In this document: in pieces, positions 1-64,000 of the stretch | Layout of the letters: each line of letters opens with the position of its first letter | Position numbering within the stretch: the stretch's first letter is position 1 | Source of the DNA: a bacterium | Lineage (GTDB): Bacteria; Vulcanimicrobiota; JABDET01 | Direction of reading: 5' to 3' | Assembly: GCA_021817145.1 (NCBI GenBank) | Contig: JAKAVV010000008.1 | Coordinates: forward strand, 1-64,000 | DNA length: 64,000 nucleotides | The notes under the pieces: generated by a model | Databases searched by the model: none | Told to the model about the DNA's origin: nothing | The model's input: only the letters and a program-made list of their open reading frames with translations | Program-made: the position numbers and the translations under genes

Positions 1-3000
1 CCGTATTCGATACATTAATTCCACCCTTAGCTGCTGACAGGTCTAAACTGGATGCTGCTGTGTTCACTGCTGTGGTTCCACCAATATCTGCCCCTGCTGT
101 TAAATCCACAACCGATGCTGTAATGTTCGTCACACCTGCTGCCCCCTCGATTCCGCCGCTGGTGGAGGTCAGAGCCACAGTATTTCCTGATGCAGTCACT
201 GTGTTCAAGGTCATTGTCCCTGCGCTTGCAATATCAATGTTCCCGCCAACTGCGCTTGCCGTTAACCCTAAACTCCCACCATTACTCACATCTATCCCGC
301 CATTATTCGCTGACAGATCTAAACTGGATGTCACTGTGTTCACTGCTGCAACCTCACCTATATCTGCCCCTGCTGTTAAATCCACAGCACTCCCAGTTAT
401 CGTTCCACCCTCTATCCCGCCACTGGAAGTCAGAGTTACATTCCCTGACCCTGCATCCACTGTGTTCAAGGAAAGATCCCCCGAAGAACGGATAAACATA
501 CTCGCGTTCGTGGTAGAGGCAGTCAGCCCGCCACTCCCTGCACTCACACTCACATAATCCGTAGATGCCCCAATCCCTCCACCAACCGTGAGATCAATAA
601 AATTCCCCGTTAAATTCGTGGATAATCCTCCTGCGCTGTCCGTCAATACACCAGATGTGCTTAAGGTAATATTCCCTGACCCTGCATCCACTCCACCTAA
701 AGAAATACTCCCGCCTGTATTCGTAAAGCTGAGATTCGTGTTACTCCCATTTGCATCTGCATTCAATACTCCTGAGCTAAATGTCAGTGACTGCGAAGTA
801 GGCCAATTCACAGAAACATTCCCATCATTCGTGCTGACTTTCAGATTAGACACTGCATCCTGATCCGTTACAGTAATCCCACTGCCGCTTCCTGTGGCTG
901 TAAGAGAAAGAGTAGGAGCTTTTACACAGGTCAACCCAGCGATCCCATTTCCATTCACATCCTCTAAAACTGCGGCACAACTCGCTGATAAAATCACACT
1001 ACTGCCAGTTCCACCAACAGCACCATTACCACCAGGACCACCACCAAAACTCTCTACTGTAGAGGAACTAACAGTCAAAGAACCAGAAGACACTGTTAAT
1101 GAAACCTGACCACCAGCACCACCATTACCACCAGTACCACTAACACCACCACCACCAACACCACCAACACTCTCTACTGTGCTGCTCGTCAAGCTTAAAC
1201 TCCCGCCCGCTGAAACTGTAATCGCACCACCAAAACCACCAACACCACCAACACAACCACCACCACCAACACCACCAACACTCTCTACTGTACTGCTCGT
1301 CAAGCTTAAACTCACGCCCGATGAAACAGTAATCGCACCACCAGCACCACCAGCACCACCAGCACCACCAGCACCACTAACACCACCAACACCACCAACA
1401 CTCTCTACTGTGCTACTCGTCAAGCTTAAACTCCCACCTGCTGAAAGAGTAATCGAACCACCATTACCACCATTACTACCATTCCCACCAGCACCAGCAG
1501 AACTGCTGCTGCCATTCAGCCCCTGGCTCTTAATCACAACTCCATCCCCTGTTATGTCATTGTTTGCAGTCAAACCAATACATCCTGATTCACTCTCAAG
1601 ACTCGCATTGTTCAAGGTAATGTTCCCTAATCCATCCCCAGCTGTATCCGACGTCCCAGCTTTTAAAATAATATCCCCCCCTGAATCACTTGCCGTTATC
1701 CCTGAACCACTTTCAAACACAATATCCCCTGTCGTGCTCTCCAACGTTAAACTCGCCCCTGATGCCATCGTAATATCTAAATTCTCATCCACTGTTATCG
1801 AAGGAGCAGCCAAAACCGCATTCGCTGTATCAAAAGTACTGGCGCTCACCAATGTCTCACTCCCAGCATCTGTGTCACTCCCGCCATCAACATCCCCACT
1901 GCTCCCTACAATCTCTATGTTCGCAGTATAACAGGTCGGATCAAGATACAGAGTTCCTAACTCCCCATCTCCTGCCTCCACATCCACACTCCCATCCATC
2001 ACTCCACCTGTCTTATCACTTACTTCTACTTTCCCGCCGTTCCCGCTCACTCCGCCTTCTGCCTCTATCTCTGCTCCTGACTCAAAATTCGTCGTCCCAC
2101 TTGAATTAACCAAAACACTCCCACCATTCGAATTCACACCCTCACCATTCGCTGATATTAAACTGCTCGTCAGTAAATCTGTATCCTGGGTCGAATCTAA
2201 ACTGATGCTCCCTGCATTCACTCCAGCCGCACCATTCGCTTCAATAACCCCTGCATTCACCAGTGTCCCACTCGCATTCGTCAACATAATCTTCCCATTC
2301 TTTTCCTCTACACTGGTCGCTGGCAGCATCCCCTTGTTATTCACCACCTGCTGCAAAATCGCTGTGTATGCCTCTGGCGTTATCGTTACATCCTGAGGCA
2401 CTCCACTCGGATTGCTCAACACTAAATTCATTAATCCTTGATTATCATAACTTAACACCGCATGCGACGCAGCCCCTAACCCAATCTCCCCTAAATTCGC
2501 AATGATCGTCCCTTCATTATCCACTAATGGAGCTAATAACACCACAGAACCACCCTGACTCGCCTCTATCGTCCCTTCATTCACAATAAAGGACGCAGGA
2601 ACTGTTGATATCTGATTAAACGTATAATCCCCACTTAAAAAATCCTCATTGGTCATATTCAAAGTCGAAGCGATAAAAGACCCTGTGTCAATCTGTGCCC
2701 CCTGACCAAATAAAATCCCATTCGGATTAATTAAAAAAACCATCCCATTCGATTTCAATTCCCCTAAAATTACACTCGGATCCGCGCCCACCACACGGTT
2801 CAAGGCAGCGGATAATGCTCCCGGCTGTAAAAACTGCACTAACTGACCAGCCCCTATGTTAAAACTGTTCCAATTAATAATCACCTTGTTCGTTAACTGC
2901 TGAATCGTTGTCGTACCCCCGCTCTGGTTAATTGCAGCCTGACCTGCCTCTACACTCCCACCTTCAGGAGACGCATACACACAAGAAAAAGAAAAAATGA

Positions 3001-3112
3001 ATAAACTGAAAAGAAAAACAAAGAAAAATGAAAGCCCCCGAGAAAAACTAACCCGTCCTCCAGCTTCTCTCAAAACCTGCCCCTCTGCTGCTTTCACCTT
3101 CTCTCTTTCCAT
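1..3112 (-). CDS. TPS exoprotein (filamentous haemagglutinin-like), C-terminus beyond window
   Basis: Secreted partner (TpsA) of a two-partner secretion system, probably a surface or released adhesin. I read the minus strand from ATG at 3112, which has GGAGG just upstream; the frame is open to base 1, giving about 1,037 codons without a stop, so the gene is cut by the window edge. Residues 1-47 form an extended signal peptide with a long polar N-region, a Phe/Leu-rich core and cleavage near VYA. Residues about 48-300 match the haemagglutination-activity (TPS) domain, including NPNGI at 129-133 followed by LFGQGAQ. The rest is Gly/Ser/Thr/Asn-rich beta-helix-like sequence with four Gly-rich imperfect repeats. 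The intact transporter gene lies upstream on the same strand, which fits the family. The secretion role is secure; the ligand and size are unknown. Confidence 0.88.
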   Translation of the reverse strand, partial: MEREKVKAAEGQVLREAGGRVSFSRGLSFFFVFLFSLFIFSFSCVYASPEGGSVEAGQAAINQSGGTTTIQQLTNKVIINWNSFNIGAGQLVQFLQPGALSAALNRVVGADPSVILGELKSNGMVFLINPNGILFGQGAQIDTGSFIASTLNMTNEDFLSGDYTFNQISTVPASFIVNEGTIEASQGGSVVLLAPLVDNEGTIIANLGEIGLGAASHAVLSYDNQGLMNLVLSNPSGVPQDVTITPEAYTAILQQVVNNKGMLPATSVEEKNGKIMLTNASGTLVNAGVIEANGAAGVNAGSISLDSTQDTDLLTSSLISANGEGVNSNGGSVLVNSSGTTNFESGAEIEAEGGVSGNGGKVEVSDKTGGVMDGSVDVEAGDGELGTLYLDPTCYTANIEIVGSSGDVDGGSDTDAGSETLVSASTFDTANAVLAAPSITVDENLDITMASGASLTLESTTGDIVFESGSGITASDSGGDIILKAGTSDTAGDGLGNITLNNASLESESGCIGLTANNDITGDGVVIKSQGLNGSSSSAGAGGNGSNGGNGGSITLSAGGSLSLTSSTVESVGGVGGVSGAGGAGGAGGAGGAITVSSGVSLSLTSSTVESVGGVGGGGCVGGVGGFGGAITVSAGGSLSLTSSTVESVGGVGGGGVSGTGGNGGAGGQVSLTVSSGSLTVSSSTVESFGGGPGGNGAVGGTGSSVILSASCAAVLEDVNGNGIAGLTCVKAPTLSLTATGSGSGITVTDQDAVSNLKVSTNDGNVSVNWPTSQSLTFSSGVLNADANGSNTNLSFTNTGGSISLGGVDAGSGNITLSTSGVLTDSAGGLSTNLTGNFIDLTVGGGIGASTDYVSVSAGSGGLTASTTNASMFIRSSGDLSLNTVDAGSGNVTLTSSGGIEGGTITGSAVDLTAGADIGEVAAVNTVTSSLDLSANNGGIDVSNGGSLGLTASAVGGNIDIASAGTMTLNTVTASGNTVALTSTSGGIEGAAGVTNITASVVDLTAGADIGGTTAVNTAASSLDLSAAKGGINVSNT
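1040..1470 (-). repeat. Four imperfect Gly-rich repeats inside the TPS exoprotein
   Basis: The block starting with CTCTCTACTGT (plus strand) recurs near 1051, 1171, 1280 and 1400, a period of about 109-120 bp. Three copies share CTCGTCAAGCTTAAACTC. Each encodes LSLTSSTVESVGG followed by a run of GGxGG of variable length. The variation sits in the Gly-rich linker, as expected from slippage or unequal recombination in a beta-helical passenger. Confidence 0.8.
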
Positions 3113-3167
3113 CTTTCTCCTCCTTAATCCTAACTCTAAGTTTAACGGCGCTCCTTTACCTCTTTCC

Positions 3168-3590
3168 TCATGGCTCATCAATGACTCTTCTCTCTTGAAT
3201 CCACCCTTCATCATCCGCTGCTCTCCTTAACGCCCCATGTGCTCTCACTAACGTAAATAAATCCGTCGCTCCAAAACGACTCACATACGGATTGTGAGGG
3301 GGATAAGCACGCGCAAACCCATACCCATGCTCCGCATACACCTTTGTCACCGCTTCAGCCGCTTTCTCAAGCTCCCCTAAATCCACACGCTTCCCCTCAT
3401 AAGAAGACACCGCCTTCTCTAACGTCGAAGTCCTCACTAAACTGTTCCCCTCAATCTTGATCCGCTTCACATAAAACTTGTGATCCATCCCTAACGATGG
3501 AACCATCGCCTTGGACAGCCCAACTAAGGGAACCAGCAGCAAAATCCCAACCCATAAACTTAATCTCCTATACCAATCACGAACCTGCAT
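3168..3590 (-). pseudogene. Internally deleted copy of the TPS transporter gene
   Basis: A 140-codon remnant of the transporter at 4840-6480. Its first ~100 residues (membrane anchor MQVRDW..., then the start of POTRA) match the intact copy. At GYGFARA it jumps to HNPYVSRFGATDLFTLVRAHGA from the middle of the barrel, then runs into sequence resembling the intergenic DNA downstream of the intact gene. Bases 3231-3298 equal 5269-5336, and 3311-3630 match 6142-6461 closely. About 800 bp of POTRA and early barrel and the whole barrel C-terminus are missing, so it cannot form a pore. A TGA lies in frame upstream of ATG 3590, where the intact gene has extra N-terminal codons. It may still encode a short periplasmic protein, but the simplest reading is a decayed duplicate. 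Confidence 0.85.
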
Positions 3591-4096
3591 ACGCGCGCGC
3601 GCCTCCTTACGATAATCTTGCTCTTGTGGAAAAAACTTTAATCTGAATACTCAAAAAGAAAATACAAATCATAGAAACATATCATGGTTTCAGAAGATTC
3701 GCCCCCTCCACAGTTACACCTTCATCTTTGGGGGGATTTTGCTCTATCAATGAGCTCCAGAGGAACTCCTTCTGATGCAGTCCTTCCAGATAGGCTTCCC
3801 CCACGGATCCAAAAGCCGCTTTAAATTTTTCGACGACCGCTCCCTCCTGCTAAGGCAGGGGTCAAGAAACCGGGGAAATCCGAACCCCAGGAAACTTTTT
3901 CGGAATCGGAAGCGGTTGAAGTGTAGTGGGTACGTCCCACCAAATCCTTATTTTTCCTTAAAAAACCACAAATTCTACCTGTCAACTGTCAAACTTGTGT
4001 TATGCCAAAACTATGGCAGAACTAGCAGAAAAAAAACAGAATCAGCCACAGAGCCCTTGCATTTAGAAAACTATTTAATGATCTGCAGTCATCCTC
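3591..4096. other. Gene-free stretch with remnants of duplicated tpsB upstream region and tmk
   Basis: No convincing gene. Bases 3698-3737 repeat 6501-6540 (the region just upstream of the intact transporter), and 3744-3770 repeat 27 bases of tmk (6830-6856) exactly. The duplicated segment therefore once reached into tmk and has lost about 290 bp between these two blocks. From about 3790 to 4096 I see no motif or family I recognise. Confidence 0.7.
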
Positions 4097-4687
4097 TTAT
4101 AACGGAAAGTAAGCATACCCTTCATTCCGCTTATGAATAATATACGTTAACCCTGAATACACTTCCTTAATCCCTGGAAGTATATCCCTCCGATGATAGT
4201 GAAACACATGCATCGCCTGCCCGCACACCACCATCTTTACCCCATCTTTCTGCAGCTCCTTTATCAGCGGAATGTTCGGATTCCCTTTCACAGGAATCGC
4301 AGCACTCCCTAAATGCTTCGAATACGCCGCATTATTCAATGCCCCAGGAGTCCCACTCGCATGAAACACAACCACTAAATGCACCTCTCTCCTCTCTACC
4401 CCTGCCACACGATATAAATCCACAATCCGAGCCACTACCTGAAGCCCAGGAGCTATGTAATTCGGATTCTTCGGAAAATTTAAAATGCTGAACACAGCCC
4501 TCACAGGCTTATCAACCTTCGGCACATCCACAGCATGCGGAATCTCAAAAGCGCGAATACTGTACCTCAATAATACCGGATCATTCCCTAATCCACCCTG
4601 AGCTAATACCCCTTTCCACACCAGCCCTGCAGCTAACATCAAACTGAGCGCTAACAACGATAAAACATAAACCCTTGATTTCTTCAT
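4097..4687 (-). CDS. Exported DsrE/DsrF-like sulfur-relay family protein
   Basis: A 196-residue protein. Residues 1-30 form a signal peptide (MKKSR, hydrophobic core LSLLALSLMLAAGL, AxA-like end at VLAQ). The mature part is a DsrE-like fold (COG1416 type): a strand/helix region with LVVVFHASG near 103-112 and the conserved GVKMVVCGQAM around Cys155. In cytoplasmic DsrE/TusD relatives this Cys carries persulfide sulfur; whether it does so in an exported protein is unknown. It lies between the intact TPS transporter (152 bp upstream) and its decayed copy, all on the same strand, so it was probably part of the duplicated TPS operon. Family assignment is good; the role in secretion or cell-surface chemistry is only inferred from position. 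Confidence 0.75.
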   Translation of the reverse strand: MKKSRVYVLSLLALSLMLAAGLVWKGVLAQGGLGNDPVLLRYSIRAFEIPHAVDVPKVDKPVRAVFSILNFPKNPNYIAPGLQVVARIVDLYRVAGVERREVHLVVVFHASGTPGALNNAAYSKHLGSAAIPVKGNPNIPLIKELQKDGVKMVVCGQAMHVFHYHRRDILPGIKEVYSGLTYIIHKRNEGYAYFPL

Positions 4688-4839
4688 CTCTCTCTCCTTC
4701 TCTACTTCGACTCTAAACAGCTGCTGCTGTTCTTCTTCCCTTCACCTTTCACTCCTAAGGGCTCCTGCCTGGCTCATCACAGACTCTTCTCTCTTTAATC
4801 CTTCTTCACAACCCCTCTTCATATCCTCTCATCCGCTCC

Positions 4840-6480
4840 TTAAAAAATATGAGACACTGACGCATAGATCACTGGACTCTGATGCTCGGGGTTCGGCTGA
4901 GGCTGCAGCGGAAAACCAAAATCTATCCGAGCTGATGTGCTCTTCCCTAAAGCCGCCCTAAACCCAAATCCACCACCTGTTAAATGATCCTTCGCTGTCT
5001 GTCCTGGCAGAGGATACCGTATCGTAGAAAATCCTGTGTCCAGAAAAAATGCCATCTGCACAATATCCTGCTTGCGACGCCACAAAGGAAGCCTAAACTC
5101 CCCACTCATATCCCATCCTGAATCCCCTAAATACTCCGACTGCTGATACCCTCTCACTGAATCCGGTCCACCTAATGAAAACTCCTCTGTTACTGGCAAG
5201 GGATCAAACCCTAACTGCGCATCCGAACGAAAAATCACATAATCATCCCCATACACACGCCAAATATGCGCCCCATGTGCTCTCACTAACGTAAATAAAT
5301 CCGTCGCTCCAAAACGACTCACATACGGATTGTGAGAACTCATCCCACCAAATAACGTCCCTAATCCCTGAGAAACATGCACATCAAAATAATCCCGCGT
5401 ATCCCGACCGCTGTACATCATGTTGTACCCTAACCCTATATCCCGAATCCTGTCTCTCGACGTTAAAAAACTCCCTAAGATAAAATCATCCACATCCTTG
5501 TAATTAAACGCAGCATCCCAATTCGACTGAAAATTCGACGTCCGCGCTAACGGCTGATTCATCTCTAACCCATATATCTGCGCTGTCCCTCGAATATCTA
5601 AAATCGCTAAATTCTCCCCTACCTTAATATCCGCATTCGAATACGATACCCCTACCGTCGTCCCACTCGAACTCACTGGAATCGAATAATTCGCATCCAC
5701 AAACGGCGCCTCCTCAGGCTTCGAAAACGCATACACACCCTCTAAATTCAATAAATCCCCTCGACCCGTTAAATCCCCATCCCATACATCTAAACTCACA
5801 CGATTACGACCCACATACGGATTCCCAAAATTGTCATACCCTAACTCCTCATGAATCGGACGACTGTCTTTCACATACACCGTCACATCTGTCGTCCCCG
5901 CCTCTCTCCCTTTCGATAAATACGCATGAACATGTAAATCCGGATACTCATTCAATAAAAATAACGCCCGCTCTAATTCACGCGAACTTAATACCCCTTT
6001 ATGCACCGCCCCACTTAAATACCACTTCACAAACCGCGTCGAGTAAAACTTGTTCCCCACGACCTTGATCTTCCCAATCTTCCCTTCCACTACATAAATC
6101 ACAACCACACCATGACTTAACGTCTGAGGAGGTATAAACGCGCGCGCAAACCCATACCCATGCTCCGCATACACCTTTGTCACCGCTTCAGCCGCTTTCT
6201 CAAGCTCCCCTAAATCCACGCGCTTCCCCTCATAAGAAGACACCGCCTTCTCTAACGTCGAAGTCCTCACTAAACTGTTCCCCTCAATCTTGATCCGCTT
6301 CACATAAAACTTGTGATGCATCCCTAAGGATGGAACCACCGCCTTGGACAGCCCAACTAAGGGAACCAGCAGCAAAATCCCAACCCATAAACTGAACCGA
6401 ATAGACCAATCACGAACCTGCATACGCGCGCGCGCCTCCTTACGATAATCTTGCTCTTGTGAAAAAAAATTGTTTTTCAT
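4840..6480 (-). CDS. TPS outer-membrane transporter, ShlB/FhaC/HecB family
   Basis: TpsB pore that exports the haemagglutinin-like protein across the outer membrane. It has 546 residues: a signal sequence (about 20-48, ending VGLSKA), two POTRA domains (about 55-130 and 131-205; FYVKRIKIEGNSLV and KIGKIKVVGNKFYS are their first strands), then a 16-strand-type barrel. VRGYQQSEYLGDSG carries the conserved VRGY motif of the L6 plug loop of FhaC. The last residue is Phe (SVSHIF), typical for BAM-dependent barrels. Length is normal for the family. The start MKNNFFSQ gives an N-terminal extension before the hydrophobic segment; an internal Met at MQVRDW is the alternative. It is the first gene of the minus-strand TPS operon. 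Confidence 0.92.
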   Translation of the reverse strand: MKNNFFSQEQDYRKEARARMQVRDWSIRFSLWVGILLLVPLVGLSKAVVPSLGMHHKFYVKRIKIEGNSLVRTSTLEKAVSSYEGKRVDLGELEKAAEAVTKVYAEHGYGFARAFIPPQTLSHGVVVIYVVEGKIGKIKVVGNKFYSTRFVKWYLSGAVHKGVLSSRELERALFLLNEYPDLHVHAYLSKGREAGTTDVTVYVKDSRPIHEELGYDNFGNPYVGRNRVSLDVWDGDLTGRGDLLNLEGVYAFSKPEEAPFVDANYSIPVSSSGTTVGVSYSNADIKVGENLAILDIRGTAQIYGLEMNQPLARTSNFQSNWDAAFNYKDVDDFILGSFLTSRDRIRDIGLGYNMMYSGRDTRDYFDVHVSQGLGTLFGGMSSHNPYVSRFGATDLFTLVRAHGAHIWRVYGDDYVIFRSDAQLGFDPLPVTEEFSLGGPDSVRGYQQSEYLGDSGWDMSGEFRLPLWRRKQDIVQMAFFLDTGFSTIRYPLPGQTAKDHLTGGGFGFRAALGKSTSARIDFGFPLQPQPNPEHQSPVIYASVSHIF

Positions 6481-6546
6481 AAATTATACCTTAGAGGCTG
6501 TTCGCCCCCTCCACAGTTACACCTTCATCTTTTGGGGGATACTGTT

Positions 6547-7218
6547 TCATACTTTTATTCGAAAGGCTACCGATAATTTTGTCACTTCATTTAAAATTTG
6601 CATGCTCAGAGCCTTTTTATCCTGCATGGCATCTAACACTTTGATCCTGTTGAACTGTTCTGCCAGGATTAAATACCCTGATCTCACCTTTTCATAAAAA
6701 GAAACAGTTTCTCTGTCCATTCTATTTAATTTCCCCCTTTCCCTTACCCGTTTCAATCCTTCTTCAACAGGCAGATCCAGGAAAAAGGTAAGATTCGGTT
6801 CTAAATTAAAAACAGCGGCTGAATTTGCCCTATCAATGAGCTCCAGAGGAACTCCTCTTCCATAACCTTGATAAGCAGTGGTTGAATCTGAAAAACGATC
6901 GCACAAAACAATCTGATTTTTAGAAAGAGCGGGGAGAATAATTTCGCAAACATGTTGGGTTCGATCCGCTAAAAACAAAAAAAGTTCTGCATAAGGAGAA
7001 ATTCTTTTTCTAGAATATCCCACCACTAAATCTCGAATTATCTTCCCTTGAGAAGAGCCCCCTGGTTCAAAAGTTTTTATCACGGGAATCGTTTCTTTTT
7101 TTAAAACCTGATAAAGCAGATCTAATTGGGTGGTTTTCCCTGAACCTTCAATCCCTTCGAAAGTAACGAATAACCCTTTTCCTGGATTCCCTTGAGAGTT
7201 CTTCTTTGAATCAATCAT
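6547..7218 (-). CDS. tmk: Thymidylate kinase
   Basis: Phosphorylates dTMP to dTDP in DNA precursor synthesis. It has 223 residues with P-loop GIEGSGKT at 22-29, the DR pair at 107-108 (CDRFSDST) and a LID-type RMDRE stretch. The usual REPGG phosphate-binding loop reads FEPGG here (residues 50-54), losing the first Arg. The start overlaps the preceding unknown gene by 8 bp, so the two are translationally coupled. In many genomes, including B. subtilis, tmk lies next to an Orn/Lys/Arg decarboxylase gene, as in this run. It ends the long minus-strand housekeeping run. Confidence 0.95.
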   Translation of the reverse strand: MIDSKKNSQGNPGKGLFVTFEGIEGSGKTTQLDLLYQVLKKETIPVIKTFEPGGSSQGKIIRDLVVGYSRKRISPYAELFLFLADRTQHVCEIILPALSKNQIVLCDRFSDSTTAYQGYGRGVPLELIDRANSAAVFNLEPNLTFFLDLPVEEGLKRVRERGKLNRMDRETVSFYEKVRSGYLILAEQFNRIKVLDAMQDKKALSMQILNEVTKLSVAFRIKV

Positions 7219-7687
7219 GCCGCTGAATGGACCGCATTTCTTTAACCAGAGATTTTAATAATGGTTCTGCCAGATCAATCATGTCTTCCACCCATTTTTC
7301 ATCCCTGGAATTTTCGCTGGTTTTCCACAGCAAAAAAGAGTACAAAAAAACCGCCTGCAGAGCTTGCAGGGATAAAAGAGAAGACCCCCCGATATGCCCT
7401 CTATAGCGATTTAACTGGGATTGAGCCTTTTTAAATTCTGCGGGATCCACTCCGCACAATTTCAGAATCCGAGTTTGAGACAGGGCAGGGGATAACTGTG
7501 CAAAACGTTCAACAACAGGGGAATTTAAAATCTCTTCTCTGGTTTCATGAGGAATTTGAACAATCAATCCAGCTGCTTTTTGAAAGAGAAGAGAAGGAGT
7601 CGGTTTCTTTACATTTTCTAGAGGGCAAAATTTTTGAATCTCTTTCCAGTGATCCTGAAAACTGCGATTAATGGGCATATTGACCAT
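7211..7687 (-). CDS. Unknown protein between R3H/AAA gene and tmk
   Basis: A 158-residue protein I do not recognise. It looks all-helical and soluble, with no signal peptide, no clear TM segment (SLLSLQALQAVFLYSFLLW at about 103-121 is hydrophobic but probably a buried helix) and no known catalytic motif. Its ATG overlaps the stop of the R3H/AAA gene (TAATG) and its end overlaps tmk by 8 bp. This coupling argues strongly that it is expressed. Position between a nucleic-acid ATPase and tmk hints at nucleic acid or nucleotide metabolism; there is no direct support. Confidence 0.75.
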   Translation of the reverse strand: MVNMPINRSFQDHWKEIQKFCPLENVKKPTPSLLFQKAAGLIVQIPHETREEILNSPVVERFAQLSPALSQTRILKLCGVDPAEFKKAQSQLNRYRGHIGGSSLLSLQALQAVFLYSFLLWKTSENSRDEKWVEDMIDLAEPLLKSLVKEMRSIQRHD

Positions 7688-9228
7688 TAACTGGCATAAA
7701 TGGTAACACGGCGGTTCGGCTCCTTCCCAACACTTCTGCTTTTTAAATTGTACTTTTCAATAATCTGGTGCTGAAGGCGTCTAACATAAGGATTCTGCGG
7801 GGAAAGCTCATGAGTTTTATCAGGATGCTGCAGAATTTCCATAGCAGCTTCTTCAGCTTCTTGAAGAGCCATGGTTTCCATATTCATATCAGGGAGATGA
7901 AAAACAGACCGCAGAAAATTTTGAATCTGGGTTAACGTATTCGATTTTATTCCATAAGTATGAATGTTTCGTTTTTCCAGCTCCTTCAATTTTCTATAAT
8001 TTCTTCTTTCCTGAGCTTTTAAAGTTAATACCAGATCCGCTTCATTTAAAGTCTTTACAACAGAAGCAGATACTTTCAGATTTTCAATCGCTTTTTCAAG
8101 GCGATTTCTGCTGACAGCATAAGGATAGATTCGAATAACGCGATCCAGAGGCAGCTCTTCTTCCTGAAAATCATCTTCTGAGAAGTCATCTTCTTCTGAT
8201 GGCTCGAATTCAATCTTTGCTTTCTGAAGCACTTTAACCTGGCCTTCTTCTCGAATCCGAATTTCAGGATGGGGGGATTCTCCTTTTAACATGAGATCAA
8301 TCACTTTATCTACTTGATCATGAATAACAAAATGGTCAATTTCCTGAATTTCAATCACCACATCAAAAGTAGGAGGGGCTTTTCGCTCAAGAACAGTTTT
8401 TTGAGTTCCTCTTTTTCTTGCCTCTTCATCACTTAAAGTAACAGCCTGAATTCCTCCAATTAAATCGCAGAGGGTTGGGTTTAATAAAAGATTTTCAAGG
8501 GTGTTTCCATGGGCGGTTGCAATGAGTTGGACCCCTCTTTCAGCAATGGTTCGAGCGGCATAAGCTTCTGCTTCTGTTCCGATTTCATCCACAACAACCA
8601 CTTCAGGCATGTGATTTTCAACAGCTTCAATCATGACTTCATGCTGGGTTTCATAAGATTGAACATGCATTCTCCTTGCCCTTCCAATTCCTGGATGAGG
8701 AATATCCCCATCTCCAGCAATTTCATTTGAAGTGTCAACAATCACCACTCTTTTATTCAATTCGTCATTTAAAACTCGGGCTATTTCTCGCAGCATGGTT
8801 GTTTTACCGACACCAGGTCTTCCTAAAAGCAAAATGCTTTTCCCTGTTTCAACCACATCTCGAATAATGGAGATCGTGCCAAAAACAGCCCTCCCAACTC
8901 GAAGGGTTAATCCAATGATTTTCCCTGAGCGGTTTCGAATCGCTGAAATCCGATGCAAGGTTCGGGCAATTCCTGCTCTGTTGTCCTTTCCAAATTCCCC
9001 CAATCTGCTGACAGAAAACTCAATATCAGCTTCTGTCACGTACGCCTGGCTTAAAAAATGAAACCTTTTCGGAAAGCGGGCTTCAGATTCTCTTCCCAGA
9101 TCCATCACGATCTCGAGCAGATCATCCAGAGGTTCAAACTGCTTCAAAGCTTCTTGAATATGAGGAGGAAGTATTTCCAAAAGTTTTCCAAGGTCATCTG
9201 TAACACGAATCTCTTCAACTCGAATCAT
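7687..9228 (-). CDS. R3H-domain AAA ATPase (Ycf45/SpoIIIAA-like)
   Basis: A 513-residue cytoplasmic ATPase predicted to act on single-stranded nucleic acid. The N-terminal half is a SpoIIIAA/Ycf45-type AAA domain with Walker A GRPGVGKTT at about 135-143, Walker B VVVVDEIGTEAEA and a sensor-like ATAHGNTLENLL. An acidic linker (EEDDFSEDDFQEEE, about 335-350) follows. The C-terminus carries an R3H-like domain (RRLQHQIIEKYNLKSRSVG). The same family is found in cyanobacteria and plastids (ycf45) and, as a shorter form, in sporulating Firmicutes; nothing here indicates sporulation. It overlaps the decarboxylase gene by 4 bp. Family assignment is firm; substrate unknown. Confidence 0.88.
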   Translation of the reverse strand: MIRVEEIRVTDDLGKLLEILPPHIQEALKQFEPLDDLLEIVMDLGRESEARFPKRFHFLSQAYVTEADIEFSVSRLGEFGKDNRAGIARTLHRISAIRNRSGKIIGLTLRVGRAVFGTISIIRDVVETGKSILLLGRPGVGKTTMLREIARVLNDELNKRVVIVDTSNEIAGDGDIPHPGIGRARRMHVQSYETQHEVMIEAVENHMPEVVVVDEIGTEAEAYAARTIAERGVQLIATAHGNTLENLLLNPTLCDLIGGIQAVTLSDEEARKRGTQKTVLERKAPPTFDVVIEIQEIDHFVIHDQVDKVIDLMLKGESPHPEIRIREEGQVKVLQKAKIEFEPSEEDDFSEDDFQEEELPLDRVIRIYPYAVSRNRLEKAIENLKVSASVVKTLNEADLVLTLKAQERRNYRKLKELEKRNIHTYGIKSNTLTQIQNFLRSVFHLPDMNMETMALQEAEEAAMEILQHPDKTHELSPQNPYVRRLQHQIIEKYNLKSRSVGKEPNRRVTIYAS

Positions 9229-10712
9229 CCTTTCACCACCCTTACGGTTTGAAGTGTTGAATCCGCCACCCCTGTAATTCGGGAACCAGCTTCTTGTTCT
9301 AACCGCAAATAATCTAAAATATCTTGTGTAAATTCTTCACCAGGAGCAATCGCAGGGATTCCTGGAGGATATGTTGTGATCAATTCTGTTGAAACTCTTC
9401 CATCCGCTTTTTCAAGGGGAACTGTTTCATGCTGAGAAACAAAAGCATCTCTTGGAGAAAGTTTTAAGGGGGGCCAATCAGGGAGTCTGGCTCCTTTTTT
9501 TTCAAGGAATCCCTTTGATTCCTGATTCGGAATTTTAAGAATCTGTTTAATTCCATTCACCAACTGATCAACCTCCTTTTCTGAATCCGAAATCGTGATT
9601 AATGCAACAACGTGGAAAAGATCGCTTAATTCAATCTGAACCCCCCCTTTACTTCTTAATCGCTCATCCACTTCATATCCTGTCAGCCCCAGAGAACGAA
9701 GGGAAATAACCATTCGAGTTGGATCCAGAGCATAGACCCCAGGATTTCCAACAATCTCTCTGCCGATGCATTGAACACCAGGCAGATCTCTGATTTCTGC
9801 TCTTGCTTTTTCAGCTAAAGAGATGGCTTTATCCAAAAGCTCTTTCCCCTGTGTCGCCATTTGCATTCGACAGGCATCAATAGAAGCTAAGAGTAAGCAG
9901 TTAGGGCTTGTTGTGGTAAAAAGACGGAGGCAGGATTCAACGCGAGCTCGATCTACCCGATTTCCATTCAAGTGCAGCATAGAGGTTTGAGTTAAACTGC
10001 TTAACAATTTGTGGGTTGAATTGACAACCAGATCGGCTTTTGCATCAACAGCGGAAACAGGCAGATCAGGATGAAAATGGAAATGAGGTCCCCATGCTTC
10101 ATCCACCAGCGCGATTTTCCCCGAGTCATGAATAATCGAAACTAATCTTTCTAAATTGGCAGCAACTCCATAATAAGTTGGAGAAACCAGAAGCGCTGCT
10201 TTTGAGTCAGGGTGCTCTTTTAAATTTTCCACCAGAGTTTCTTCTGTAATCGTATGATCCATCTGCAGGGCATAATCAAATTCGGGTTTCATGTAAACAG
10301 GAACAGCGCCGCTGAAAATTAATCCCGCAAAAACCGACTTGTGAGCGTTTCTAGGAATTAGAATCTTATCTCCAGGATTGCAAGCAGCCATAATCATGCT
10401 GTGAACCCCTGAAGAGGAACCATTGACAAGAAAAAAAGTATAATCTGCTCCATAAGCTTTTGCGGCCAGTTCCATTGCTTGAAGCAGAGCCTCTTTCGGC
10501 TGGCTTAAATTATCAAGCCCAGGAACTTCTGTTAAATCTAATGACAAGTACGATTCTCCAATCCATTCCTTCAGTTTAGGATGAATTCCACGTCCCTGCT
10601 TATGTCCAGGAACATGAAACGGAACAACCTTATCCTTGGCATAAGAGATAAGAGCATCCAGATAAGGAGTTTTCCTCTGCTCTTTCTGAAAGGCTTCTAA
10701 TGAATCATTCAT
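9225..10712 (-). CDS. Orn/Lys/Arg decarboxylase family, PLP-dependent
   Basis: PLP-dependent fold-type I decarboxylase, probably for arginine, lysine or ornithine (polyamine synthesis). It has 495 residues, the short SpeA/YaaO-like form without the N-terminal wing domain of the E. coli inducible enzymes. HVPGHKQG near 34-41 is the family signature. DEAWGPHFHFHP supplies the PLP-binding Asp and His, and STHKLLSSLTQ near 229-239 holds the Schiff-base Lys. A C-terminal domain begins at about 380. The gene overlaps the HNH nuclease gene by 4 bp upstream and the R3H/AAA gene downstream. Substrate cannot be decided from sequence alone. Confidence 0.9.
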   Translation of the reverse strand: MNDSLEAFQKEQRKTPYLDALISYAKDKVVPFHVPGHKQGRGIHPKLKEWIGESYLSLDLTEVPGLDNLSQPKEALLQAMELAAKAYGADYTFFLVNGSSSGVHSMIMAACNPGDKILIPRNAHKSVFAGLIFSGAVPVYMKPEFDYALQMDHTITEETLVENLKEHPDSKAALLVSPTYYGVAANLERLVSIIHDSGKIALVDEAWGPHFHFHPDLPVSAVDAKADLVVNSTHKLLSSLTQTSMLHLNGNRVDRARVESCLRLFTTTSPNCLLLASIDACRMQMATQGKELLDKAISLAEKARAEIRDLPGVQCIGREIVGNPGVYALDPTRMVISLRSLGLTGYEVDERLRSKGGVQIELSDLFHVVALITISDSEKEVDQLVNGIKQILKIPNQESKGFLEKKGARLPDWPPLKLSPRDAFVSQHETVPLEKADGRVSTELITTYPPGIPAIAPGEEFTQDILDYLRLEQEAGSRITGVADSTLQTVRVVKG

Positions 10713-11209
10713 TCGCTGAATAGAAATGGGAGCCAGCTTTCAGGCACCTCCTTTCGAAAAGGACGCCAGGGGATCAATTTAGGTCTCCTGGGTCTGCTGA
10801 GCAGTTTCATTTGAGCTTCTCCAGGGAGTCTGCTGCGTTTTCTGGCATTGCACTCTTTGCAAGCGCAAACCAGATTTTCCCAGGTGGATTTTCCTCCCAT
10901 GCTTTTTGGAATAATGTGGTCAACTGTCATGTTTTTCCGTTCGGTTGAACCGCAGTACTGACAAGTATAATTATTTCTCAACAAAACATTTTTTCGGGTT
11001 AAGGGAACCTCTAAATGAGGTCTTTTCACCACATATCTAAGTCTTACAATAGAAGGGATAGGAATCATTTGACTCTGAGAACGAACCACTTTGCCATTTT
11101 GTGTTTCTACTATTTCGGCTTTACCCATAAAGATCAATTTAATGGCGCGCCTTAAATTAGTCACGTTTAAAGCTTCATAAGTAAAGTTCAGGAGAAGGAC
11201 ATCGGACAT
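10709..11209 (-). CDS. HNH endonuclease family protein
   Basis: A 166-residue protein with an HNH nuclease module. The zinc knuckle is CxxC at 83-86 (TCQYC) and C117-C120 (CKEC). The catalytic DH is at 97-98 (TVDHIIPKSMGG), followed by WENLVCACKECNARK. The N-terminal 70 residues (LLLNFTYEALNVTNLRRAIKL) are characteristic of a widespread chromosomal HNH family of unknown role, not linked to phage terminase or restriction here. The gene overlaps the SAM hydrolase by 22 bp and the decarboxylase by 4 bp, so it belongs to the housekeeping run and is unlikely to be mobile. Confidence 0.88.
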   Translation of the reverse strand: MSDVLLLNFTYEALNVTNLRRAIKLIFMGKAEIVETQNGKVVRSQSQMIPIPSIVRLRYVVKRPHLEVPLTRKNVLLRNNYTCQYCGSTERKNMTVDHIIPKSMGGKSTWENLVCACKECNARKRSRLPGEAQMKLLSRPRRPKLIPWRPFRKEVPESWLPFLFSE

Positions 11210-11976
11210 TTTAAAATCACCTTTTCCCCTTTTTTAACATTTAAAAACTCTTCCGCGCTGCCATGATTAACCGCGATCTCAATGGTATGGAAAGAATTGA
11301 GCAGAGCGGATGGAACCGCGCTCAGCTCAGAATAGGTTTCATTTAACCCTTTCAAAATCCTCTCCTTGATTAAAATTTCAGCCTTCTCTTTTGATGGAAC
11401 TAAAGCACCTGATAGATTGGTGATCAAATTCCCGAATCGATCAATATAAACAATCTCTCCATGCCAATTTCCATCTTTATCTTTCTTAGGACGAGGAGCA
11501 GGAGAATGGACAAGAGCGTTAGGATCGAGCAAATCACCCAATTCTTCGGGTTTGATTCCTTGATCAAGATAAGCTGCTAGAGGAGCAAAAATATCTCTTC
11601 CGTGAAAAGTGCTGCTGACAGGTTTTAAAAAATAAGCGGAATTTTTTACTTCAATCGTCTTTACAGGTTTTTCTTCAGGGAAAAGAGTCGTTAAAATTCC
11701 ATTGTCAGGAGCAAGAAATCGGTGGTTTTCTGTTTCCATATAAACAATTTTTCGTTTTGTTCCAACACCTGGATCAACAACAATAACAAACAAAGAGCCT
11801 TGGGGAAAATAAAAATAACTTGTTTTCAAAATAAAACCGGCTTCTGCCACATCTTGAGGGGAAATATCATGAGTTAAATCCACCATCCTGGAATTTGGAG
11901 AGATCCCTAAAATAACCCCTTTCATAACCCCTACAAAAGGGTTTGTCAACCCAAAATCAGTCATCAAGACAATCAC
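11188..11976 (-). CDS. S-adenosyl-L-methionine hydrolase (SAM hydroxide adenosyltransferase, DUF62)
   Basis: Predicted to convert SAM and water to adenosine and methionine, as shown for DUF62 members related to fluorinase and chlorinase. It has 262 residues. The N-terminal domain starts LMTDFGL with the conserved Asp, followed by DLTHDISPQDV, VVVDPGVGTKRK and APDNGIL. The C-terminal barrel has VYIDRFGNLITNL and VNHGSAEE. The halogenase-specific loop is absent. It overlaps the HNH gene by 22 bp and lies 54 bp after pdxT. A role in SAM recycling or detoxification is inferred from the family. Confidence 0.9.
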   Translation of the reverse strand: MIVLMTDFGLTNPFVGVMKGVILGISPNSRMVDLTHDISPQDVAEAGFILKTSYFYFPQGSLFVIVVDPGVGTKRKIVYMETENHRFLAPDNGILTTLFPEEKPVKTIEVKNSAYFLKPVSSTFHGRDIFAPLAAYLDQGIKPEELGDLLDPNALVHSPAPRPKKDKDGNWHGEIVYIDRFGNLITNLSGALVPSKEKAEILIKERILKGLNETYSELSAVPSALLNSFHTIEIAVNHGSAEEFLNVKKGEKVILKCPMSFS

Positions 11977-12030
11977 GACCCCATCCCTACTTGTCTCTTA
12001 AAAACAATATAAGCAAATCCTAAGGTCAGC

Positions 12031-12639
12031 TTAGTTACTCAACCCCCTTACTCCTGGATACTTCGATGACCTCACCATATCCAGGAAATATTTATGCAAA
12101 AAAGATTCTCCCGCAATTTCAGGATGAAAGGAACTGGCAAGCATATATCCTTCTTTAACAAGAACAGGCTTGCCTTGATATTCAGCCAGCACCTCTACAC
12201 TGGTTCCATCAGGTTCAAACCACGGGGCTCGAATAAAAACGCCAGGGAATGAATTGCACTTAAGAATTGGAATAGGAAACTCCTCTTCAAAGGATTCTCT
12301 TTGAGTTCCATAAGCATTTCGTTTAACCTTAATATTCATGATCCCAAGAGTCGGCTGTTCAATCGGGTTGTCAATAAACTTTTTTGCCATTAAAATCGCT
12401 CCCATGCAAGTTCCCCAAATTGGCATTCCTTCATGAGCCCGTTTTTGAATCGCCTTATCCATTCCCGATTCCTTCAATAGAAATCCGACAGTTGTAGATT
12501 CTCCTCCTGGAATAATCAATCCATTTAATACTTCTAATTCATAAGGATATTTCACTTTGATAGGCTGAACATCCAGCAGTTTTAAAATCTCTGCGTGTTC
12601 TGCCACATCCCCTTGAAAAGAAACAATTCCAATTTTCAT
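12031..12639 (-). CDS. pdxT: PLP synthase glutaminase subunit
   Basis: Class I glutaminase that feeds ammonia to PdxS for pyridoxal 5'-phosphate synthesis. PGGEST is at 44-49, the nucleophile is Cys78 in GTCMGA, and the His-x-Glu pair is in SSFHPEI. I place the start at ATG 12639, whose first base overlaps the pdxS stop (TAATG); a GTG six bases upstream would add two residues. Length of 202 residues is normal. Co-translation with pdxS fits the 12+12 complex these subunits form. The decarboxylase and HemL encoded in this window are PLP enzymes. Confidence 0.95.
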   Translation of the reverse strand: MKIGIVSFQGDVAEHAEILKLLDVQPIKVKYPYELEVLNGLIIPGGESTTVGFLLKESGMDKAIQKRAHEGMPIWGTCMGAILMAKKFIDNPIEQPTLGIMNIKVKRNAYGTQRESFEEEFPIPILKCNSFPGVFIRAPWFEPDGTSVEVLAEYQGKPVLVKEGYMLASSFHPEIAGESFLHKYFLDMVRSSKYPGVRGLSN

Positions 12640-13523
12640 TACCACCCTCGCACAGCCAGAAGCTCTTCTTCTGGCAATTTTCGAACATCCAGTCCTGGCA
12701 TGGAATCTCCCAAACCTTTTGAAATTTCAGCCAGTTTTTTAGGGTTATCATAATACGCGACAGCTTGAACAATGGCTTTCGCTCGTTTTGCGGGATCGCT
12801 GGATTTAAAGATTCCAGAGCCAACAAAAACCCCGTCGCATCCAAGCTGCATCATAAGAGCTGCATCAGCGGGTGTTGCAATTCCTCCAGCAGCAAAATTC
12901 ACAACAGGCAGTCTTTTCTCTTGAGCAACCTGTTTGACTAATTCATAAGGAGCTCCCAAATTTTTCGCTTCTGTCATCCATTCTTCCTCAGGCAGCACAG
13001 TCAATTTCTTAATCCCGTCCTGAACAGCTCGAATATGTCTAACAGCTTCCACTACATTTCCTGTGCCTGCTTCCCCTTTTGTTCGAATCATGGCGGCCCC
13101 TTCTCCAATTCTTCGAAGGGCTTCTCCTAAATCTCGGCAGCCGCAGACAAAAGGGATTTTAAATAAATGCTTATTGACATGGAAATGCTCGTCAGCAGGA
13201 GTTAACACTTCGCTTTCATCAATAAAATCAATGCCAAGGGATTCCAAAATTTGAGCTTCCACAAAATGCCCGATCCGGCATTTTGCCATCACTGGAATGG
13301 TAACGACTTCCATGATCTTCTGAATAATAGAGGGGTCTGCCATTCTGGCAACCCCTCCTTCTTTTCGAATATCAGCAGGAACCCGCTCTAAAGCCATAAC
13401 AGAGACAGCTCCAGCATCTTCAGCGATTTTAGCCTGTTCAGGGGTCGTAACATCCATAATCACGCCCCCTTTTAACATCTGAGCTAATCCACGTTTAACA
13501 AGAACAGTTCCTTCTTTCGCCAT
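12639..13523 (-). CDS. pdxS: PLP synthase subunit PdxS
   Basis: Synthase subunit that builds PLP from ribose 5-phosphate, glyceraldehyde 3-phosphate and glutamine-derived ammonia (DXP-independent route). It has 294 residues, a TIM barrel with [31 protein letters not shown] and [12 protein letters not shown], which hold the two catalytic lysines, and [20 protein letters not shown] precedes the ATG. It follows rplL by 57 bp on the same strand with no clear terminator between, an unusual neighbour for ribosomal stalk genes. pdxT overlaps its stop. Confidence 0.97.
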
Positions 13524-13580
13524 AAAAAAGTCCTTTTATAAAATTCTTTTTTTACAAACGAATCTCCTCTTGTTCAAATA

Positions 13581-13964
13581 TTACTTAATTTCCACTTTTG
13601 CTCCAGTTTCTTCGAACTTTTTCTTTATCTGCTCTGCTTCCTGCTTGGAAATTCCTTCTTTAATTGGTTTTGGAGCCCCTTCAACCAGATCTTTCGCTTC
13701 TTTTAAGCCCAGAGGAGTGACTTCTCGAACGGCTTTAATCACGTTGATCTTATTGGGTCCAGCGTCTTTTAAAATCACGGAAACAGTGGCTGCTTCTTCA
13801 GATTGAGCAGGCTGGGCAGCTGCTGCGGCAGGAGCTGCTGCTGCGACAGGAGCTGCTGCGCTGACCCCAAATTTCTCTTCTAGAGATTTTACCAATTCCG
13901 CTAACTCTAAAACGGTTAGATTTGAAATACCATCAATTAATTCTTCTTTTGTTACTTTTGCCAT
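13581..13964 (-). CDS. rplL: 50S ribosomal protein L7/L12
   Basis: Stalk protein that recruits translation GTPases. It has 127 residues: an N-terminal dimerisation helix ([21 protein letters not shown]), an Ala-rich hinge (about 35-55) and a C-terminal domain with [29 protein letters not shown]. It starts 4 bp after rplJ. rpoB and rpoC, which usually follow, are absent; pdxS follows instead. Confidence 0.98.
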
Positions 13965-13968
13965 AATA

Positions 13969-14550
13969 TTATGCCTCCTTTTGTTTTTTAACTGCTTCTA
14001 ATGCGTATAATAATTTTCTGAGTGTTCCGCTTAAAACCTGAACAAATCCTGTAATAGGAGCATTCATGGTTCCTAAAACCTGTGCCAGAAGCACTGGTTT
14101 TGAAGGGAGAGACGCTAAAGTTCTTATCTGGGTTGAGTCCAAAAAGACATTGTCCATAAATCCTGCTTTTACAACAGGAAGCCCCTGAGATTTTTCATCT
14201 GATTTGTGATCTTTAGCAAAATCAAAAAGCGTCTTCGCTGTTAAAACAGGATCGTCATATCCAAAAGCAACAGCAGTCGCTTTCTCAAAGAATTTTGAAA
14301 GAGATTCTTTCTCAAGCTCTTTTAAAGCTTTTTGGGCAAGGGTGTTTTTAATGACTTTTAATTCCGATTTTCCCTCCCTTAACTTTTTACGGAGCTTTTG
14401 AAGCTCTTTTACTGGAAGTCCTTTTTCCCCTTGATAATCCGTTACAATCGCAATCTTCGCTTTTTGAAACTTCTCTTTTATTTCTTTCACCGCTTGCAAT
14501 TTTTCGGGACGAACCGCTTTTGTCCTTATTTGTGTTGTCGCGTGAGCCAT
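13969..14550 (-). CDS. rplJ: 50S ribosomal protein L10
   Basis: Binds 23S rRNA and anchors L7/L12 dimers; the L10(L12) complex usually represses its own mRNA. It has 193 residues: an N-terminal RNA-binding domain ([40 protein letters not shown]) and a C-terminal helix for L12 binding ([17 protein letters not shown]). AGGAGG at 14557-14562 precedes the ATG. A structured L10 leader with an intrinsic terminator lies immediately upstream. rplK and rplA, the usual upstream genes, are missing; a divergent accessory gene sits there. Confidence 0.97.
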
Positions 14551-14568
14551 TTATTCACCTCCTGCCGC

Positions 14569-14603
14569 AAAAAAAATAAAAACCTTCGCAGGCAACGCAA
14601 AGG
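14569..14603 (-). terminator. Attenuator-type intrinsic terminator before rplJ
   Basis: The stem at 14583-14603 on the minus strand (CCTTTGC pairing with GCGAAGG, 7 bp including one G-T pair, 7-nt loop) is followed by a run of T broken by a single A (14569-14582). It lies 6 bases before the Shine-Dalgarno of rplJ, inside the L10 leader, which fits an attenuator and not the end of an upstream gene. Confidence 0.75.
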
Positions 14604-14716
14604 CTTTGTTCTGCCTCGGCAGGCGGAAAGTTTATCTGGAATCTTTTTGTGATTCAGATCTCTTTCGATTATCTTTCGGGCTTTTCCCCTTTAAAAGACC
14701 TGCTGTCTGCGGCACT
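14569..14716 (-). ncRNA. Ribosomal protein L10 leader (autoregulatory 5' UTR)
   Basis: On the minus strand the segment begins with GCAGACAGCAGGT (14699-14711) and continues to CCTGCCGAGGCAG (14611-14623), then a terminator hairpin, all just upstream of the rplJ ribosome-binding site. These elements, CAGACAGCAGG pairing with CCTGCCGAGG before a final hairpin, match what I know of the Rfam L10 leader, where the L10(L12) complex controls transcription attenuation. The arm between them is longer than usual (about 75 nt). Confidence 0.75.
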
Positions 14717-14935
14717 CGTGATATTTGATAAGAGCAGGGTTAACTCCTTCTTTTCCTTCCGCTCTGTTTCTTCCACGCCATAGGCAGGAATGATGTTGTT
14801 ACAACCAAGCAATTATGTCATGAGCAGGAAGGAAGGTAATTTGATTCTCTTTTCGAAGGTCTATAACTAAATTATAGTATAGATAGAGATTTGATTTACT
14901 CATTATTGAGGAATAAAACTCAAAGGAGAATAAGG

Positions 14936-16180
14936 ATGGAAGCAAAAACAAAAAAAGCCTCTTTTCTGGGGGAAGTGATTGCTAACTTTAATCCAATGCA
15001 GCCGCTGGATGAGAAACACTCTGATTGGTACGTGGAACAGCCAGACAGCCCTCATGAGCGCATAAAAATCTGTTTATTAAACAACCCGGATGACATAAAA
15101 GTTTTATTCAGCGGACATATTGGCTCAGGGAAAACTTCTACCTTGAAAAAGTTGGTGTTAGATTCAGAAATAAAAGAAAAGTTTTTCGTTGTTCAATTTT
15201 CAGCTCATGAAGAGCTCAATATAGCGGATCTCGGTTACACTGATCTGCTTATTGCCATAGGGAAAAAAATGTATGAAGATGGGGAAAAAGAAAAATGGGT
15301 TTCCAAAGATCTTAATCAAAAGCTAAATGAATGGGCAGCAGTACAGTTTCGTGAATGGGGAACAGAAGAAGCAGCAGGAATTAAAATTGAAGGGGGGATC
15401 AGCGCTTGGTTCATGAAGGCGACTGGTCTCTTAAAAACTGGCTTCAAAGACAAAAGAACGTTCAGGGAAAAAATGGAACCACAAATTCCTCAACTTATTC
15501 AGTTTATCAATGAAATCATAGAGGCTATTGAATTTAAAAGCGGCAAAAAAGTTCTCTTGGTTCTTGAAGATCTTGACAAGCCTCCTGTAGAAAAAGCCCT
15601 GGATCTTTTTTTAACCAAAGGAACGATTTTAATCCAGCCACGATGCAAGATCCTGTTTACTGTTCCAATATCTGTTTTGTATTCAGGTAAGTTTAATATC
15701 ATCTCCCAGACTTTCCCAATCCAATTTGTGCTGCCAAATTTTAAAGTCGTAAATAAAGATGGAACACCTAACGAAGAAATTATTGAAAAAATGAAGAATA
15801 TTGTTTACCTCCGCATGAATTCAGAACTTATCGAAAAAGAAGCTCTTACTCTTGCTGTAAAAATGAGCGGTGGTGTTGTCAGAGAACTGATTAGGATTAT
15901 AAATGGAGCTGCCATCAGCGCTCTTGCAAAAAAAGAGAATGTTATTCATTTAGAAGATGTAGAGGATACTGTTAATCAATTAGCCCAGACTTACAAATAC
16001 TCTTTAACGAAAAAATCGGATATAGAAATATTAAAAAAGGTTGAGGAGACCAAAAAGTTGATTGATGACAGGATTGAGGATGTTAGAGGGCTTCTCCATG
16101 GTCAGTTTATCCTGCAGTATCCAAATGGGGAAGGCTGGTATGGAGTAAACCCCATTGTCAAAAACCTTATCAAAGATTGA
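14936..16180 (+). CDS. P-loop ATPase of an ATPase/TPR gene pair
   Basis: A 414-residue cytoplasmic P-loop NTPase of AAA/STAND-like type. Walker A GHIGSGKT is at 60-67 and Walker B VLLVLEDLDK at about 205-214. The following FTVPISVL and a helical region (about 290-350, MSGGVVRELIRIINGAA) resemble the sensor and winged-helix part of AAA_16/Orc-type proteins. I choose ATG 14936, preceded by AAAGGAG; an in-frame ATG at 14891 lacks such a site. The next gene follows with only a 17-bp gap. No known effector domain is seen. It is the first gene of an accessory region after the ribosomal genes. It could act in signalling, conflict or stress response; nothing in the sequence decides which. Confidence 0.8.
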   Translation: MEAKTKKASFLGEVIANFNPMQPLDEKHSDWYVEQPDSPHERIKICLLNNPDDIKVLFSGHIGSGKTSTLKKLVLDSEIKEKFFVVQFSAHEELNIADLGYTDLLIAIGKKMYEDGEKEKWVSKDLNQKLNEWAAVQFREWGTEEAAGIKIEGGISAWFMKATGLLKTGFKDKRTFREKMEPQIPQLIQFINEIIEAIEFKSGKKVLLVLEDLDKPPVEKALDLFLTKGTILIQPRCKILFTVPISVLYSGKFNIISQTFPIQFVLPNFKVVNKDGTPNEEIIEKMKNIVYLRMNSELIEKEALTLAVKMSGGVVRELIRIINGAAISALAKKENVIHLEDVEDTVNQLAQTYKYSLTKKSDIEILKKVEETKKLIDDRIEDVRGLLHGQFILQYPNGEGWYGVNPIVKNLIKD

Positions 16181-16197
16181 AAGGGGCTCCACTACCT

Positions 16198-17691
16198 ATG
16201 CCCATTTTAAACCCAAATGACCAATTTTCCACAGCAGAAATTGCTGCTGCTGTTCGTCATAATATAACCCAGGGGTGCCTGTATTTTGGGATCTGCGCCA
16301 ATCTTCTTAAAATCGCCGAAGTAGAGGAAATTATTACGCAAACTCTTCTCCCGCACGGAATAAAAACCTCTCAAGTTATCCTGGCAGAACGAGTGGAAGG
16401 GGAAAGCTCCGCAGAGTTCGATGTAAAAATTACGGATCCTGTTCATTATCTTGCCGAAAAAAAAAGAGAGGAGTCTAAGCCAACCCTTTATTTAATTAGA
16501 GGACTCCCTGAATTAATTCAAGGGCAATTAAAAAGAATTGAATCAGGAGATAATCAATCACAGATCGCGGATGCCTGTCTTTTACTTAATTATCACCGAG
16601 AAATTTTTCTCGAAAAAGCTATTTGCGCTTTTTTCTGGATTGATCGAGAGACTGCTGCTTATCTTGCAAATAACGCAAGAGATTTCTGGTCATTTCGAAC
16701 AGGTGTATCGGATTTCACAGATGAACTTGTGGGAAATTCTGGGCATTTATCTGATTTTATCTCTCAGAAAGAGAGTCCTGTATTGGTTTTCGGAGATCTT
16801 AAAGAAAAACTTAAAAGACTTGCGGCTTATCGCAGTAAAACTCCACAAGATGAGAATGCTGTCGGGAATCTGCTCCTTGATATTGGAATTTTATATTATC
16901 AGAAAAGAGATTTGCAGAACGCAATCGACTACTTGAATCAAGCGGCAGCAGCTTTCAAGCATCTTGAAGAGAATATTCCTTCCGGGTTCACCCCTGAACA
17001 AATCGAGGCAAGAAAAAGACTGGCAGATTCAGCTCAAAGCTCGGCATACGAATATCTTTCTCGAACTTTTTATATACTAGGTCAACTGGATGAATCTGAA
17101 GATTGGGTTCGCAGAGCGATTGAAATCAATGAACGATTACATAATGAAACTCATCTTGCCATTGATTACGACAATTTGAGCAATGTCTATCTAGTGTGCG
17201 GGAAGCTGGATGAAGCTGAATTCTGGGTTCGCAAGGCGGTTGAAATCAATGAACGATTACAGAATGAAATCAATCTTGCCACTGATTACGACACTTTGAG
17301 CTATGTCTATCTAATGCGCAAGAAGCTGGATGAAGCTGAATTCTGGGTTCGCAAGGCGATTGAAATTGACGAACGATTACATAATGAAACCAATCTTGCC
17401 ATTGATTACTCCATTTTGAGCGCTGTCTATCTAAAGCGCGGGAAGCTGGATGAAGCTGAATTCTGGGTTCGCAAGGCGATTGAAATTGACGAACGATTAC
17501 ATAATGAAACTAATCTTGCCACTGATTACAACATTTTGATCTATGTCTATCTAGCGCGCGGGAAGCTGGATGAATCTGAAGATTGGGTTCGCAAGGCGAT
17601 TGAAATTGACGAACGATTACATAATGAAACTCATCTTGCCATTGATTACGATACCTTAAAGCAAATTAATAAAGCGGCAAAAGAAACTTGA
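16198..17691 (+). CDS. TPR protein with unknown N-terminal domain, partner of the P-loop ATPase
   Basis: A 497-residue protein. Residues 1-200 form a mixed alpha/beta domain I do not recognise (AAVRHNITQGCLYFGICAN, PTLYLIRGLPELI, ICAFFWIDRETAAYL); it contains no complete P-loop. Residues about 215-490 are tetratricopeptide repeats; the last five are 40-residue units of almost identical sequence (LDEAEFWVRKAIEIDERLHN). The start could be TTG 16177, which overlaps the ATPase stop, or ATG 16198, preceded by AAAGGGG; I chose the ATG. The close spacing implies that the two proteins form one system, possibly a STAND-type sensor split into ATPase and TPR chains. Confidence 0.78.
   Translation: MPILNPNDQFSTAEIAAAVRHNITQGCLYFGICANLLKIAEVEEIITQTLLPHGIKTSQVILAERVEGESSAEFDVKITDPVHYLAEKKREESKPTLYLIRGLPELIQGQLKRIESGDNQSQIADACLLLNYHREIFLEKAICAFFWIDRETAAYLANNARDFWSFRTGVSDFTDELVGNSGHLSDFISQKESPVLVFGDLKEKLKRLAAYRSKTPQDENAVGNLLLDIGILYYQKRDLQNAIDYLNQAAAAFKHLEENIPSGFTPEQIEARKRLADSAQSSAYEYLSRTFYILGQLDESEDWVRRAIEINERLHNETHLAIDYDNLSNVYLVCGKLDEAEFWVRKAVEINERLQNEINLATDYDTLSYVYLMRKKLDEAEFWVRKAIEIDERLHNETNLAIDYSILSAVYLKRGKLDEAEFWVRKAIEIDERLHNETNLATDYNILIYVYLARGKLDESEDWVRKAIEIDERLHNETHLAIDYDTLKQINKAAKET
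17083..17655 (+). repeat. 120-bp tandem repeats encoding TPR units
   Basis: Five units with an exact period of 120 bp, phased at 17101, 17221, 17341, 17461 and 17581, each containing GGGTTCGCA and GAACGATTACA. Near identity at DNA level, including third positions, points to recent expansion or gene conversion. Copy number is likely to vary among strains. Confidence 0.9.
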
Positions 17692-17782
17692 AGAATTGAA
17701 GGACATAATGGCAAAGGAGATTCGTATTGGGCAATGCCTGATAGATTTGTAATCTACAATGCAGGGGAAAATCGTTCATCTT

Positions 17783-18028
17783 CTAAGAAATTTTCTGCTC
17801 GGGTTGTGCTTTAATTTCTTTCCAGTGTTTTGCATTTACGAGCTGGGAAAGGTGTCCGACATTTTCTGTAGCAATAATCGCTCCTACTTGCTTCGCCTGC
17901 GCAGCGAGAATAACGTCTCCGTTTAGCTCTTTATCATCTGCTGTAGGTTTCCCCTTCCACTTTGACTCTGCCCAAAATTGAGCCGCTTGCAACATTGTGA
18001 GCGGTCCTGTGTCTAGCATTATTTTCAT
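17783..18028 (-). pseudogene. PIN-domain (VapC-like) toxin with internal deletion
   Basis: 81 codons. The N-terminus MKIMLDTGPL is the canonical first strand of a PIN ribonuclease with the first catalytic Asp. It jumps at once to TMLQAAQFWAESKWKGKPTADD...GDVILAAQA...IIATENVGHLSQ, the second half of the same family. Family members are about 145-150 residues, so about 65 residues, including the second catalytic acidic residue, are missing in frame. The ATG overlaps the stop of the upstream gene (ATGA), so translation is still coupled. Nuclease activity is unlikely. Confidence 0.72.
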
Positions 18029-18429
18029 TGATCGGGAAATCTTTTACGGTTAGACAAACGTGTGTCTTCAATATTTTGTTTTAAATCGCTCCATTCTTCT
18101 GCGCTGAAAAGAGGCTCTCTGCTCCATTCCTCAATAAGGGAGATCAATTCGCCGCGGCTTTGTGTTTTAACGTTTTCTGTCGGGATGTTTTGAAGACCAA
18201 TTTCCGATCCTTTTATCACTGCCAGAATAAAACCGATGAATAGCAAGACAAGAAGTTCATTGTATTGATCATCTGCTGAGCTGGACAGATCGCGCAGTGA
18301 TTCCAGTTTGGCTGGCTGCCACGCTGGTTCTAATCCCCCTGGCGCCTTCTCCCTGGATCCAAATATTGGAGGAAAAGGGACAGTGATAGAAGGGGAGCTG
18401 ATGATGCGTTCTGCTAAACTTGAGGTCAT
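18025..18429 (-). CDS. Unknown small protein with one TM segment
   Basis: 134 residues, not recognised. It has a Pro/Ser-rich N-terminus, one hydrophobic segment (LLVLLFIGFILAVI, about 80-93) and a polar C-terminus with acidic helices. Both ends overlap neighbours by 4 bp (ATGA), so it is the middle gene of an operon with a TIGR04255 gene and a PIN gene. That arrangement suggests an accessory partner; the function is unknown. Confidence 0.6.
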   Translation of the reverse strand: MTSSLAERIISSPSITVPFPPIFGSREKAPGGLEPAWQPAKLESLRDLSSSADDQYNELLVLLFIGFILAVIKGSEIGLQNIPTENVKTQSRGELISLIEEWSREPLFSAEEWSDLKQNIEDTRLSNRKRFPDQ

Positions 18430-19246
18430 TGCGGAATCTCCAACAACCGCTTTTTCAATTTTTCAGACGTGCTGGCTTCGAATACATCCCAAATCTTATC
18501 GTGAAGCAAATTAATATGGCTTTTCAGGTTTTCTCCATTGGGCTTTAAGATTTGCATTGTAAAACAATCAATATCCAGCATGACAGGTCTTGTTTTTTCA
18601 TGTGAAAGTTCAGAAATGATCATTCTGACACGAATGCCGCTGTCTCTCGAGAACTCAACAAACAGCGCAAACTGCGAGGGAGTGTTAAGAACTGCCTTTG
18701 GAACATACTCACTTGCTTGAATCCATTCTGATATTTTTTCATTTGGGCTGTCTCGTTCAATCCTATTGATGAATCTCACCTCTAAACGTGTGATTTTCTC
18801 TGGCGAGATAACACTGTAGGCTTTTGACCAGATTTTAAGAATTTCGGATTCCATGACTTCCCAGCCTGGATATTTGGGGAGGATATTGATAGAAATAAAC
18901 TCTGAGGTGAGTTGCGCAATGATTTTCTTTTCATTTGTGTGTTTATATCGCATCATCTGCAGCGGAGGAAGAAGAGATTGCTCAAAAACTCCACCTCCTA
19001 ATTGAGTCTGAATACCAGCCATGACTGCTGGCTCAAAGGTTGGAAAATCGGCGCGTATCGCTTCGTAAAATTTTGCAAAGATCTCAGGATCCCACTTTTT
19101 CTCTTCGGGAAGCTTAAATCGAATATCACACAAGGCTTCTTGAATCGTCGGTTAGGAAAGTGAGGATGCTTGCTGTTTAATGTCAAGGGTTCCTCCACAG
19201 TTGAATCTTCCACCATTTTTGTCAGACATCCTTCTTGGTATTTCAC
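18426..19246 (-). pseudogene. TIGR04255 family protein, frameshifted near its N-terminus
   Basis: The main frame (18426 to about 19155) encodes PTIQEALCDIRFKLPEEKKWDP... and continues as a typical TIGR04255 protein of unknown function. A TAA stands in frame just before PTIQEAL. The missing N-terminus lies in another frame upstream (GTG 19246 or ATG 19216), ending ...NSKHPHFPN. Joining HPHFPN to PTIQEALCDIRF restores the usual family start, so one small indel near 19152 has split the gene. A TTG at 19133 could start a truncated protein. TIGR04255 genes are often in accessory or defence-like regions, and the operon partner here is a broken PIN toxin. Confidence 0.7.
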
Positions 19247-19510
19247 CTGTTATTAAAGATTGGAACGCTCTACCAATAATATCAGCCCAAGAAGTAAATC
19301 CTCTTTACACATTTTTCGATATGAGATTTCACCAGATCTTCATTGGTGAGATCCAGCTTTTTCAGGCATAATCTTGAATGAGTCTGTCCCGCAGAGCAAA
19401 AATATTCATCTCTAGAATCATGACTACGACAATTTGAACAGTTTATCTGCTAATATAAGCGGGTTAGCGGAAAGGTTAAACTTTGTTCATGTCAAAGTAA
19501 AATCATTAAG
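19247..19510. other. Gap between TIGR04255 remnant and yjbQ
   Basis: 264 bp without a supported gene. I see no tRNA, repeat or convincing promoter hexamer pair. The next gene (yjbQ) starts on the opposite strand. Confidence 0.5.
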
Positions 19511-19924
19511 ATGAAATCGTTTACCGAGTACCTCACCTTTAATACAAAAAAACACAGAGAGTTCATCAATATTACCCATCAAGTGGAAAGCTTCTTAAAA
19601 AAAAGCGGAATACAGGAAGGGTTTCTCCTGGTTTCAGCCATGCACATCACAGCCGGTGTGTTCATCAATGACAATGAATCAGGATTCCATTCGGATTTAG
19701 AAGCCATGCTGGAAAAGATTGCCCCTTCAGGAGTGGATTACCGCCATCATCTCACAGGTGAAACCAATGGAGATGCGCATTTGAAAAATATTCTTGTGGG
19801 TCATCAGGTGATCCTTCCCATTACAAAAGGGAAGCTGGATTTTGGTCCGTGGCAGCAGGTTTATTATGCTGAATTTGATGGACAAAGATCAAAACGAGTT
19901 GTTTTAAAAGCGATTGGAGAATAG
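19511..19924 (+). CDS. yjbQ: YjbQ/UPF0047 family protein
   Basis: A 137-residue protein of the YjbQ family, members of which show weak thiamine-phosphate synthase activity; the physiological role is unsettled. Conserved features are [15 protein letters not shown] (about 43-57), the [17 protein letters not shown] metal/phosphate-site region (about 76-92) and [15 protein letters not shown] (about 112-126). Length matches the family. It is a lone plus-strand gene, converging on the next one. The ribosome-binding site before ATG 19511 is weak. Confidence 0.88.
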
Positions 19925-19944
19925 ATTCTACCATTCATTCGATT

Positions 19945-20718
19945 TTACGCGGCAGATATGAATGAATAATACTCTTCAGGATTATTAAACGGTCCCAAAA
20001 TTCTTGCAGCTGAAGCAGGTTCATCCACATTGGGATGAACACCTATGGCAGCAGGGAATTGAATCTGTCTGACTTCTGAAACCGCAGAAGCTGCATTGGG
20101 GTTTAAAACTTCCAGGGCTTGATCTCGCACAAAATCAGGGTCAACAGTTCGGGTCGAAAAAGAGGAACTTCCTTTTCTTAGATGGACTTGAATCTCTCCG
20201 ATTTTTTCCTGCTCAGGGCTGAGTCCAATGGAATGAACACCAGCATCGGCTTCACCCGCCGAGAGAACTTCAGCGGTTTTTGGAGAATCCCCTAATCCCC
20301 CTGAGGGCACTGGTTTTTCTCCTATTTTCCACTCTGGCTCTTCTTCTGTTTTCTTTTTCTTCTTTTCCCCTGTTTCCTTCTCCTGAGTTGTCGCAATCTG
20401 AGCATTCTGTTTAAAAGCCTCTTCTTCTTGAGACTTCATCGCGCTTCTTTGATATTGTCCCTTTAATTCTTCTCTGCCGCGAGCCTGCTTTTCTTCTCCC
20501 TGGAGAAGAACTTGATCCTGGACTCCTCCAGAACCCTGTTTCTCTTGTTTTGCGCTGGTTTCTGTTTTGTCCTGCAACCCTGAAAGCAGTCCCTCAAAAT
20601 TAGAAGCTTCTTTTTTGCCAACAACATCTTTTTTGGACACAGAACCAGGAGCCTCAAAAACTTGAGCATCTCTCATTGCAGCAGAATTAAAATTGTTTGG
20701 ATTAATCGGTCCTGACAT
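19945..20718 (-). CDS. Unknown low-complexity hydrophilic protein
   Basis: 257 residues, not recognised. The N-terminus (MSGPINPNNFNSAAM) has no signal peptide. Residues about 50-150 are Gln/Lys/Glu-rich and probably disordered (GEKKKKKTEEEPEW); the C-terminus is more ordered (NPNAASAVSEVRQIQFP). Ser/Asn-rich N-termini of this kind are seen in type III secretion substrates and flagellar hook-length proteins, but no such genes are in the window, so that stays speculation. It is a single-gene unit with its own promoter. Confidence 0.6.
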   Translation of the reverse strand: MSGPINPNNFNSAAMRDAQVFEAPGSVSKKDVVGKKEASNFEGLLSGLQDKTETSAKQEKQGSGGVQDQVLLQGEEKQARGREELKGQYQRSAMKSQEEEAFKQNAQIATTQEKETGEKKKKKTEEEPEWKIGEKPVPSGGLGDSPKTAEVLSAGEADAGVHSIGLSPEQEKIGEIQVHLRKGSSSFSTRTVDPDFVRDQALEVLNPNAASAVSEVRQIQFPAAIGVHPNVDEPASAARILGPFNNPEEYYSFISAA

Positions 20719-20738
20719 TGCACACCTGTACAGAATAT

Positions 20739-20767
20739 ATTATACAACAAAATAAAACAAAAGGCAA
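20739..20767 (-). promoter_or_regulatory. Sigma-70-type promoter for the unknown gene at 19945
   Basis: On the minus strand TTGCCT (20762-20767) is followed after 17 bp by TATAAT (20739-20744), about 20 bp before the ATG. The -10 is a perfect consensus and the spacing is optimal. Confidence 0.65.
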
Positions 20768-20799
20768 ACAGGAAATGTTAAAAAAATGTTAACTTTTCG

Positions 20800-23679
20800 T
20801 TATGATGGAGCGCAGACCTCATTCAAAATTTTAGAACCCTTATCCTGTGATTCCTGAGCAGACAGCAATTTATTAGATAGCAAATCTTTTAAATATCTTC
20901 CTGTATAAGATTCAGGAATCAGAGCCACTTCTTCAGGGGATCCTTCAGCAATAATTCTCCCCCCTTGTTCTCCGCCTTCTGGCCCTAGATCAATAATCCA
21001 GTCCGCTCGTTTAATCACATCTAAATTGTGCTCAATGACAATGATCGTATTCCCCCCTTCACACAGTCGATCCAAAACCTCTAATAGTTTTGCCACATCA
21101 TGGAAATGCAGTCCTGTTGTGGGTTCATCTAGAAGATACAAAGTTTTCCCTGTGGCTCTTCGAGAAAGCTGATCCGCCAACTTCACCCTTTGAGCCTCCC
21201 CACCTGACAAAGTAGTGGCAGGCTGCCCTAAACGGATGTACCCTAATCCAACATCTTTTAAGGTCTCCAGTTTGCTCTGCACTCGAGGGAGATTTTCGAA
21301 ATGATTCAATGCTTCATCCACTGTCATGTCCAGCACATCTGAAATCGTTTTTCCTTTAAATTTAACCTCGAGTGTTTCTCGATGATACCTTTTCCCTTTA
21401 CAAGATTCGCAAGGCACATAAACATCAGGGAGAAAGTGCATTTCAATGGTGATCATTCCTTCTCCCTGACAGGCTTCACATCTTCCTCCTTTGATATTGA
21501 AAGAAAATCTCCCGGGTTTATACCCTCTGGCTTTTGCTTCTGGAGTCATAGAGAAGATCTCGCGAATGGGGTCAAAGGCTCCAGTATAAGTGGCAGGATT
21601 ACTTCTAGGTGTTCTTCCAATGGGAGATTGATCAATTAAAACCACTTTGTCTATCTGCTCTAACCCTGTGATCCGATCATACTCCCCAGGCTTTTCAAGG
21701 CTGCCATAAAAATGACGGGCAAGGGCTTTATACAAAATATCATTCACAAGAGACGATTTTCCAGACCCTGATACACCGGTAATAACGATAAATTTTCCAA
21801 GAGGAAATTTAACCGTTGTATTTTTTAAATTGTTTTCTCTTGCGCCGTATAAAACAAGAAACTTCCCTGTCCCTTTTCTTCTTTTCTCAGGGACAGGGAT
21901 AGTTAGCTCTTTCCGCAGATATCTCCCTGTAATAGAATCAGGAGAATCTAAAACATTCTCCAATCTCCCAGCTGCAACAATTTTTCCTCCGTGTTCCCCT
22001 GCTAAAGGTCCTATATCCACCAGATAATCTGCTTCCCTCATGGTTTCTTCATCATGTTCCACAACAATGACGGTATTTCCAAGGTCTCGCAAGGTTTTTA
22101 ACGTTGCCAGCAATTTGCGGTTGTCCCTTTGATGCAGCCCAATGCTCGGCTCATCTAAAATATAAAGAACTCCAACAAGCTGACTTCCAATCTGAGTTGC
22201 CAGTCTGATCCTTTGAGATTCTCCTCCTGACAAGGTGGTAGCCCTTCTCATCAAGGTTAAATAATCAAGACCCACATCCACTAAAAACTTCAATCTGGAT
22301 TTAATCTCTTTTAAAATCTGACGGGCAATGACCTGCTCTCTAGCTGATAGATTAAGATTCTCAAAAAATTCCAGCGCTTCTTTAATATTCATTCTGGTCA
22401 CATCAGCAATATTTTTATCCTGTATTTTAACGGCAAGGGCTTCTTTTTTCAATTTTGCTCCCTGGCAGGAAGGGCAGGTTAAATAATCCATGTATTTTTC
22501 GATCTCCCATTTAACATGCCAGGAGCCTGTTTTTTCATACCGTTCTTTCAAAAAATTAACAACCCCCTGAAAAATCCCGCTGGTTCTTTTTTTTGCCGAA
22601 TCATCAGGACCATAAAGGATGAACTGCTGCTCTTCAGGTGAAAAACTTTTCCAGGGTTTCGAAAGAGCTATCCCTCTTAAATGACAGGCTTCTTCCATCT
22701 TTTTCCAGTAATGGGTTTCTGCAGCATGATGGGCATAATTATAAACGGGCTTCCCAAGAGGAGCAATACATCCTTCATAAATTGAAAGATTCTTGTCCGC
22801 AATAATTAATTTAGGATCAAAGTCGCTGATTGCCCCAACACCAGTGCACTGCGGACAGGCTCCATAAGGATTATTAAAGGAAAATGTCCTGGGGGCAATC
22901 TCCTCTAAAGAAATCCCGCAGTCTAAGCAGGTGAGTTTGTCTGATAAAAGGAGCTCTTTCCCGTTAAAATCCACAAGAACCATTCCTTTGGTTAGGCGAA
23001 CAGCGGTTTCAATAGATTCGTAAACTCTTGTTTTTTCTTCAGGGCGCAGAACGATCCGATCCACGACCACTTCTATCGTGTGTTTTTTGTTTTTTTCAAG
23101 AGGGATCTCTTCTTCAATTTCATACAGGATCCCATCCACTCTGACCCGAATAAATCCCTGTTTTTGAATCTGGATCAAAAGCTCTTTGTACTCCCCTTTT
23201 CTTCCTCTGACAAGAGGAGCTAAAATATGAATCCTTGTTCCTTCAGGGTATTCTAAAACACGGTCAACCATCTGTTCAATGGTTTGAGCCATAATCGGTT
23301 TTCCGCATTCAGGGCAGTGAGGTTTCCCAATTCGAGCATAAAGGAGTCTTAAATAATCGTAAATCTCGGTTACTGTTGCGACTGTTGACCTGGGGTTTTT
23401 GCTGGTTCCTTTTTGATCAATCGAAATCGCGGGGGAAAGCCCTTCAATATAATCCACATCCGGCTTTTCCATCTGCCCTAAAAACTGCCGAGCATACGCA
23501 GAAAGAGATTCAACATACCGCCTCTGCCCTTCTGCATAAAGGGTGTCAAAAGCAAGAGAACTTTTCCCTGAACCTGAAACCCCTGTCATCACAATCAGGC
23601 GATTGCGCGGAAGCTCTAAATCAACCCCTTTTAAATTGTGTTCCCTTCCCCCTTTAATAATAATTTTATCTTTTATCAT
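20800..23679 (-). CDS. uvrA: Excinuclease ABC subunit A
   Basis: DNA damage recognition ATPase of nucleotide excision repair, working with UvrB. About 959 residues, normal length. It has two ABC modules: [10 protein letters not shown] near the start and again at about 640-650, [14 protein letters not shown] and [15 protein letters not shown]. Zinc modules are CLDCGIS...CPQC and CEAC...CESC, with the interaction region between. I choose ATG 23679 ([11 protein letters not shown]); TTG 23694 would add five residues. Either start lies inside the 3' end of the upstream PAS gene, so uvrA is probably co-expressed with it. Confidence 0.97.
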
Positions 23680-25156
23680 GAACTTTTTTTGCAATGCTCA
23701 AAAAAACTTTCCTTTCTTTTAAGAAGATCGGCTCTGTCATGATTTCAACTTCAAAACAATCCCCATTTTTATGCTGATGAACCCAAATTCCAGCATAAGT
23801 TTCTTCTTTCTCATGAAAAGCAGATACGTATTCTTGTAAACGCTTTTTCTCAGCAGGGGGTCTGATATCAAACATCGTTAACTCTAAAAATTCTTCTTTA
23901 GAATACCCGTACTGCTGCACTCCTGCTTCATTCACATCTAAAAATCGCAGGGTTTCACCATCAAAAAGATACATGGGGAGAGGGTTTGCCTCAAAAAACA
24001 AACGATATCGAACTTCATTATCCCTGAGAAATCCTGCTTCTTCCATTCGTTTTGTCATATCTTTCAAAATAACAAGAACCCCTTTTTTTCCTCCAAAATC
24101 CAATGCAGAGGATTTCATTTCGCCACAGATAATCTTGCCATTTTTTAATCTTTGGCAAGAAAGTTCGGCATCTTGATCCCCTCCTTTTTCCCAAAACTTC
24201 AGCTGCTCCAAAAAATCAGAATCATCAGTTTGGGTCTTAAGATCCAGAATTGTCATTTTGCCGAACTCTTCTTTTGAATACCCGAATTTTTCACAAGCGG
24301 CATCATTGACCACTAAAAATTTCAGGGTATCCTGGTCATAGATCCACATTGGAGCAGGGTTTTTAAAAAACAAGGTTTTAAAAAGGGACTCGCTTTTCCC
24401 CAAAATCTCTTCTTTCTCTTTTCGCTCAGAAATATCTCGAATAATCCCAATCAATATATGTTTCTGGTTTTCGACCAGTTCAACCAGCGAAAACTCAATG
24501 GGCATTGGATTTCCATTTTTATGCAGTCCCATTATCTCTACTCTTTCCCAGTGAAATGGTTTTCTCCATGTTTCCATCAAGTTCTCTATCATTTTTAAAC
24601 AGGAGCTCTTTTCTTTATCACACACTAAAACACCAATATGTTTCCCTATCAGCTCCTCTTGAGAATACCCAAAGATTTTTTTGACATTTTGATTGACAAA
24701 TGAAATATTCCCCTGCTCATCCAGATAAATCACAACGTCTAAAGAACCTTCCATTAAGGTTAAAAACCGAGATTCGTTTTCAATCAATTTTTCAGCCAGC
24801 CTTTTTTCTTGCGACACGTCTTGAAGAAGCACAAACATCCCATCAGGCGCAGGGAAAATGGAAATATTCAGCCATGCCTGGAGTTCTGGGAAAAACTCAA
24901 TCCATTGGGCTTTTTTCTCTCTTACTTTGACTTTTTGATACTGCTCATAGAAAGAAGAGGAGGATTCCAGAAATATCTTTTTCACTTCTTTTCCCATGAG
25001 ATTCTGTCTCTTAGAGCCAACATTGGCAGTTATTTTTTCTGCCTCAGGGTTAAGATAAGTGATATTCCCCCTGGAATCAAGGCAGATCAAACCAATGGGA
25101 AGAGATTCAAAAACCTCATGAGAATAAATGCTTAATGGTTCGATTTTTTCTGCCAC
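23666..25156 (-). CDS. Multi-PAS sensor protein without output domain
   Basis: A 496-residue soluble protein made of four PAS domains: about 10-120 ([22 protein letters not shown]), 125-250 ([19 protein letters not shown]...[11 protein letters not shown]), 255-370 ([22 protein letters not shown]) and 375-492 ([22 protein letters not shown]). No kinase, GGDEF, EAL, HTH or TM segment is seen, and the reading frame ends soon after the last PAS. Start is GTG 25156 after GGAGAAG. Its end overlaps uvrA by 14 bp. Ligands are unknown; it may act through protein contacts or be the sensing half of a split regulator. Confidence 0.85.
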
Positions 25157-25222
25157 AAAGTCTTCTCCATTATGTGAAAATCATTTTTTATATCGTATTG
25201 TTTTTCACTTGCCGCAATCTTG

Positions 25223-26185
25223 CTATAAAATCGTGACTTCTGATTTCAAAAAAGCATAAGCAGCTGCTCCAACCAGCCCTGCTTTAACTCCTAATGCAGC
25301 AGGCAGAACAGAGATTGATTCTGGTTGAATAATTTTCAGCCTTTTCTCTAGCTCTTTTCGAATCCCTGAGAATAAAGGTTCACCAGCCTGCGCCACTCCT
25401 CCTCCAATAATAAACCTCTCAGGATTCAAAGTAACAGCCAGATTTGCGACTGCTGTGCCTATAGCTCTCCCTGCCTGTTCCAGGATTCTAAAAGCTGCTG
25501 AATCTCCTTCTCCAGCAGCCTCTGCAATAATCTTCGCGCTGATCTCTTCAAGAGATTTTATTTTTTCTCGCAGTTTGACAGACTGCTTTCTGATAATCGC
25601 TTCAGCTGCATGAGCTGCAATCGAAGGACCAGAAGCAAAAGCTTCCAAACAACCGTAATTCCCGCAGTTGCATAAAGGTCCGTTCAGATCAATGGTCATA
25701 TGTCCTATTTCTCCTGCTGCTTCCTCATTCCCAATAACTAAAGAACCATTAATCACCACTCCCCCTCCAACGCCGGTTCCAATGGCAAGCATCACTAAAT
25801 TTTTGACCCCTTTCCCTGCTCCAAAATACAGCTCCCCAAGAGTCGCAACTCTCACGTCATTCAACATGAAAACAGGCATTTTTAAAACACGGGAAAGATA
25901 AGGGGCGACTTCAACATGATGCCACTGGGGAAAATTTGGCGAGAAACGGCAGATCCCCTTAACTGAGTCATGATTACCTGGAAGCCCGATTCCAAGAGCT
26001 TTTACATTTTCATGCTTTTCTTTCATTCTGCTCGCATTCCCTGCTAAAATATCCAGAGTAATTTCAGGAGAAGCTAAATTGTCAATTTTAATTTCCTGGT
26101 AATCCAAAATTCTCCCATGTTGATCCACAAGACCAATGGATAGGTGAGAACCTCCAAGGTCTGCGCCTATCGCGAAAGAATCCAT
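25223..26185 (-). CDS. ROK family sugar kinase (glucokinase-like)
   Basis: Predicted ATP-dependent hexose kinase. It has 320 residues: phosphate-1 loop DLGG at 9-12, catalytic Asp110 (MLNDVRVA), GTGVGGG at 136-142, EIGH at 159-162 and the ROK zinc motif CNCGNYGC at 172-179. No N-terminal HTH is present, so it is an enzyme and not a repressor. Its ATG overlaps the stop of the PGI/PMI gene (TAATG), which supports glucose-6-phosphate formation in the same pathway. Confidence 0.9.
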   Translation of the reverse strand: MDSFAIGADLGGSHLSIGLVDQHGRILDYQEIKIDNLASPEITLDILAGNASRMKEKHENVKALGIGLPGNHDSVKGICRFSPNFPQWHHVEVAPYLSRVLKMPVFMLNDVRVATLGELYFGAGKGVKNLVMLAIGTGVGGGVVINGSLVIGNEEAAGEIGHMTIDLNGPLCNCGNYGCLEAFASGPSIAAHAAEAIIRKQSVKLREKIKSLEEISAKIIAEAAGEGDSAAFRILEQAGRAIGTAVANLAVTLNPERFIIGGGVAQAGEPLFSGIRKELEKRLKIIQPESISVLPAALGVKAGLVGAAAYAFLKSEVTIL

Positions 26186-27288
26186 TACGCAAACCTCTTT
26201 TTAAGCTGATCAATAACTTGAATTTCTTCGGGATTGACCTGATTCTCTTCTGCCAAATATAAGCTGACATAATCTCCGAAATAAGAAAGAGAGAGCAGTT
26301 TTGCGGGGAGGGATTCCCCTTTTGAAAACAGTTCAAAAGTCTGTATTCCAGCGCTCTGGATAATCTTTTTGAAAAATTCAAGTTTGTCGAAGTTTAAAGT
26401 GGATTTTCCCTTTGACTGATTATCTTCTGGATGGGATTCTCTTAAAAAAATAGCCGCCATTCTGGAATGAACAGGAAGAGGAGCGGTAAATCCAACAATA
26501 TCATTATGATAGGCTTCTGGAAGAACCTGAAAATAGGCAGGCTGTTTTGCGTTTTCGTTGATTTGGCATTTCCAGCGGTTGGCAGCAGGTTCAAGAAGCG
26601 GAGATTCAGCATAAATCACTGGAATTTTCCCGCGAAGATTTCGAGCCAGATCTTTTGCTGCATTATCAATATTTGCGGGCTTTGCGGAAGGTTCAAATTC
26701 TTCATCGGCAAACTTTTTTAACTCTTTTCGTATATGTTTTACAATCTCAATACTTTCTTTTAATGAAGCGTCAAACTCTGGAAAAAGAAAGAGCTTTTCT
26801 AAAACAGAAAGAAGAGGAACAAAACTGTAAGGAAGAGCAGCCCTTGGCAGCCAACCCGAAGGGATCTCAAGATAAGGGAAACGGTTTTCCAGACATTTCT
26901 CTTTTAATTTCCCTCCTGAAGAAATTCCCAGGATTTTATTTGTTCTTTCCGCTGCTGATTCAAATCCTGTTAAGGTTTCTTTTGTGTTCCCAGAATAGCT
27001 CACAGCGATGACAACTGTTTTCTTGTTCACATAAGCGGGAAGAGCTTCATCTCGAATCAGGTGAACAGGTAATACGCAGTATTTTTGAGAGACCGCTTTT
27101 GCCATCTCTCCCCCAATAGAAGAGCCTCCCATTCCCAAAACAACAATCTGCTGAATTTCCTCTTTTCCCCAGGGAATATCCAAGGATTGAGATAAAACAG
27201 CAGCCTGTTCCATCATTTCCGGGAAATCATGGACTGCTTGCTCTATTGTAAAAATCTTAACCATGCCAGGAATTTTTCTTTTAAACAT
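26185..27288 (-). CDS. Bifunctional phosphoglucose/phosphomannose isomerase
   Basis: Interconverts glucose 6-phosphate or mannose 6-phosphate with fructose 6-phosphate. It has 367 residues with SIS-domain signature GMGGSSIGG at 52-60, AVSYSGNTKET and the C-terminal active-site region PEAYHNDIVGF (the conserved Glu and His of TIGR02128-type enzymes). Start ATG 27288 follows AGGGA. It is the first gene of a two-gene sugar operon with the ROK kinase. Confidence 0.9.
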   Translation of the reverse strand: MFKRKIPGMVKIFTIEQAVHDFPEMMEQAAVLSQSLDIPWGKEEIQQIVVLGMGGSSIGGEMAKAVSQKYCVLPVHLIRDEALPAYVNKKTVVIAVSYSGNTKETLTGFESAAERTNKILGISSGGKLKEKCLENRFPYLEIPSGWLPRAALPYSFVPLLSVLEKLFLFPEFDASLKESIEIVKHIRKELKKFADEEFEPSAKPANIDNAAKDLARNLRGKIPVIYAESPLLEPAANRWKCQINENAKQPAYFQVLPEAYHNDIVGFTAPLPVHSRMAAIFLRESHPEDNQSKGKSTLNFDKLEFFKKIIQSAGIQTFELFSKGESLPAKLLSLSYFGDYVSLYLAEENQVNPEEIQVIDQLKKRFA

Positions 27289-27363
27289 TAAAAGTCCCTT
27301 CTTGTTCAGGGTTTAAATTAGAGACATCGCCGTCAATCCTTGTTCGAGATTAGACTGCCAGGC

Positions 27364-27606
27364 ATGGAGTGTTTCACAAGGATTCTGCGCAGCCAAAATG
27401 AATCTTTAAAAGTGGACCAGGCTTCTTATTTCCGAATCATGATCCGCACAGGGCGTATTCTTTCGGAAATCGCCGAATCCCTAGGATATGAAGTGGAAAA
27501 CATAGACCTTTTTCGTACGCGCATTGCAACTGCCACAAAGGAGCATCTTCGAGAAGAGGTCGTTATCCTGCACTGGTCGGGGGACCGAAAATTGGAGAGG
27601 CATTAA
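27364..27606 (+). CDS. Small protein resembling the C-terminal end of a DNA methyltransferase
   Basis: About 80 residues (an upstream TTG at 27340 would give 88). The stretch ASYFRIMIRTGRILSEIAE followed by a Leu/Gly turn and LFRTRIATATKEHLREEVV resembles the last strand and helix of class I DNA methylases. No catalytic motif or SAM-binding motif is present, so it would be a fragment. It lies 3 bp before the DUF2784 gene and may simply be a remnant. Uncertain. Confidence 0.35.
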   Translation: MECFTRILRSQNESLKVDQASYFRIMIRTGRILSEIAESLGYEVENIDLFRTRIATATKEHLREEVVILHWSGDRKLERH

Positions 27607-27608
27607 CT

Positions 27609-28010
27609 ATGAACTCCAAAACCGTCAAATTTTTATATTCACTTGCTATTTCTTCTGTTTATCTTGTTCATTTGATTTACGCGCTGACAATCGTAGTCGG
27701 ATTTATTTTAATCTGGATCGGTTATTTTGCCCAATGGGATTGGGTAAAGAATTTTACGTTTAGAATGATTCATCTCGTCATGATTGGAATTGTGGCAGTA
27801 GAATCGCTCTTCAATATCGAGTGTCCTTTAACCTGGCTGCAAGAAAAACTGATGTCTCTGGATCGCCTGAAACATGGAAACATCCCCTTTATTGCTGGGA
27901 TTGTGGATAAAATCCTATACTACAAATTCCCACTCTGGGTGTTTAACACGGTTTACATTGTTTTTGGAGTTCTGGTTCTTGCCACCTGGTTCTTAATCCC
28001 GCCGAAGTAA
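27609..28010 (+). CDS. DUF2784 family membrane protein
   Basis: A 133-residue integral membrane protein with four TM segments: about 8-35, 47-65, 85-105 (partial) and 110-130. The pattern of YLVHLIYALTIVVG, then a His in the second helix, ESLFNIECPLTWLQEKL and a Trp-rich end matches DUF2784. Function unknown. ATG 27609 is preceded by a weak site and follows the small methylase-like gene directly. Confidence 0.78.
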   Translation: MNSKTVKFLYSLAISSVYLVHLIYALTIVVGFILIWIGYFAQWDWVKNFTFRMIHLVMIGIVAVESLFNIECPLTWLQEKLMSLDRLKHGNIPFIAGIVDKILYYKFPLWVFNTVYIVFGVLVLATWFLIPPK

Positions 28011-28126
28011 ATAACAGATTTTATTATAAAACGGGATTCTGAAAAGGACTGTTGAATTAAAAAACAGATTAAAGTCAACTTAACAATACATCTAGAATCA
28101 GTGCGCTGACAAGAAAAGGATAAACC

Positions 28127-28741
28127 ATGAAAGAAAAAGTGCTGGCAGTTCCAAGGAACCTATTGTTCGAGATAGGAAGTTTTCAGGGTTTTTCGAAAGA
28201 AAATCCTGAGCAGATTTTTTCTATCTTTGAGAATCAGTCACACTTCATCCCCAGAGAAAAAGCGGAAGAATCCCCTGAATTCAAACAGATTATCCCTTAT
28301 CTTCTGGTCAAGCATCAGGAAAAAATCTTTACTGTAACCCGTCTTTCAGCTCAAGGAGAATCCAGACTTCATGAAAAAGTCTCTATCGGATTAGGGGGGC
28401 ATATTAACTCTAAAGACTTAAAACCAAAAGAAAAGCCATGGGAGTCGGCTTTAAAAAGGGAGATTGAAGAGGAGGTTCTGATTCAAGGGGATTGGAAAGC
28501 AAAATGGATTGGATTTCTTAATGATGATGAAACATCTGTCGGAAAAGCGCATTTCGGAGTTGTTTATGAAATTGAATCTTTTACTGGAACAGTCGAAATT
28601 CTGGAAACGCACAAAATGAAAGGGTGTTTTTTACTTTCGGATGAAGTGGAGCGGCTTTACGACAGAATGGAGTCCTGGAGCCAGTATCTTTTTTCTGCCT
28701 TATGGCAGACGAGTTCAACATCTATGCTCCAAAAATCATGA
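28127..28741 (+). CDS. Nudix-domain phosphoesterase
   Basis: 204 residues with a Nudix fold in the second half: GLGGHIN at about 88-94 and REIEEEV at about 110-116 form an extended Nudix box with more residues than usual between Gly and the REUxEE core. The N-terminal ~60 residues fit a family often annotated as phosphoesterase. AAAAGGAT precedes the ATG. Its stop overlaps the era start (ATGA). Substrate unknown. Confidence 0.82.
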   Translation: MKEKVLAVPRNLLFEIGSFQGFSKENPEQIFSIFENQSHFIPREKAEESPEFKQIIPYLLVKHQEKIFTVTRLSAQGESRLHEKVSIGLGGHINSKDLKPKEKPWESALKREIEEEVLIQGDWKAKWIGFLNDDETSVGKAHFGVVYEIESFTGTVEILETHKMKGCFLLSDEVERLYDRMESWSQYLFSALWQTSSTSMLQKS

Positions 28742-29655
28742 CAAGCCCCACACAATGCGGATTTACTGCTGTTGTCGGGAAACCCAATGTGGGGAAATCC
28801 ACCTTGATCAATCATTTGGTTGGCAGAAAAATAGGAATCACATCCCCAAAACCACAAACAACCAGACAGAGGATTTGGGGGATTAAAACCGTTGGAGCTG
28901 CCCAGATGATTTTTGTGGATACTCCTGGTCTGATCCTGTCCAGAAGTCTTCTTGGAAAAACCATGCTGAATCACTCAAAAGAAGTTTTAAGCGACTGCGA
29001 TCTGGCTCTTTTTGTGGTAGATGCCTCTGATTTTGCTCCTGAAAGCGGGGACAGAACCGCATGGAGAATTTTTGCTTCTGAAATAAAACATCGAGATTCA
29101 ATCCCTCCAGTTTACTTGATTTTAAACAAAGCGGATAAAGTCAAAGACAAAAAAGAGCTCCTCCCTATTATTAAAAATTTCTCGACTCTTGGAAATTTTC
29201 AAGAAGTTTTCCCTGTTTCTGCGCTGAAAGGAGACAATTTGGAAAACCTGGAAGCAGCCATCCTTAAAAATCTTCCTGAAAATCCACATTATTTTCCATC
29301 CTCTGAGCAGGACACGCAAGAAGAAACTTTCAGAATCTCTGAAATCATTCGAGAAAAGATTTTATTTTTAGTCCATCAAGAGGTTCCACATGGAGTGGCT
29401 GTTGCCGTGGAAGAGATCCGTCCAGGAAAAAACCCTGAGACTCTTTACATCAAAGGGACAATCTTTGTTCAGAGGAATTCACATAAAGGAATTCTGGTAG
29501 GAAAAGATGGAAAAATGTTAAAGAAAATCGGAACACTTGCCAGAAAAGAGATCGAATTCGAACTAAAAAAATCGATTTATCTTGATCTCTGGGTAAAAGT
29601 AAACAAAGAATGGCAGGAAAGAGGAGAAATGCTCCGCTATTTAGGGTATGTGTAA
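28738..29655 (+). CDS. era: GTPase Era
   Basis: GTPase that binds 16S rRNA and helps 30S maturation. Start ATG 28738 overlaps the Nudix stop. G1 GKPNVGKST is at 14-22, switch PQTTRQRI, G3 DTPG near 61, G4 NKAD near 126, and a C-terminal KH domain with GILVGKDGKMLKKIG. 305 residues, normal length. An upstream in-frame ATG at 28702 would start inside the Nudix gene and add nothing conserved. Confidence 0.96.
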   Translation: MTSPTQCGFTAVVGKPNVGKSTLINHLVGRKIGITSPKPQTTRQRIWGIKTVGAAQMIFVDTPGLILSRSLLGKTMLNHSKEVLSDCDLALFVVDASDFAPESGDRTAWRIFASEIKHRDSIPPVYLILNKADKVKDKKELLPIIKNFSTLGNFQEVFPVSALKGDNLENLEAAILKNLPENPHYFPSSEQDTQEETFRISEIIREKILFLVHQEVPHGVAVAVEEIRPGKNPETLYIKGTIFVQRNSHKGILVGKDGKMLKKIGTLARKEIEFELKKSIYLDLWVKVNKEWQERGEMLRYLGYV

Positions 29656-29685
29656 GCCTATATCACAAAGTTAGGAGAGACATCA

Positions 29686-30783
29686 ATGAAAATCTCAGGA
29701 TCAAAACTCTGGAACATAACCCTTCATACTCATGAACCTTTTAGAATCGCTTTTGAAACCCTGGATGAATGCCATGGAATTTTGGTAGAACTGATGACAG
29801 ATGAAGGAGTATCAGGGTATGGAGAAGCTTCTCCTGCCCGAAGAATCACAGGTGAAACAGCAGAAGGAGCAGCCCAAGTTTTGAAATCCATTTTAATCCC
29901 AGTGATTCAAGGTATGGATCCTTTTCATCTGGCTGAAATTCATGAAAGAATGGACGAAACCATCCAGGGTAATCCATCGGCAAAAGCAGCCATTGATATG
30001 GCATGTTATGATCTCATGGGGAAAGCAGCAGATAAGCCTGTTGTTTCTCTTCTTGGCAAATCTCCAACCTCGCTTTTAACGGATCACACGATCAGTATTA
30101 AAACTCCTGAAAAACAGGCTGAAATAGCTGAAAAACTGGTCAAAGAGCAGTATAAAATTTTGAAAATCAAACTGGGAGGTTCTCCAGATGAGGATGTTTT
30201 ACGAATAAAAACCATCCGAGAAAAAATCGGACACGAACCAATCTTAAGAGTTGATGCTAATCAAGGGTGGTCAGTTCAAGACGCAGTCACGATTTTAGAC
30301 AAAATCTCTAAGTATCAAATTGAATTGGCAGAGCAGCCTATTCATGGAAAAAATTTAAAGGGACTGGCATGGATTAGAAAACGTTCCCCTATTCCGATTG
30401 CAGCAGATGAAGCAGTACATTCTCCTGAACAAGTTCTTCAAGCCCTTGAGATGGAAGCCTGTGACATCTTCAATATTAAACTAATGAAGTGCGGAGGGAT
30501 CTATCGAGCCAGCCAGATCGCCAGCATTGTTGAAGCAGCTCATCTTTCCTGTATGATTGGAGGGATGATCGCGGAATCCAATCTGGCTGTTTCAGCAGCA
30601 GCCCATTTCTCCGCTTCTCGTTCTGTTGTTCGATATTATGATCTGGACGCCGATCTTCTGCTGAGAGACAAATTGATTAAAAAAGGAGGGCTTGGATTGA
30701 AAAATGGGGGGAGGTTAATCTCTGATTCCCCTGGATTTGGAATTGAGGGGTTTGATTCTAAATTTTTAACCCCTTTTTCATGA
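29686..30783 (+). CDS. Dipeptide epimerase (L-Ala-D/L-Glu epimerase-like, enolase superfamily)
   Basis: 365 residues of the muconate lactonising subgroup. Catalytic Lys pair KxK is at 160-162 (KIKLGG), the metal ligands are Asp190 (RVDANQGW), Glu217 (AEQP) and Asp241 (AADEA), and Lys265/Lys268 is in NIKLMKCGG. The family includes L-Ala-D/L-Glu epimerases used in murein peptide recycling, the most likely role. The stop is followed by 90 bp before the rhodanese gene. Confidence 0.88.
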   Translation: MKISGSKLWNITLHTHEPFRIAFETLDECHGILVELMTDEGVSGYGEASPARRITGETAEGAAQVLKSILIPVIQGMDPFHLAEIHERMDETIQGNPSAKAAIDMACYDLMGKAADKPVVSLLGKSPTSLLTDHTISIKTPEKQAEIAEKLVKEQYKILKIKLGGSPDEDVLRIKTIREKIGHEPILRVDANQGWSVQDAVTILDKISKYQIELAEQPIHGKNLKGLAWIRKRSPIPIAADEAVHSPEQVLQALEMEACDIFNIKLMKCGGIYRASQIASIVEAAHLSCMIGGMIAESNLAVSAAAHFSASRSVVRYYDLDADLLLRDKLIKKGGLGLKNGGRLISDSPGFGIEGFDSKFLTPFS

Positions 30784-30874
30784 CAATAACACAAAAAGAA
30801 GGAAAAAGGAAAAAGAATAAAAACGGCGAATTTTTATAATATAAATCACAAATTATACCCTAAAGGAGGGCAAC

Positions 30875-31279
30875 ATGCAGCAAACAACAACAAAGTTCAG
30901 AACCATCACATTTAATGACTTAAAGGAGAAAGTGCTTCACAGCCACCATGCTCCTGTGTTAATCAATGTGTTAAGCGAGGAGTCTTTCCGAAAATCAAAT
31001 GGCTTAAGACTCCCTGGCAGCCACTGGATCCCGAACACAGAAATGGAAACAAAGGCTCCCTTAATGTTCCCTAAAAACAAAGAGATGGTTGTTTACTGCG
31101 CCAACTTTGAGTGCACTGCCAGTGAAAAAGCGGCGGAGAAACTTCAGAGCATGGGTTATCCTAATGTCTATGTTTATAAAGGCGGAGTCAAAGAATGGAA
31201 AGAAGCAGGACTCCCTATGGAAACCAATGAAGAGGTAACAGGCTGCTGCGGCGGCGCTTCATCCTGCGGCTGCGATTAA
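30875..31279 (+). CDS. Rhodanese-like protein with Cys-rich tail
   Basis: A 134-residue single rhodanese domain, cytoplasmic (no signal peptide). The active-site Cys is Cys75 in the loop CANFECTAS, which has a second Cys at 80. VYVYKGGVKEWKEAGLP is the typical end of the fold. The C-terminus is CCGGASSCGCD with four cysteines, suggesting metal binding or sulfur transfer. GGAGG precedes the ATG, and a strong terminator follows. Confidence 0.9.
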   Translation: MQQTTTKFRTITFNDLKEKVLHSHHAPVLINVLSEESFRKSNGLRLPGSHWIPNTEMETKAPLMFPKNKEMVVYCANFECTASEKAAEKLQSMGYPNVYVYKGGVKEWKEAGLPMETNEEVTGCCGGASSCGCD

Positions 31280-31290
31280 TTTAGTTCAAC

Positions 31291-31320
31291 AAAAGGGGGG
31301 GGATTAAACCCCCTTTTTTT
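31291..31320 (+). terminator. Rho-independent terminator after the rhodanese gene
   Basis: AAAAGGGGGG...CCCCC followed by seven T. It is a GC-rich stem with a short A/T loop, 12 bp after the stop. Confidence 0.9.
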
Positions 31321-31356
31321 GTTGTCTTAAAATAAGCAGTAAAGGAGTTTTACCTA

Positions 31357-32370
31357 TTGAAAGTTCTCCTGAATCTTCAGTACGGTTACTATTTTTTGGA
31401 TCTTACCCTAGAGCATGTTAAGACCCTCCAGTCAAAATTTCCGCAAATCCTTTTTGTTAACCTCGGAAAAGAAAAGGACGGAAAAGAAAAAGACACCTTG
31501 ATTTCTGAAATTGAAGATGCGGATGTGTTAGCGACATGGCCCGTTGAAATTGGAAGATTCAAAAGAATGGGAGAAAAAGCGAAAAAGCTGAAATGGGTTC
31601 AATTTAGTTATGCTGGAGTTTCTCAAGAATATCTAAAAATCGCGCAAGATAATAACTGGATCTCAACCAATGCAAAAGGGATAGCTTCTGAATCTGTATC
31701 CCTCCATGTCTTAAGTTTAATTTTTGCTTTTGAACGGAATCTGAATTTAGCTTTTCAATTACAGCAGGAGAAAAAATGGGATCATCGCTATTTTACAAAG
31801 CAGCCTTTGGGTTTTGAAGGGTTAAAAGAGAAGATCCTGGGTATTGTAGGGCTGGGAAGCATCGGGAAAAATTTGGCTGGAAAAGCTTCTGCGCTTGGAA
31901 TGAGAGTCTGGGGGATCAAAAAAGACATAAATGAATCAATCCCTTCTGTTGAAAAAATTCTCCCCCCCTCGCAGCTCTCTGCTTTACTGAAAGAATCCGA
32001 TATTTTAGTTCTCTGCGCCCCTCTCTTAGAAGAAACTTCTTGCCTATTAGGGGAACCCGAGTTCAATCAAATGAAAAGAACCGCTTATTTGATCAATGTC
32101 GCAAGAGGGGGGCTGATCGATGAAAAAGCATTGATGAATGCCCTTCAGAAAGGGAAAATAGCAGGAGCTGCTCTAGATGTGGCGCAAAAAGAACCCTTGG
32201 CTCCAGAAAGCCTATTGTATCAAACCCCAAACTTAATCTTAACCCCGCATATTGCCGGACTTGACCGACACTATACGGATTCACTTGTGGATCTAATTAC
32301 AGAGAATCTAAAATTATTTCTAGAAAATAAAAGCTTAAAGAACCAGATAGATTATTCAAAAGGATATTAA
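31357..32370 (+). CDS. D-2-hydroxyacid dehydrogenase family
   Basis: NAD(P)-dependent oxidoreductase of 337 residues. The Rossmann motif GLGSIG is at about 165-170; the catalytic triad is Arg in NVARGGLID (about 250), Glu in AQKEPL (about 279) and His in TPHIAG (about 298). Start is TTG 31357, supported by AAAGGAG nine bases upstream; no ATG fits the N-terminus. It lies after a terminator and so has its own transcription unit. Substrate unknown. Confidence 0.9.
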   Translation: MKVLLNLQYGYYFLDLTLEHVKTLQSKFPQILFVNLGKEKDGKEKDTLISEIEDADVLATWPVEIGRFKRMGEKAKKLKWVQFSYAGVSQEYLKIAQDNNWISTNAKGIASESVSLHVLSLIFAFERNLNLAFQLQQEKKWDHRYFTKQPLGFEGLKEKILGIVGLGSIGKNLAGKASALGMRVWGIKKDINESIPSVEKILPPSQLSALLKESDILVLCAPLLEETSCLLGEPEFNQMKRTAYLINVARGGLIDEKALMNALQKGKIAGAALDVAQKEPLAPESLLYQTPNLILTPHIAGLDRHYTDSLVDLITENLKLFLENKSLKNQIDYSKGY

Positions 32371-32431
32371 GAAAGGAATTCCATGGTTGAGAAAGAACTG
32401 ATTTAAGAAATTCAATTCGCGGAGGGGTATT

Positions 32432-33781
32432 GTGAAAAAAATCGTCATTTCTTTCTTGTCACTGATTTTAGGAGCTGTCCTATTTGCTGGCTGCCGGAGT
32501 ATTCCTCCGCCTGCTGGTTCTGGTATTCCAACCGGAACAAGCAGTAGTTCGTCCTCTTCACCCTCTTCATCTTCCGCATTTTTTAACTCTGTAGCCATTA
32601 GCCCTGGGGGAACCTCTGCAGCAGTGGCTGTTGGGTTACAGCCAAATTCAGGACAAGGAGTTATTCTCGTGAGCAGTGGAGGACCAGGAACTTGTGGGAA
32701 CACTTCTGGACATTTCCCCTGCGGCACGTGGAAACAACCCACCTCACTCCCTTCTTCTTTCAACCCTTTGCAAGCTGTTACTTTTGATTTAGACAGCAGT
32801 GATTCTGATTCCAATGTTCTGGCAGTTGGCCAGAACAACACTATTTTAACAAGCACTGATGGAGGGGAGACATGGACCGCTCCTCCCAGCACTTTTACTT
32901 GCTCCACAAATACTTCTGTTACTTTAACCAATGTCAATCTCAATGGAGCAAGCATTTTTGGACAAGTAGGGAACCCTGCTGTTATAGTCGGCAATACTTT
33001 TCAAGACCCCTGTTTAGAAAATGCCTCAATTGGGCTTATCGCAGCTGCTTCTAACCCTAATTTCCCCTACACAAACTGGCAAATTATCGATCACTATGCT
33101 GTCAATGGCACGCTTCAACCTATTCCCAGCGCAAATTTCACGGGAGTAAGCTTTACGCAAGGTGGAAGTAATTCCAATTTTGTTCTAGTCGTAGGATATA
33201 ACAGTTCGTACGGATATATTTTTCAGGGGAACACAACAACCGGTTTAACGAACAATCTCAACAATCCATCCAATAATCCATGGTCATTGTCCTCCCCTCC
33301 AATTTCTGGGGTTCAATTCAATGGCGCAGCTCTTGCCCCTCCTGGGAGCGGAGGGAGCAGCGGGGGAATTGCTGTCGGAAACAACGGTGTTATTTACATG
33401 AATCCTGCAATAGGTTCAACGAATTCTACCTGGACACAGGTTCCAACTTCTGATTTGCCAGCTCAAGCTCAAACAGCCACTTTTACAGGAGTCCATTTTT
33501 CTTCTGGAACCACGACTGCAGCGGTTGTCACAGGATACGATGGAACCCCAAACAATCCTGTTATTCTGTACATCACCAGCTGCTGTGATGCAAGTATTTT
33601 ATCTGCCCAAAACATCTCACTTGTAACTCCCAACATTGCGAATCTTACAGGCTTATTCGGGGTATGGGGGAATCCCAATGGAGCGACTCTTGCTGTGGGA
33701 TCGAATGGATTTATCCTGGAAAATGACAATGGAGGAAGCAGCAGCCCAGAACCATGGTTCCAAGTTAATCCAGTGCCTTAA
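32432..33781 (+). CDS. Lipoprotein with Asp-box (BNR-like) repeats
   Basis: A 449-residue exported lipoprotein. Signal peptide with lipobox LFAGC (Cys near 21), then a Pro/Ser linker with a run of Ser. The body is built of beta-strand repeats like those of sialidase/photosystem-stability propellers, with one clear Asp box (STDGGETWT) and repeated AVGxNG motifs. Start is GTG 32432 after GGAGGGG. Its TAA shares TTAA with the stop of the convergent HIT gene. Ligand unknown. Confidence 0.75.
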   Translation: MKKIVISFLSLILGAVLFAGCRSIPPPAGSGIPTGTSSSSSSSPSSSSAFFNSVAISPGGTSAAVAVGLQPNSGQGVILVSSGGPGTCGNTSGHFPCGTWKQPTSLPSSFNPLQAVTFDLDSSDSDSNVLAVGQNNTILTSTDGGETWTAPPSTFTCSTNTSVTLTNVNLNGASIFGQVGNPAVIVGNTFQDPCLENASIGLIAAASNPNFPYTNWQIIDHYAVNGTLQPIPSANFTGVSFTQGGSNSNFVLVVGYNSSYGYIFQGNTTTGLTNNLNNPSNNPWSLSSPPISGVQFNGAALAPPGSGGSSGGIAVGNNGVIYMNPAIGSTNSTWTQVPTSDLPAQAQTATFTGVHFSSGTTTAAVVTGYDGTPNNPVILYITSCCDASILSAQNISLVTPNIANLTGLFGVWGNPNGATLAVGSNGFILENDNGGSSSPEPWFQVNPVP

Positions 33782-34296
33782 GTGGATTTGTCCTTCTCCA
33801 AAAGAAAAACTCTCTCCGCTTTAAACAAAGGAACAAGCTTGCGATAAACTTCTGAAAGGTTCTGGCTGATCACCTTTGATTTGCCGATGACAGGTAAAAA
33901 GTTTGTATCCCCTGTCCATCGAGGAACAACATGGAGATGTAGGTGCTCAGCAATCCCTGCTCCTGCTGCTTTCCCTAAGTTCATCCCCACGTTAAACCCT
34001 TCGGGATGAAACACCTCTTTTAAAACTCGCAGTGATAAGCGGCTCATTTCCTGCAGTTCGCTCCATTCCTCATCCCTCAACTTGTCGGGATCTGCTAAAT
34101 GGCGGTTAGGAGCAATCATCAAATGCCCGTCATTATAGGGGTAAAGATTTAATAATGCAAAACAGTTCTCCCCTCGCAGTAGGATGAAATTTTTCTTGTC
34201 CCTCTTTTCTTTAAATTTCGAGCAGAAAATACATTTCTTATCCTTTCTCTTGCTCAGCAAATAAGAGGAGCGCCAGGGAGCATAAAGATGCTCCAT
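33778..34296 (-). CDS. HIT family hydrolase/phosphorylase
   Basis: A 172-residue nucleotide-binding protein with His triad H118-L-H120-L-H122 (HLHLHVVPRW) and zinc-type CIFC at 22-25. It begins LYAPWRSSYL, as in Ap4A phosphorylase-like HIT proteins. Likely acts on dinucleoside polyphosphates or nucleotidyl substrates. Two bases separate it from the LolA-like gene upstream on the same strand. Confidence 0.9.
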   Translation of the reverse strand: MEHLYAPWRSSYLLSKRKDKKCIFCSKFKEKRDKKNFILLRGENCFALLNLYPYNDGHLMIAPNRHLADPDKLRDEEWSELQEMSRLSLRVLKEVFHPEGFNVGMNLGKAAGAGIAEHLHLHVVPRWTGDTNFLPVIGKSKVISQNLSEVYRKLVPLFKAERVFLLEKDKST

Positions 34297-34298
34297 TT

Positions 34299-35246
34299 TT
34301 ACGGCATATCTCCAGCCTGCACATATTTTGTAAACGGAAGGCTGATCTGAGGGGGCTGGAAAAGTTCAACAGGCAGCTGATCATTCACACTGACTTTTGA
34401 ATACACGACCATTCCTGCTAAAGTTCCCGGACCTTTTCTATGTTTAAACCAGTTCTCATATCTTTCAATCAACATCGGAATCCAATATCCATTGGGGAGC
34501 AAAACGGGGTTTTTATAATACAGGGTAACCTTATAAAGAACAGTCTTCTCTACTGTCAGATTACCGCCGCTGGTTACAATTTCTGTGGATCTTTTTTGCC
34601 CCTCGCTGAAAGCCTGAACCTTGCAGATATAATGCCGCTTCGCATCAATCCATATCTTAATCATATCTTCTTTTTCCCATGGATCGGTTCGATTCATGAG
34701 TCCAATAATATATCTCTTGTCTCCATAATGATCCTGAACTCCCAGATAAGTAAGAACAACATCTCTTGGAGGGACAGGAAGCATTAAGCCGAAGGGAAGG
34801 AACCGATTATTTGAAACATACGGAGTATCCACCGATTCAGCCAAAGGATAATCATACCCATTTTTCATGGTATAAACAAATTTTCCCGTATGAATAATCA
34901 CAAATTTTTGTCTTCGAACACCTGGTTGAATGAGATGGAACTCATATCTCAAATAGTATGGACGGCTCCAGAACAACCTCCCCTTCATCAAAGGGGTCAA
35001 ATCGTCCGGATGAGTGGTCAGGATATATTTAGGCGACTGATTGATTCTAACATAGAAATCCGCCGTAAAATTCCTAATTTCAGGAGCAAAAGAAGCCCTG
35101 TAAATCCTTGAAAAAATTAGTTTCGCCTTTGCTTCATCATTGATTACAGAAGCTTTCGCAGGATACAGGAGCAGAAGAAAAAAAGAGGAAACTATTATTA
35201 CAAAAACTATGATTGGCATAATTGGCGCAATTTTTTTTCTACTCAT
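34299..35246 (-). CDS. Exported LolA-like (outer-membrane lipoprotein sorting-like) protein
   Basis: 315 residues from ATG 35246; an upstream in-frame start at 35387 lacks support. The signal anchor is about 9-30 (IMPIIVFVIIVSSFFLLLLYPAKA). The mature part (ADFYVRINQS..., MKGRLFWSRPYYLRYEF, KIWIDAKRHYICKVQ, KVTLYYKNPVLLPNGYWIP) has the beta-strand pattern of LolA/LppX-fold proteins that carry lipid or lipoprotein across the periplasm. Fold assignment is by pattern only. Its 5' end overlaps the divergent gene by 38 bp. Confidence 0.6.
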   Translation of the reverse strand: MSRKKIAPIMPIIVFVIIVSSFFLLLLYPAKASVINDEAKAKLIFSRIYRASFAPEIRNFTADFYVRINQSPKYILTTHPDDLTPLMKGRLFWSRPYYLRYEFHLIQPGVRRQKFVIIHTGKFVYTMKNGYDYPLAESVDTPYVSNNRFLPFGLMLPVPPRDVVLTYLGVQDHYGDKRYIIGLMNRTDPWEKEDMIKIWIDAKRHYICKVQAFSEGQKRSTEIVTSGGNLTVEKTVLYKVTLYYKNPVLLPNGYWIPMLIERYENWFKHRKGPGTLAGMVVYSKVSVNDQLPVELFQPPQISLPFTKYVQAGDMP

Positions 35247-36747
35247 AACACTTCTTAGTTTATCTTCCTTTCGCAAAAAAAGAAATAAACAAATTGTAAA
35301 CTTCTGGATCATTATCCTCCTTATCCTTTTTTCAACCTCTGCTCTTCTTGCTCCTACTGTTTTCTCTTCTCCTACCCCCCACTCCATATATTATCAGAAA
35401 ATTCAAAATACCCCCCTTTTCCCTGGAGTTGACACTCTTGCTTTAGGACGCCTTTCAAATTTTGGCGAAGTGTTAGGAGTATGCCAGCATACAATGAACC
35501 ATGCTTATTTTTATCTTTATCGTTTGAAAGGGAAAAAATTGAAAAAAATAGGGACCCGCTATCCCCTGCCCCCTAAAACAGAACCTGTTTTTGCTTTTAT
35601 AAAGAGAAGGCTTTGGATCTGTCTGGGGCAGGATGAAATTGCAGATCTAACTTATGAAAACCACGAATGGAAAAAGATACGATCATTCAAGACAGGCAGC
35701 CTTGTAATGGGTATCGCCAATTTTCATGGTAAGATTGTTTTAGCCCTTGCAGGAAAACCAGGATGGTCAACCTTATTTCTGTATTCAACATCAGGCAAAA
35801 AACTCTGGACAGAAAAAAGAAGGTGGAATGCGCGGGCATACAGCTTTGGGGTTACAGGGAACAACTTATGGGTTAGTGTCAATCACTGGGATGGGTTGAC
35901 AGCTCGAATTCTTCATTTTCATTTTGTCCCAGAGCAAAATGAATTTCATTTAATCTGCCAGCAGCAAACCAGCACTTTTAAAACAGGGGAAATCATCCTT
36001 GATGGAGCAGGCATCCTACATCATCAGCCCTATATGGCTGCAACAGTTTGGGGATTTACTCCATTTGGGCTTTTAGCAAAACAAGTTCTTTTTAATGCCA
36101 ATGCTAGAATCTTAAATAAAATCTTAATGGTTTTCCCTTTTCATTCTTCTTTTCTTTCCGCTGTTTTAACTACATCCCGAGCATTGGAATTTGCAGAAGA
36201 ATTCCATCCCACAAGAGAGATCGTTCTTCCTGATTCTATTGCTGTATGGGGGATCAAACAAATTCCGCATTCCTCTACCCCTCTTTCTCTGGGTTTTGAC
36301 CCAGAAGGACTGAAAAATTTCATGAATCAACCTCTGCCAAAACCAGCAGGGACTCCAAAAACCGCTTTTAATCCGCTTCCTTATCGCTCAAAACTCCTGC
36401 CCTGGCAGTGGAAGTCATGGAAAAAATTAATGGACACAACTGGACAGGATGGGATTGCTGGAATTTCTGGACCTGATTACCCTCTTGCACATGGATGGGA
36501 TGCCATTTCAGATCCTAACCCCAGACATACAGTCTGGGCAAATGCTGCCACACCAAGAGATTATTTAACAGGAAAAGTGAAAGGAACAGTTTGGCCCTAT
36601 ATTCCTTTTGATACCCATCCAAGGGTTATCCTCTGCGAAAGATGTCATCCTTTAAGAAGAGGAACTTACCCTTTTTGGTGTATGTACAATGTCATGATCA
36701 AAGGGAATAAATTAACCCCTGACGGGATGAGGGTCCCTCCCCGATAA
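35209..36747 (+). CDS. Unknown exported protein with a C-terminal CxxCH haem motif
   Basis: 512 residues from ATG 35209. Two hydrophobic segments (about 2-18 and 29-46, the second ending like a signal peptide at SALLAPTVFSS) precede a long beta-rich domain with propeller-like repeats. The C-terminal ~100 residues are distinct and contain CERCH near 476, a c-type haem site, followed by PLRRGTYPFWCMYNV. It is followed at 71 bp by resB and ccsA, the haem-ligation machinery, which supports real haem attachment. I do not know the family. The start is uncertain because this end overlaps the divergent LolA-like gene; an upstream TTG (35140) reads mostly through that gene. Confidence 0.6.
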   Translation: MIGIIGAIFFLLITLLSLSSFRKKRNKQIVNFWIIILLILFSTSALLAPTVFSSPTPHSIYYQKIQNTPLFPGVDTLALGRLSNFGEVLGVCQHTMNHAYFYLYRLKGKKLKKIGTRYPLPPKTEPVFAFIKRRLWICLGQDEIADLTYENHEWKKIRSFKTGSLVMGIANFHGKIVLALAGKPGWSTLFLYSTSGKKLWTEKRRWNARAYSFGVTGNNLWVSVNHWDGLTARILHFHFVPEQNEFHLICQQQTSTFKTGEIILDGAGILHHQPYMAATVWGFTPFGLLAKQVLFNANARILNKILMVFPFHSSFLSAVLTTSRALEFAEEFHPTREIVLPDSIAVWGIKQIPHSSTPLSLGFDPEGLKNFMNQPLPKPAGTPKTAFNPLPYRSKLLPWQWKSWKKLMDTTGQDGIAGISGPDYPLAHGWDAISDPNPRHTVWANAATPRDYLTGKVKGTVWPYIPFDTHPRVILCERCHPLRRGTYPFWCMYNVMIKGNKLTPDGMRVPPR

Positions 36748-36818
36748 AACCAAATTCAAAATGCAATTTAAAAGATAAAAGGGTTTTCACCTTTGCAAAT
36801 GGAAAACTGAGCACGAAT

Positions 36819-38276
36819 ATGATCCAAGATACTGCTCAATCTCCTATTTCACAAAAACCAGAAGTAAAGCGGAGTTTAGTGGAGAAGAATTTTTTAGATC
36901 GACTCTGGGATTTTTTGAGTTCAGGGCAAATGGCTATTTGGCTATTAAGCTTATCAGCCTTAGCCGTTCTAATGGGAACGATCGTGGAACAGGATAAATC
37001 CCCCGAAAAGTATGTCAGAACTTATGGACCTTTAATCGCTCATTTAATTCAACTGCTCCACATTTACGATCTATACCACAGTTGGTGGTTTGAAATTTTA
37101 ATGGCATTCATCTGCCTTAATCTCTTCTTGTCAAACTTTAATCGAGGGGAAAAGGTGATCAAAAAGTATTATCACGCTCCTATTGTTATGGAACCCTCTT
37201 ATTTTAAGGACGCCCCTTCCAAAATAGTTAAAAGCGTGAAAACAGGGGTCCATGAAGCCTGTTTAAAACTAGAGAACGCTTTCCAAAAAACAAAATATGC
37301 TTTTCGGAAAGAGCAGTCAGGAGACTCTATTTATTATTACGCCGAAAAAGGGAAGATCACTGTATGGGGATCCCTTATTGCCCATATTGGTCTTCTTCTT
37401 CTGTTTGTTGGAATTATTGTGGGGCATTTTACAGGTGGATATTTTTTCGGACGCTATATTCCACCGCAAGGATTCGACCGCACAACCATGCTTCTTCCCG
37501 GCCAAAGTTATTACATTCCCGAAGGAAATTTTGGTTTCACATTGAAAAAATTTGTTGCCCGCTGGAACAAAGAGCGTCTTCCTATCCTTTATCGAAGCAC
37601 AGTTGCTGTTTTTAACAAAATGGGAAAAGATCTGTTTACATCCAGTATTGAAGTCAATCACCCTCTTGTTTATCATAATGTGAAAATCTATCAAGCAACC
37701 TATGCTCCAGGGTATATTGTTGGGCATTATACGGATTTGAATGGGAAAAATCATACTTTTAAAGTCATGGTGCAGCAAGGTTCAAGCATGTTTTTCCCTG
37801 TTCATCCAGGGAAAGGGAAAGAATGGATTGGAATGATCCGCAATTTTATCCCTGATATTGTATTCGGTCCTGATGGACAGGTTGGTTCATTCAGTAAAGA
37901 ACCTTATAATCCTGGAATTTACCTCATGCTTGTAACCAATATCAAAAAAATGCCTCCTGATCCAAAAAGCATAAAAAAAGTTGGCTGGCTGACGAAAAGT
38001 TTAACGGCATCTTATGATGGGATCAAATTTCATTTTGATAAACTGATTTTAATCAGTGGATTTGAAATTAAGAGAGATTTAGGGGTTCCTATTGTATTTG
38101 CAAGCTTTATCGTCATTGTTTTAGGTGTCATTTTAACTTTTTACACCCCTCATAAAGTGATTAGGGCGCAGGTTGCTGCCACTCCTGAAGGGTCTCAGAT
38201 TACGGTGGCTGCATCAAGAAAAGATAGAGAACAGAATTATGAAAAAGAATTTGATCTCGTTCAAAAGGTTTTTTGA
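36819..38276 (+). CDS. resB: Cytochrome c biogenesis protein ResB
   Basis: System II haem-ligase subunit in the inner membrane. It has 485 residues with TM segments at about 37-55 (MAIWLLSLSALAVLMGTIV), 90-108, 183-205 (WGSLIAHIGLLLLFVGIIVG) and 420-440 (VFASFIVIVLGVILTFY), and a large periplasmic domain between the last two. The SGQMAIWLL start and LIAHIGLLLLF are typical of ResB/Ccs1. Together with CcsA it exports haem and ligates it to CxxCH motifs, several of which are encoded nearby. Confidence 0.93.
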   Translation: MIQDTAQSPISQKPEVKRSLVEKNFLDRLWDFLSSGQMAIWLLSLSALAVLMGTIVEQDKSPEKYVRTYGPLIAHLIQLLHIYDLYHSWWFEILMAFICLNLFLSNFNRGEKVIKKYYHAPIVMEPSYFKDAPSKIVKSVKTGVHEACLKLENAFQKTKYAFRKEQSGDSIYYYAEKGKITVWGSLIAHIGLLLLFVGIIVGHFTGGYFFGRYIPPQGFDRTTMLLPGQSYYIPEGNFGFTLKKFVARWNKERLPILYRSTVAVFNKMGKDLFTSSIEVNHPLVYHNVKIYQATYAPGYIVGHYTDLNGKNHTFKVMVQQGSSMFFPVHPGKGKEWIGMIRNFIPDIVFGPDGQVGSFSKEPYNPGIYLMLVTNIKKMPPDPKSIKKVGWLTKSLTASYDGIKFHFDKLILISGFEIKRDLGVPIVFASFIVIVLGVILTFYTPHKVIRAQVAATPEGSQITVAASRKDREQNYEKEFDLVQKVF

Positions 38277-38349
38277 TTAGACTATTGAATTTCTCTATGA
38301 TTTAAGTTATGTTTCACCAAATTCTAACTTCATTGTAAAGGAGGGTTTT

Positions 38350-39390
38350 ATGCCTCAACCGCATTATATGGACGTGATTTACAATATTATTTTTGCAGGA
38401 TACTTATTGGCATCATTCTTTTATTTGGGCTTGCTGGTAAAACAAAATTTATCCTGGGCAAAATTAGGGAAAGCTATTTTAATTTCAACTGTTATTTTGC
38501 AGCTTATTTTCATCTTTTTACGAATGGTGGCAGACCGGAATTACGTGGGGTTCTGGTATGCGCCTCTTGCCAATCTGTTTGAAGAAGCCACCTGCTTAAC
38601 CTGCGCCCTTTCTATCTATTATCTGATAACTGAATCTTTCACAGGATTCAGAACATTAGGAACCATTATTGTTCCTCTAAACACCCTGCTGGTCACGTGG
38701 TGCGCTTTAGGGGGACCTGGTAACAGCGCCATGAGCTATAATCTTGAACAGCCGCCGCCGGCTCTTCGAAGTTATTGGATTGATATTCACGTTCCAGTCC
38801 ATCTTATCGCGTACAGCGCTCTTGTTGTTGCTTTTGGACTCGGGATTATGTATCTAGCAAAACATGCCCAAGAAGAAAAATGGAAACAGCTGCACAGGGG
38901 GGAAGATTTGCCTGTTACAGACCACCCCGAGGAACCACTCTCTTCTAAAGGCGGAGTTGCTGTCATCGAAAGAACAAAGAAGCCATCTGCTTCTTCTATG
39001 CAGAGATCAGCACAGCAAACTGGATTTTTATCCTGGGCTCCTCCAAGTGATAGAATTGACAAAATGATCTACAGGGCTGTTGTTATTGGTTTTGGTTTTT
39101 TGACTGCTTTAATTATGCTGGGGGCAACCTGGGCAGAGGTTTCATGGGGTACTTACTGGGGATGGGATCCAAAGGAAACTTCTGCCTTAATTACCTGGTT
39201 GGTCTATGCTGTTTATGTTCATGGGAGATTTATGCTTGGATGGGGGACCAAACAAAGAAGCTTGTTAGCCTGGCTCTGTATTATTGGATTTGCTTCTTTG
39301 ATGTTTACCTATTTAGGAGTAAGTTTTCTGCTTCCAGGACTGCACAGCTATTTAAGATCACTTGCTGTCCTTGGGCTTAAATCAATATAG
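38350..39390 (+). CDS. ccsA: Cytochrome c biogenesis protein CcsA (CcsB)
   Basis: Haem-handling subunit of System II. It has 346 residues and about eight TM helices. The WWD motif is in SWGTYWGWDPKETSALITW (about 265-285), and conserved haem-ligand histidines are in DIHVPVHL, YVHGRF and LPGLHSYL. An extra charged cytoplasmic loop (about 180-225, HAQEEKWKQL...QRSAQQ) is inserted between helices. AAAGGAGGG precedes the ATG. It lies 73 bp after resB and is followed by a strong terminator. Confidence 0.94.
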   Translation: MPQPHYMDVIYNIIFAGYLLASFFYLGLLVKQNLSWAKLGKAILISTVILQLIFIFLRMVADRNYVGFWYAPLANLFEEATCLTCALSIYYLITESFTGFRTLGTIIVPLNTLLVTWCALGGPGNSAMSYNLEQPPPALRSYWIDIHVPVHLIAYSALVVAFGLGIMYLAKHAQEEKWKQLHRGEDLPVTDHPEEPLSSKGGVAVIERTKKPSASSMQRSAQQTGFLSWAPPSDRIDKMIYRAVVIGFGFLTALIMLGATWAEVSWGTYWGWDPKETSALITWLVYAVYVHGRFMLGWGTKQRSLLAWLCIIGFASLMFTYLGVSFLLPGLHSYLRSLAVLGLKSI

Positions 39391-39409
39391 TCTAAAATTA
39401 AATCTCTTT

Positions 39410-39440
39410 TACCCTCCTCAAAAAGGAGGGTATTTTTTTT
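39410..39440 (+). terminator. Rho-independent terminator after ccsA
   Basis: Perfect 9-bp stem TACCCTCCT/AGGAGGGTA with a 5-nt loop followed by eight T. It separates the cytochrome biogenesis unit from the hemD unit. Confidence 0.92.
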
Positions 39441-39531
39441 AGATAATTTGTGGAGGAGATTGTTCCATAGGGTTCCTCCTTCTTCTATAGAAATAATCAT
39501 ACAAAGAAATACAGACAAAAAGGGGGATGAA

Positions 39532-40296
39532 TTGCTCGAAAAGAAGAAAATTGTTGTTACTCGCCCTCTTGGACAAGAGAAATCCTTCATCAAACTGCTC
39601 CAGAATGCTGGAGCTATTGTTTTCCACTGTCCCACAATTAAAATCTCCCCCTGTTATAATCCAAAAGAATTTCTTTCTATCCTTAGTGAGAAACGGTACG
39701 ACTGGGTTTGCTTCACCAGCGCAAATGGAGTTAACCTTGCCCTGGATTTTGCTGAAAAAGAAGAAAAAATGGATTTTTTTCGCGCGGCTCAGATTGCTTG
39801 CATAGGGCCAGCAACACAGGAAACTCTTAAAGCAAGAGGGGTTGAGTCAAGCCTCATCCCTGAGCAGTTCCAAGCAGAAGGACTGATTTCAACCCTTCAG
39901 AAAGAAAATTTAAAAGGGAAATCTTTTCTTCTACTGAGAGCAAAAGGGGCCAGAAAAATTTTAAGAGAAGCTCTAGCTGCTGAGGGGGCTTCTGTTTTAG
40001 AGTTCCCACTTTATGATACTTTCCCTGATCCTCAAGGGCTGCAAACTCTTAAAGCTTTATTAAAAACAAACAGCGCTGATGTGATTACTTTCACCAGTTC
40101 TTCAACTGTTCGATCTTTTAAACAGCTGATCCTTGAAGAAAGGGTAGAAGTTTTGCCAGAAACACTTATCTTCGCTTCAATTGGCCCCATCACTTCCAAT
40201 ACTCTCCTTGAAGAAGGATTATGGGTCAATGTAGAAGCTAAAACTTCTACAACCAAAGGGTTAGTAGAATCACTGGAAGAATTTTTTAACCCATGA
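39532..40296 (+). CDS. hemD: Uroporphyrinogen-III synthase
   Basis: Closes and inverts ring D to give uroporphyrinogen III. About 254 residues: KKKIVVTRPLGQEKSF at the start, DWVCFTSANGVNLAL, ACIGPATQETLKARG and DVITFTSSSTVRSF, the usual two-domain HemD pattern. I choose TTG 39532, preceded by AAAAAGGGGG; a frame extension to 39448 would overlap the terminator region and has no conserved residues. The stop overlaps hemL by 4 bp. Confidence 0.9.
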   Translation: MLEKKKIVVTRPLGQEKSFIKLLQNAGAIVFHCPTIKISPCYNPKEFLSILSEKRYDWVCFTSANGVNLALDFAEKEEKMDFFRAAQIACIGPATQETLKARGVESSLIPEQFQAEGLISTLQKENLKGKSFLLLRAKGARKILREALAAEGASVLEFPLYDTFPDPQGLQTLKALLKTNSADVITFTSSSTVRSFKQLILEERVEVLPETLIFASIGPITSNTLLEEGLWVNVEAKTSTTKGLVESLEEFFNP

Positions 40297-41615
40297 ACCC
40301 AAAATTGTCAAAATCAAAGTCGGAAGAATGGTTTAAAAGAGCAAAAGCCGTTATTCCAGGAGGAGTAAATTCACCTGTCAGAGCTTTTACATCTGTTGGA
40401 GAAACACCTCCATTTATAACAAAAGGTTCTGAAGCATATTTATGGGATGAAGATGGAAATCAGTACATTGATTATGTCTGTTCATGGGGACCGCTTATTC
40501 TTGGACATGCGCATCCAGAAATAGTAAAAACAGTAAAAAGCGCTGCGGAAAACGGTTTAACTTTTGGAGCTGCGACTCGTAATGAAGTCATCCTGGCAGA
40601 GATCATTCAATCAGCGATTCCTTCAATACAAAAGCTAAGACTTGTCACTTCTGGAACAGAAGCTGCAATGACAGCTGTTCGACTGGCAAGAGCTTTTACG
40701 GGAAAAAAAATGATCTTAAAATTTGAAGGATGCTATCATGGACATGCTGATCCATTCCTTGTAAAAGCTGGATCTGGACTTTTAACATTTGGGACCCCTT
40801 CAAGCCGAGGGATTCCAGAAGAAGTCTCCTCTAGCACTCTGGTAGCCCATTACAATGCTGAAGCAGATTTAGATGAAATTTTTATGAAACAGGGGAAAGA
40901 TATCGCTTGTGTTATCGTTGAACCAGTGGCAGGAAACATGGGGGTTGTCCTTCCCAAGCTCGGCTTTTTAGAAAAACTTTCTTCCCTCTGCAGACAGACA
41001 AAAACGGTCTTGATTTTTGACGAAGTCATAACAGGCTTCAGAACTTGTTATGGAGGGTATCAGAATCTTTGTGGTATTTCCCCTGATTTAACTTGCCTTG
41101 GGAAAATTATTGGAGGGGGGCTCCCAATGGCTGCTGTAGGCGGAAAAAATGAAATTATGTCCCTCTTGTCCCCAGAAGGTCCTGTCTATCAAGCAGGAAC
41201 CCTTGCCGGCAATCCGGCAGCAGTGGCTGCAGGAATTGCCACTCTAAAAGTTTTAAATCAGAAAAAAGAAAAAATATATGAGGAACTAGAACAGAAAACC
41301 GCATGGCTAACCTCAAAAATAAAAAACGCTGCGGAAAAATTAAAACTACCCATTAAAATCAATAGGATGGGTTCTATGTTTACTCTTTTTTTCTCCGATA
41401 ACCCTGTTGAGAGTTTCTCTGATGTTATTTCCTCTCGTACAAACCTTTACAAACCTTTTTTTAAAGAGATGCTGGAAAATAAAATTTACCTTCCGCCCTC
41501 TGCTTTTGAAGCCTGGTTTATGTCAACAGCTCATAGGCAGCAGGATCTTGAAAAAACGGCGCAGTATGCCGAAAAAGCTTTTATCAAAGTAAAGGCGGCT
41601 CTTACGCTCTTATGA
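40293..41615 (+). CDS. hemL: Glutamate-1-semialdehyde 2,1-aminomutase
   Basis: PLP enzyme making 5-aminolevulinate in the C5 haem pathway. It has 440 residues with IPGGVNSPVRAF near the start, VTSGTEAAMTAVRLAR, FEGCYHGHAD, FDEVITGFR and Schiff-base Lys near 271 (LGKIIGGGLPM). It overlaps hemD at ATGA and the TPR/Pro-rich gene at its 3' end by 4 bp, so hemD, hemL and the following genes are one operon. Confidence 0.97.
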   Translation: MNPKLSKSKSEEWFKRAKAVIPGGVNSPVRAFTSVGETPPFITKGSEAYLWDEDGNQYIDYVCSWGPLILGHAHPEIVKTVKSAAENGLTFGAATRNEVILAEIIQSAIPSIQKLRLVTSGTEAAMTAVRLARAFTGKKMILKFEGCYHGHADPFLVKAGSGLLTFGTPSSRGIPEEVSSSTLVAHYNAEADLDEIFMKQGKDIACVIVEPVAGNMGVVLPKLGFLEKLSSLCRQTKTVLIFDEVITGFRTCYGGYQNLCGISPDLTCLGKIIGGGLPMAAVGGKNEIMSLLSPEGPVYQAGTLAGNPAAVAAGIATLKVLNQKKEKIYEELEQKTAWLTSKIKNAAEKLKLPIKINRMGSMFTLFFSDNPVESFSDVISSRTNLYKPFFKEMLENKIYLPPSAFEAWFMSTAHRQQDLEKTAQYAEKAFIKVKAALTLL

Positions 41616-42664
41616 ATGACAAAATTAAAAACCATATCCAGGAAGGTGATAAAGCGGCCCAACAAAAAGACTGGGATACTGCTCTTAACTGGTATGAAAG
41701 AGCTCTGGAATTTTCCCCTTTTGAGAATGAAATTCATGAAAAGATTATTCACTGTCACATTAACAGAAAAGATAGGAAGAGGTATCTTGAAGCTGTTAAT
41801 CGCTATAGAAACGCTAAAAATTCCGCTCCTATACCCCAACAGACTCTATCTCATAAATTAATTGAACCTCCTAAACCTCAACCCACTAAACCTGAACCCA
41901 CTAAACCTGAACCTCCTAAACCTGAACCTCCTAAACCTCAACCCACTAAACCTGAACCTCCTAAACCTCAACCCACTAAACCTGAACCTCCTAAACCTGA
42001 ACCCACTAAACCTGAACCTCCTAAACCTCAACCCACTAAACCTGAACCTCCTAAACCTGAACCTCCTAAACCTGAACCTCCTAAACCTGAACCTCCTAAA
42101 CCTGAACCTCCTAAACCTGAACCTCCTAAACCTGAACCCACTAAACCTGAACCTCCTAAACCTCAACCCACTAAACCTGAACCTCCTAAACCTGAACCCA
42201 CTAAACCTGAACCTCCTAAACCTCAACCCACTAAACCTGAACCTCCTAAACCTCAACCCACTAAACCTGAACCTCCTAAACCTCAACCCACTAAACCTGA
42301 ACCTCCTAAACCTGAACCCACTAAAAAAACAAAAGAAATCCCCTTATTCAGCACCATCGAATCTGCCCCATCACTTAAAAGATCTTCCGATATTTCTGAG
42401 GCGGAAATGATTGAAGCAGATGCTGAACAGTGGGAAAAACGAGGAGAAAAGGAGACTGCTTCAAAATCTTATGCACAAGCAGCTTATCTATGGAAACAGA
42501 AAGGAGACAACGCGCGAGCAGGGCTAGCTTATGAAAAATCTTATGAATTTTCCCCTAACCCCGAAATACTTACTCAATTAAATGAACTCTACAGCCAAGG
42601 GGTCAAACTAAAACAGTCAACCGTTATGGAAATTTATAAAAAAATCTACCACATGAAAATTTAA
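41612..42664 (+). CDS. TPR protein split by a long Pro-rich KPEPPKPEPTKP repeat
   Basis: A 350-residue soluble protein. Residues 1-75 form two TPR-like helices (GDKAAQQKDWDTALNWYERALEFSP). About 85-238 is a low-complexity stretch of KPEPP / KPEPT / KPQPT units, likely a stiff polyproline spacer. About 255-350 is a second TPR-like helical part (KSYAQAAYLWKQKGDNARAGLAYEKS). No signal peptide or TM segment, so unlike TonB the repeat should be cytoplasmic. It overlaps hemL by 4 bp and lies 14 bp before the PilZ gene. It may scaffold partners across a distance; no known family. Confidence 0.8.
   Translation: MNDKIKNHIQEGDKAAQQKDWDTALNWYERALEFSPFENEIHEKIIHCHINRKDRKRYLEAVNRYRNAKNSAPIPQQTLSHKLIEPPKPQPTKPEPTKPEPPKPEPPKPQPTKPEPPKPQPTKPEPPKPEPTKPEPPKPQPTKPEPPKPEPPKPEPPKPEPPKPEPPKPEPPKPEPTKPEPPKPQPTKPEPPKPEPTKPEPPKPQPTKPEPPKPQPTKPEPPKPQPTKPEPPKPEPTKKTKEIPLFSTIESAPSLKRSSDISEAEMIEADAEQWEKRGEKETASKSYAQAAYLWKQKGDNARAGLAYEKSYEFSPNPEILTQLNELYSQGVKLKQSTVMEIYKKIYHMKI
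41866..42324 (+). repeat. Short tandem repeats encoding the Pro-rich spacer
   Basis: About 460 bp of 15-bp units of the type CCTAAACCTGAACCT with variants ending in CCCA or CTCAA. Because the unit is 5 codons without stops in other frames, the plus-2 frame (LNLNPLNLN) and the minus strand (RFRRFRFSG) are open too. Only the KPEP frame joins two folded domains in an operon, so it is the coding one. Confidence 0.95.
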
Positions 42665-42678
42665 GGAGTTGACTTGAA

Positions 42679-43044
42679 ATGACTGATTTTGAAGAAAGAA
42701 GAGAATTTGTGAGAATGCCTGCCAGTTCCAAAGCTGTTGTCCACCAGAACAAAAAAAAGTGGGATGCGAGCGTTATTGACATCAGCCCTGGCGGATGTCA
42801 GCTCTTATGCTCCGAAAAACTGGAAAAAGAGATTCCGATAAAATTGGACTTTTTCTTTAATGCAGCAGATCCATCTGTTCGAATCCAAGGGAATATCGCA
42901 TGGACAAAAAAGCATGAATCTGAACCTCTTTGGAGGCATGGAATCCAATTCAAAGAAAAAGAAAAATTTGAAAAGCTGGGAGCAATGTTTATGGATTACT
43001 TAATTTTTAAGAAAAAAATGGAACAAATAAAAAAGGGGAAATAG
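42679..43044 (+). CDS. PilZ-domain protein (c-di-GMP binding)
   Basis: A 121-residue single PilZ domain. The c-di-GMP motifs are intact: RxxxR in RREFVRMP (7-14) and DxSxxG in DISPGG (34-39). AAGGAG lies 9-14 bases before the ATG (GGAG at 42664-42667). It sits between the Pro-rich TPR gene and the haem-motif membrane proteins, suggesting that second-messenger input is linked to that system. Confidence 0.9.
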   Translation: MTDFEERREFVRMPASSKAVVHQNKKKWDASVIDISPGGCQLLCSEKLEKEIPIKLDFFFNAADPSVRIQGNIAWTKKHESEPLWRHGIQFKEKEKFEKLGAMFMDYLIFKKKMEQIKKGK

Positions 43045-43071
43045 AAGCAAGAAAGAAAATTCAGAAAAAAG

Positions 43072-44025
43072 ATGAAATTTGTTTACAGCATTCGATTCAG
43101 ACTTTTGATCTCAATTTTGATTTTTATTCTTCTATTTATGCCAGTTTTGTGGATTGTTGCCATTCATTTTGGAAAAAAAGAACTGCGATCCACTTACAAG
43201 ACCAGCAAAAGAGAAATCATGAAAAACACTAAACGTTGGACAGCCATTACAGCACGTTTGATTTTTGGCTCATTAAGAGAATCTATGGCTAAATACGATG
43301 TAAGCGCCATGGAAAAGATTGTTCAAATGGCCAGAGCGCAGAAAGACATTGAAGCCGTTCGAGTCTTTGGTCCAAAAATGTTTCCTGGACCCAATAACTC
43401 TCTTGTTGGACAGTTAAGGTTTAATGGAGATACAAAAAAACGCCCCCCACAGGTTTACAACATAGAATGCAGCGCCTGTCATACTTCTACAGGGGCATTG
43501 AGGATTAAAGTAAAAACCAAAAAAGCAGCCATGGTGGATGCGCAGGCAAGAATTGATGTTAGAACAAGCGCGCTCAACATAAAACACCATGGGGTTTTTG
43601 AAATGATTGTGCATGTTTTTAACCAGGCAGACCCCTGCTACCAATGTCATCTCCCTACCCAAAAAGTGAATGGAGTGATACAGGTGGACATCTCTGAGAA
43701 AAACGTGCGCAAACTCCTCCGCTCTATGAAAAAGAAAGAAAAAGAGACCGAAAAAAAATTCGAGCAGCAGATTGTTCTCTGGACATTACTCTTTATGTTC
43801 ATCTCTTCCGCAATTCTGTTGGTCATCGCGACTGGAATCGTAAATAAACTGGCTAAACTTAAATCTGTGGCAGAACGGGTGAGCCTTGGAGAGACAAATG
43901 TTACCATGGAGGATATTCCTCCTTCCTCTGATGAAGTTGGAGAACTCAGAGATTCTTTTGAACGAATGTTAGTCGCTGTAAAATTCTTCATGACTCCAGA
44001 AGAAGAACCGGAGGAACCTGTCTAA
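43072..44025 (+). CDS. Two-haem-motif membrane sensor with terminal HAMP-like region (copy A)
   Basis: 317 residues: TM1 at about 9-33, a periplasmic domain (34-232) carrying two CxxCH sites (CSACH near 132 and CYQCH near 189), TM2 at about 233-257 and a cytoplasmic HAMP-like region (LAKLKSVAERVSLGETNVTMEDIPPSSDEVGELRDSFERM) followed by a short acidic tail ending in EEPV. No kinase, methyl-accepting or cyclase domain follows, although the HAMP normally feeds one. The periplasmic part resembles haem-containing sensor domains of chemoreceptor type. The next gene starts at once (TAAATG), so its small product is the obvious partner. Confidence 0.85.
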   Translation: MKFVYSIRFRLLISILIFILLFMPVLWIVAIHFGKKELRSTYKTSKREIMKNTKRWTAITARLIFGSLRESMAKYDVSAMEKIVQMARAQKDIEAVRVFGPKMFPGPNNSLVGQLRFNGDTKKRPPQVYNIECSACHTSTGALRIKVKTKKAAMVDAQARIDVRTSALNIKHHGVFEMIVHVFNQADPCYQCHLPTQKVNGVIQVDISEKNVRKLLRSMKKKEKETEKKFEQQIVLWTLLFMFISSAILLVIATGIVNKLAKLKSVAERVSLGETNVTMEDIPPSSDEVGELRDSFERMLVAVKFFMTPEEEPEEPV

Positions 44026-44244
44026 ATGGCTCTTTACGACGAAATCGTCTCTCTCTCTAAACCTTATCTCGGAATCGCTACTGATGCTTTCCTTAAACGG
44101 CAGTTAAAACATATTAATCGAACCCCTGAATCCATGGATAAAGCCTCCATCCCTGAACTCGCTAAATGGATCGAAATCTCTTCAAAAATGCTGATGGGTG
44201 AAGCAAAAGCAAAAACCCTGAAAGAAAAAATCCTGAACCTGGGG
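43826..44244 (+). repeat. Near-identical 419-bp direct repeat, copy A
   Basis: Matches 45013-45431 without indels. It covers TM2 end, HAMP, acidic tail and the whole small gene. Within the small gene I count only three base differences in about 215, all synonymous, while the upstream periplasmic domains are strongly diverged. Confidence 0.9.
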
Positions 44245-44253
44245 GGATCATGA
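44026..44253 (+). CDS. Small soluble partner of the haem-motif sensor (copy A)
   Basis: A 75-residue, all-helical, basic protein (MALYDEIVSLSKPYLG...). It has no Cys and no TM segment. Segments SKPYLGIATDAFLKRQL and IPELAKWIEISSKMLMGEAKAKTL are conserved in copy B; I recall similar short proteins next to sensor genes in other bacteria, without known function. It starts directly after the sensor stop and overlaps the second sensor by 4 bp (ATGA). Confidence 0.82.
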   Translation: MALYDEIVSLSKPYLGIATDAFLKRQLKHINRTPESMDKASIPELAKWIEISSKMLMGEAKAKTLKEKILNLGGS

Positions 44254-45212
44254 AGTTTATTCACAGCATTCGATTTAAGCTTCTGGCAGCAATTCTTCTC
44301 TTTGTGACATTCTCTGTTACCCTTCTTTTATACACTGTCCTTCACTTTGGGAAGAAAGAACTAAAAGTAACTTATACAGAAGGGAAAAAGAAAATCATAA
44401 GCGATACCAAAGAATGGTCTCTTGTTCTAGCTCACTTAACTTTTGGAGCCTTGAGTCGATCTATGGAAGATGGGGATGTGGATGCGCTGCAAAAACTTAC
44501 AACCATGGCAAGAGAGCAGAAAGACATTGAAGCTGTTCGCATTTTCAGCCCACAGTTAACAGCAGGAAACAACGGCAAATTAAAAGGGGTTCTGCTCTTT
44601 ACGGGTGATACCCATGGATATCCTGAAAAAGTAAAAAAGATTGACTGCGCGAAATGTCATAACAGCGATGGAACATTGAATCAAACAGGGCTTGCTCTAA
44701 AGCCAAAACCCGCTATGCTGGATTCTCAAGTTAGAATTGACGCAAACTGGAGAGCAGAAAATTTACAGGGAAACCGAACTTTTGGAATGATTGTTCATGT
44801 TTTTAATCAAGCCTCTTGTTCAGAATGTCATACCCACCCATCTACTCAAAAAGTGGATGGAGTGATTCAACTTAACATTTCTCTAAAAGATGTAAAAAGA
44901 CTTTTAAAAAGAATGCATCGGCGAGCAGAACGAAACGAACAGCATTTTAGAAATGAAGTTCTTGTGTGGACACTGGTTTGCGTTTTTATTCTCTCAGCTA
45001 TTTTGTTGTTTGTCGCGACTGGAATCGTAAATAAACTGGCTAAACTCAGATATATCGCAGAACAGGTCAGCCTTGGAGAGACCAATGTTACCATGGATGA
45101 TATTCCTCCTTCCTCTGATGAACTCGGAGAGCTGAGAGACTCATTTGAACGAATGTTAGTCGCCGTAAAATTCTTCATGATGCCAGAAGAAGAACCGGAG
45201 GAACCTGTCTAA
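44250..45212 (+). CDS. Two-haem-motif membrane sensor with terminal HAMP-like region (copy B)
   Basis: 320-residue paralogue of the previous sensor with the same layout: TM1 about 9-32, CAKCH near 133, CSECH near 190, TM2 about 237-260, HAMP-like region and the same EEEPEEPV tail. The periplasmic domain is clearly diverged from copy A (different loops before the first haem site and an insertion after it), while TM2-HAMP is nearly identical. This suggests different sensing and a common output. Confidence 0.85.
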   Translation: MKFIHSIRFKLLAAILLFVTFSVTLLLYTVLHFGKKELKVTYTEGKKKIISDTKEWSLVLAHLTFGALSRSMEDGDVDALQKLTTMAREQKDIEAVRIFSPQLTAGNNGKLKGVLLFTGDTHGYPEKVKKIDCAKCHNSDGTLNQTGLALKPKPAMLDSQVRIDANWRAENLQGNRTFGMIVHVFNQASCSECHTHPSTQKVDGVIQLNISLKDVKRLLKRMHRRAERNEQHFRNEVLVWTLVCVFILSAILLFVATGIVNKLAKLRYIAEQVSLGETNVTMDDIPPSSDELGELRDSFERMLVAVKFFMMPEEEPEEPV

Positions 45213-45431
45213 ATGGCTCTTTACGACGAAATCGTCTCTCTCTCTAAACCTTATCTCGGAATCGCCACTGACGCTTTCCTTAAACGCCAGTTAAAACATA
45301 TTAATCGAACCCCTGAATCCATGGATAAAGCCTCCATCCCTGAACTCGCTAAATGGATCGAAATCTCTTCAAAAATGCTGATGGGTGAAGCAAAAGCAAA
45401 AACCCTGAAAGAAAAAATCCTGAACCTGGGG
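45013..45431 (+). repeat. Near-identical 419-bp direct repeat, copy B
   Basis: Second copy of the block at 43826-44244, spanning HAMP-like region and small gene. The two copies are 1,187 bp apart in direct orientation, so recombination could delete or add one module. Confidence 0.9.
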
Positions 45432-45437
45432 CAGTAA
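45213..45437 (+). CDS. Small soluble partner of the haem-motif sensor (copy B)
   Basis: 74 residues, identical to copy A at protein level except at the C-terminus (NLGQ instead of NLGGS). It follows sensor copy B directly (TAAATG). No clear terminator follows before the mraZ promoter. Confidence 0.82.
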   Translation: MALYDEIVSLSKPYLGIATDAFLKRQLKHINRTPESMDKASIPELAKWIEISSKMLMGEAKAKTLKEKILNLGQ

Positions 45438-45565
45438 AACCTAGCCAAACTTTTCTCTATCCCCTTTTTTAGCCATCTCTAACCTAATGATACTAAATTA
45501 AGAGCGCCTCTATCTTAAATATTACCTTTACCTTCCCCTCTTGTGGATAAACCTATTGACAAATA

Positions 45566-45574
45566 TGTTATAAT
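45566..45574 (+). promoter_or_regulatory. Extended -10 promoter of the mraZ cluster
   Basis: TGTTATAAT carries a perfect TATAAT (45569-45574) with the extended TGn element. No good -35 stands at 16-18 bp; the TTGACA at 45556 is only 7 bp away and cannot pair with it. Transcription would start near 45581, at the operator repeats. Confidence 0.6.
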
Positions 45575-45580
45575 ATAAAA

Positions 45581-45605
45581 GGGAGGGTTGTGGAGTAAAG
45601 TGGAG
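45581..45605 (+). promoter_or_regulatory. Predicted MraZ operator, three 10-bp-spaced repeats
   Basis: GGGAG, TGGAG and TGGAG start at 45581, 45591 and 45601, exactly one helical turn apart, just downstream of the -10 and before mraZ. MraZ of E. coli binds TGGGN boxes separated by 5 bp at the same place. The box sequence differs (GGGAG/TGGAG), but architecture and location match. Confidence 0.65.
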
Positions 45606-45619
45606 TATAAGAGAGCGCA

Positions 45620-46090
45620 ATGGAACAAAAACTTAAATTTGTTGGGGAATTTGACCATACCCTTGATCCTAAGGGAAGAATCATTATTCCCGCTAAGTAT
45701 AGGGAACCCCTTGGAACAAAAGTTTATCTTGTCAAAAGCTGGGAAAAAGAATGCGTTTATCTTCTGCCTCAAGAGGAATGGGAACGGATCATGAGAGATT
45801 ACCTTGAGAATATCAGCCCCTTTGATGAAGAAGGACAGGAATTCCGAAGATCTCTTGCCTCAGATGTAGAGGATTCTGAGATGGACCGCCAGGGAAGAGT
45901 TTTTATCCCTCAAAAATTGAGGGCACATGCGGGAATAGACAGCGCGGTTACCATTATTGGCGTTCTGAACAGACTGGAACTGTGGGATACTGAAAAATGG
46001 AGAAAACAAAAAGAAAGCAAGCCCTTTAGACAATTGGCTAGACAGGTTGAGAACCGTTTTAATCGTGCATATACCAGCACTTCTGGATAA
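45620..46090 (+). CDS. mraZ: Transcriptional regulator MraZ
   Basis: AbrB-fold DNA-binding protein that autoregulates the division/cell-wall cluster. It has 156 residues with two MraZ repeats: LDPKGRIIIPAKYRE (about 14-28) and MDRQGRVFIPQKLRA (about 90-104). It heads the dcw cluster, and its 3' end overlaps rsmH. Confidence 0.96.
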   Translation: MEQKLKFVGEFDHTLDPKGRIIIPAKYREPLGTKVYLVKSWEKECVYLLPQEEWERIMRDYLENISPFDEEGQEFRRSLASDVEDSEMDRQGRVFIPQKLRAHAGIDSAVTIIGVLNRLELWDTEKWRKQKESKPFRQLARQVENRFNRAYTSTSG

Positions 46091-46943
46091 GGTGGTGGAA
46101 TTTTTGGAACCAATAGAGGGAAAACGGATTTTAGATGCGACCGTAGGAACTGGCGGTCATTCTGAGGCTTTCTTAAAAAGACTTGGAAGCGGAGCTTTGG
46201 TTGCCCTGGATCAGGACAGTCAGGCATTAGAAATAGCCCGAACCAGATTAAACGGTCCAGGTCGTCAAGTTTCATTTATCCATTCAAACTTTTCAAACAT
46301 GAAGCAAGCTGCTGAAAATTTAGGTTTTTATAAATTTGATGGAATTTTGATGGATTTGGGAGTTTCTAAGCTGCAGTTAACTGAGCCTGACAGAGGATTC
46401 AGTTTTAATCGAAATGAGGAATTGGATATGAGAATGGATAAGCGGCAGCATCTGACCGCAAAAGGTATTGTTAACAAATATAAAGAGGATTCACTCAGGG
46501 GCCTTTTGCAGGAGTACGGGGAAGAACCTTTTGCCAGAAGAATCGCTGCCGCTATCATCCATTACCGCCAAAAAAAAAGAATTGAAACAACTTTGGAATT
46601 AGCGGAGATTGTGAAAAAGGCTGTGCCTCGAAAAGCCTGGCCCAAACGGATCCAGCCCGAAACCAGAACTTTCCAGGCAATTCGCATTGCTGTTAACAAT
46701 GAACTTGAAAATCTGAAACAGGGACTTGCTCAAGCTGTTGATCTATTAGACACAGGTGGAAAGCTCCTGGTTATCAGTTACCATTCGCTTGAAGACAGAA
46801 TTGTAAAACGATATTTCAAAAGCTGCTCGCAAAATTCGTTTAAAATCCTTACAAAAAAACCGATTGCGCCTGAAAAAGAAGAGATTTTTAACAATCCTCA
46901 ATCTCGATCCGCTAAGCTTCGCGTCCTGGAGCGCGCATCATGA
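46065..46943 (+). CDS. rsmH: 16S rRNA (cytosine(1402)-N4)-methyltransferase
   Basis: SAM-dependent methyltransferase, about 292 residues. HIPALLDKVVEFLEP is the standard family start, DATVGTGGHSEAFL the SAM-binding loop, GILMDLGVSKLQL and RGFSFNRNEELDMRMD follow, and VISYHSLEDRIVKRYF is near the C-terminus. I choose GTG 46065 because it gives the usual N-terminus; TTG 46047 is the alternative. Either start lies inside mraZ, so expression is coupled. The end overlaps ftsL by 4 bp. Confidence 0.94.
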   Translation: MHIPALLDKVVEFLEPIEGKRILDATVGTGGHSEAFLKRLGSGALVALDQDSQALEIARTRLNGPGRQVSFIHSNFSNMKQAAENLGFYKFDGILMDLGVSKLQLTEPDRGFSFNRNEELDMRMDKRQHLTAKGIVNKYKEDSLRGLLQEYGEEPFARRIAAAIIHYRQKKRIETTLELAEIVKKAVPRKAWPKRIQPETRTFQAIRIAVNNELENLKQGLAQAVDLLDTGGKLLVISYHSLEDRIVKRYFKSCSQNSFKILTKKPIAPEKEEIFNNPQSRSAKLRVLERAS

Positions 46944-47338
46944 AAGAATCGCTTGCTCGAAAACTCTATTACGAAGAATCGCCTGCGCCTCGCCCACTTC
47001 TTAAAAAGAAAAAAGGATGGCCCTACGTCGCTCGAGTTCTGGGAATTTATATTGCCTTAATCACAAGCATTGTTTTAATCTATTTGAGCTTCTGCTCCCA
47101 AGTTGTAGAAGAGCAATATGCTCTGGACAACTGTCAAAATCAGTTGTCAATCTTTGAAAATCGCCACCTTTCTCTTGAGATACAGGTTAAGAAACTTAGT
47201 TCTCTTAAAAGGATTGGGCGAATTGCGGAAGATAAATTTAAAATGGCTTTCCCTAAAAAAAGAATGTATATTGAAAAAGTTAATGGATCTCATCATTATA
47301 AAATATGGGGGCTAAAAGAAAAAATTGCTATGCAGTAA
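46940..47338 (+). CDS. ftsL: Cell division protein FtsL-like
   Basis: A 132-residue bitopic protein with a Lys-rich cytoplasmic N-terminus, TM at about 30-53 (VARVLGIYIALITSIVLIYLSF) and a periplasmic coiled coil (LDNCQNQLSIFENRHLSLEIQ). Sequence is weakly conserved in the family, but position between rsmH and ftsI and topology identify it. It should bridge FtsQ/B and FtsI at the septum. Confidence 0.85.
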   Translation: MKESLARKLYYEESPAPRPLLKKKKGWPYVARVLGIYIALITSIVLIYLSFCSQVVEEQYALDNCQNQLSIFENRHLSLEIQVKKLSSLKRIGRIAEDKFKMAFPKKRMYIEKVNGSHHYKIWGLKEKIAMQ

Positions 47339-47367
47339 GTGTTTTTGCCATCACCTCCCCTTGGTTT

Positions 47368-47401
47368 CTCCCTATGGCTTTTATTTAGGGAGTTCTTTTT
47401 T
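47368..47401 (+). terminator. Hairpin with T-run between ftsL and ftsI
   Basis: CTCCCTA (47368-47374) pairs perfectly with TAGGGAG (47386-47392) across an 11-nt loop and is followed by TTCTTTTTTT. It has the form of a weak intrinsic terminator, 12 bp before the ftsI start, and may attenuate downstream transcription. Confidence 0.6.
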
Positions 47402-47412
47402 AGGAGATCTTT

Positions 47413-49161
47413 TTGATACAAGAAAAATTTGAAAAAAAACTGAAAGGGAAAAAGATCACAAAGAGAATCTTATTGGTCTTTTATTTTATTTTTTGGAGTT
47501 CAGCCCTTTTGTCTTTTCGTCTATTTCAACTCCAGGTATTTGAGGGAGGAAAATTTAAAAGGCTGGCGCGTGATGAACATGTCGAGAAGATTAAAATTCA
47601 TGCGTTAAGAGGGAAAATTTTCGATCGATATGGGAAACTACTGGCGCTCAGCGTTCCAGGGTATTCAGTTGCGGCCTATCCTTCAAAGATCAAGCATGTC
47701 TTGAAAACAGCCAACCTTCTTGCTGCCGCCTTAAATATTCCTGTTAATCTCATACTTTCCCGACTTCGAACATCTTCTGGATTTGTTTGGATTAGAAGAA
47801 AAATTTATCCCGCAAAAGTTGACCTTGTGAAAAAATTAATGCTTCCTGGAATTGAAGTAATTCGAGATTCAACAGGGAAAAGAATTTATCCATTAGGAGA
47901 TTTAGCTTGCAGTGTTCTTGGTTTTACGGGAATTGATGATCAGGGGCTGGATGGAGTTGAAATGTTTTACAACAATATTCTAGAAGGGAAAGGGGGCTAT
48001 ATTGAGGCTGAAACAGATGAATTAGGGAGAATCCTGCCTGATGGAAAAATGAAAATCGTTCCTCCTGTCCCAGGAGCCGATCTCATTCTAACCATCAGCA
48101 GTCGAATCCAGTATGAAGCCCAAGAAGCATTGAAAAAATGCGTCCTCTTCCATCATGCAAAAAATGGCACAATTATTGTTATGAACCCAAATAATGGGGA
48201 GATCCTTGCTCTTGCCAACTACCCTGAATATAACCCTAACCAATACTGGAAATATCCTCTTTCTTCCTTGAACAATCTCGCTATTTCCGATCTGTATGAG
48301 CCAGGATCAACAGGCAAGCTCTTCACTGCAGCAGCAGCGCTAAATTCGGGAAAAATAACCATGTCCGAGAAATTTCTAGCGCATCCTTATATTGATGTGG
48401 ATGGGTGGAGAATTCATAATGCCTCAGATGGGCTTGAGCCCTTGACTCCAATGCATACCATCAAAAAAATTATTCAGGATTCACTGAATGTTGGAGCAGC
48501 TTCAATTGCGCTAAAAATCGGCAAAAAAACATTTTACCACATGCTGGACAAATTCGGGCTCAACCAATTAACTGGGATTGATCTCCCAGGAGAAGCTTAC
48601 TGCTTAATACGCAATTATAAAACAGTGCGTAAAATCGATCTCGCAACCATGGCTTATGGGCAGGGAATTGCGATCACACCAATTCAATTGGCAAGAGCAT
48701 ACAGTATTGTTGCCAATGGAGGATACTTAATCCATCCCCACGTTTTAAAAGAAGCTGTTTTCCCCAATGGAACCATTTTTAAAACCCCTGATAAAAAAGG
48801 ACCCAGAATTCTGAATAAAAAAACGGATAAAGATCTAAAATATCTATTTTCCTTAGTAATAAAAAAAGGAACAGGAACAATGGCGCAGATGAAATATTAC
48901 TCTGCTGCTGGGAAAACAGGGACCGGTTCAATCGCAAAAAATGGAGTTTATCTGCATGGTAAATATACCGCTTCTTTTATTGGATTTGTTCCTGTTAAAC
49001 ATCCTAAAATTGTGATCCTTGTAAAAATTACGGAACCGCGGTATCCTTACTGGGGAGGAACAGTGGCTGCTCCTGTTTGGAAAAGCCTTGTTGAGAAAAC
49101 ACTCTGGTATCTTGGGGTTCCGCCTACAAAAGGAGGAATTAAAATCAGCTTAAATAACTAA
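47413..49161 (+). CDS. ftsI: Peptidoglycan transpeptidase FtsI (PBP3)
   Basis: Septal class B PBP. It has 582 residues: one TM (about 18-40), dimerisation domain (ALRGKIFDRYGKLLALS near 63) and transpeptidase domain with Ser299 in the SxxK motif STGK (299-302), SLN at 357-359 and KTGTG near 501. Start is TTG 47413, six bases after AGGAG. No PASTA domain, so it is FtsI and not SpoVD. Confidence 0.95.
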   Translation: MIQEKFEKKLKGKKITKRILLVFYFIFWSSALLSFRLFQLQVFEGGKFKRLARDEHVEKIKIHALRGKIFDRYGKLLALSVPGYSVAAYPSKIKHVLKTANLLAAALNIPVNLILSRLRTSSGFVWIRRKIYPAKVDLVKKLMLPGIEVIRDSTGKRIYPLGDLACSVLGFTGIDDQGLDGVEMFYNNILEGKGGYIEAETDELGRILPDGKMKIVPPVPGADLILTISSRIQYEAQEALKKCVLFHHAKNGTIIVMNPNNGEILALANYPEYNPNQYWKYPLSSLNNLAISDLYEPGSTGKLFTAAAALNSGKITMSEKFLAHPYIDVDGWRIHNASDGLEPLTPMHTIKKIIQDSLNVGAASIALKIGKKTFYHMLDKFGLNQLTGIDLPGEAYCLIRNYKTVRKIDLATMAYGQGIAITPIQLARAYSIVANGGYLIHPHVLKEAVFPNGTIFKTPDKKGPRILNKKTDKDLKYLFSLVIKKGTGTMAQMKYYSAAGKTGTGSIAKNGVYLHGKYTASFIGFVPVKHPKIVILVKITEPRYPYWGGTVAAPVWKSLVEKTLWYLGVPPTKGGIKISLNN

Positions 49162-49213
49162 AATTAACTTCCAAAGAAAAGGAAGAAGCAGATTAACTTA
49201 GAAAAAGTGAGAG

Positions 49214-50677
49214 ATGAAACTTTTCTCACTGGTTCAAACCTTAAAAGAAAAAGAGATTTTATTTCCATCCAATCCTGAAATTTTAGACTTAACCTACGAT
49301 TCCCGTCAAATCAGACCTGGCTGCCTTTTTGCGGCGATTAAAGGAACAGCTGTAGATGGCCACCGCTTTTTAAAAGAGGCAGTTGAAAAAAAAGCGGCTG
49401 CTCTGTTAGTGGAAAGATCTCTTGAGAACTGTTCAACTCCACAAATTATTGTCCATAATACAAGAAAAGCTCTTGCTGAATGCGCTGATGTTTTTTATGG
49501 ACATCCAGCAGAAAAGCTTAAGCTCGTAGGAGTTACAGGAACCAATGGTAAAACCACAACCACCTATTTATGCGACAGTATTTTTTCTCAAGCTGGGTTT
49601 AAAACTGGAATTATTGGGACGATTCAATACAAAATAGGGGACAGAATCCAAAAGTGCAAAAACACAACCCCCGAATCTCTTGACCTATATCAAATGTTTG
49701 CTGAAATGGTTGAATCCGGAGTTGACGCCTGTTCTATGGAAGTCTCTTCTCATGCTTTAGATCAAGGCAGGGTCCATGGAATACTTTTTGATACTGTTGT
49801 TTTTACCAATTTAACCCAAGATCATCTGGATTATCATAAAACAATGGAGGCTTACTTTGAAGCAAAATCAAAACTCTTTACAGAGATTTTACCGAATAAG
49901 AACCCAAAGGCAGTGATCAACAGTGATGATCCTTATGGTCAAAGACTTCTTCAGAAAGTAAAAATCCCTTGCCTTACTTACGGCATCCATCAAGGTGAAG
50001 TGCGGGCAAAAGAGCTCTCCCTTGAATGGAAAGGGGTTTCTTTTACTGTCCTCTCGCCAATAGGAGAATTCAAAACGCATTTGGCGATATCGGGAAAATT
50101 TAATGTTTATAATGCTCTGGCAGCGATCTCAACAGGGATTGCTTTAAATATCCCCATAGAAACGATTCAAAAAGGGATTGAAGCAGCTGAACAAGTACGT
50201 GGGAGATTCGAACAGATTCATGAAGGACAAGACTTTTCAGTGATCGTGGATTATGCTCATACCCCTGATGGATTAGAGAATCTCTTAAAATCAGCAAAAG
50301 AATTGACTAAGGGGAACCTAATCGTTGTTTTTGGCTGCGGAGGGGATAGAGACCGAGGAAAAAGACCCCTGATGGGGAAAATTGCCGAAAATTATGGGGA
50401 CATTTTAGTCATTACATCAGACAATCCTAGAACAGAAGACCCTCTCTCAATTATACGGGAGATTGAAGCAGGAATAACACAAAAACATGAGGTTGAACCC
50501 GATCGAAAAAAAGCAATTGAATTAGCCCTTACTCTAGCAAAACCAGGAGATTGCGTAGTCATCGCAGGGAAAGGGCATGAAACTTACCAAATCTTTAAAG
50601 ATAAAACGATTCATTTTGATGACAGAGAAATCGTCAGAAACTTCTTTCAAAGCCATGCTGTCCCTCAGTCTTCTTGA
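49214..50677 (+). CDS. murE: UDP-MurNAc-L-Ala-D-Glu ligase (meso-DAP type)
   Basis: Adds the third residue to the peptidoglycan stem peptide. It has 487 residues with GVTGTNGKTTTTY at about 107-119, the uridine-binding part LTYDSRQIRPGCLFAA, the carbamylated-Lys region (HLDYHKTMEAYFEAK) and DNPR near 403, the signature of enzymes that use meso-diaminopimelate. The 3' end overlaps murF by 23 bp. Confidence 0.96.
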   Translation: MKLFSLVQTLKEKEILFPSNPEILDLTYDSRQIRPGCLFAAIKGTAVDGHRFLKEAVEKKAAALLVERSLENCSTPQIIVHNTRKALAECADVFYGHPAEKLKLVGVTGTNGKTTTTYLCDSIFSQAGFKTGIIGTIQYKIGDRIQKCKNTTPESLDLYQMFAEMVESGVDACSMEVSSHALDQGRVHGILFDTVVFTNLTQDHLDYHKTMEAYFEAKSKLFTEILPNKNPKAVINSDDPYGQRLLQKVKIPCLTYGIHQGEVRAKELSLEWKGVSFTVLSPIGEFKTHLAISGKFNVYNALAAISTGIALNIPIETIQKGIEAAEQVRGRFEQIHEGQDFSVIVDYAHTPDGLENLLKSAKELTKGNLIVVFGCGGDRDRGKRPLMGKIAENYGDILVITSDNPRTEDPLSIIREIEAGITQKHEVEPDRKKAIELALTLAKPGDCVVIAGKGHETYQIFKDKTIHFDDREIVRNFFQSHAVPQSS

Positions 50678-52094
50678 TATTAAAGAGGCGACTCAAGGAG
50701 CTTTTTTTCGACAGGATCCATGCCAAAACGAAAAAAAAATTGCCCGAATTGTGATTGACTCAAGAGAAACTTTACCAGGAGATCTTTTTGCCGCTTTACC
50801 TGGCGCGCGAACAGATGGGCACCTTTTTGTTAAATCCGCTCTTGAAAAAGGAGCTGTCGGCTGTCTTGTCAGCAAACCTGTCAGCGATGTTCCACAAGAA
50901 AAATTAATTATTGTGCCAGACTGCCAGAAAGCATTAATGGATTTGGGGAGATGGTTTCGGAAGAAGATTCCTATTCCAGTGATTGGGATTACAGGTTCCA
51001 GCGGGAAAAGCACAGCAAAAGAAATGACAGCTTTACTGTTAAACCTTGAATTTCCAGTTTTAAAATCACCCGGAAGTTACAATAATGAATTAGGTGTTCC
51101 TTTAACCCTTTTATCGTGGGAGAAAAACATGAAAGCCATTGTTCTGGAAATGGCAATGAGGGGAAAAGGGCAGATCGCTGAATTATGCGAGATCTCTTCT
51201 CCAGCAGCAGGAATGATCACTTCTATTGGTGATGCTCATATTGGGCTTCTCGGATCGAAAAAAAACATAGCAGACGCAAAAGGGGAGCTTTTAGAAGCTC
51301 TACCCATGAATGGATTGGCATTTCTCCCTTATGAAGATGAATGGACTGATTACTTAAAACAGAAATGCAGATGCGAAGTTCGAACTTTTGGGATCTCTAA
51401 AAACGCTTGGCTCCATCTAGATTCTTTTGAAGAAACCTGGGAAGGGACAAAAGGGAGTTTTGTTTCCCCTTTGGGAAAAACAGATTTTTTTCTTCCAGTC
51501 CTTGGAAAACATAATCTAATCAATTTTCTTGGAGCAGCCTCCACAGCATTAAGTTTTGGGGTTCCAATTAAAAAAATCCCTTTAGGCGCTCTTCAGTTCA
51601 GACCACTCCATGGAAGATTTGAAGTTCATAAAACGAAATCAGGGATGATCGTTGTAGATGACTCGTATAATGCTAATTCTTCTTCTTTATCAGCAGGGCT
51701 TGAAACAATATCAAAACTGCCGAGTGAAGGAAGAAAAATTCTTGTGTTAGGAGATATGCTTGAACTGGGCGAATTTGGGGAAAAGGCGCATAAAGAAGCA
51801 GGGGAAAAACTTCTTGCCTATAGGTTTAACGCTCTTTTTGCTCTTGGCGAACTTTCAGAGAAAACGGCTGCAGAGGCGAAAAAGCAAGGGATTGGAGCAG
51901 CCTTTCATTTTCGCAGTCATGAAGAACTGATTCAGAAGCTGGCTCGATTTGCGCAAAAAGGGGATGTCATTCTGATAAAAGGTTCCAGGAAAATGGAAAT
52001 GGAAAAGGTTCTGCCATTTCTCACATCTGAAGATAATTTGGACCGCCACCTCCTTCTGGAGGAACCCATTCAATCACATGATAAGGATCCATGA
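50655..52094 (+). CDS. murF: UDP-MurNAc-tripeptide-D-Ala-D-Ala ligase
   Basis: Adds D-Ala-D-Ala to the stem peptide. 479 residues from ATG 50655 (MLSLSLLDIKEATQG); an upstream start at 50577 would lie deep in murE. P-loop GITGSSGKSTAKE is at about 110-122, PGSYNNELGVPLTLL follows, and VVDDSYNANSSSL and LVLGDMLELGE lie in the C-terminal domain. The last ~25 codons run into the convergent ETF-QO gene (74-bp overlap), adding a tail after the usual GSRxMxMEKV end. The genes that usually follow (mraY, murD, ftsW, murG) are absent. Confidence 0.95.
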   Translation: MLSLSLLDIKEATQGAFFRQDPCQNEKKIARIVIDSRETLPGDLFAALPGARTDGHLFVKSALEKGAVGCLVSKPVSDVPQEKLIIVPDCQKALMDLGRWFRKKIPIPVIGITGSSGKSTAKEMTALLLNLEFPVLKSPGSYNNELGVPLTLLSWEKNMKAIVLEMAMRGKGQIAELCEISSPAAGMITSIGDAHIGLLGSKKNIADAKGELLEALPMNGLAFLPYEDEWTDYLKQKCRCEVRTFGISKNAWLHLDSFEETWEGTKGSFVSPLGKTDFFLPVLGKHNLINFLGAASTALSFGVPIKKIPLGALQFRPLHGRFEVHKTKSGMIVVDDSYNANSSSLSAGLETISKLPSEGRKILVLGDMLELGEFGEKAHKEAGEKLLAYRFNALFALGELSEKTAAEAKKQGIGAAFHFRSHEELIQKLARFAQKGDVILIKGSRKMEMEKVLPFLTSEDNLDRHLLLEEPIQSHDKDP

Positions 52095-53706
52095 TATCGC
52101 ATGTTTTGCAGTGAACGCAGTTGGCAGCATTGATCCTTAACTCCAATTTTTCCGTTTTCTCATTTTGAACCATTTCATAAACTTGGGCAGGGCAAAAGAA
52201 CTGACAGGGGTTCCCATACTCTTCAACGCATCGGGTTGAACAAATATCATAGTCTCCAAAGCGATAGTGGTCAACCTTTAAATGGACAGGTTGATTTTCT
52301 TCATGTTTTGTCCCTGAATAATAAACATCTGTCAACTTTTTGAAGGTCAGTTTTTCGTCAAACTTTTTTTCGGGTAGAGGAGGTTTTGCGCCGTAATATT
52401 GGGCAGTGGTTCGCATCTCTTCCCTATCCTCAACCCCTCTTCCTTTTGTCCACCACCATCCACCTAATGCGGTTTGAATCCCGAACTTAATTAATCCCAT
52501 CTTAAAACTTCCATTAAAAGCAGTCTTAAAATATCTAATTTTACGCAAATCCTTCCCGATGTAACTCTCGTAAACTTTTTTCTCATATTCCGCTAACACT
52601 TCAGAGGAAAAATCTTTTCTTTTCAGTCCATCAAAAATCGTTTCTGCAGCTAAAATTCCTGATTTTACTGCATAATGAACCCCTTTTAATTTCGGGACAT
52701 TGACAAAACCCGCTGAATCTCCAGTTATCAATCCTCCTGGAAAACTTAATTTGGGAATAGAAAAATATCCTCCCTCTGGAATTGTTTTTGCTCCGTATTT
52801 AAGAAGAGAACCTCCCTCTAAAATTTTCTTTACAAAAGGATGCTCTTTATATTTTTGAAAAACATACTGGGTGTCAAAATAAGGGTCCTTTGGGTTACAA
52901 GCCACAACCAGTCCAATCGAAACCTGATTGTTTTTCAATCCATAAATGAACCCGCCGCCAGTCGCTTCATCTTTTAATGGGTATCCCATGGTATGATAAA
53001 CAGCCCCTTCTTTTATTCTGCCAGAAGGAACTTCCCATAGTTCTTTCACACTGGTCGCAAAAAGCTGTGGAAACTTTCCTTTCTGCAAATCAAAGGTTTG
53101 GATCGCTTTTCGAGTTAAAGTTCCAAGTGATCCTTCTCCAAACACCGTTACTTTTGCGTGAATCTCTATTCCAGGTTCATAATTGGGTTTTCTGTTCCCC
53201 TCTCGATCAAGTCCTTTGTCTCCAGTTACAACCCCTGCGACTTGTTTGTTGTTAAAGATCAAATCCCATCCAGCTGTTTCAGGAAAGATCATTCCTCCTT
53301 TTTCTTCCACTAATTTCCCCAACCACTGAACCACTTTCCCTAATTTACAAATATAATTCCCATCATTTCTCATAGAAGGAGGGATAAAGGGGAAAGCCAT
53401 CTCCTTTTTCTCGGTTAAGAAAAGAACTTGATCGGATAAAACAAGGGATTCATAAGGGAACCCTTTTTCTAAAAAATCAGGGAGCATTTCTTTTAATGCG
53501 ACTGGATTGACTAAAGCGCCGGATAATGTATGAGCCCCTAGTGATGCCCCTTTTTCAATGACAGCAATTTGCAGATCTTGAATTTTTTCTTCAGAGGTTT
53601 GATTCTGTTTTTCAACAAGATTCAAGAGATGGTAAGCTCCACTTAAAGAAGCCATACCAGCTCCGACAAACAAGACGTCCACTTCCATTTTTTCTCTATC
53701 AGGCAT
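52021..53706 (-). CDS. Electron transfer flavoprotein-quinone oxidoreductase
   Basis: Passes electrons from ETF to the quinone pool at the inner membrane. It has 561 residues: N-terminal FAD motif VGAGMASLSGAYHL (about 14-27), SGALVNPVALKEMLP, GLITGDSAGFVNVPKLKGVH, and a C-terminal ferredoxin-like domain with Cys residues in CVEEYGNPCQFFCPAQVYE and CVHCKTC for a [4Fe-4S] cluster. PYHVIEWVPPEGGGGPNYLQM is the classic ETF-QO end, so the overlap with murF uses a conserved part of this gene. No etfAB lies in the window. Confidence 0.94.
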   Translation of the reverse strand: MPDREKMEVDVLFVGAGMASLSGAYHLLNLVEKQNQTSEEKIQDLQIAVIEKGASLGAHTLSGALVNPVALKEMLPDFLEKGFPYESLVLSDQVLFLTEKKEMAFPFIPPSMRNDGNYICKLGKVVQWLGKLVEEKGGMIFPETAGWDLIFNNKQVAGVVTGDKGLDREGNRKPNYEPGIEIHAKVTVFGEGSLGTLTRKAIQTFDLQKGKFPQLFATSVKELWEVPSGRIKEGAVYHTMGYPLKDEATGGGFIYGLKNNQVSIGLVVACNPKDPYFDTQYVFQKYKEHPFVKKILEGGSLLKYGAKTIPEGGYFSIPKLSFPGGLITGDSAGFVNVPKLKGVHYAVKSGILAAETIFDGLKRKDFSSEVLAEYEKKVYESYIGKDLRKIRYFKTAFNGSFKMGLIKFGIQTALGGWWWTKGRGVEDREEMRTTAQYYGAKPPLPEKKFDEKLTFKKLTDVYYSGTKHEENQPVHLKVDHYRFGDYDICSTRCVEEYGNPCQFFCPAQVYEMVQNEKTEKLELRINAANCVHCKTCDIMDPYHVIEWVPPEGGGGPNYLQM

Positions 53707-53927
53707 ACTGATTCACTTCTCGTTGGAGAAGCCTCTACCCTTTTTATCTAAACGCCTGGTTTTATCTATTGAGGCAGGCTTTTACTTTCATATTCATGGC
53801 ATTGGCAATATAAATTTTCTGTGTCGTATCATTGACATTGAGAATGTTTCCACTTTTTACCCAAAAGCTTTTATGCAGCCGTATAAAACAAATTGTAGGA
53901 AATTTACAAAATGTAAGATATAAACAA
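53707..53927. other. Intergenic stretch before the toxin-antitoxin promoter
   Basis: No gene supported. AT-rich, between the divergent ETF-QO and antitoxin genes. It contains TTTACAAAATGTAA near 53903, a shorter imperfect palindrome that may be a second operator half. Confidence 0.45.
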
Positions 53928-53956
53928 TTGACTTACATATTGCAATATGTTATACT
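53928..53956 (+). promoter_or_regulatory. Promoter with palindromic operator for the vapBC-type pair
   Basis: TTGACT (53928-53933) and TATACT (53951-53956) are 17 bp apart. The spacer holds the perfect 16-bp palindrome ACATATTGCAATATGT (53935-53950). A dimeric AbrB-type antitoxin bound there would block polymerase, which fits autorepression. Confidence 0.82.
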
Positions 53957-53999
53957 ATTAGCTAGAGGATTACGATTAAAGCACAGGAGGTTTCTGAAT

Positions 54000-54239
54000 A
54001 TGCTGACTACAGCAACAACGAAAGGGCAAGTGGTTATCCCCTCAAAAATCCGACATCAGTTGGGAATTAAAGAAGGCACAAAAATTAAAATTGAAGTGGA
54101 TGAAAAAAATCATGCTCTTATCTTAATGCCAATTACCAGAGAATACATCAGGAGTTTGCGAGGAAAATTCAGAAAATTAAATTTACTCGAAGAACTGACT
54201 TCTGAAAGGAAACGGGAAAAAGAAAAAAATGGCTTTTAA
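54000..54239 (+). CDS. AbrB/MazE-type antitoxin
   Basis: 79 residues with an AbrB-type swapped-hairpin domain: MLTTATTKGQVVIPSKIRHQLGIKEGTKI (1-29) and a charged C-terminus (FRKLNLLEELTSERKREKE) that should wrap the toxin. AGGAGG stands before ATG 54000. It overlaps the PIN toxin gene by 11 bp. The promoter palindrome upstream is its likely operator. Confidence 0.9.
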   Translation: MLTTATTKGQVVIPSKIRHQLGIKEGTKIKIEVDEKNHALILMPITREYIRSLRGKFRKLNLLEELTSERKREKEKNGF

Positions 54240-54639
54240 ACCCAGACGCATTGTCCTGGATTCATGGGCAGTCATGGCATATTTTAAAGATGAACCCTCA
54301 GGGATAAAAGTCGAGGAGATCATTGCTCATGCTCAGGATGCCCGTACTCCTCTTCTTATGACAACAGTTAATGCAGGAGAGATTTTTTACATTTTCAAAA
54401 GACAGGGGTCAGAAGCAGAGGCGAATCAGGCAATCTCTGATCTTCTCACTCTCGGAATTGAATTTGTTTCCGCTGACTGGAAACTCTCGCGGGAAGCAGC
54501 GCTCTTGAAAGCAGCCCACCCTATCTCTTTTGCAGATTGTTTTTCTGCGGCTCTAGCAAAAGTAGAGAATGCGTTCTTGGTGACAGGAGATGAAGAATTT
54601 AAACTGCTTGAAAAAGAGATAAAAATTATATGGGTTTAA
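54229..54639 (+). CDS. PIN-domain ribonuclease toxin (VapC-like)
   Basis: 136 residues with all PIN acidic residues: Asp11 (VLDSWAVMAYF), Glu51 (NAGEIFYI), Asp103 (SFADCFSAALAK) and Asp121 (TGDEEF). Likely cleaves tRNA or other RNA when free of the antitoxin. The gene overlaps the antitoxin, so the two are made together. Unlike the PIN gene at 17783, this copy looks complete. Confidence 0.9.
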   Translation: MAFKPRRIVLDSWAVMAYFKDEPSGIKVEEIIAHAQDARTPLLMTTVNAGEIFYIFKRQGSEAEANQAISDLLTLGIEFVSADWKLSREAALLKAAHPISFADCFSAALAKVENAFLVTGDEEFKLLEKEIKIIWV

Positions 54640-54784
54640 CTGCCTTTCGTTAAATTCATAACTATTTTAATGAAAACTCAAGTCCAGGGAAAAGTGAAGG
54701 CTTAACCAGTTCATTTGTCAGGAAGCAGAAAATAATCATGATAATGAAAAAGGTTTTGCTTGTATCAGCGGAAAAATAAAACTA

Positions 54785-55984
54785 ATGGGCTTAAAATCAC
54801 CTTCTTTAACCCGTTCTCAAAAATCGGCTTTTATCGCTAGTTTTCTCGGATGGACTCTGGATTCTTTTGATTTCTTCCTTCTGGTCTTCGTTATCCCGCA
54901 AATTTCTCATGATCTTTCCCATCCTATTACAGATATTGCTCTCACCATCACCCTTACCCTTGCCATGCGTCCTGTTGGAGCCCTCCTATTTGGCTTTCTG
55001 GCGGATCGATATGGAAGAAAGCCTGCCCTTATGCTGGACATCTTTTTTTACTCGATGATCGAATTTGCAACAGGATTCAGCAGCTCCTACAAAATGTTTT
55101 TAATGCTGCGTATACTCTATGGAATTGGAATGGGGGGAGAATGGGGGGTAGGAGCTGCTTTAACCATGGAAACTGTTCCACAAGAGTCAAGAGGAATACT
55201 GTCAGGTGTTTTGCAAGAAGGGTATGCTGTTGGATACCTTCTGGCTGCTGTCGCTTATTATTTTGTTTTCCCAAGATTCGGATGGAGGGCAATGTTCTGG
55301 CTCGGAATTATCCCTGCATTTCTTCTTGTTTATATTCTAAGTCAGGTAAAAGAATCCCCATCCTGGAGAAAAATTAAGACTGCAAAAGCAAGAGAGCCCA
55401 TTAACTGGAAAAAAATCCTCCCGCTGTTTATTTTCTCTGTTATTCTTATGACAGCTTTTAATCTGATGTCCCATGGAACACAAGATCTTTATCCTGTATT
55501 TTTACAGAAACAGCGTGGATTTTCCGCTCATGAAGTGGCTTTTACCGCCATTTTATACAATATCGGCGGAATCTTAGGAGGAATCTTGTTCGGCTATTAC
55601 TCCCAGAAAAAAGGGAGGAAAAAAGCGATTATCCTCGCCACTTTAATCGGAATCCTTGCCGTTCCAATCTGGGCATTTTCCCCATCTAAAACTCTGCTTG
55701 TTCTGGGCTCTTTCATTCTTCAATTTTTTGTGCAGGGGGCATGGGGGGTTATTCCCGCTCATTTGAATGAACTTTCACCTCAGTCAGCCCGTGGAACTTT
55801 TCCTGGATTTGTGTATCAATTGGGGAACCTTCTTGCTTCAGCCAATGCCTATTTTCAAGCCTGGATGGCTGCAGAACTAAAAGGGAATTATGCCCTTCCT
55901 CTCTCCCTGGTGGCAGCTGTTTCCATGCTGGCAGTGGCATTTTTAACCTGGATCGGACCAGAAGCAAAAGAAGTTGAAATGTAA
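54785..55984 (+). CDS. MFS transporter (metabolite:H+ symporter-like)
   Basis: 399 residues with 12 predicted TM helices. The N-terminus GWTLDSFDFFLLVFVIPQI and the loop 2-3 motif GFLADRYGRKPAL match the metabolite:H+ symporter family (lactate, sialic acid, aromatic acid). GMGGEWGVGAAL in helix 4 and GRKKA in the loop 8-9 copy support this. Substrate unknown; a carboxylate is the best guess. It stands alone, converging on the PQQ-propeller gene. Confidence 0.88.
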   Translation: MGLKSPSLTRSQKSAFIASFLGWTLDSFDFFLLVFVIPQISHDLSHPITDIALTITLTLAMRPVGALLFGFLADRYGRKPALMLDIFFYSMIEFATGFSSSYKMFLMLRILYGIGMGGEWGVGAALTMETVPQESRGILSGVLQEGYAVGYLLAAVAYYFVFPRFGWRAMFWLGIIPAFLLVYILSQVKESPSWRKIKTAKAREPINWKKILPLFIFSVILMTAFNLMSHGTQDLYPVFLQKQRGFSAHEVAFTAILYNIGGILGGILFGYYSQKKGRKKAIILATLIGILAVPIWAFSPSKTLLVLGSFILQFFVQGAWGVIPAHLNELSPQSARGTFPGFVYQLGNLLASANAYFQAWMAAELKGNYALPLSLVAAVSMLAVAFLTWIGPEAKEVEM

Positions 55985-56044
55985 TGATGCCGCGAATTTT
56001 TAACGATATTGAGCTTTTGAAACTCTTTGCCGTGAATTCAAAGT

Positions 56045-57697
56045 TCACAGCAATTTCTTCAGCGGAACCGCGAAGGTATCATTATAGCTGTTGTCAACAA
56101 ATAGCGTCTTTCCAACAACAACAGGGTTCACAAGACCAAATCTTCCCCCTACATAATATCGTTTTAATAATTTGCCGGTTTCAGCATTGTAAGTGAAAAG
56201 ATATGCTCCTGCAGCCAGGATTAGTTTGCTGCCAACAATGATCGGATTTCCTCTCCCACCCCCGGCTGATTTGGGTGGAACCGAAACGGTTGGGATTTTA
56301 GAACTCCAAATAATTTTTCCATTTAATTCCTTGATTGCATAGAGTTTGCTGGTAACAGGGGATCCCACATAAATGATTCCATGATGGATCATAGGCACCC
56401 CTCCTTTGAAAGCTGGGGGAACATACCCTTCCCCCAGGAGATCCACCCATTTTATTTTCCCGCTTGCTGCTTGAACCGCGACAATGGCAGTATTCAGTTT
56501 TTTTGTTTTAGGATAATAGTTGACAATGGTATCTTGAATGACAAGATTGTTTTTTTGATCAACGGCAGGGCTGACATCCCCCATCCCTGTATTGAAAGGT
56601 TTGTATTGTTTTGGCAGGACGGCTTTCCAAACAAATTTTCCATTTTGGATATTAAAAGCGATTAGTTCCCCATAAGGAGGTTTCACAAAGGTGAACCCGA
56701 TGATGCCGATTTTTTCTCGATTGAAGATTTTATGAATTGATACATTATAATAATTTGCGGAACTCATCGAATCAAAGGCAGAAACTCCTGCATATTTTTT
56801 CCATATTGTTTTTCCCGTCTTCGCATTTAAGGCATAAATATGTCCTGACCCATTGGCAAAGATCAGTTTGTGATTGAGATACAAAGCAGTCGGCATGATT
56901 TCCCCTGCTGTAAAATGGACCCATAAAAGTTCTCCTGTGTAAGCGCTGAAAGCGTAAACTCCACCATAACCGTCCCCTCTTCTAATATGTTTTAAGCTGT
57001 GGGTTAAGACAGCAAAAGGTCCGCTTGCTCCACTGAAAGCGGCATTCCCAATCGTCACATAAACAACTCCTTTCGCAACCAGAGGGACTGACATAACAGA
57101 ACCTGCTGTTGTGGCGCTCCAAATCAATTTTCCCGTTTTTGCGTTAACCGCATAAACTCTATTGTCATTTGAAGGGATATAAATGATTCCATTGGCATAA
57201 CTTACTCCCACCGCATCCCCCACAAATTGTGTAAACATAACCGCTGCTCTTGTTTTTCCTAAAACATCTGCTGCTGGAAATTTACTTCTTAAAGAAATAG
57301 CGTCATGCTGACGGTACACCCAGGAGACAGATGGGAATTTGAGGTTTAAAACAGTGTTATGGGTCTTAAATTTATTAAACATGAGCCAGTTGTTCGAAGA
57401 CGTCAATTTTTGGGGTTTATTTTTAGGAATGTATTGGACAGTTGTCCATAAAGGTAGAGGGAAGTCTCCATAAGTAAAATAAGTAGTTTTATAGATCTTT
57501 TTGCTGCTGCTTCTGCATGTCACGATTTTGACTTTCATTGGAATTCCTGTCAAAGGTGATTTTAAAATCACCTTTTTTATCAGTACATAGACTTTGGTTA
57601 AAGTATTCCCATCAGCAGGATAAGCCGCAAAAACTACGCAAGCCATTAAGGATAAAAGCAAGGAAATTTGCATGAAAAAAAACACTTTCTTTTTCAC
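56045..57697 (-). CDS. Exported PQQ-type beta-propeller protein
   Basis: About 550 residues from GTG 57697 (signal peptide VFFFMQISLLLSLMACVVFA); in-frame ATGs at 57730 and 57769 would add a polar extension. The body has at least six PQQ-like repeats of the type VYAVNAKTGKLIW, IYALNAKTGKTIW, LIAFNIQNGKFVW, YAIKELNGKIIW. Residues of quinoprotein dehydrogenase active sites are not evident and there is no CxxCH, so it may be a binding propeller without oxidase activity. Periplasmic or surface location. Not linked to other genes. Confidence 0.75.
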   Translation of the reverse strand: MKKKVFFFMQISLLLSLMACVVFAAYPADGNTLTKVYVLIKKVILKSPLTGIPMKVKIVTCRSSSKKIYKTTYFTYGDFPLPLWTTVQYIPKNKPQKLTSSNNWLMFNKFKTHNTVLNLKFPSVSWVYRQHDAISLRSKFPAADVLGKTRAAVMFTQFVGDAVGVSYANGIIYIPSNDNRVYAVNAKTGKLIWSATTAGSVMSVPLVAKGVVYVTIGNAAFSGASGPFAVLTHSLKHIRRGDGYGGVYAFSAYTGELLWVHFTAGEIMPTALYLNHKLIFANGSGHIYALNAKTGKTIWKKYAGVSAFDSMSSANYYNVSIHKIFNREKIGIIGFTFVKPPYGELIAFNIQNGKFVWKAVLPKQYKPFNTGMGDVSPAVDQKNNLVIQDTIVNYYPKTKKLNTAIVAVQAASGKIKWVDLLGEGYVPPAFKGGVPMIHHGIIYVGSPVTSKLYAIKELNGKIIWSSKIPTVSVPPKSAGGGRGNPIIVGSKLILAAGAYLFTYNAETGKLLKRYYVGGRFGLVNPVVVGKTLFVDNSYNDTFAVPLKKLL

Positions 57698-57897
57698 GAT
57701 TGTTCTGGTTCCTTTTTTGTTAGAATCCATCAGGTTACTGCCATGGGAAGAGTGGGGAAAGATTATCATATCTATTTAGAAGGTTGATTTATATTTACAG
57801 CTTTAAACTCCTTTTTTTATGAACGCAGAAAATTAAAGTACGGGTTGATTTTATAAAGTGACGCTGTGTGCGACATAGAAGAAGGACACCGAAAGTC

Positions 57898-57974
57898 TGG
57901 CGCGCCCGAGAGGATTCGAACCTCCGACCTCAAGATCCGCAATCTTGCACTCTATCCAACTGAGCTACGGGCGC
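57898..57974 (-). tRNA. tRNA-Arg (anticodon GCG)
   Basis: Complete cloverleaf on the minus strand: acceptor GCGCCCG/CGGGCGC, D arm with AGCTCAGTTGGATAGAG, anticodon stem CAAGA/TCTTG with loop TTGCGGA, T arm GGAGG-TTCGAAT-CCTCT, discriminator G and an encoded CCA. The anticodon at 57938-57940 reads GCG, decoding CGC and CGU. Most bacteria use ACG (inosine-modified) here. Confidence 0.95.
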
Positions 57975-58116
57975 ATCTTATTTCTTGGTTTCCTTTCATT
58001 CAAGAGCAACTCCTTCAAAAGAAGAGATTGGGAAAGAATTAAAACAGAGCAGTGAACAAAGAAAAAATAAGATTTACATCACAGGAATTCAATAAAGAAA
58101 TTTGAATAAACATATC

Positions 58117-58608
58117 ATGCCTTTTATTGGAATCGGAAAAAAACCGCTTGAAGTTGGAGAAAAAGCTCCTGATTTCTCTCTTCAAGCCAGCAGCGGAAAA
58201 ACCGTTTCTTTAAAAGATTTTAAAGGGAAAAAAGTTCTTCTTTTTTTCTTTCGCGGAACCTGGTGCCCCCAGTGCAGCAATCATATGAGACAAATCAACA
58301 AAGAACTCTTTTCGTTAACCTCAGATGGAATTTCAGTTCTTGGAATTTGCTGCCAGGGATTTGAACCTTTAGCCGCCTTTTTTAACAAAGAAAAGTTATT
58401 TTTCCCTTTGTTAAGCGACAAAACAAGAGAAACAGCTAAAGCTTATGGGGTATATGTGTATTTAAGCTGGGATTCAGCGAATATTGCGCGTCCTTCATTT
58501 TTCTTAATCGATGAGCAGGGAATCATTCAGTACCGCTACATTGGAAATCATCAATGGGACAGACCTGATATGGAAGAGATAAAAGGAGGATTTAAAATCC
58601 TTGATTGA
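58117..58608 (+). CDS. Peroxiredoxin (AhpC/TSA family)
   Basis: Thiol peroxidase of 163 residues from ATG 58117 (a TTG at 58102 adds five). The thioredoxin fold starts GEKAPDFSLQASSGK; the peroxidatic Cys is in GTWCPQC (Cys50, with Cys53 in CxxC spacing, unlike the usual single Cys). GICCQGFEPL has two more Cys. The end overlaps purB by 8 bp. Likely reduces peroxides or acts as a bacterioferritin-comigratory-type protein. Confidence 0.86.
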   Translation: MPFIGIGKKPLEVGEKAPDFSLQASSGKTVSLKDFKGKKVLLFFFRGTWCPQCSNHMRQINKELFSLTSDGISVLGICCQGFEPLAAFFNKEKLFFPLLSDKTRETAKAYGVYVYLSWDSANIARPSFFLIDEQGIIQYRYIGNHQWDRPDMEEIKGGFKILD

Positions 58609-59923
58609 CCGCTACACAAAGCCAGAAATGGCAGAAATTTGGAGTGAAGAGAACCGTTTTAAAATATGGCTCAAAATTGAACTTTTAGCCTGTGAAGCCT
58701 GGAACCGTATTGGAGATATCCCTGACAAATCACTTCAAACAATCAAGGAAAAAGCGGGTTTTGATATTCAGGAAATTAAAAAATCGGAAGAAACAAATCA
58801 GCATGAAATGATCGCGTTCCTGGAATCAGTGCAGAAAAAAGTTGGTCCAGAAAGTCGTTATATCCATTTTGGATTGACCTCTTCTGATGTCATGGATACA
58901 GCTTTAGCGGTTCAATTAAAAGAATCAGGCGAATTAATCCTGAAAGAACTCAGCCAGTTAACTAAAACCGTGAAAGAAAAAACGATTCAATATCAAGGAA
59001 TTCCTTGTGTTGCCAGAACCCATGGGATTCATGCTGAGCCCACAACCTTTGGATTAAAGCTGCTGGTCTGGCTTGCTGAACTTGAAAGAAGTCAGGCAAG
59101 AATTGAACAGGGGATTCATGAAATTGCCGCAGGGAAAATTTCGGGGGCTGTTGGCACTTATGCGAATCTTCATCCTGATGTTGAAACTTATGTGTGCAAA
59201 TCTCTTGGATTAACCCCTGAACCTGCTGCCACCCAAATTGTGCAGAGAGACAGACATGCCTATTTTCTATCCTCTTTAGCCTTGCTGGGTTCTTCTCTCG
59301 AAAAAATGGGGATGGAGATCAGAAACTTGCAGAGAACCGAAATCGGAGAAGTGGAAGAACCTTTTGGGAAAGGACAAAAAGGCTCCTCAGCAATGCCGCA
59401 CAAAAAGAATCCTGTTTTATCAGAGAGAATTTGCGGCTTAGCAAGGCTTTTGCGTGGATATGCTTTAACCGGATATGAAAATGTGGCATTATGGCATGAA
59501 CGAGATATTTCTCATTCTTCTGTTGAGCGAGTTTCTTTAACTGATTCCTGCATTCTGATTCATTATATGCTGGTTATGTTTTCAAAAATTATTCAGGGAC
59601 TGAGAGTTTATCCTGAAAGAATGAAAGAAAACCTGGAGAGAAATGGGGGGATCATTTATTCGGGGAGACTTCTCTTAAAACTGATTGAACAAGGGATGCT
59701 CCGCCAGGATGCTTATGAGTTGGTGCAGTCACTGGCACTAAAAGCCATTGAGGAAAAAAAATCGTTTCAAGAGCTGGTTCAAGGGTCTCAAGCCATTAAA
59801 GAAAAAATCAATTCAAGCGATCTCGGAGAGATTTTCAATCCTAAGTGGTTTCTGCGTTACGAAGGGAATATTTATGAAAGGTTCGGGTTAAAGACAGATC
59901 AAATACCTGCTGCCGCAAACTAA
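58601..59923 (+). CDS. purB: Adenylosuccinate lyase
   Basis: Catalyses two steps of purine synthesis (SAICAR to AICAR, adenylosuccinate to AMP). 440 residues with IDRYTKPEMAEIWSEENRF at the start, the catalytic His in RTHGIHAEPTTFG, and the fumarase-superfamily signature GSSAMPHKKNP. Start is TTG 58601 after AAAGGAGG. It converges on the small aspartic protease with a 4-bp stop overlap. Confidence 0.96.
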   Translation: MIDRYTKPEMAEIWSEENRFKIWLKIELLACEAWNRIGDIPDKSLQTIKEKAGFDIQEIKKSEETNQHEMIAFLESVQKKVGPESRYIHFGLTSSDVMDTALAVQLKESGELILKELSQLTKTVKEKTIQYQGIPCVARTHGIHAEPTTFGLKLLVWLAELERSQARIEQGIHEIAAGKISGAVGTYANLHPDVETYVCKSLGLTPEPAATQIVQRDRHAYFLSSLALLGSSLEKMGMEIRNLQRTEIGEVEEPFGKGQKGSSAMPHKKNPVLSERICGLARLLRGYALTGYENVALWHERDISHSSVERVSLTDSCILIHYMLVMFSKIIQGLRVYPERMKENLERNGGIIYSGRLLLKLIEQGMLRQDAYELVQSLALKAIEEKKSFQELVQGSQAIKEKINSSDLGEIFNPKWFLRYEGNIYERFGLKTDQIPAAAN

Positions 59924-60303
59924 ATCAGATCCATCATTGGAGCATCTGGGGACAAAGGATTAGGAGATAACTTTCCCGATTTCGGATTTACCACAAGATC
60001 AAGAGCCTCCAGCGGGATCTGTCCAATCAAAGATTGAGAACCTTCAGGCAGTTCTAAAACATCAAAGGTTGCCGATCTGCCGAGAATTTCAAGGGTTACT
60101 GCAGTATAAAGATCTCGAGACTCAATTTGATTATTTGCGTAACGAACTGGCACTGCTCTCATTTTGCGCAAAGAAAGTCTCTTGATAAAGTTCGCAGGGA
60201 GCGCAAGCAGAGTTGCTCCTGTATCCACAAGGGCTTCTGTTTCTAAATACTTTTGCGGATCGAAAATATTCCATACTTTAATTTTTTCCATCACTTTCCC
60301 CAT
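59920..60303 (-). CDS. Small retropepsin-like aspartic protease
   Basis: 127 residues with a single clan AA motif: LVDTGATLLALP (Asp27 in DTGA). Being one half of a pepsin-type site, it must work as a homodimer. The second half (LGRSATFDVLELPEGSQSLIGQIPLEALDL) matches the ILG-type end of the fold. A Met at residue 5 is another possible start. Target unknown; family members are common orphan genes in bacteria. Confidence 0.8.
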   Translation of the reverse strand: MGKVMEKIKVWNIFDPQKYLETEALVDTGATLLALPANFIKRLSLRKMRAVPVRYANNQIESRDLYTAVTLEILGRSATFDVLELPEGSQSLIGQIPLEALDLVVNPKSGKLSPNPLSPDAPMMDLI

Positions 60304-60383
60304 CGCAGCGCATTTCTGTCTTACCTGAAATTTTCGTTATTAAAAGGGGCATCCCTCCAATTTTGTTAACACCGCCTCCGGAT

Positions 60384-61421
60384 TTAACAAATTCGAGGCA
60401 GCTGCTCTCCGCTCAGAAAATCAAGGATGCGATTTGTTCCGAGCTGGCTTTTTGCCGTAACCATTCCCCTTGCTCCAGAAGAGACCACACGCCCAATCGC
60501 ACAGGCGTCTTTTCCAAGGGGATAGGAGTGGAAAATCTCTAAAGCGCGTTGGGCATGATTTTCAGGAAGAAAAACCGCGAACCTTCCTTCATTTGCCACA
60601 TACAAGGGATCCAGTCCTAAAATTTCGCAGGCTCCTTGAACCTCTTCTCTTACAGGCACAGCTTCTTCTTCAATTCTTATCTGGGAGGAAGAAGTTTCAG
60701 CGATTTCCAGAAGAGCTGTTGCCAGCCCTCCGCGGGTTAAATCGCGCAGAGCATGAACCTCAACCCCTTTCTCTAATAAATCCAGTGTTAAATCCGATAC
60801 AGGAGCGCAGTCGCTTTCAATCTCTGTTTCAAAATCAAGCCCTTCGCGAACAGCCATAATGGCAATTCCATGACGGCCAATATCCCCGCTTAACAAAACA
60901 ACATCCCCTGAAACAACTCTTTTAGGGGAAATTTCAACTCCGGATTCCACGACTCCAATCCCTGCTGTGTTAATGAAAATCCCATCCCCTTTCCCTTTAT
61001 CAACCACTTTTGTGTCTCCTGTAACAATCTCGACATGAGCGAATCGAGCGGCTTTTCCCATAGATTGAACCACTTGATATAATGCCTCAAGAGGAAATCC
61101 TTCTTCTAAAATAAAACCAACGCTTAAATAAAGAGGTTTTGCTCCGCACATAGCCAGATCATTCACTGTTCCATTCACAGCCAATGTGCCAATATTCCCG
61201 CCAGGAAAAAAAATAGGACGAATCACGTATGAATCAGTTGTAAAAGCGAGCTTCAAATTTCCGAAATCAATGACTGCCCCATCATGTCTTGTTTCTAAAA
61301 ACGAATTGCGAAATTCAGGAAGAAAGAGTTTTTCTATCAGCTGATTGGTTAACTTTCCTCCTCCCCCATGTCCAATCTGGATTTTATTATAATCTATAAT
61401 AGGCAGAGGACAATTGTTCAT
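60384..61421 (-). CDS. hypE: Hydrogenase maturation protein HypE
   Basis: Dehydrates the carbamoyl group on its C-terminal Cys to the cyanide ligand of [NiFe]-hydrogenase. 345 residues, AIRS-type fold ([13 protein letters not shown] near the start, [33 protein letters not shown]). It ends PRIC with the obligatory C-terminal Cys. It overlaps hypD by 4 bp. Confidence 0.97.
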
Positions 61422-62527
61422 CTCGCAGCTCCTTGAGTAGTGGAAAATCGGCGATATCTGTAATAAGCGGCGCAGGCCCCTTCAGAAGAGACCATAGGAG
61501 CTCCTAAGGGATGGTCAGGACTGCAGCTTTTCCCAAAAGCAGGGCATTCATGAGGCTTTTTAACCCCCTGCAAAACAAGTCCGCTGATACACTCAGAGGG
61601 CTCTTGTTTTGATATTCCAGAAACATGAAACCGCTTTTCAGCGTCATAATCCTGATACTGTTCTCTTAATCCTAATCCGCTCCGAGGAATTTCCCCAATC
61701 CCTCTCCATTTTCTTGGAACAACTTGAAAAACATTTTGAATCAACTGGCGAGCCCGCGCATTCCCCTCTTTTCTCACAGAGCGAGTATATTGATTCTCAA
61801 CTTCAGATCTCCCTTCTTCCAATTCTTTGACACACAGATAAACACCCTGCAGAATATCCAGAGGTTCAAATCCTGTCACAACAATCGGAACTTTGTATTT
61901 TTCTGCGAGGGGTTCATATTCCTCATATCCCATCACTGTGCAAACATGTCCTGCCGCAAGAAAACCTTGAACCTTGTTTTGATGGGAAGAAAGAATGGCT
62001 TCCATGGCAGGAGGAACCAGAACATGGGAGATCAAAAGAGAGAAATTTTTTATCCCCTGCTCTTTAGCTTGATAAACAGCCATGGCATTTGCAGGAGCCG
62101 TTGTTTCAAAACCGACCGCAAAAAAAACAACCTGTTTATCCAGAGAATTCTTTGCATATTTTAAAGCATCAAGAGGGGAATAAACAATGCGCACATCCCC
62201 CCCTGCAGCTTTCACTGAAAACAGATCCCCTTTTGTTCCAGGAACCCGAAGCATATCTCCAAAAGAGCAGAAAACAACTTCAGGAAGCAGCGCAATCTCA
62301 ATCGCTTTATCAATCAATTCAACTGGAGTTACGCAAACAGGGCAGCCTGGACCATGAATTAAGGAAATCTTTTCAGGCAGAAGTTCATCAATTCCAAACT
62401 TTACAATAGTATGGGTCTGTCCACCGCAGACTTCCATAATCATCCATTCCCGAGTCGTGATTCGTCTGATCGAATCGGCAAACTGCCGCGCCGCTTTTCC
62501 GTCTCTGTACTCATCAATGAACTTCAC
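61418..62527 (-). CDS. hypD: Hydrogenase maturation protein HypD
   Basis: Iron-sulfur scaffold on which Fe(CN)2CO is assembled together with HypC. 369 residues: [26 protein letters not shown] with two conserved Cys, [27 protein letters not shown] and a C-terminal [26 protein letters not shown] carrying cluster Cys. It overlaps hypC by 4 bp. Confidence 0.97.
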
Positions 62528-62769
62528 GAATTTAGCTCCTTCAATTCATCCATTTTTCGCAAATACTCAAAAACCTGAAAAGCTTCTTTTTCATCCACTT
62601 TGCTGATCGCAAATCCAACATGTACAATCACGTATTCTCCTATTTTTGCATCAGGAACAAATGCCAGATTCACTTCTTTCACAATTCCTCCGAAATTGAC
62701 TTTTCCTGTTCTCATCATGGTGTTTTCTTCTGAGAGACTCATAATTTTTCCAGGGACAGCAAGACACAT
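62524..62769 (-). CDS. hypC: Hydrogenase maturation chaperone HypC
   Basis: 81 residues beginning MCLAVPGKI, with the essential Cys2 that binds the iron ligand complex. The OB-fold core is [32 protein letters not shown]. It forms a complex with HypD and hands the Fe unit to the large subunit. GGAGG lies before the ATG, in the short gap to hypF. Confidence 0.97.
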
Positions 62770-62782
62770 CTTTCACCCCTCC

Positions 62783-64000
62783 TTAAAAACGCGGCTGGTC
62801 TCTAAAAACGCGGCTGGCAGCCATAACCTGACCCAGAGCAATCCCCCCATCATTAGGAGGGATCTGATGGTGCAGATAAAGTTCAAACCCCTCTGATTTT
62901 AGATTCGCAGCTGTCCGTTCTACCAGATACTTATTTTGAAAACAGCCTCCTGTCAAAAGGATCTGTTTCAGCCCAATCTGATGAGCAACAGAGACAATCA
63001 TATCGGAAAGAGTATTGTGAAATTTAACGGAAATCATCGAAATCGAAACTTTTCTTTTTATTTCTTTTAGCATTTCAAAAACCATTGGCTCCCAGTCCAG
63101 CGCAATCGGCATCCATGCCTCAGATCCAGTTCCGACTAGACGGAATGGGTACTTTTCTTTTTCCGCCAATCTACCAGATCCATAAGCTGCAAATTCAAGT
63201 TTCACAGCGGCTTGTCCTTCAAAAGATGCATCAAAACAAACTCCTGTGATCGCTGCAGCGGCATCAAAAAGCCTTCCTGCGCTTGAAGTAAGAGGAGAGT
63301 TGATTTTTTTCTCAAGCATTGTTTTCAAGATTTTAATTTCTTGAGATGAGAAGAGTTTCCAGAATTCCAGATCGGAAACTTCATCAAGTCTGCCTTTAAA
63401 CAGCTCGTAGATCAGCCCAAATCCAGCTCGTTTAGGCTTAGTAACCGCTTTTTCTCCTCCTGGAAGAGGGAATAAACGCAAATGAGCCACTCTTTTAAAA
63501 GAGTCATCTGTGATCTTTAAAAACTCTCCCCCCCAAACTGTGCCATCTTCTCCATACCCTGTTCCATCCCATGCCACAGATAAAAAAGGAGGTTTCAGGC
63601 GATTTTCCGTCATGCCTGATAAAGAATGGGCATAATGATGCTGAACCCGAACAAGCTGAGCCCCTTCTTTTTCCGCTAATTCTTCGGCATAATGAGTTGA
63701 GCGATAATCGGGATGCAGATCGCAAGCAATCACAGCGGGTTTTAAGTCGTAGATCCTGCTTAAATCCTGAATCGTTTTTTTTAAAACTTCAAAACCCTGA
63801 ACATTCCCGAGATCTCCGATATGCTGACTGATAAAAACCTTTTTCCCGCAAGAAATAGAAACCGCATTTTTTAAATGCCCTCCAACCCCGATAATCGCGG
63901 GGAGTGTTTCATCCACACGAATTGGGAAAGGAGCATATCCCCTTGATCTCCGAAGAATCATGATTTGATCCCAAAGAATCCGAACAACAGAATCATCAAC
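62783..64000 (-). CDS. hypF: Carbamoyltransferase HypF, N-terminus beyond window
   Basis: Makes the thiocarbamate precursor of the cyanide ligands. The frame is open to base 64000: upstream of Met 63961 it reads VDDSVVRILWDQI, which is the usual DDSVVR before LRRSRGYAPFPI, so the acylphosphatase, zinc-finger and most of the YrdC domain lie outside. The visible part is the rest of the YrdC-like region and the Kae1-like domain with YAHSLSG (metal His), SVAWDGTGYG and LTGGCFQNKYL. The last ten codons lie in a short tandem duplication. It precedes hypC by 13 bp. Confidence 0.95.
   Translation of the reverse strand, partial: VDDSVVRILWDQIMILRRSRGYAPFPIRVDETLPAIIGVGGHLKNAVSISCGKKVFISQHIGDLGNVQGFEVLKKTIQDLSRIYDLKPAVIACDLHPDYRSTHYAEELAEKEGAQLVRVQHHYAHSLSGMTENRLKPPFLSVAWDGTGYGEDGTVWGGEFLKITDDSFKRVAHLRLFPLPGGEKAVTKPKRAGFGLIYELFKGRLDEVSDLEFWKLFSSQEIKILKTMLEKKINSPLTSSAGRLFDAAAAITGVCFDASFEGQAAVKLEFAAYGSGRLAEKEKYPFRLVGTGSEAWMPIALDWEPMVFEMLKEIKRKVSISMISVKFHNTLSDMIVSVAHQIGLKQILLTGGCFQNKYLVERTAANLKSEGFELYLHHQIPPNDGGIALGQVMAASRVFRDQPRF

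Follow-up and report, generated by a model that had tools for sequence, protein, structure and literature searches.

The window, that is, the whole stretch of DNA analysed here, is 64,000 nucleotides long and comes from a bacterium of the phylum Vulcanimicrobiota (GenBank assembly GCA_021817145.1, contig JAKAVV010000008.1, positions 1 to 64,000 of the forward strand). ORF calling places two tandem modules on the plus strand that fill positions 43072–45437, each built of a gene for a haem-HAMP sensor and a gene for a small helical protein (Table 1). In both modules, the TAA stop of the sensor gene abuts the ATG of the small gene with zero gap, and the stop of small gene A overlaps the ATG of sensor B in the sequence ATGA, so that all four genes look translationally coupled. 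The duplicated two-gene module that an earlier note had described here, with zero-gap junctions and two CxxCH sites between two transmembrane helices in each sensor, is present as described.

Table 1. Features of the locus, in window coordinates
Feature	Position	Strand	Description
ResB-like protein and CcsB	36819..39390	+	cytochrome c maturation genes
hemD (uroporphyrinogen-III synthase) and hemL (glutamate-1-semialdehyde aminomutase)	39448..41615	+	
TPR protein with proline-rich repeat array	41612..42664	+	overlaps hemL
PilZ protein	42679..43044	+	E 3e-14; 27 bases upstream of sensor A
Haem-HAMP sensor A	43072..44025	+	317 aa; TM1, sCache-like periplasmic domain, two CxxCH, TM2, HAMP (252-301), short acidic tail
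Homogenised block, copy A	43816..44244	+	last ~70 sensor codons (HAMP, tail) and small gene
Small helical protein A	44026..44253	+	75 aa; three DSSP helices; LGIATDA and MGEAKA turn-like motifs
Haem-HAMP sensor B	44250..45212	+	320 aa; 56% identity to sensor A overall; HAMP nearly identical
Homogenised block, copy B	45003..45431	+	site counts
Small helical protein B	45213..45437	+	74 aa; 99% identity to small protein A

Both sensors carry their two CxxCH sites between an N-terminal hydrophobic helix and a second hydrophobic helix; in sensor A, the sites are C133-H137 and C189-H193, and the second helix spans approximately residues 233-257. The HAMP-like stretch obtains Pfam scores of 23.4 and 21.4 bits, just below the cut-off of 25, and contains the AS2 signature DE(V/L)GELxxSFxRM. 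The protein ends about 16 residues past the HAMP, in an acidic tail. A search of both sensors for an output domain in Pfam and NCBIfam found none, leaving HAMP as the sole cytosolic domain, in agreement with the earlier statement that the sensors stop soon after a HAMP-like region and carry no kinase, MCP, or cyclase. Both CxxCH sites, His181, and the segment around DSFxRM…KFFM are invariant across six haem-HAMP homologues.

The AlphaFold model of the sensor has a Cache-like periplasmic fold, with low confidence around the haem sites. Its best single-domain Foldseek matches are the extracellular (Cache-type) domains of WalK, with TM scores of 0.57-0.62 by target, for a model that is weak near the haem sites; a PDB sequence search with profiles of the sensor and the small protein returned nothing useful. 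The closest families lie in the sCache_heme group defined in a 2026 preprint, which comprises Tll0287/DUF3365, GSU0582, and GSU0935 (PMC12889525). PF11845 and PF21563 reach 15.1 and 21.5 bits on the sensor, under their curated cut-offs of 24.1 and 27, and the weak matches to the Geobacter Mcp40H haem sensor and Tll0287 families sit on the second CxxCH. This site occupies the place expected for the sCache_heme insert between two late strands (PF21563 71-111), and the sensors have a further CxxCH as well. The window sensors resemble sCache_heme proteins in their predicted Cache-like periplasmic domain, the CxxCH placed before the last strand, the two transmembrane helices, and the HAMP, but differ in having a second invariant CxxCH and sub-cut-off Pfam scores. 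A text search of PMC12889525 turned up no mention of a form with two haems or of a small protein coupled to the sensor. From these motifs, the periplasmic domain should bind two covalent c-type haems, and the locus appears to encode a haem-Cache sensor with two haems.

The small protein matches no family in Pfam or NCBIfam. It has no transmembrane helix and no CxxCH, and is predicted to be cytoplasmic. Its AlphaFold model is confident (mean pLDDT 90.5) and comprises three helices by DSSP. The highest Foldseek probability against the PDB, 0.93, belongs to 5a1q, the Archaeoglobus fulgidus protein Af1502, and the next best match listed has 0.57. The two structures superpose over 66 columns with TM scores of 0.68/0.73 and an rmsd of 2.1 Å, at an E-value of 1.5, a match to be read with the caveat that small helix bundles often match one another. 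5A1Q is a four-helix bundle made of two alpha-hairpins, compared with the three DSSP helices of the model. At this E-value, the fold match is weak if taken alone. The gene context of Af1502, however, was not used in the fold search, so fold and gene arrangement agree independently. In that context, Af1503 is an archaeal receptor without an effector, whose HAMP is the sole cytosolic part, and it is translationally coupled to the 68-residue Af1502 (PMC4834066).

Af1502 is a STAC protein, and the relation of the small protein to this group is one of likeness. As the STAC definition has it (PMC4834066), the small protein stands alone, falls within 60-90 residues, and is coupled to a HAMP receptor that lacks an output. 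Of the STAC motif LGPx(x)A, located between h1 and h2, a part is kept, as LGIATDA and MGEAKA, with L15-G16-I17-A18 invariant and lacking the proline. When hhalign was used to align the small-protein profile with 12 CrbS/RpuS-type STAC domains, the score was not significant (P 0.27, reached by 32 of 100 shuffles). The STAC authors report that sequence methods fail likewise for Af1502 itself (PMC4834066). Given the hhalign result and the partly kept motif, we describe the small protein as working like Af1502, not as a member of its family. SLC5-STAC kinases were also considered as a local source of STAC domains: SSF was not matched in G000, the genome that contains the window, and none of the phylum's SSF hits falls in an open frame of more than 850 aa.

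A search of 58 genomes from the phylum found the small protein in three: G000 has two copies, G001 (same genus) has two in the same tandem order, and G004 (another family) has one. A pattern-based scan of 84,980 species, which detects close relatives only, found no further copies. The phylum's other genomes gave weak profile matches (E 0.05–1) that span part of the profile, some of them in frames with stops; one, read in detail, falls inside an unrelated long ORF. A tblastn search of the small protein against plasmids gave chance matches only. The earlier note had asked whether the small protein always stands beside a haem-HAMP protein: all five copies found, in three genomes and two families, lie directly 3' of a haem-HAMP gene. 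The small gene has a dN/dS of ~0.12, and this value, together with conservation of the module in a same-genus genome and in another family of the phylum, argues against a chance arrangement. A sixth haem-HAMP gene, in G004 (L037:10483–11394, near hemL), has no small protein, which is therefore not an obligatory partner. Immediately beyond the module, synteny is lost; the second small gene is followed in G001 by a tRNA-Ser (L007:7413-7502) and in the window by mraZ-like genes.

The two modules have not diverged evenly. The sensor domains of G000 and G001 group as orthologues, A with A and B with B, at ~79% nucleotide identity; the A and B domains of one genome share ~64%. For the small genes the order is the reverse, with 97–99% identity inside each genome and 85–88% between G000 and G001. 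Across the block listed in Table 1, 45 informative sites support grouping within the genome and 3 support orthology, versus 0 and 30 in the 126 bases just upstream (Fisher P ~1.6e-18), and the switch falls at the TM2–HAMP junction. These counts indicate that gene conversion or recent copying kept the HAMP, the tail, and the small gene alike while the haem domains diverged. Because the HAMP and the small gene were homogenised together, the block is independent evidence that both work as a unit. Such homogenisation would be expected from a common interface between the HAMP and the small protein and from a single destination for the signals of both sensors; a less favoured explanation is conversion acting mechanically on sequences that were already alike.

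We consider it probable that the module is a haem-c counterpart, in bacteria, of the split receptor Af1503/Af1502, in which the small protein acts as a putative HAMP reader. The periplasmic Cache-like domain, with two covalent c-type haems, would change shape with the redox state or with a bound gas such as NO, a stimulus we infer from the sCache_heme relatives. TM2 would relay the change to a HAMP dimer to which no output is fused. The small helical-bundle protein, co-produced with the sensor through translational coupling, would dock at the HAMP/AS2 end and serve as a cytoplasmic reader or adaptor. The two sensors may present different haem environments to one common interface, since the HAMP and the small gene are kept alike in both modules. 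From there, the signal might reach the soluble MCP/CheA chemotaxis machinery in trans. The idea that the small protein reads the HAMP in trans, put forward in the earlier note, gains from the invariable adjacency, the homogenised block, and the Af1502-like predicted fold, and is tempered by the G004 haem-HAMP paralogue that does without the small protein.

The candidate output comes from G004, where the sensor gene is preceded on its own strand, at a distance of 43–46 bases, by the gene of a soluble MCP (L008:125–1411), an adjacency seen in one genome only. A soluble MCP is a known type of output, and in that genome it is encoded separately beside the pair. Its orthologue in G000 (L044:7277–8548; 42% identity over 407 aa) heads an operon with genes for a CheW-domain protein, CheA, CheY, CheC, CheD, CheB, and CheR, and G000 also has five flagellin genes. 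On one adjacency, the soluble MCP is the best-supported candidate partner for the window's pair, and we tentatively regard chemotaxis as the most likely target. More speculatively, the two-haem sensor half, a HAMP-reading adaptor, and the soluble MCP may form one chemoreceptor from three proteins; Af1502-type proteins would then do likewise, as part of a detachable adaptor system, a possibility we hold to be rather doubtful.

Several features of the chemotaxis genes stand apart from the modules. In G000, G001, G002, and G004, a soluble MCP lies beside a menG–hemA–ccsA-like–hemC cluster, with gene names assigned by sequence reading (L044:5275-8548; L063; L065; L066), and in L063 a CheW gene sits between the MCP and the haem cluster. 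This arrangement is a conserved link of chemotaxis with haem synthesis genes. The CheW-domain protein of the che operon (L044:8557-9801) carries a receiver-like and a LuxR-type HTH segment before CheW, an unusual combination. A second soluble MCP of G000 (L046:6314-7468, 384 aa) is located outside both che clusters.

Elsewhere in the phylum, sensors with a single CxxCH have an output joined on via HAMP: an MCP in G046, a histidine kinase in G003, and cyclase-like ORFs in G009 and G053. In G038 (L117:1354-3440) and G044 (L118:1348-3443), an output-less Tll0287-like haem-HAMP gene (PF11845 E 1e-40) overlaps a Ser/Thr kinase gene, by ATGA in L117 and GTGA in L118. Read from the gene sequences, this arrangement is a second split haem-HAMP layout. 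The kinase ends in a YIGPLAK helical domain that has no Pfam match; compared with the small protein, it gave pairwise scores not above shuffles. With MCP, histidine kinase, cyclase-like, and Ser/Thr kinase partners, the haem-HAMP inputs of the phylum serve many outputs, both fused and split.

The sensors might instead act directly on the soluble MCP or another HAMP-compatible output, with the small protein only helping the HAMP dimer to assemble or stay stable. The MCP next to the G004 pair, the haem-sensor-HAMP-MCP fusion in the phylum, and the G004 paralogue that has no small protein all fit this explanation. We nevertheless judge it unlikely, because the small gene is strongly conserved and homogenised with the HAMP, and because archaeal Af1503-type receptors have the same kind of partner with no neighbouring MCP reported (PMC4834066).

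The upstream genes bear on three further explanations. The gene order in the window is ResB-CcsB-hemD-hemL-TPR-PilZ-sensor. CcsB matches NCBIfam TIGR03144 (E 1e-62); the ORF at 36819-38276 has no NCBIfam match and is called ResB-like from gene order and sequence reading. These cytochrome c maturation genes are relevant since the sensors' haem attachment needs them. The gene order, and the position of the G004 paralogue, also near hemL, could point to a role for the small protein in haem or cytochrome c maturation, or in sensor assembly, and not in signalling. This role is improbable: the small gene of G004 is found beside an MCP and away from haem genes, the protein is predicted to be cytoplasmic and lacks the transmembrane helix and CxxCH, and its gene is homogenised with the HAMP and not with the haem domain.

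It is equally improbable that the sensors are mainly redox carriers with HAMP as a mere dimerising anchor. Redox roles have been suggested for stand-alone sCache_heme forms (PMC12889525), and in G004 a DmsE-type decahaem cytochrome, with an 869-aa ORF that reads like an outer-membrane barrel (L038:2625-6193), lies on the opposite strand, several kb away from the pair. However, the HAMP-bearing form, a P. azotoformans sCache_heme protein with two transmembrane helices, binds NO and behaves as a sensor (PMC12889525), and in the window it is the HAMP that is homogenised.

The TPR gene contains a 15-base tandem array of 30 copies (window 41863-42318) that encodes a PKPEP-type proline-rich linker; its orthologue in the same genus has another repeat unit. 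The PilZ gene is probably on the same transcript as the sensor modules. It stands upstream of them in G000 and G001 only, so that of the earlier suggestion of a system including PilZ and a polyproline TPR protein, both genes are real and the link to the modules holds within the genus. A stronger functional link ties the modules to haem genes, to cytochrome c maturation genes, and, in G004 alone, to the soluble MCP. Control of c-di-GMP or type IV pili through the adjacent PilZ protein, in keeping with its position 27 bases upstream in both genomes of the genus and with several PilT-family ATPases in G000, has a similarly low probability as the output, given that the G004 locus has no PilZ.

A bacterial haem-c counterpart of Af1503/Af1502, the reading we prefer, can be set against known systems. 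The layout was called new in the earlier note, a claim that does not stand: archaeal receptors of the Af1503 kind, in which no domain follows HAMP and which are translationally coupled to a STAC protein of 60-90 residues, have been on record since 2015 (PMC4834066), and two-transmembrane haem-c Cache-HAMP proteins that bind NO have been characterised (PMC12889525). The window modules share with Af1503/Af1502 (PDB 5A1Q; PMC4834066) a receptor ending at HAMP and a coupled partner of 60-90 aa, predicted to be a helical bundle with a TM of ~0.7 to Af1502; Af1503 itself is likened by layout. They differ in being bacterial, in the Cache-like domain with two CxxCH, in forming tandem duplicate pairs, and in their context of soluble-MCP and haem genes, where that of Af1503/Af1502 consists of transporters. 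With Af1502 itself, the likeness is one of predicted fold, as the STAC motif is kept partly and the profile match is not significant. The bipartite energy-taxis receptor CetA/CetB (PMC2628428) is likewise a chemoreceptor divided between two proteins around HAMP, but CetA/CetB keep HAMP and the MCP domain together with the PAS sensor separate, whereas here sensor and HAMP stay together and any MCP part is separate. In the STAC-linked histidine kinases CbrA and CrbS, STAC is also a small bundle between membrane input and cytoplasmic output; there, in contrast, it is covalently linked to SLC5 and kinase domains.

The HAMP of Af1503 is a standard structural model, and the target of Af1503-type output-less receptors is left open in the published accounts we found. 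The locus offers a bacterial counterpart whose input, haem, can be read, and the soluble MCP gives it a definite candidate for the output. In its duplicated set-up, evolution marks the HAMP and the small protein as a functional unit.
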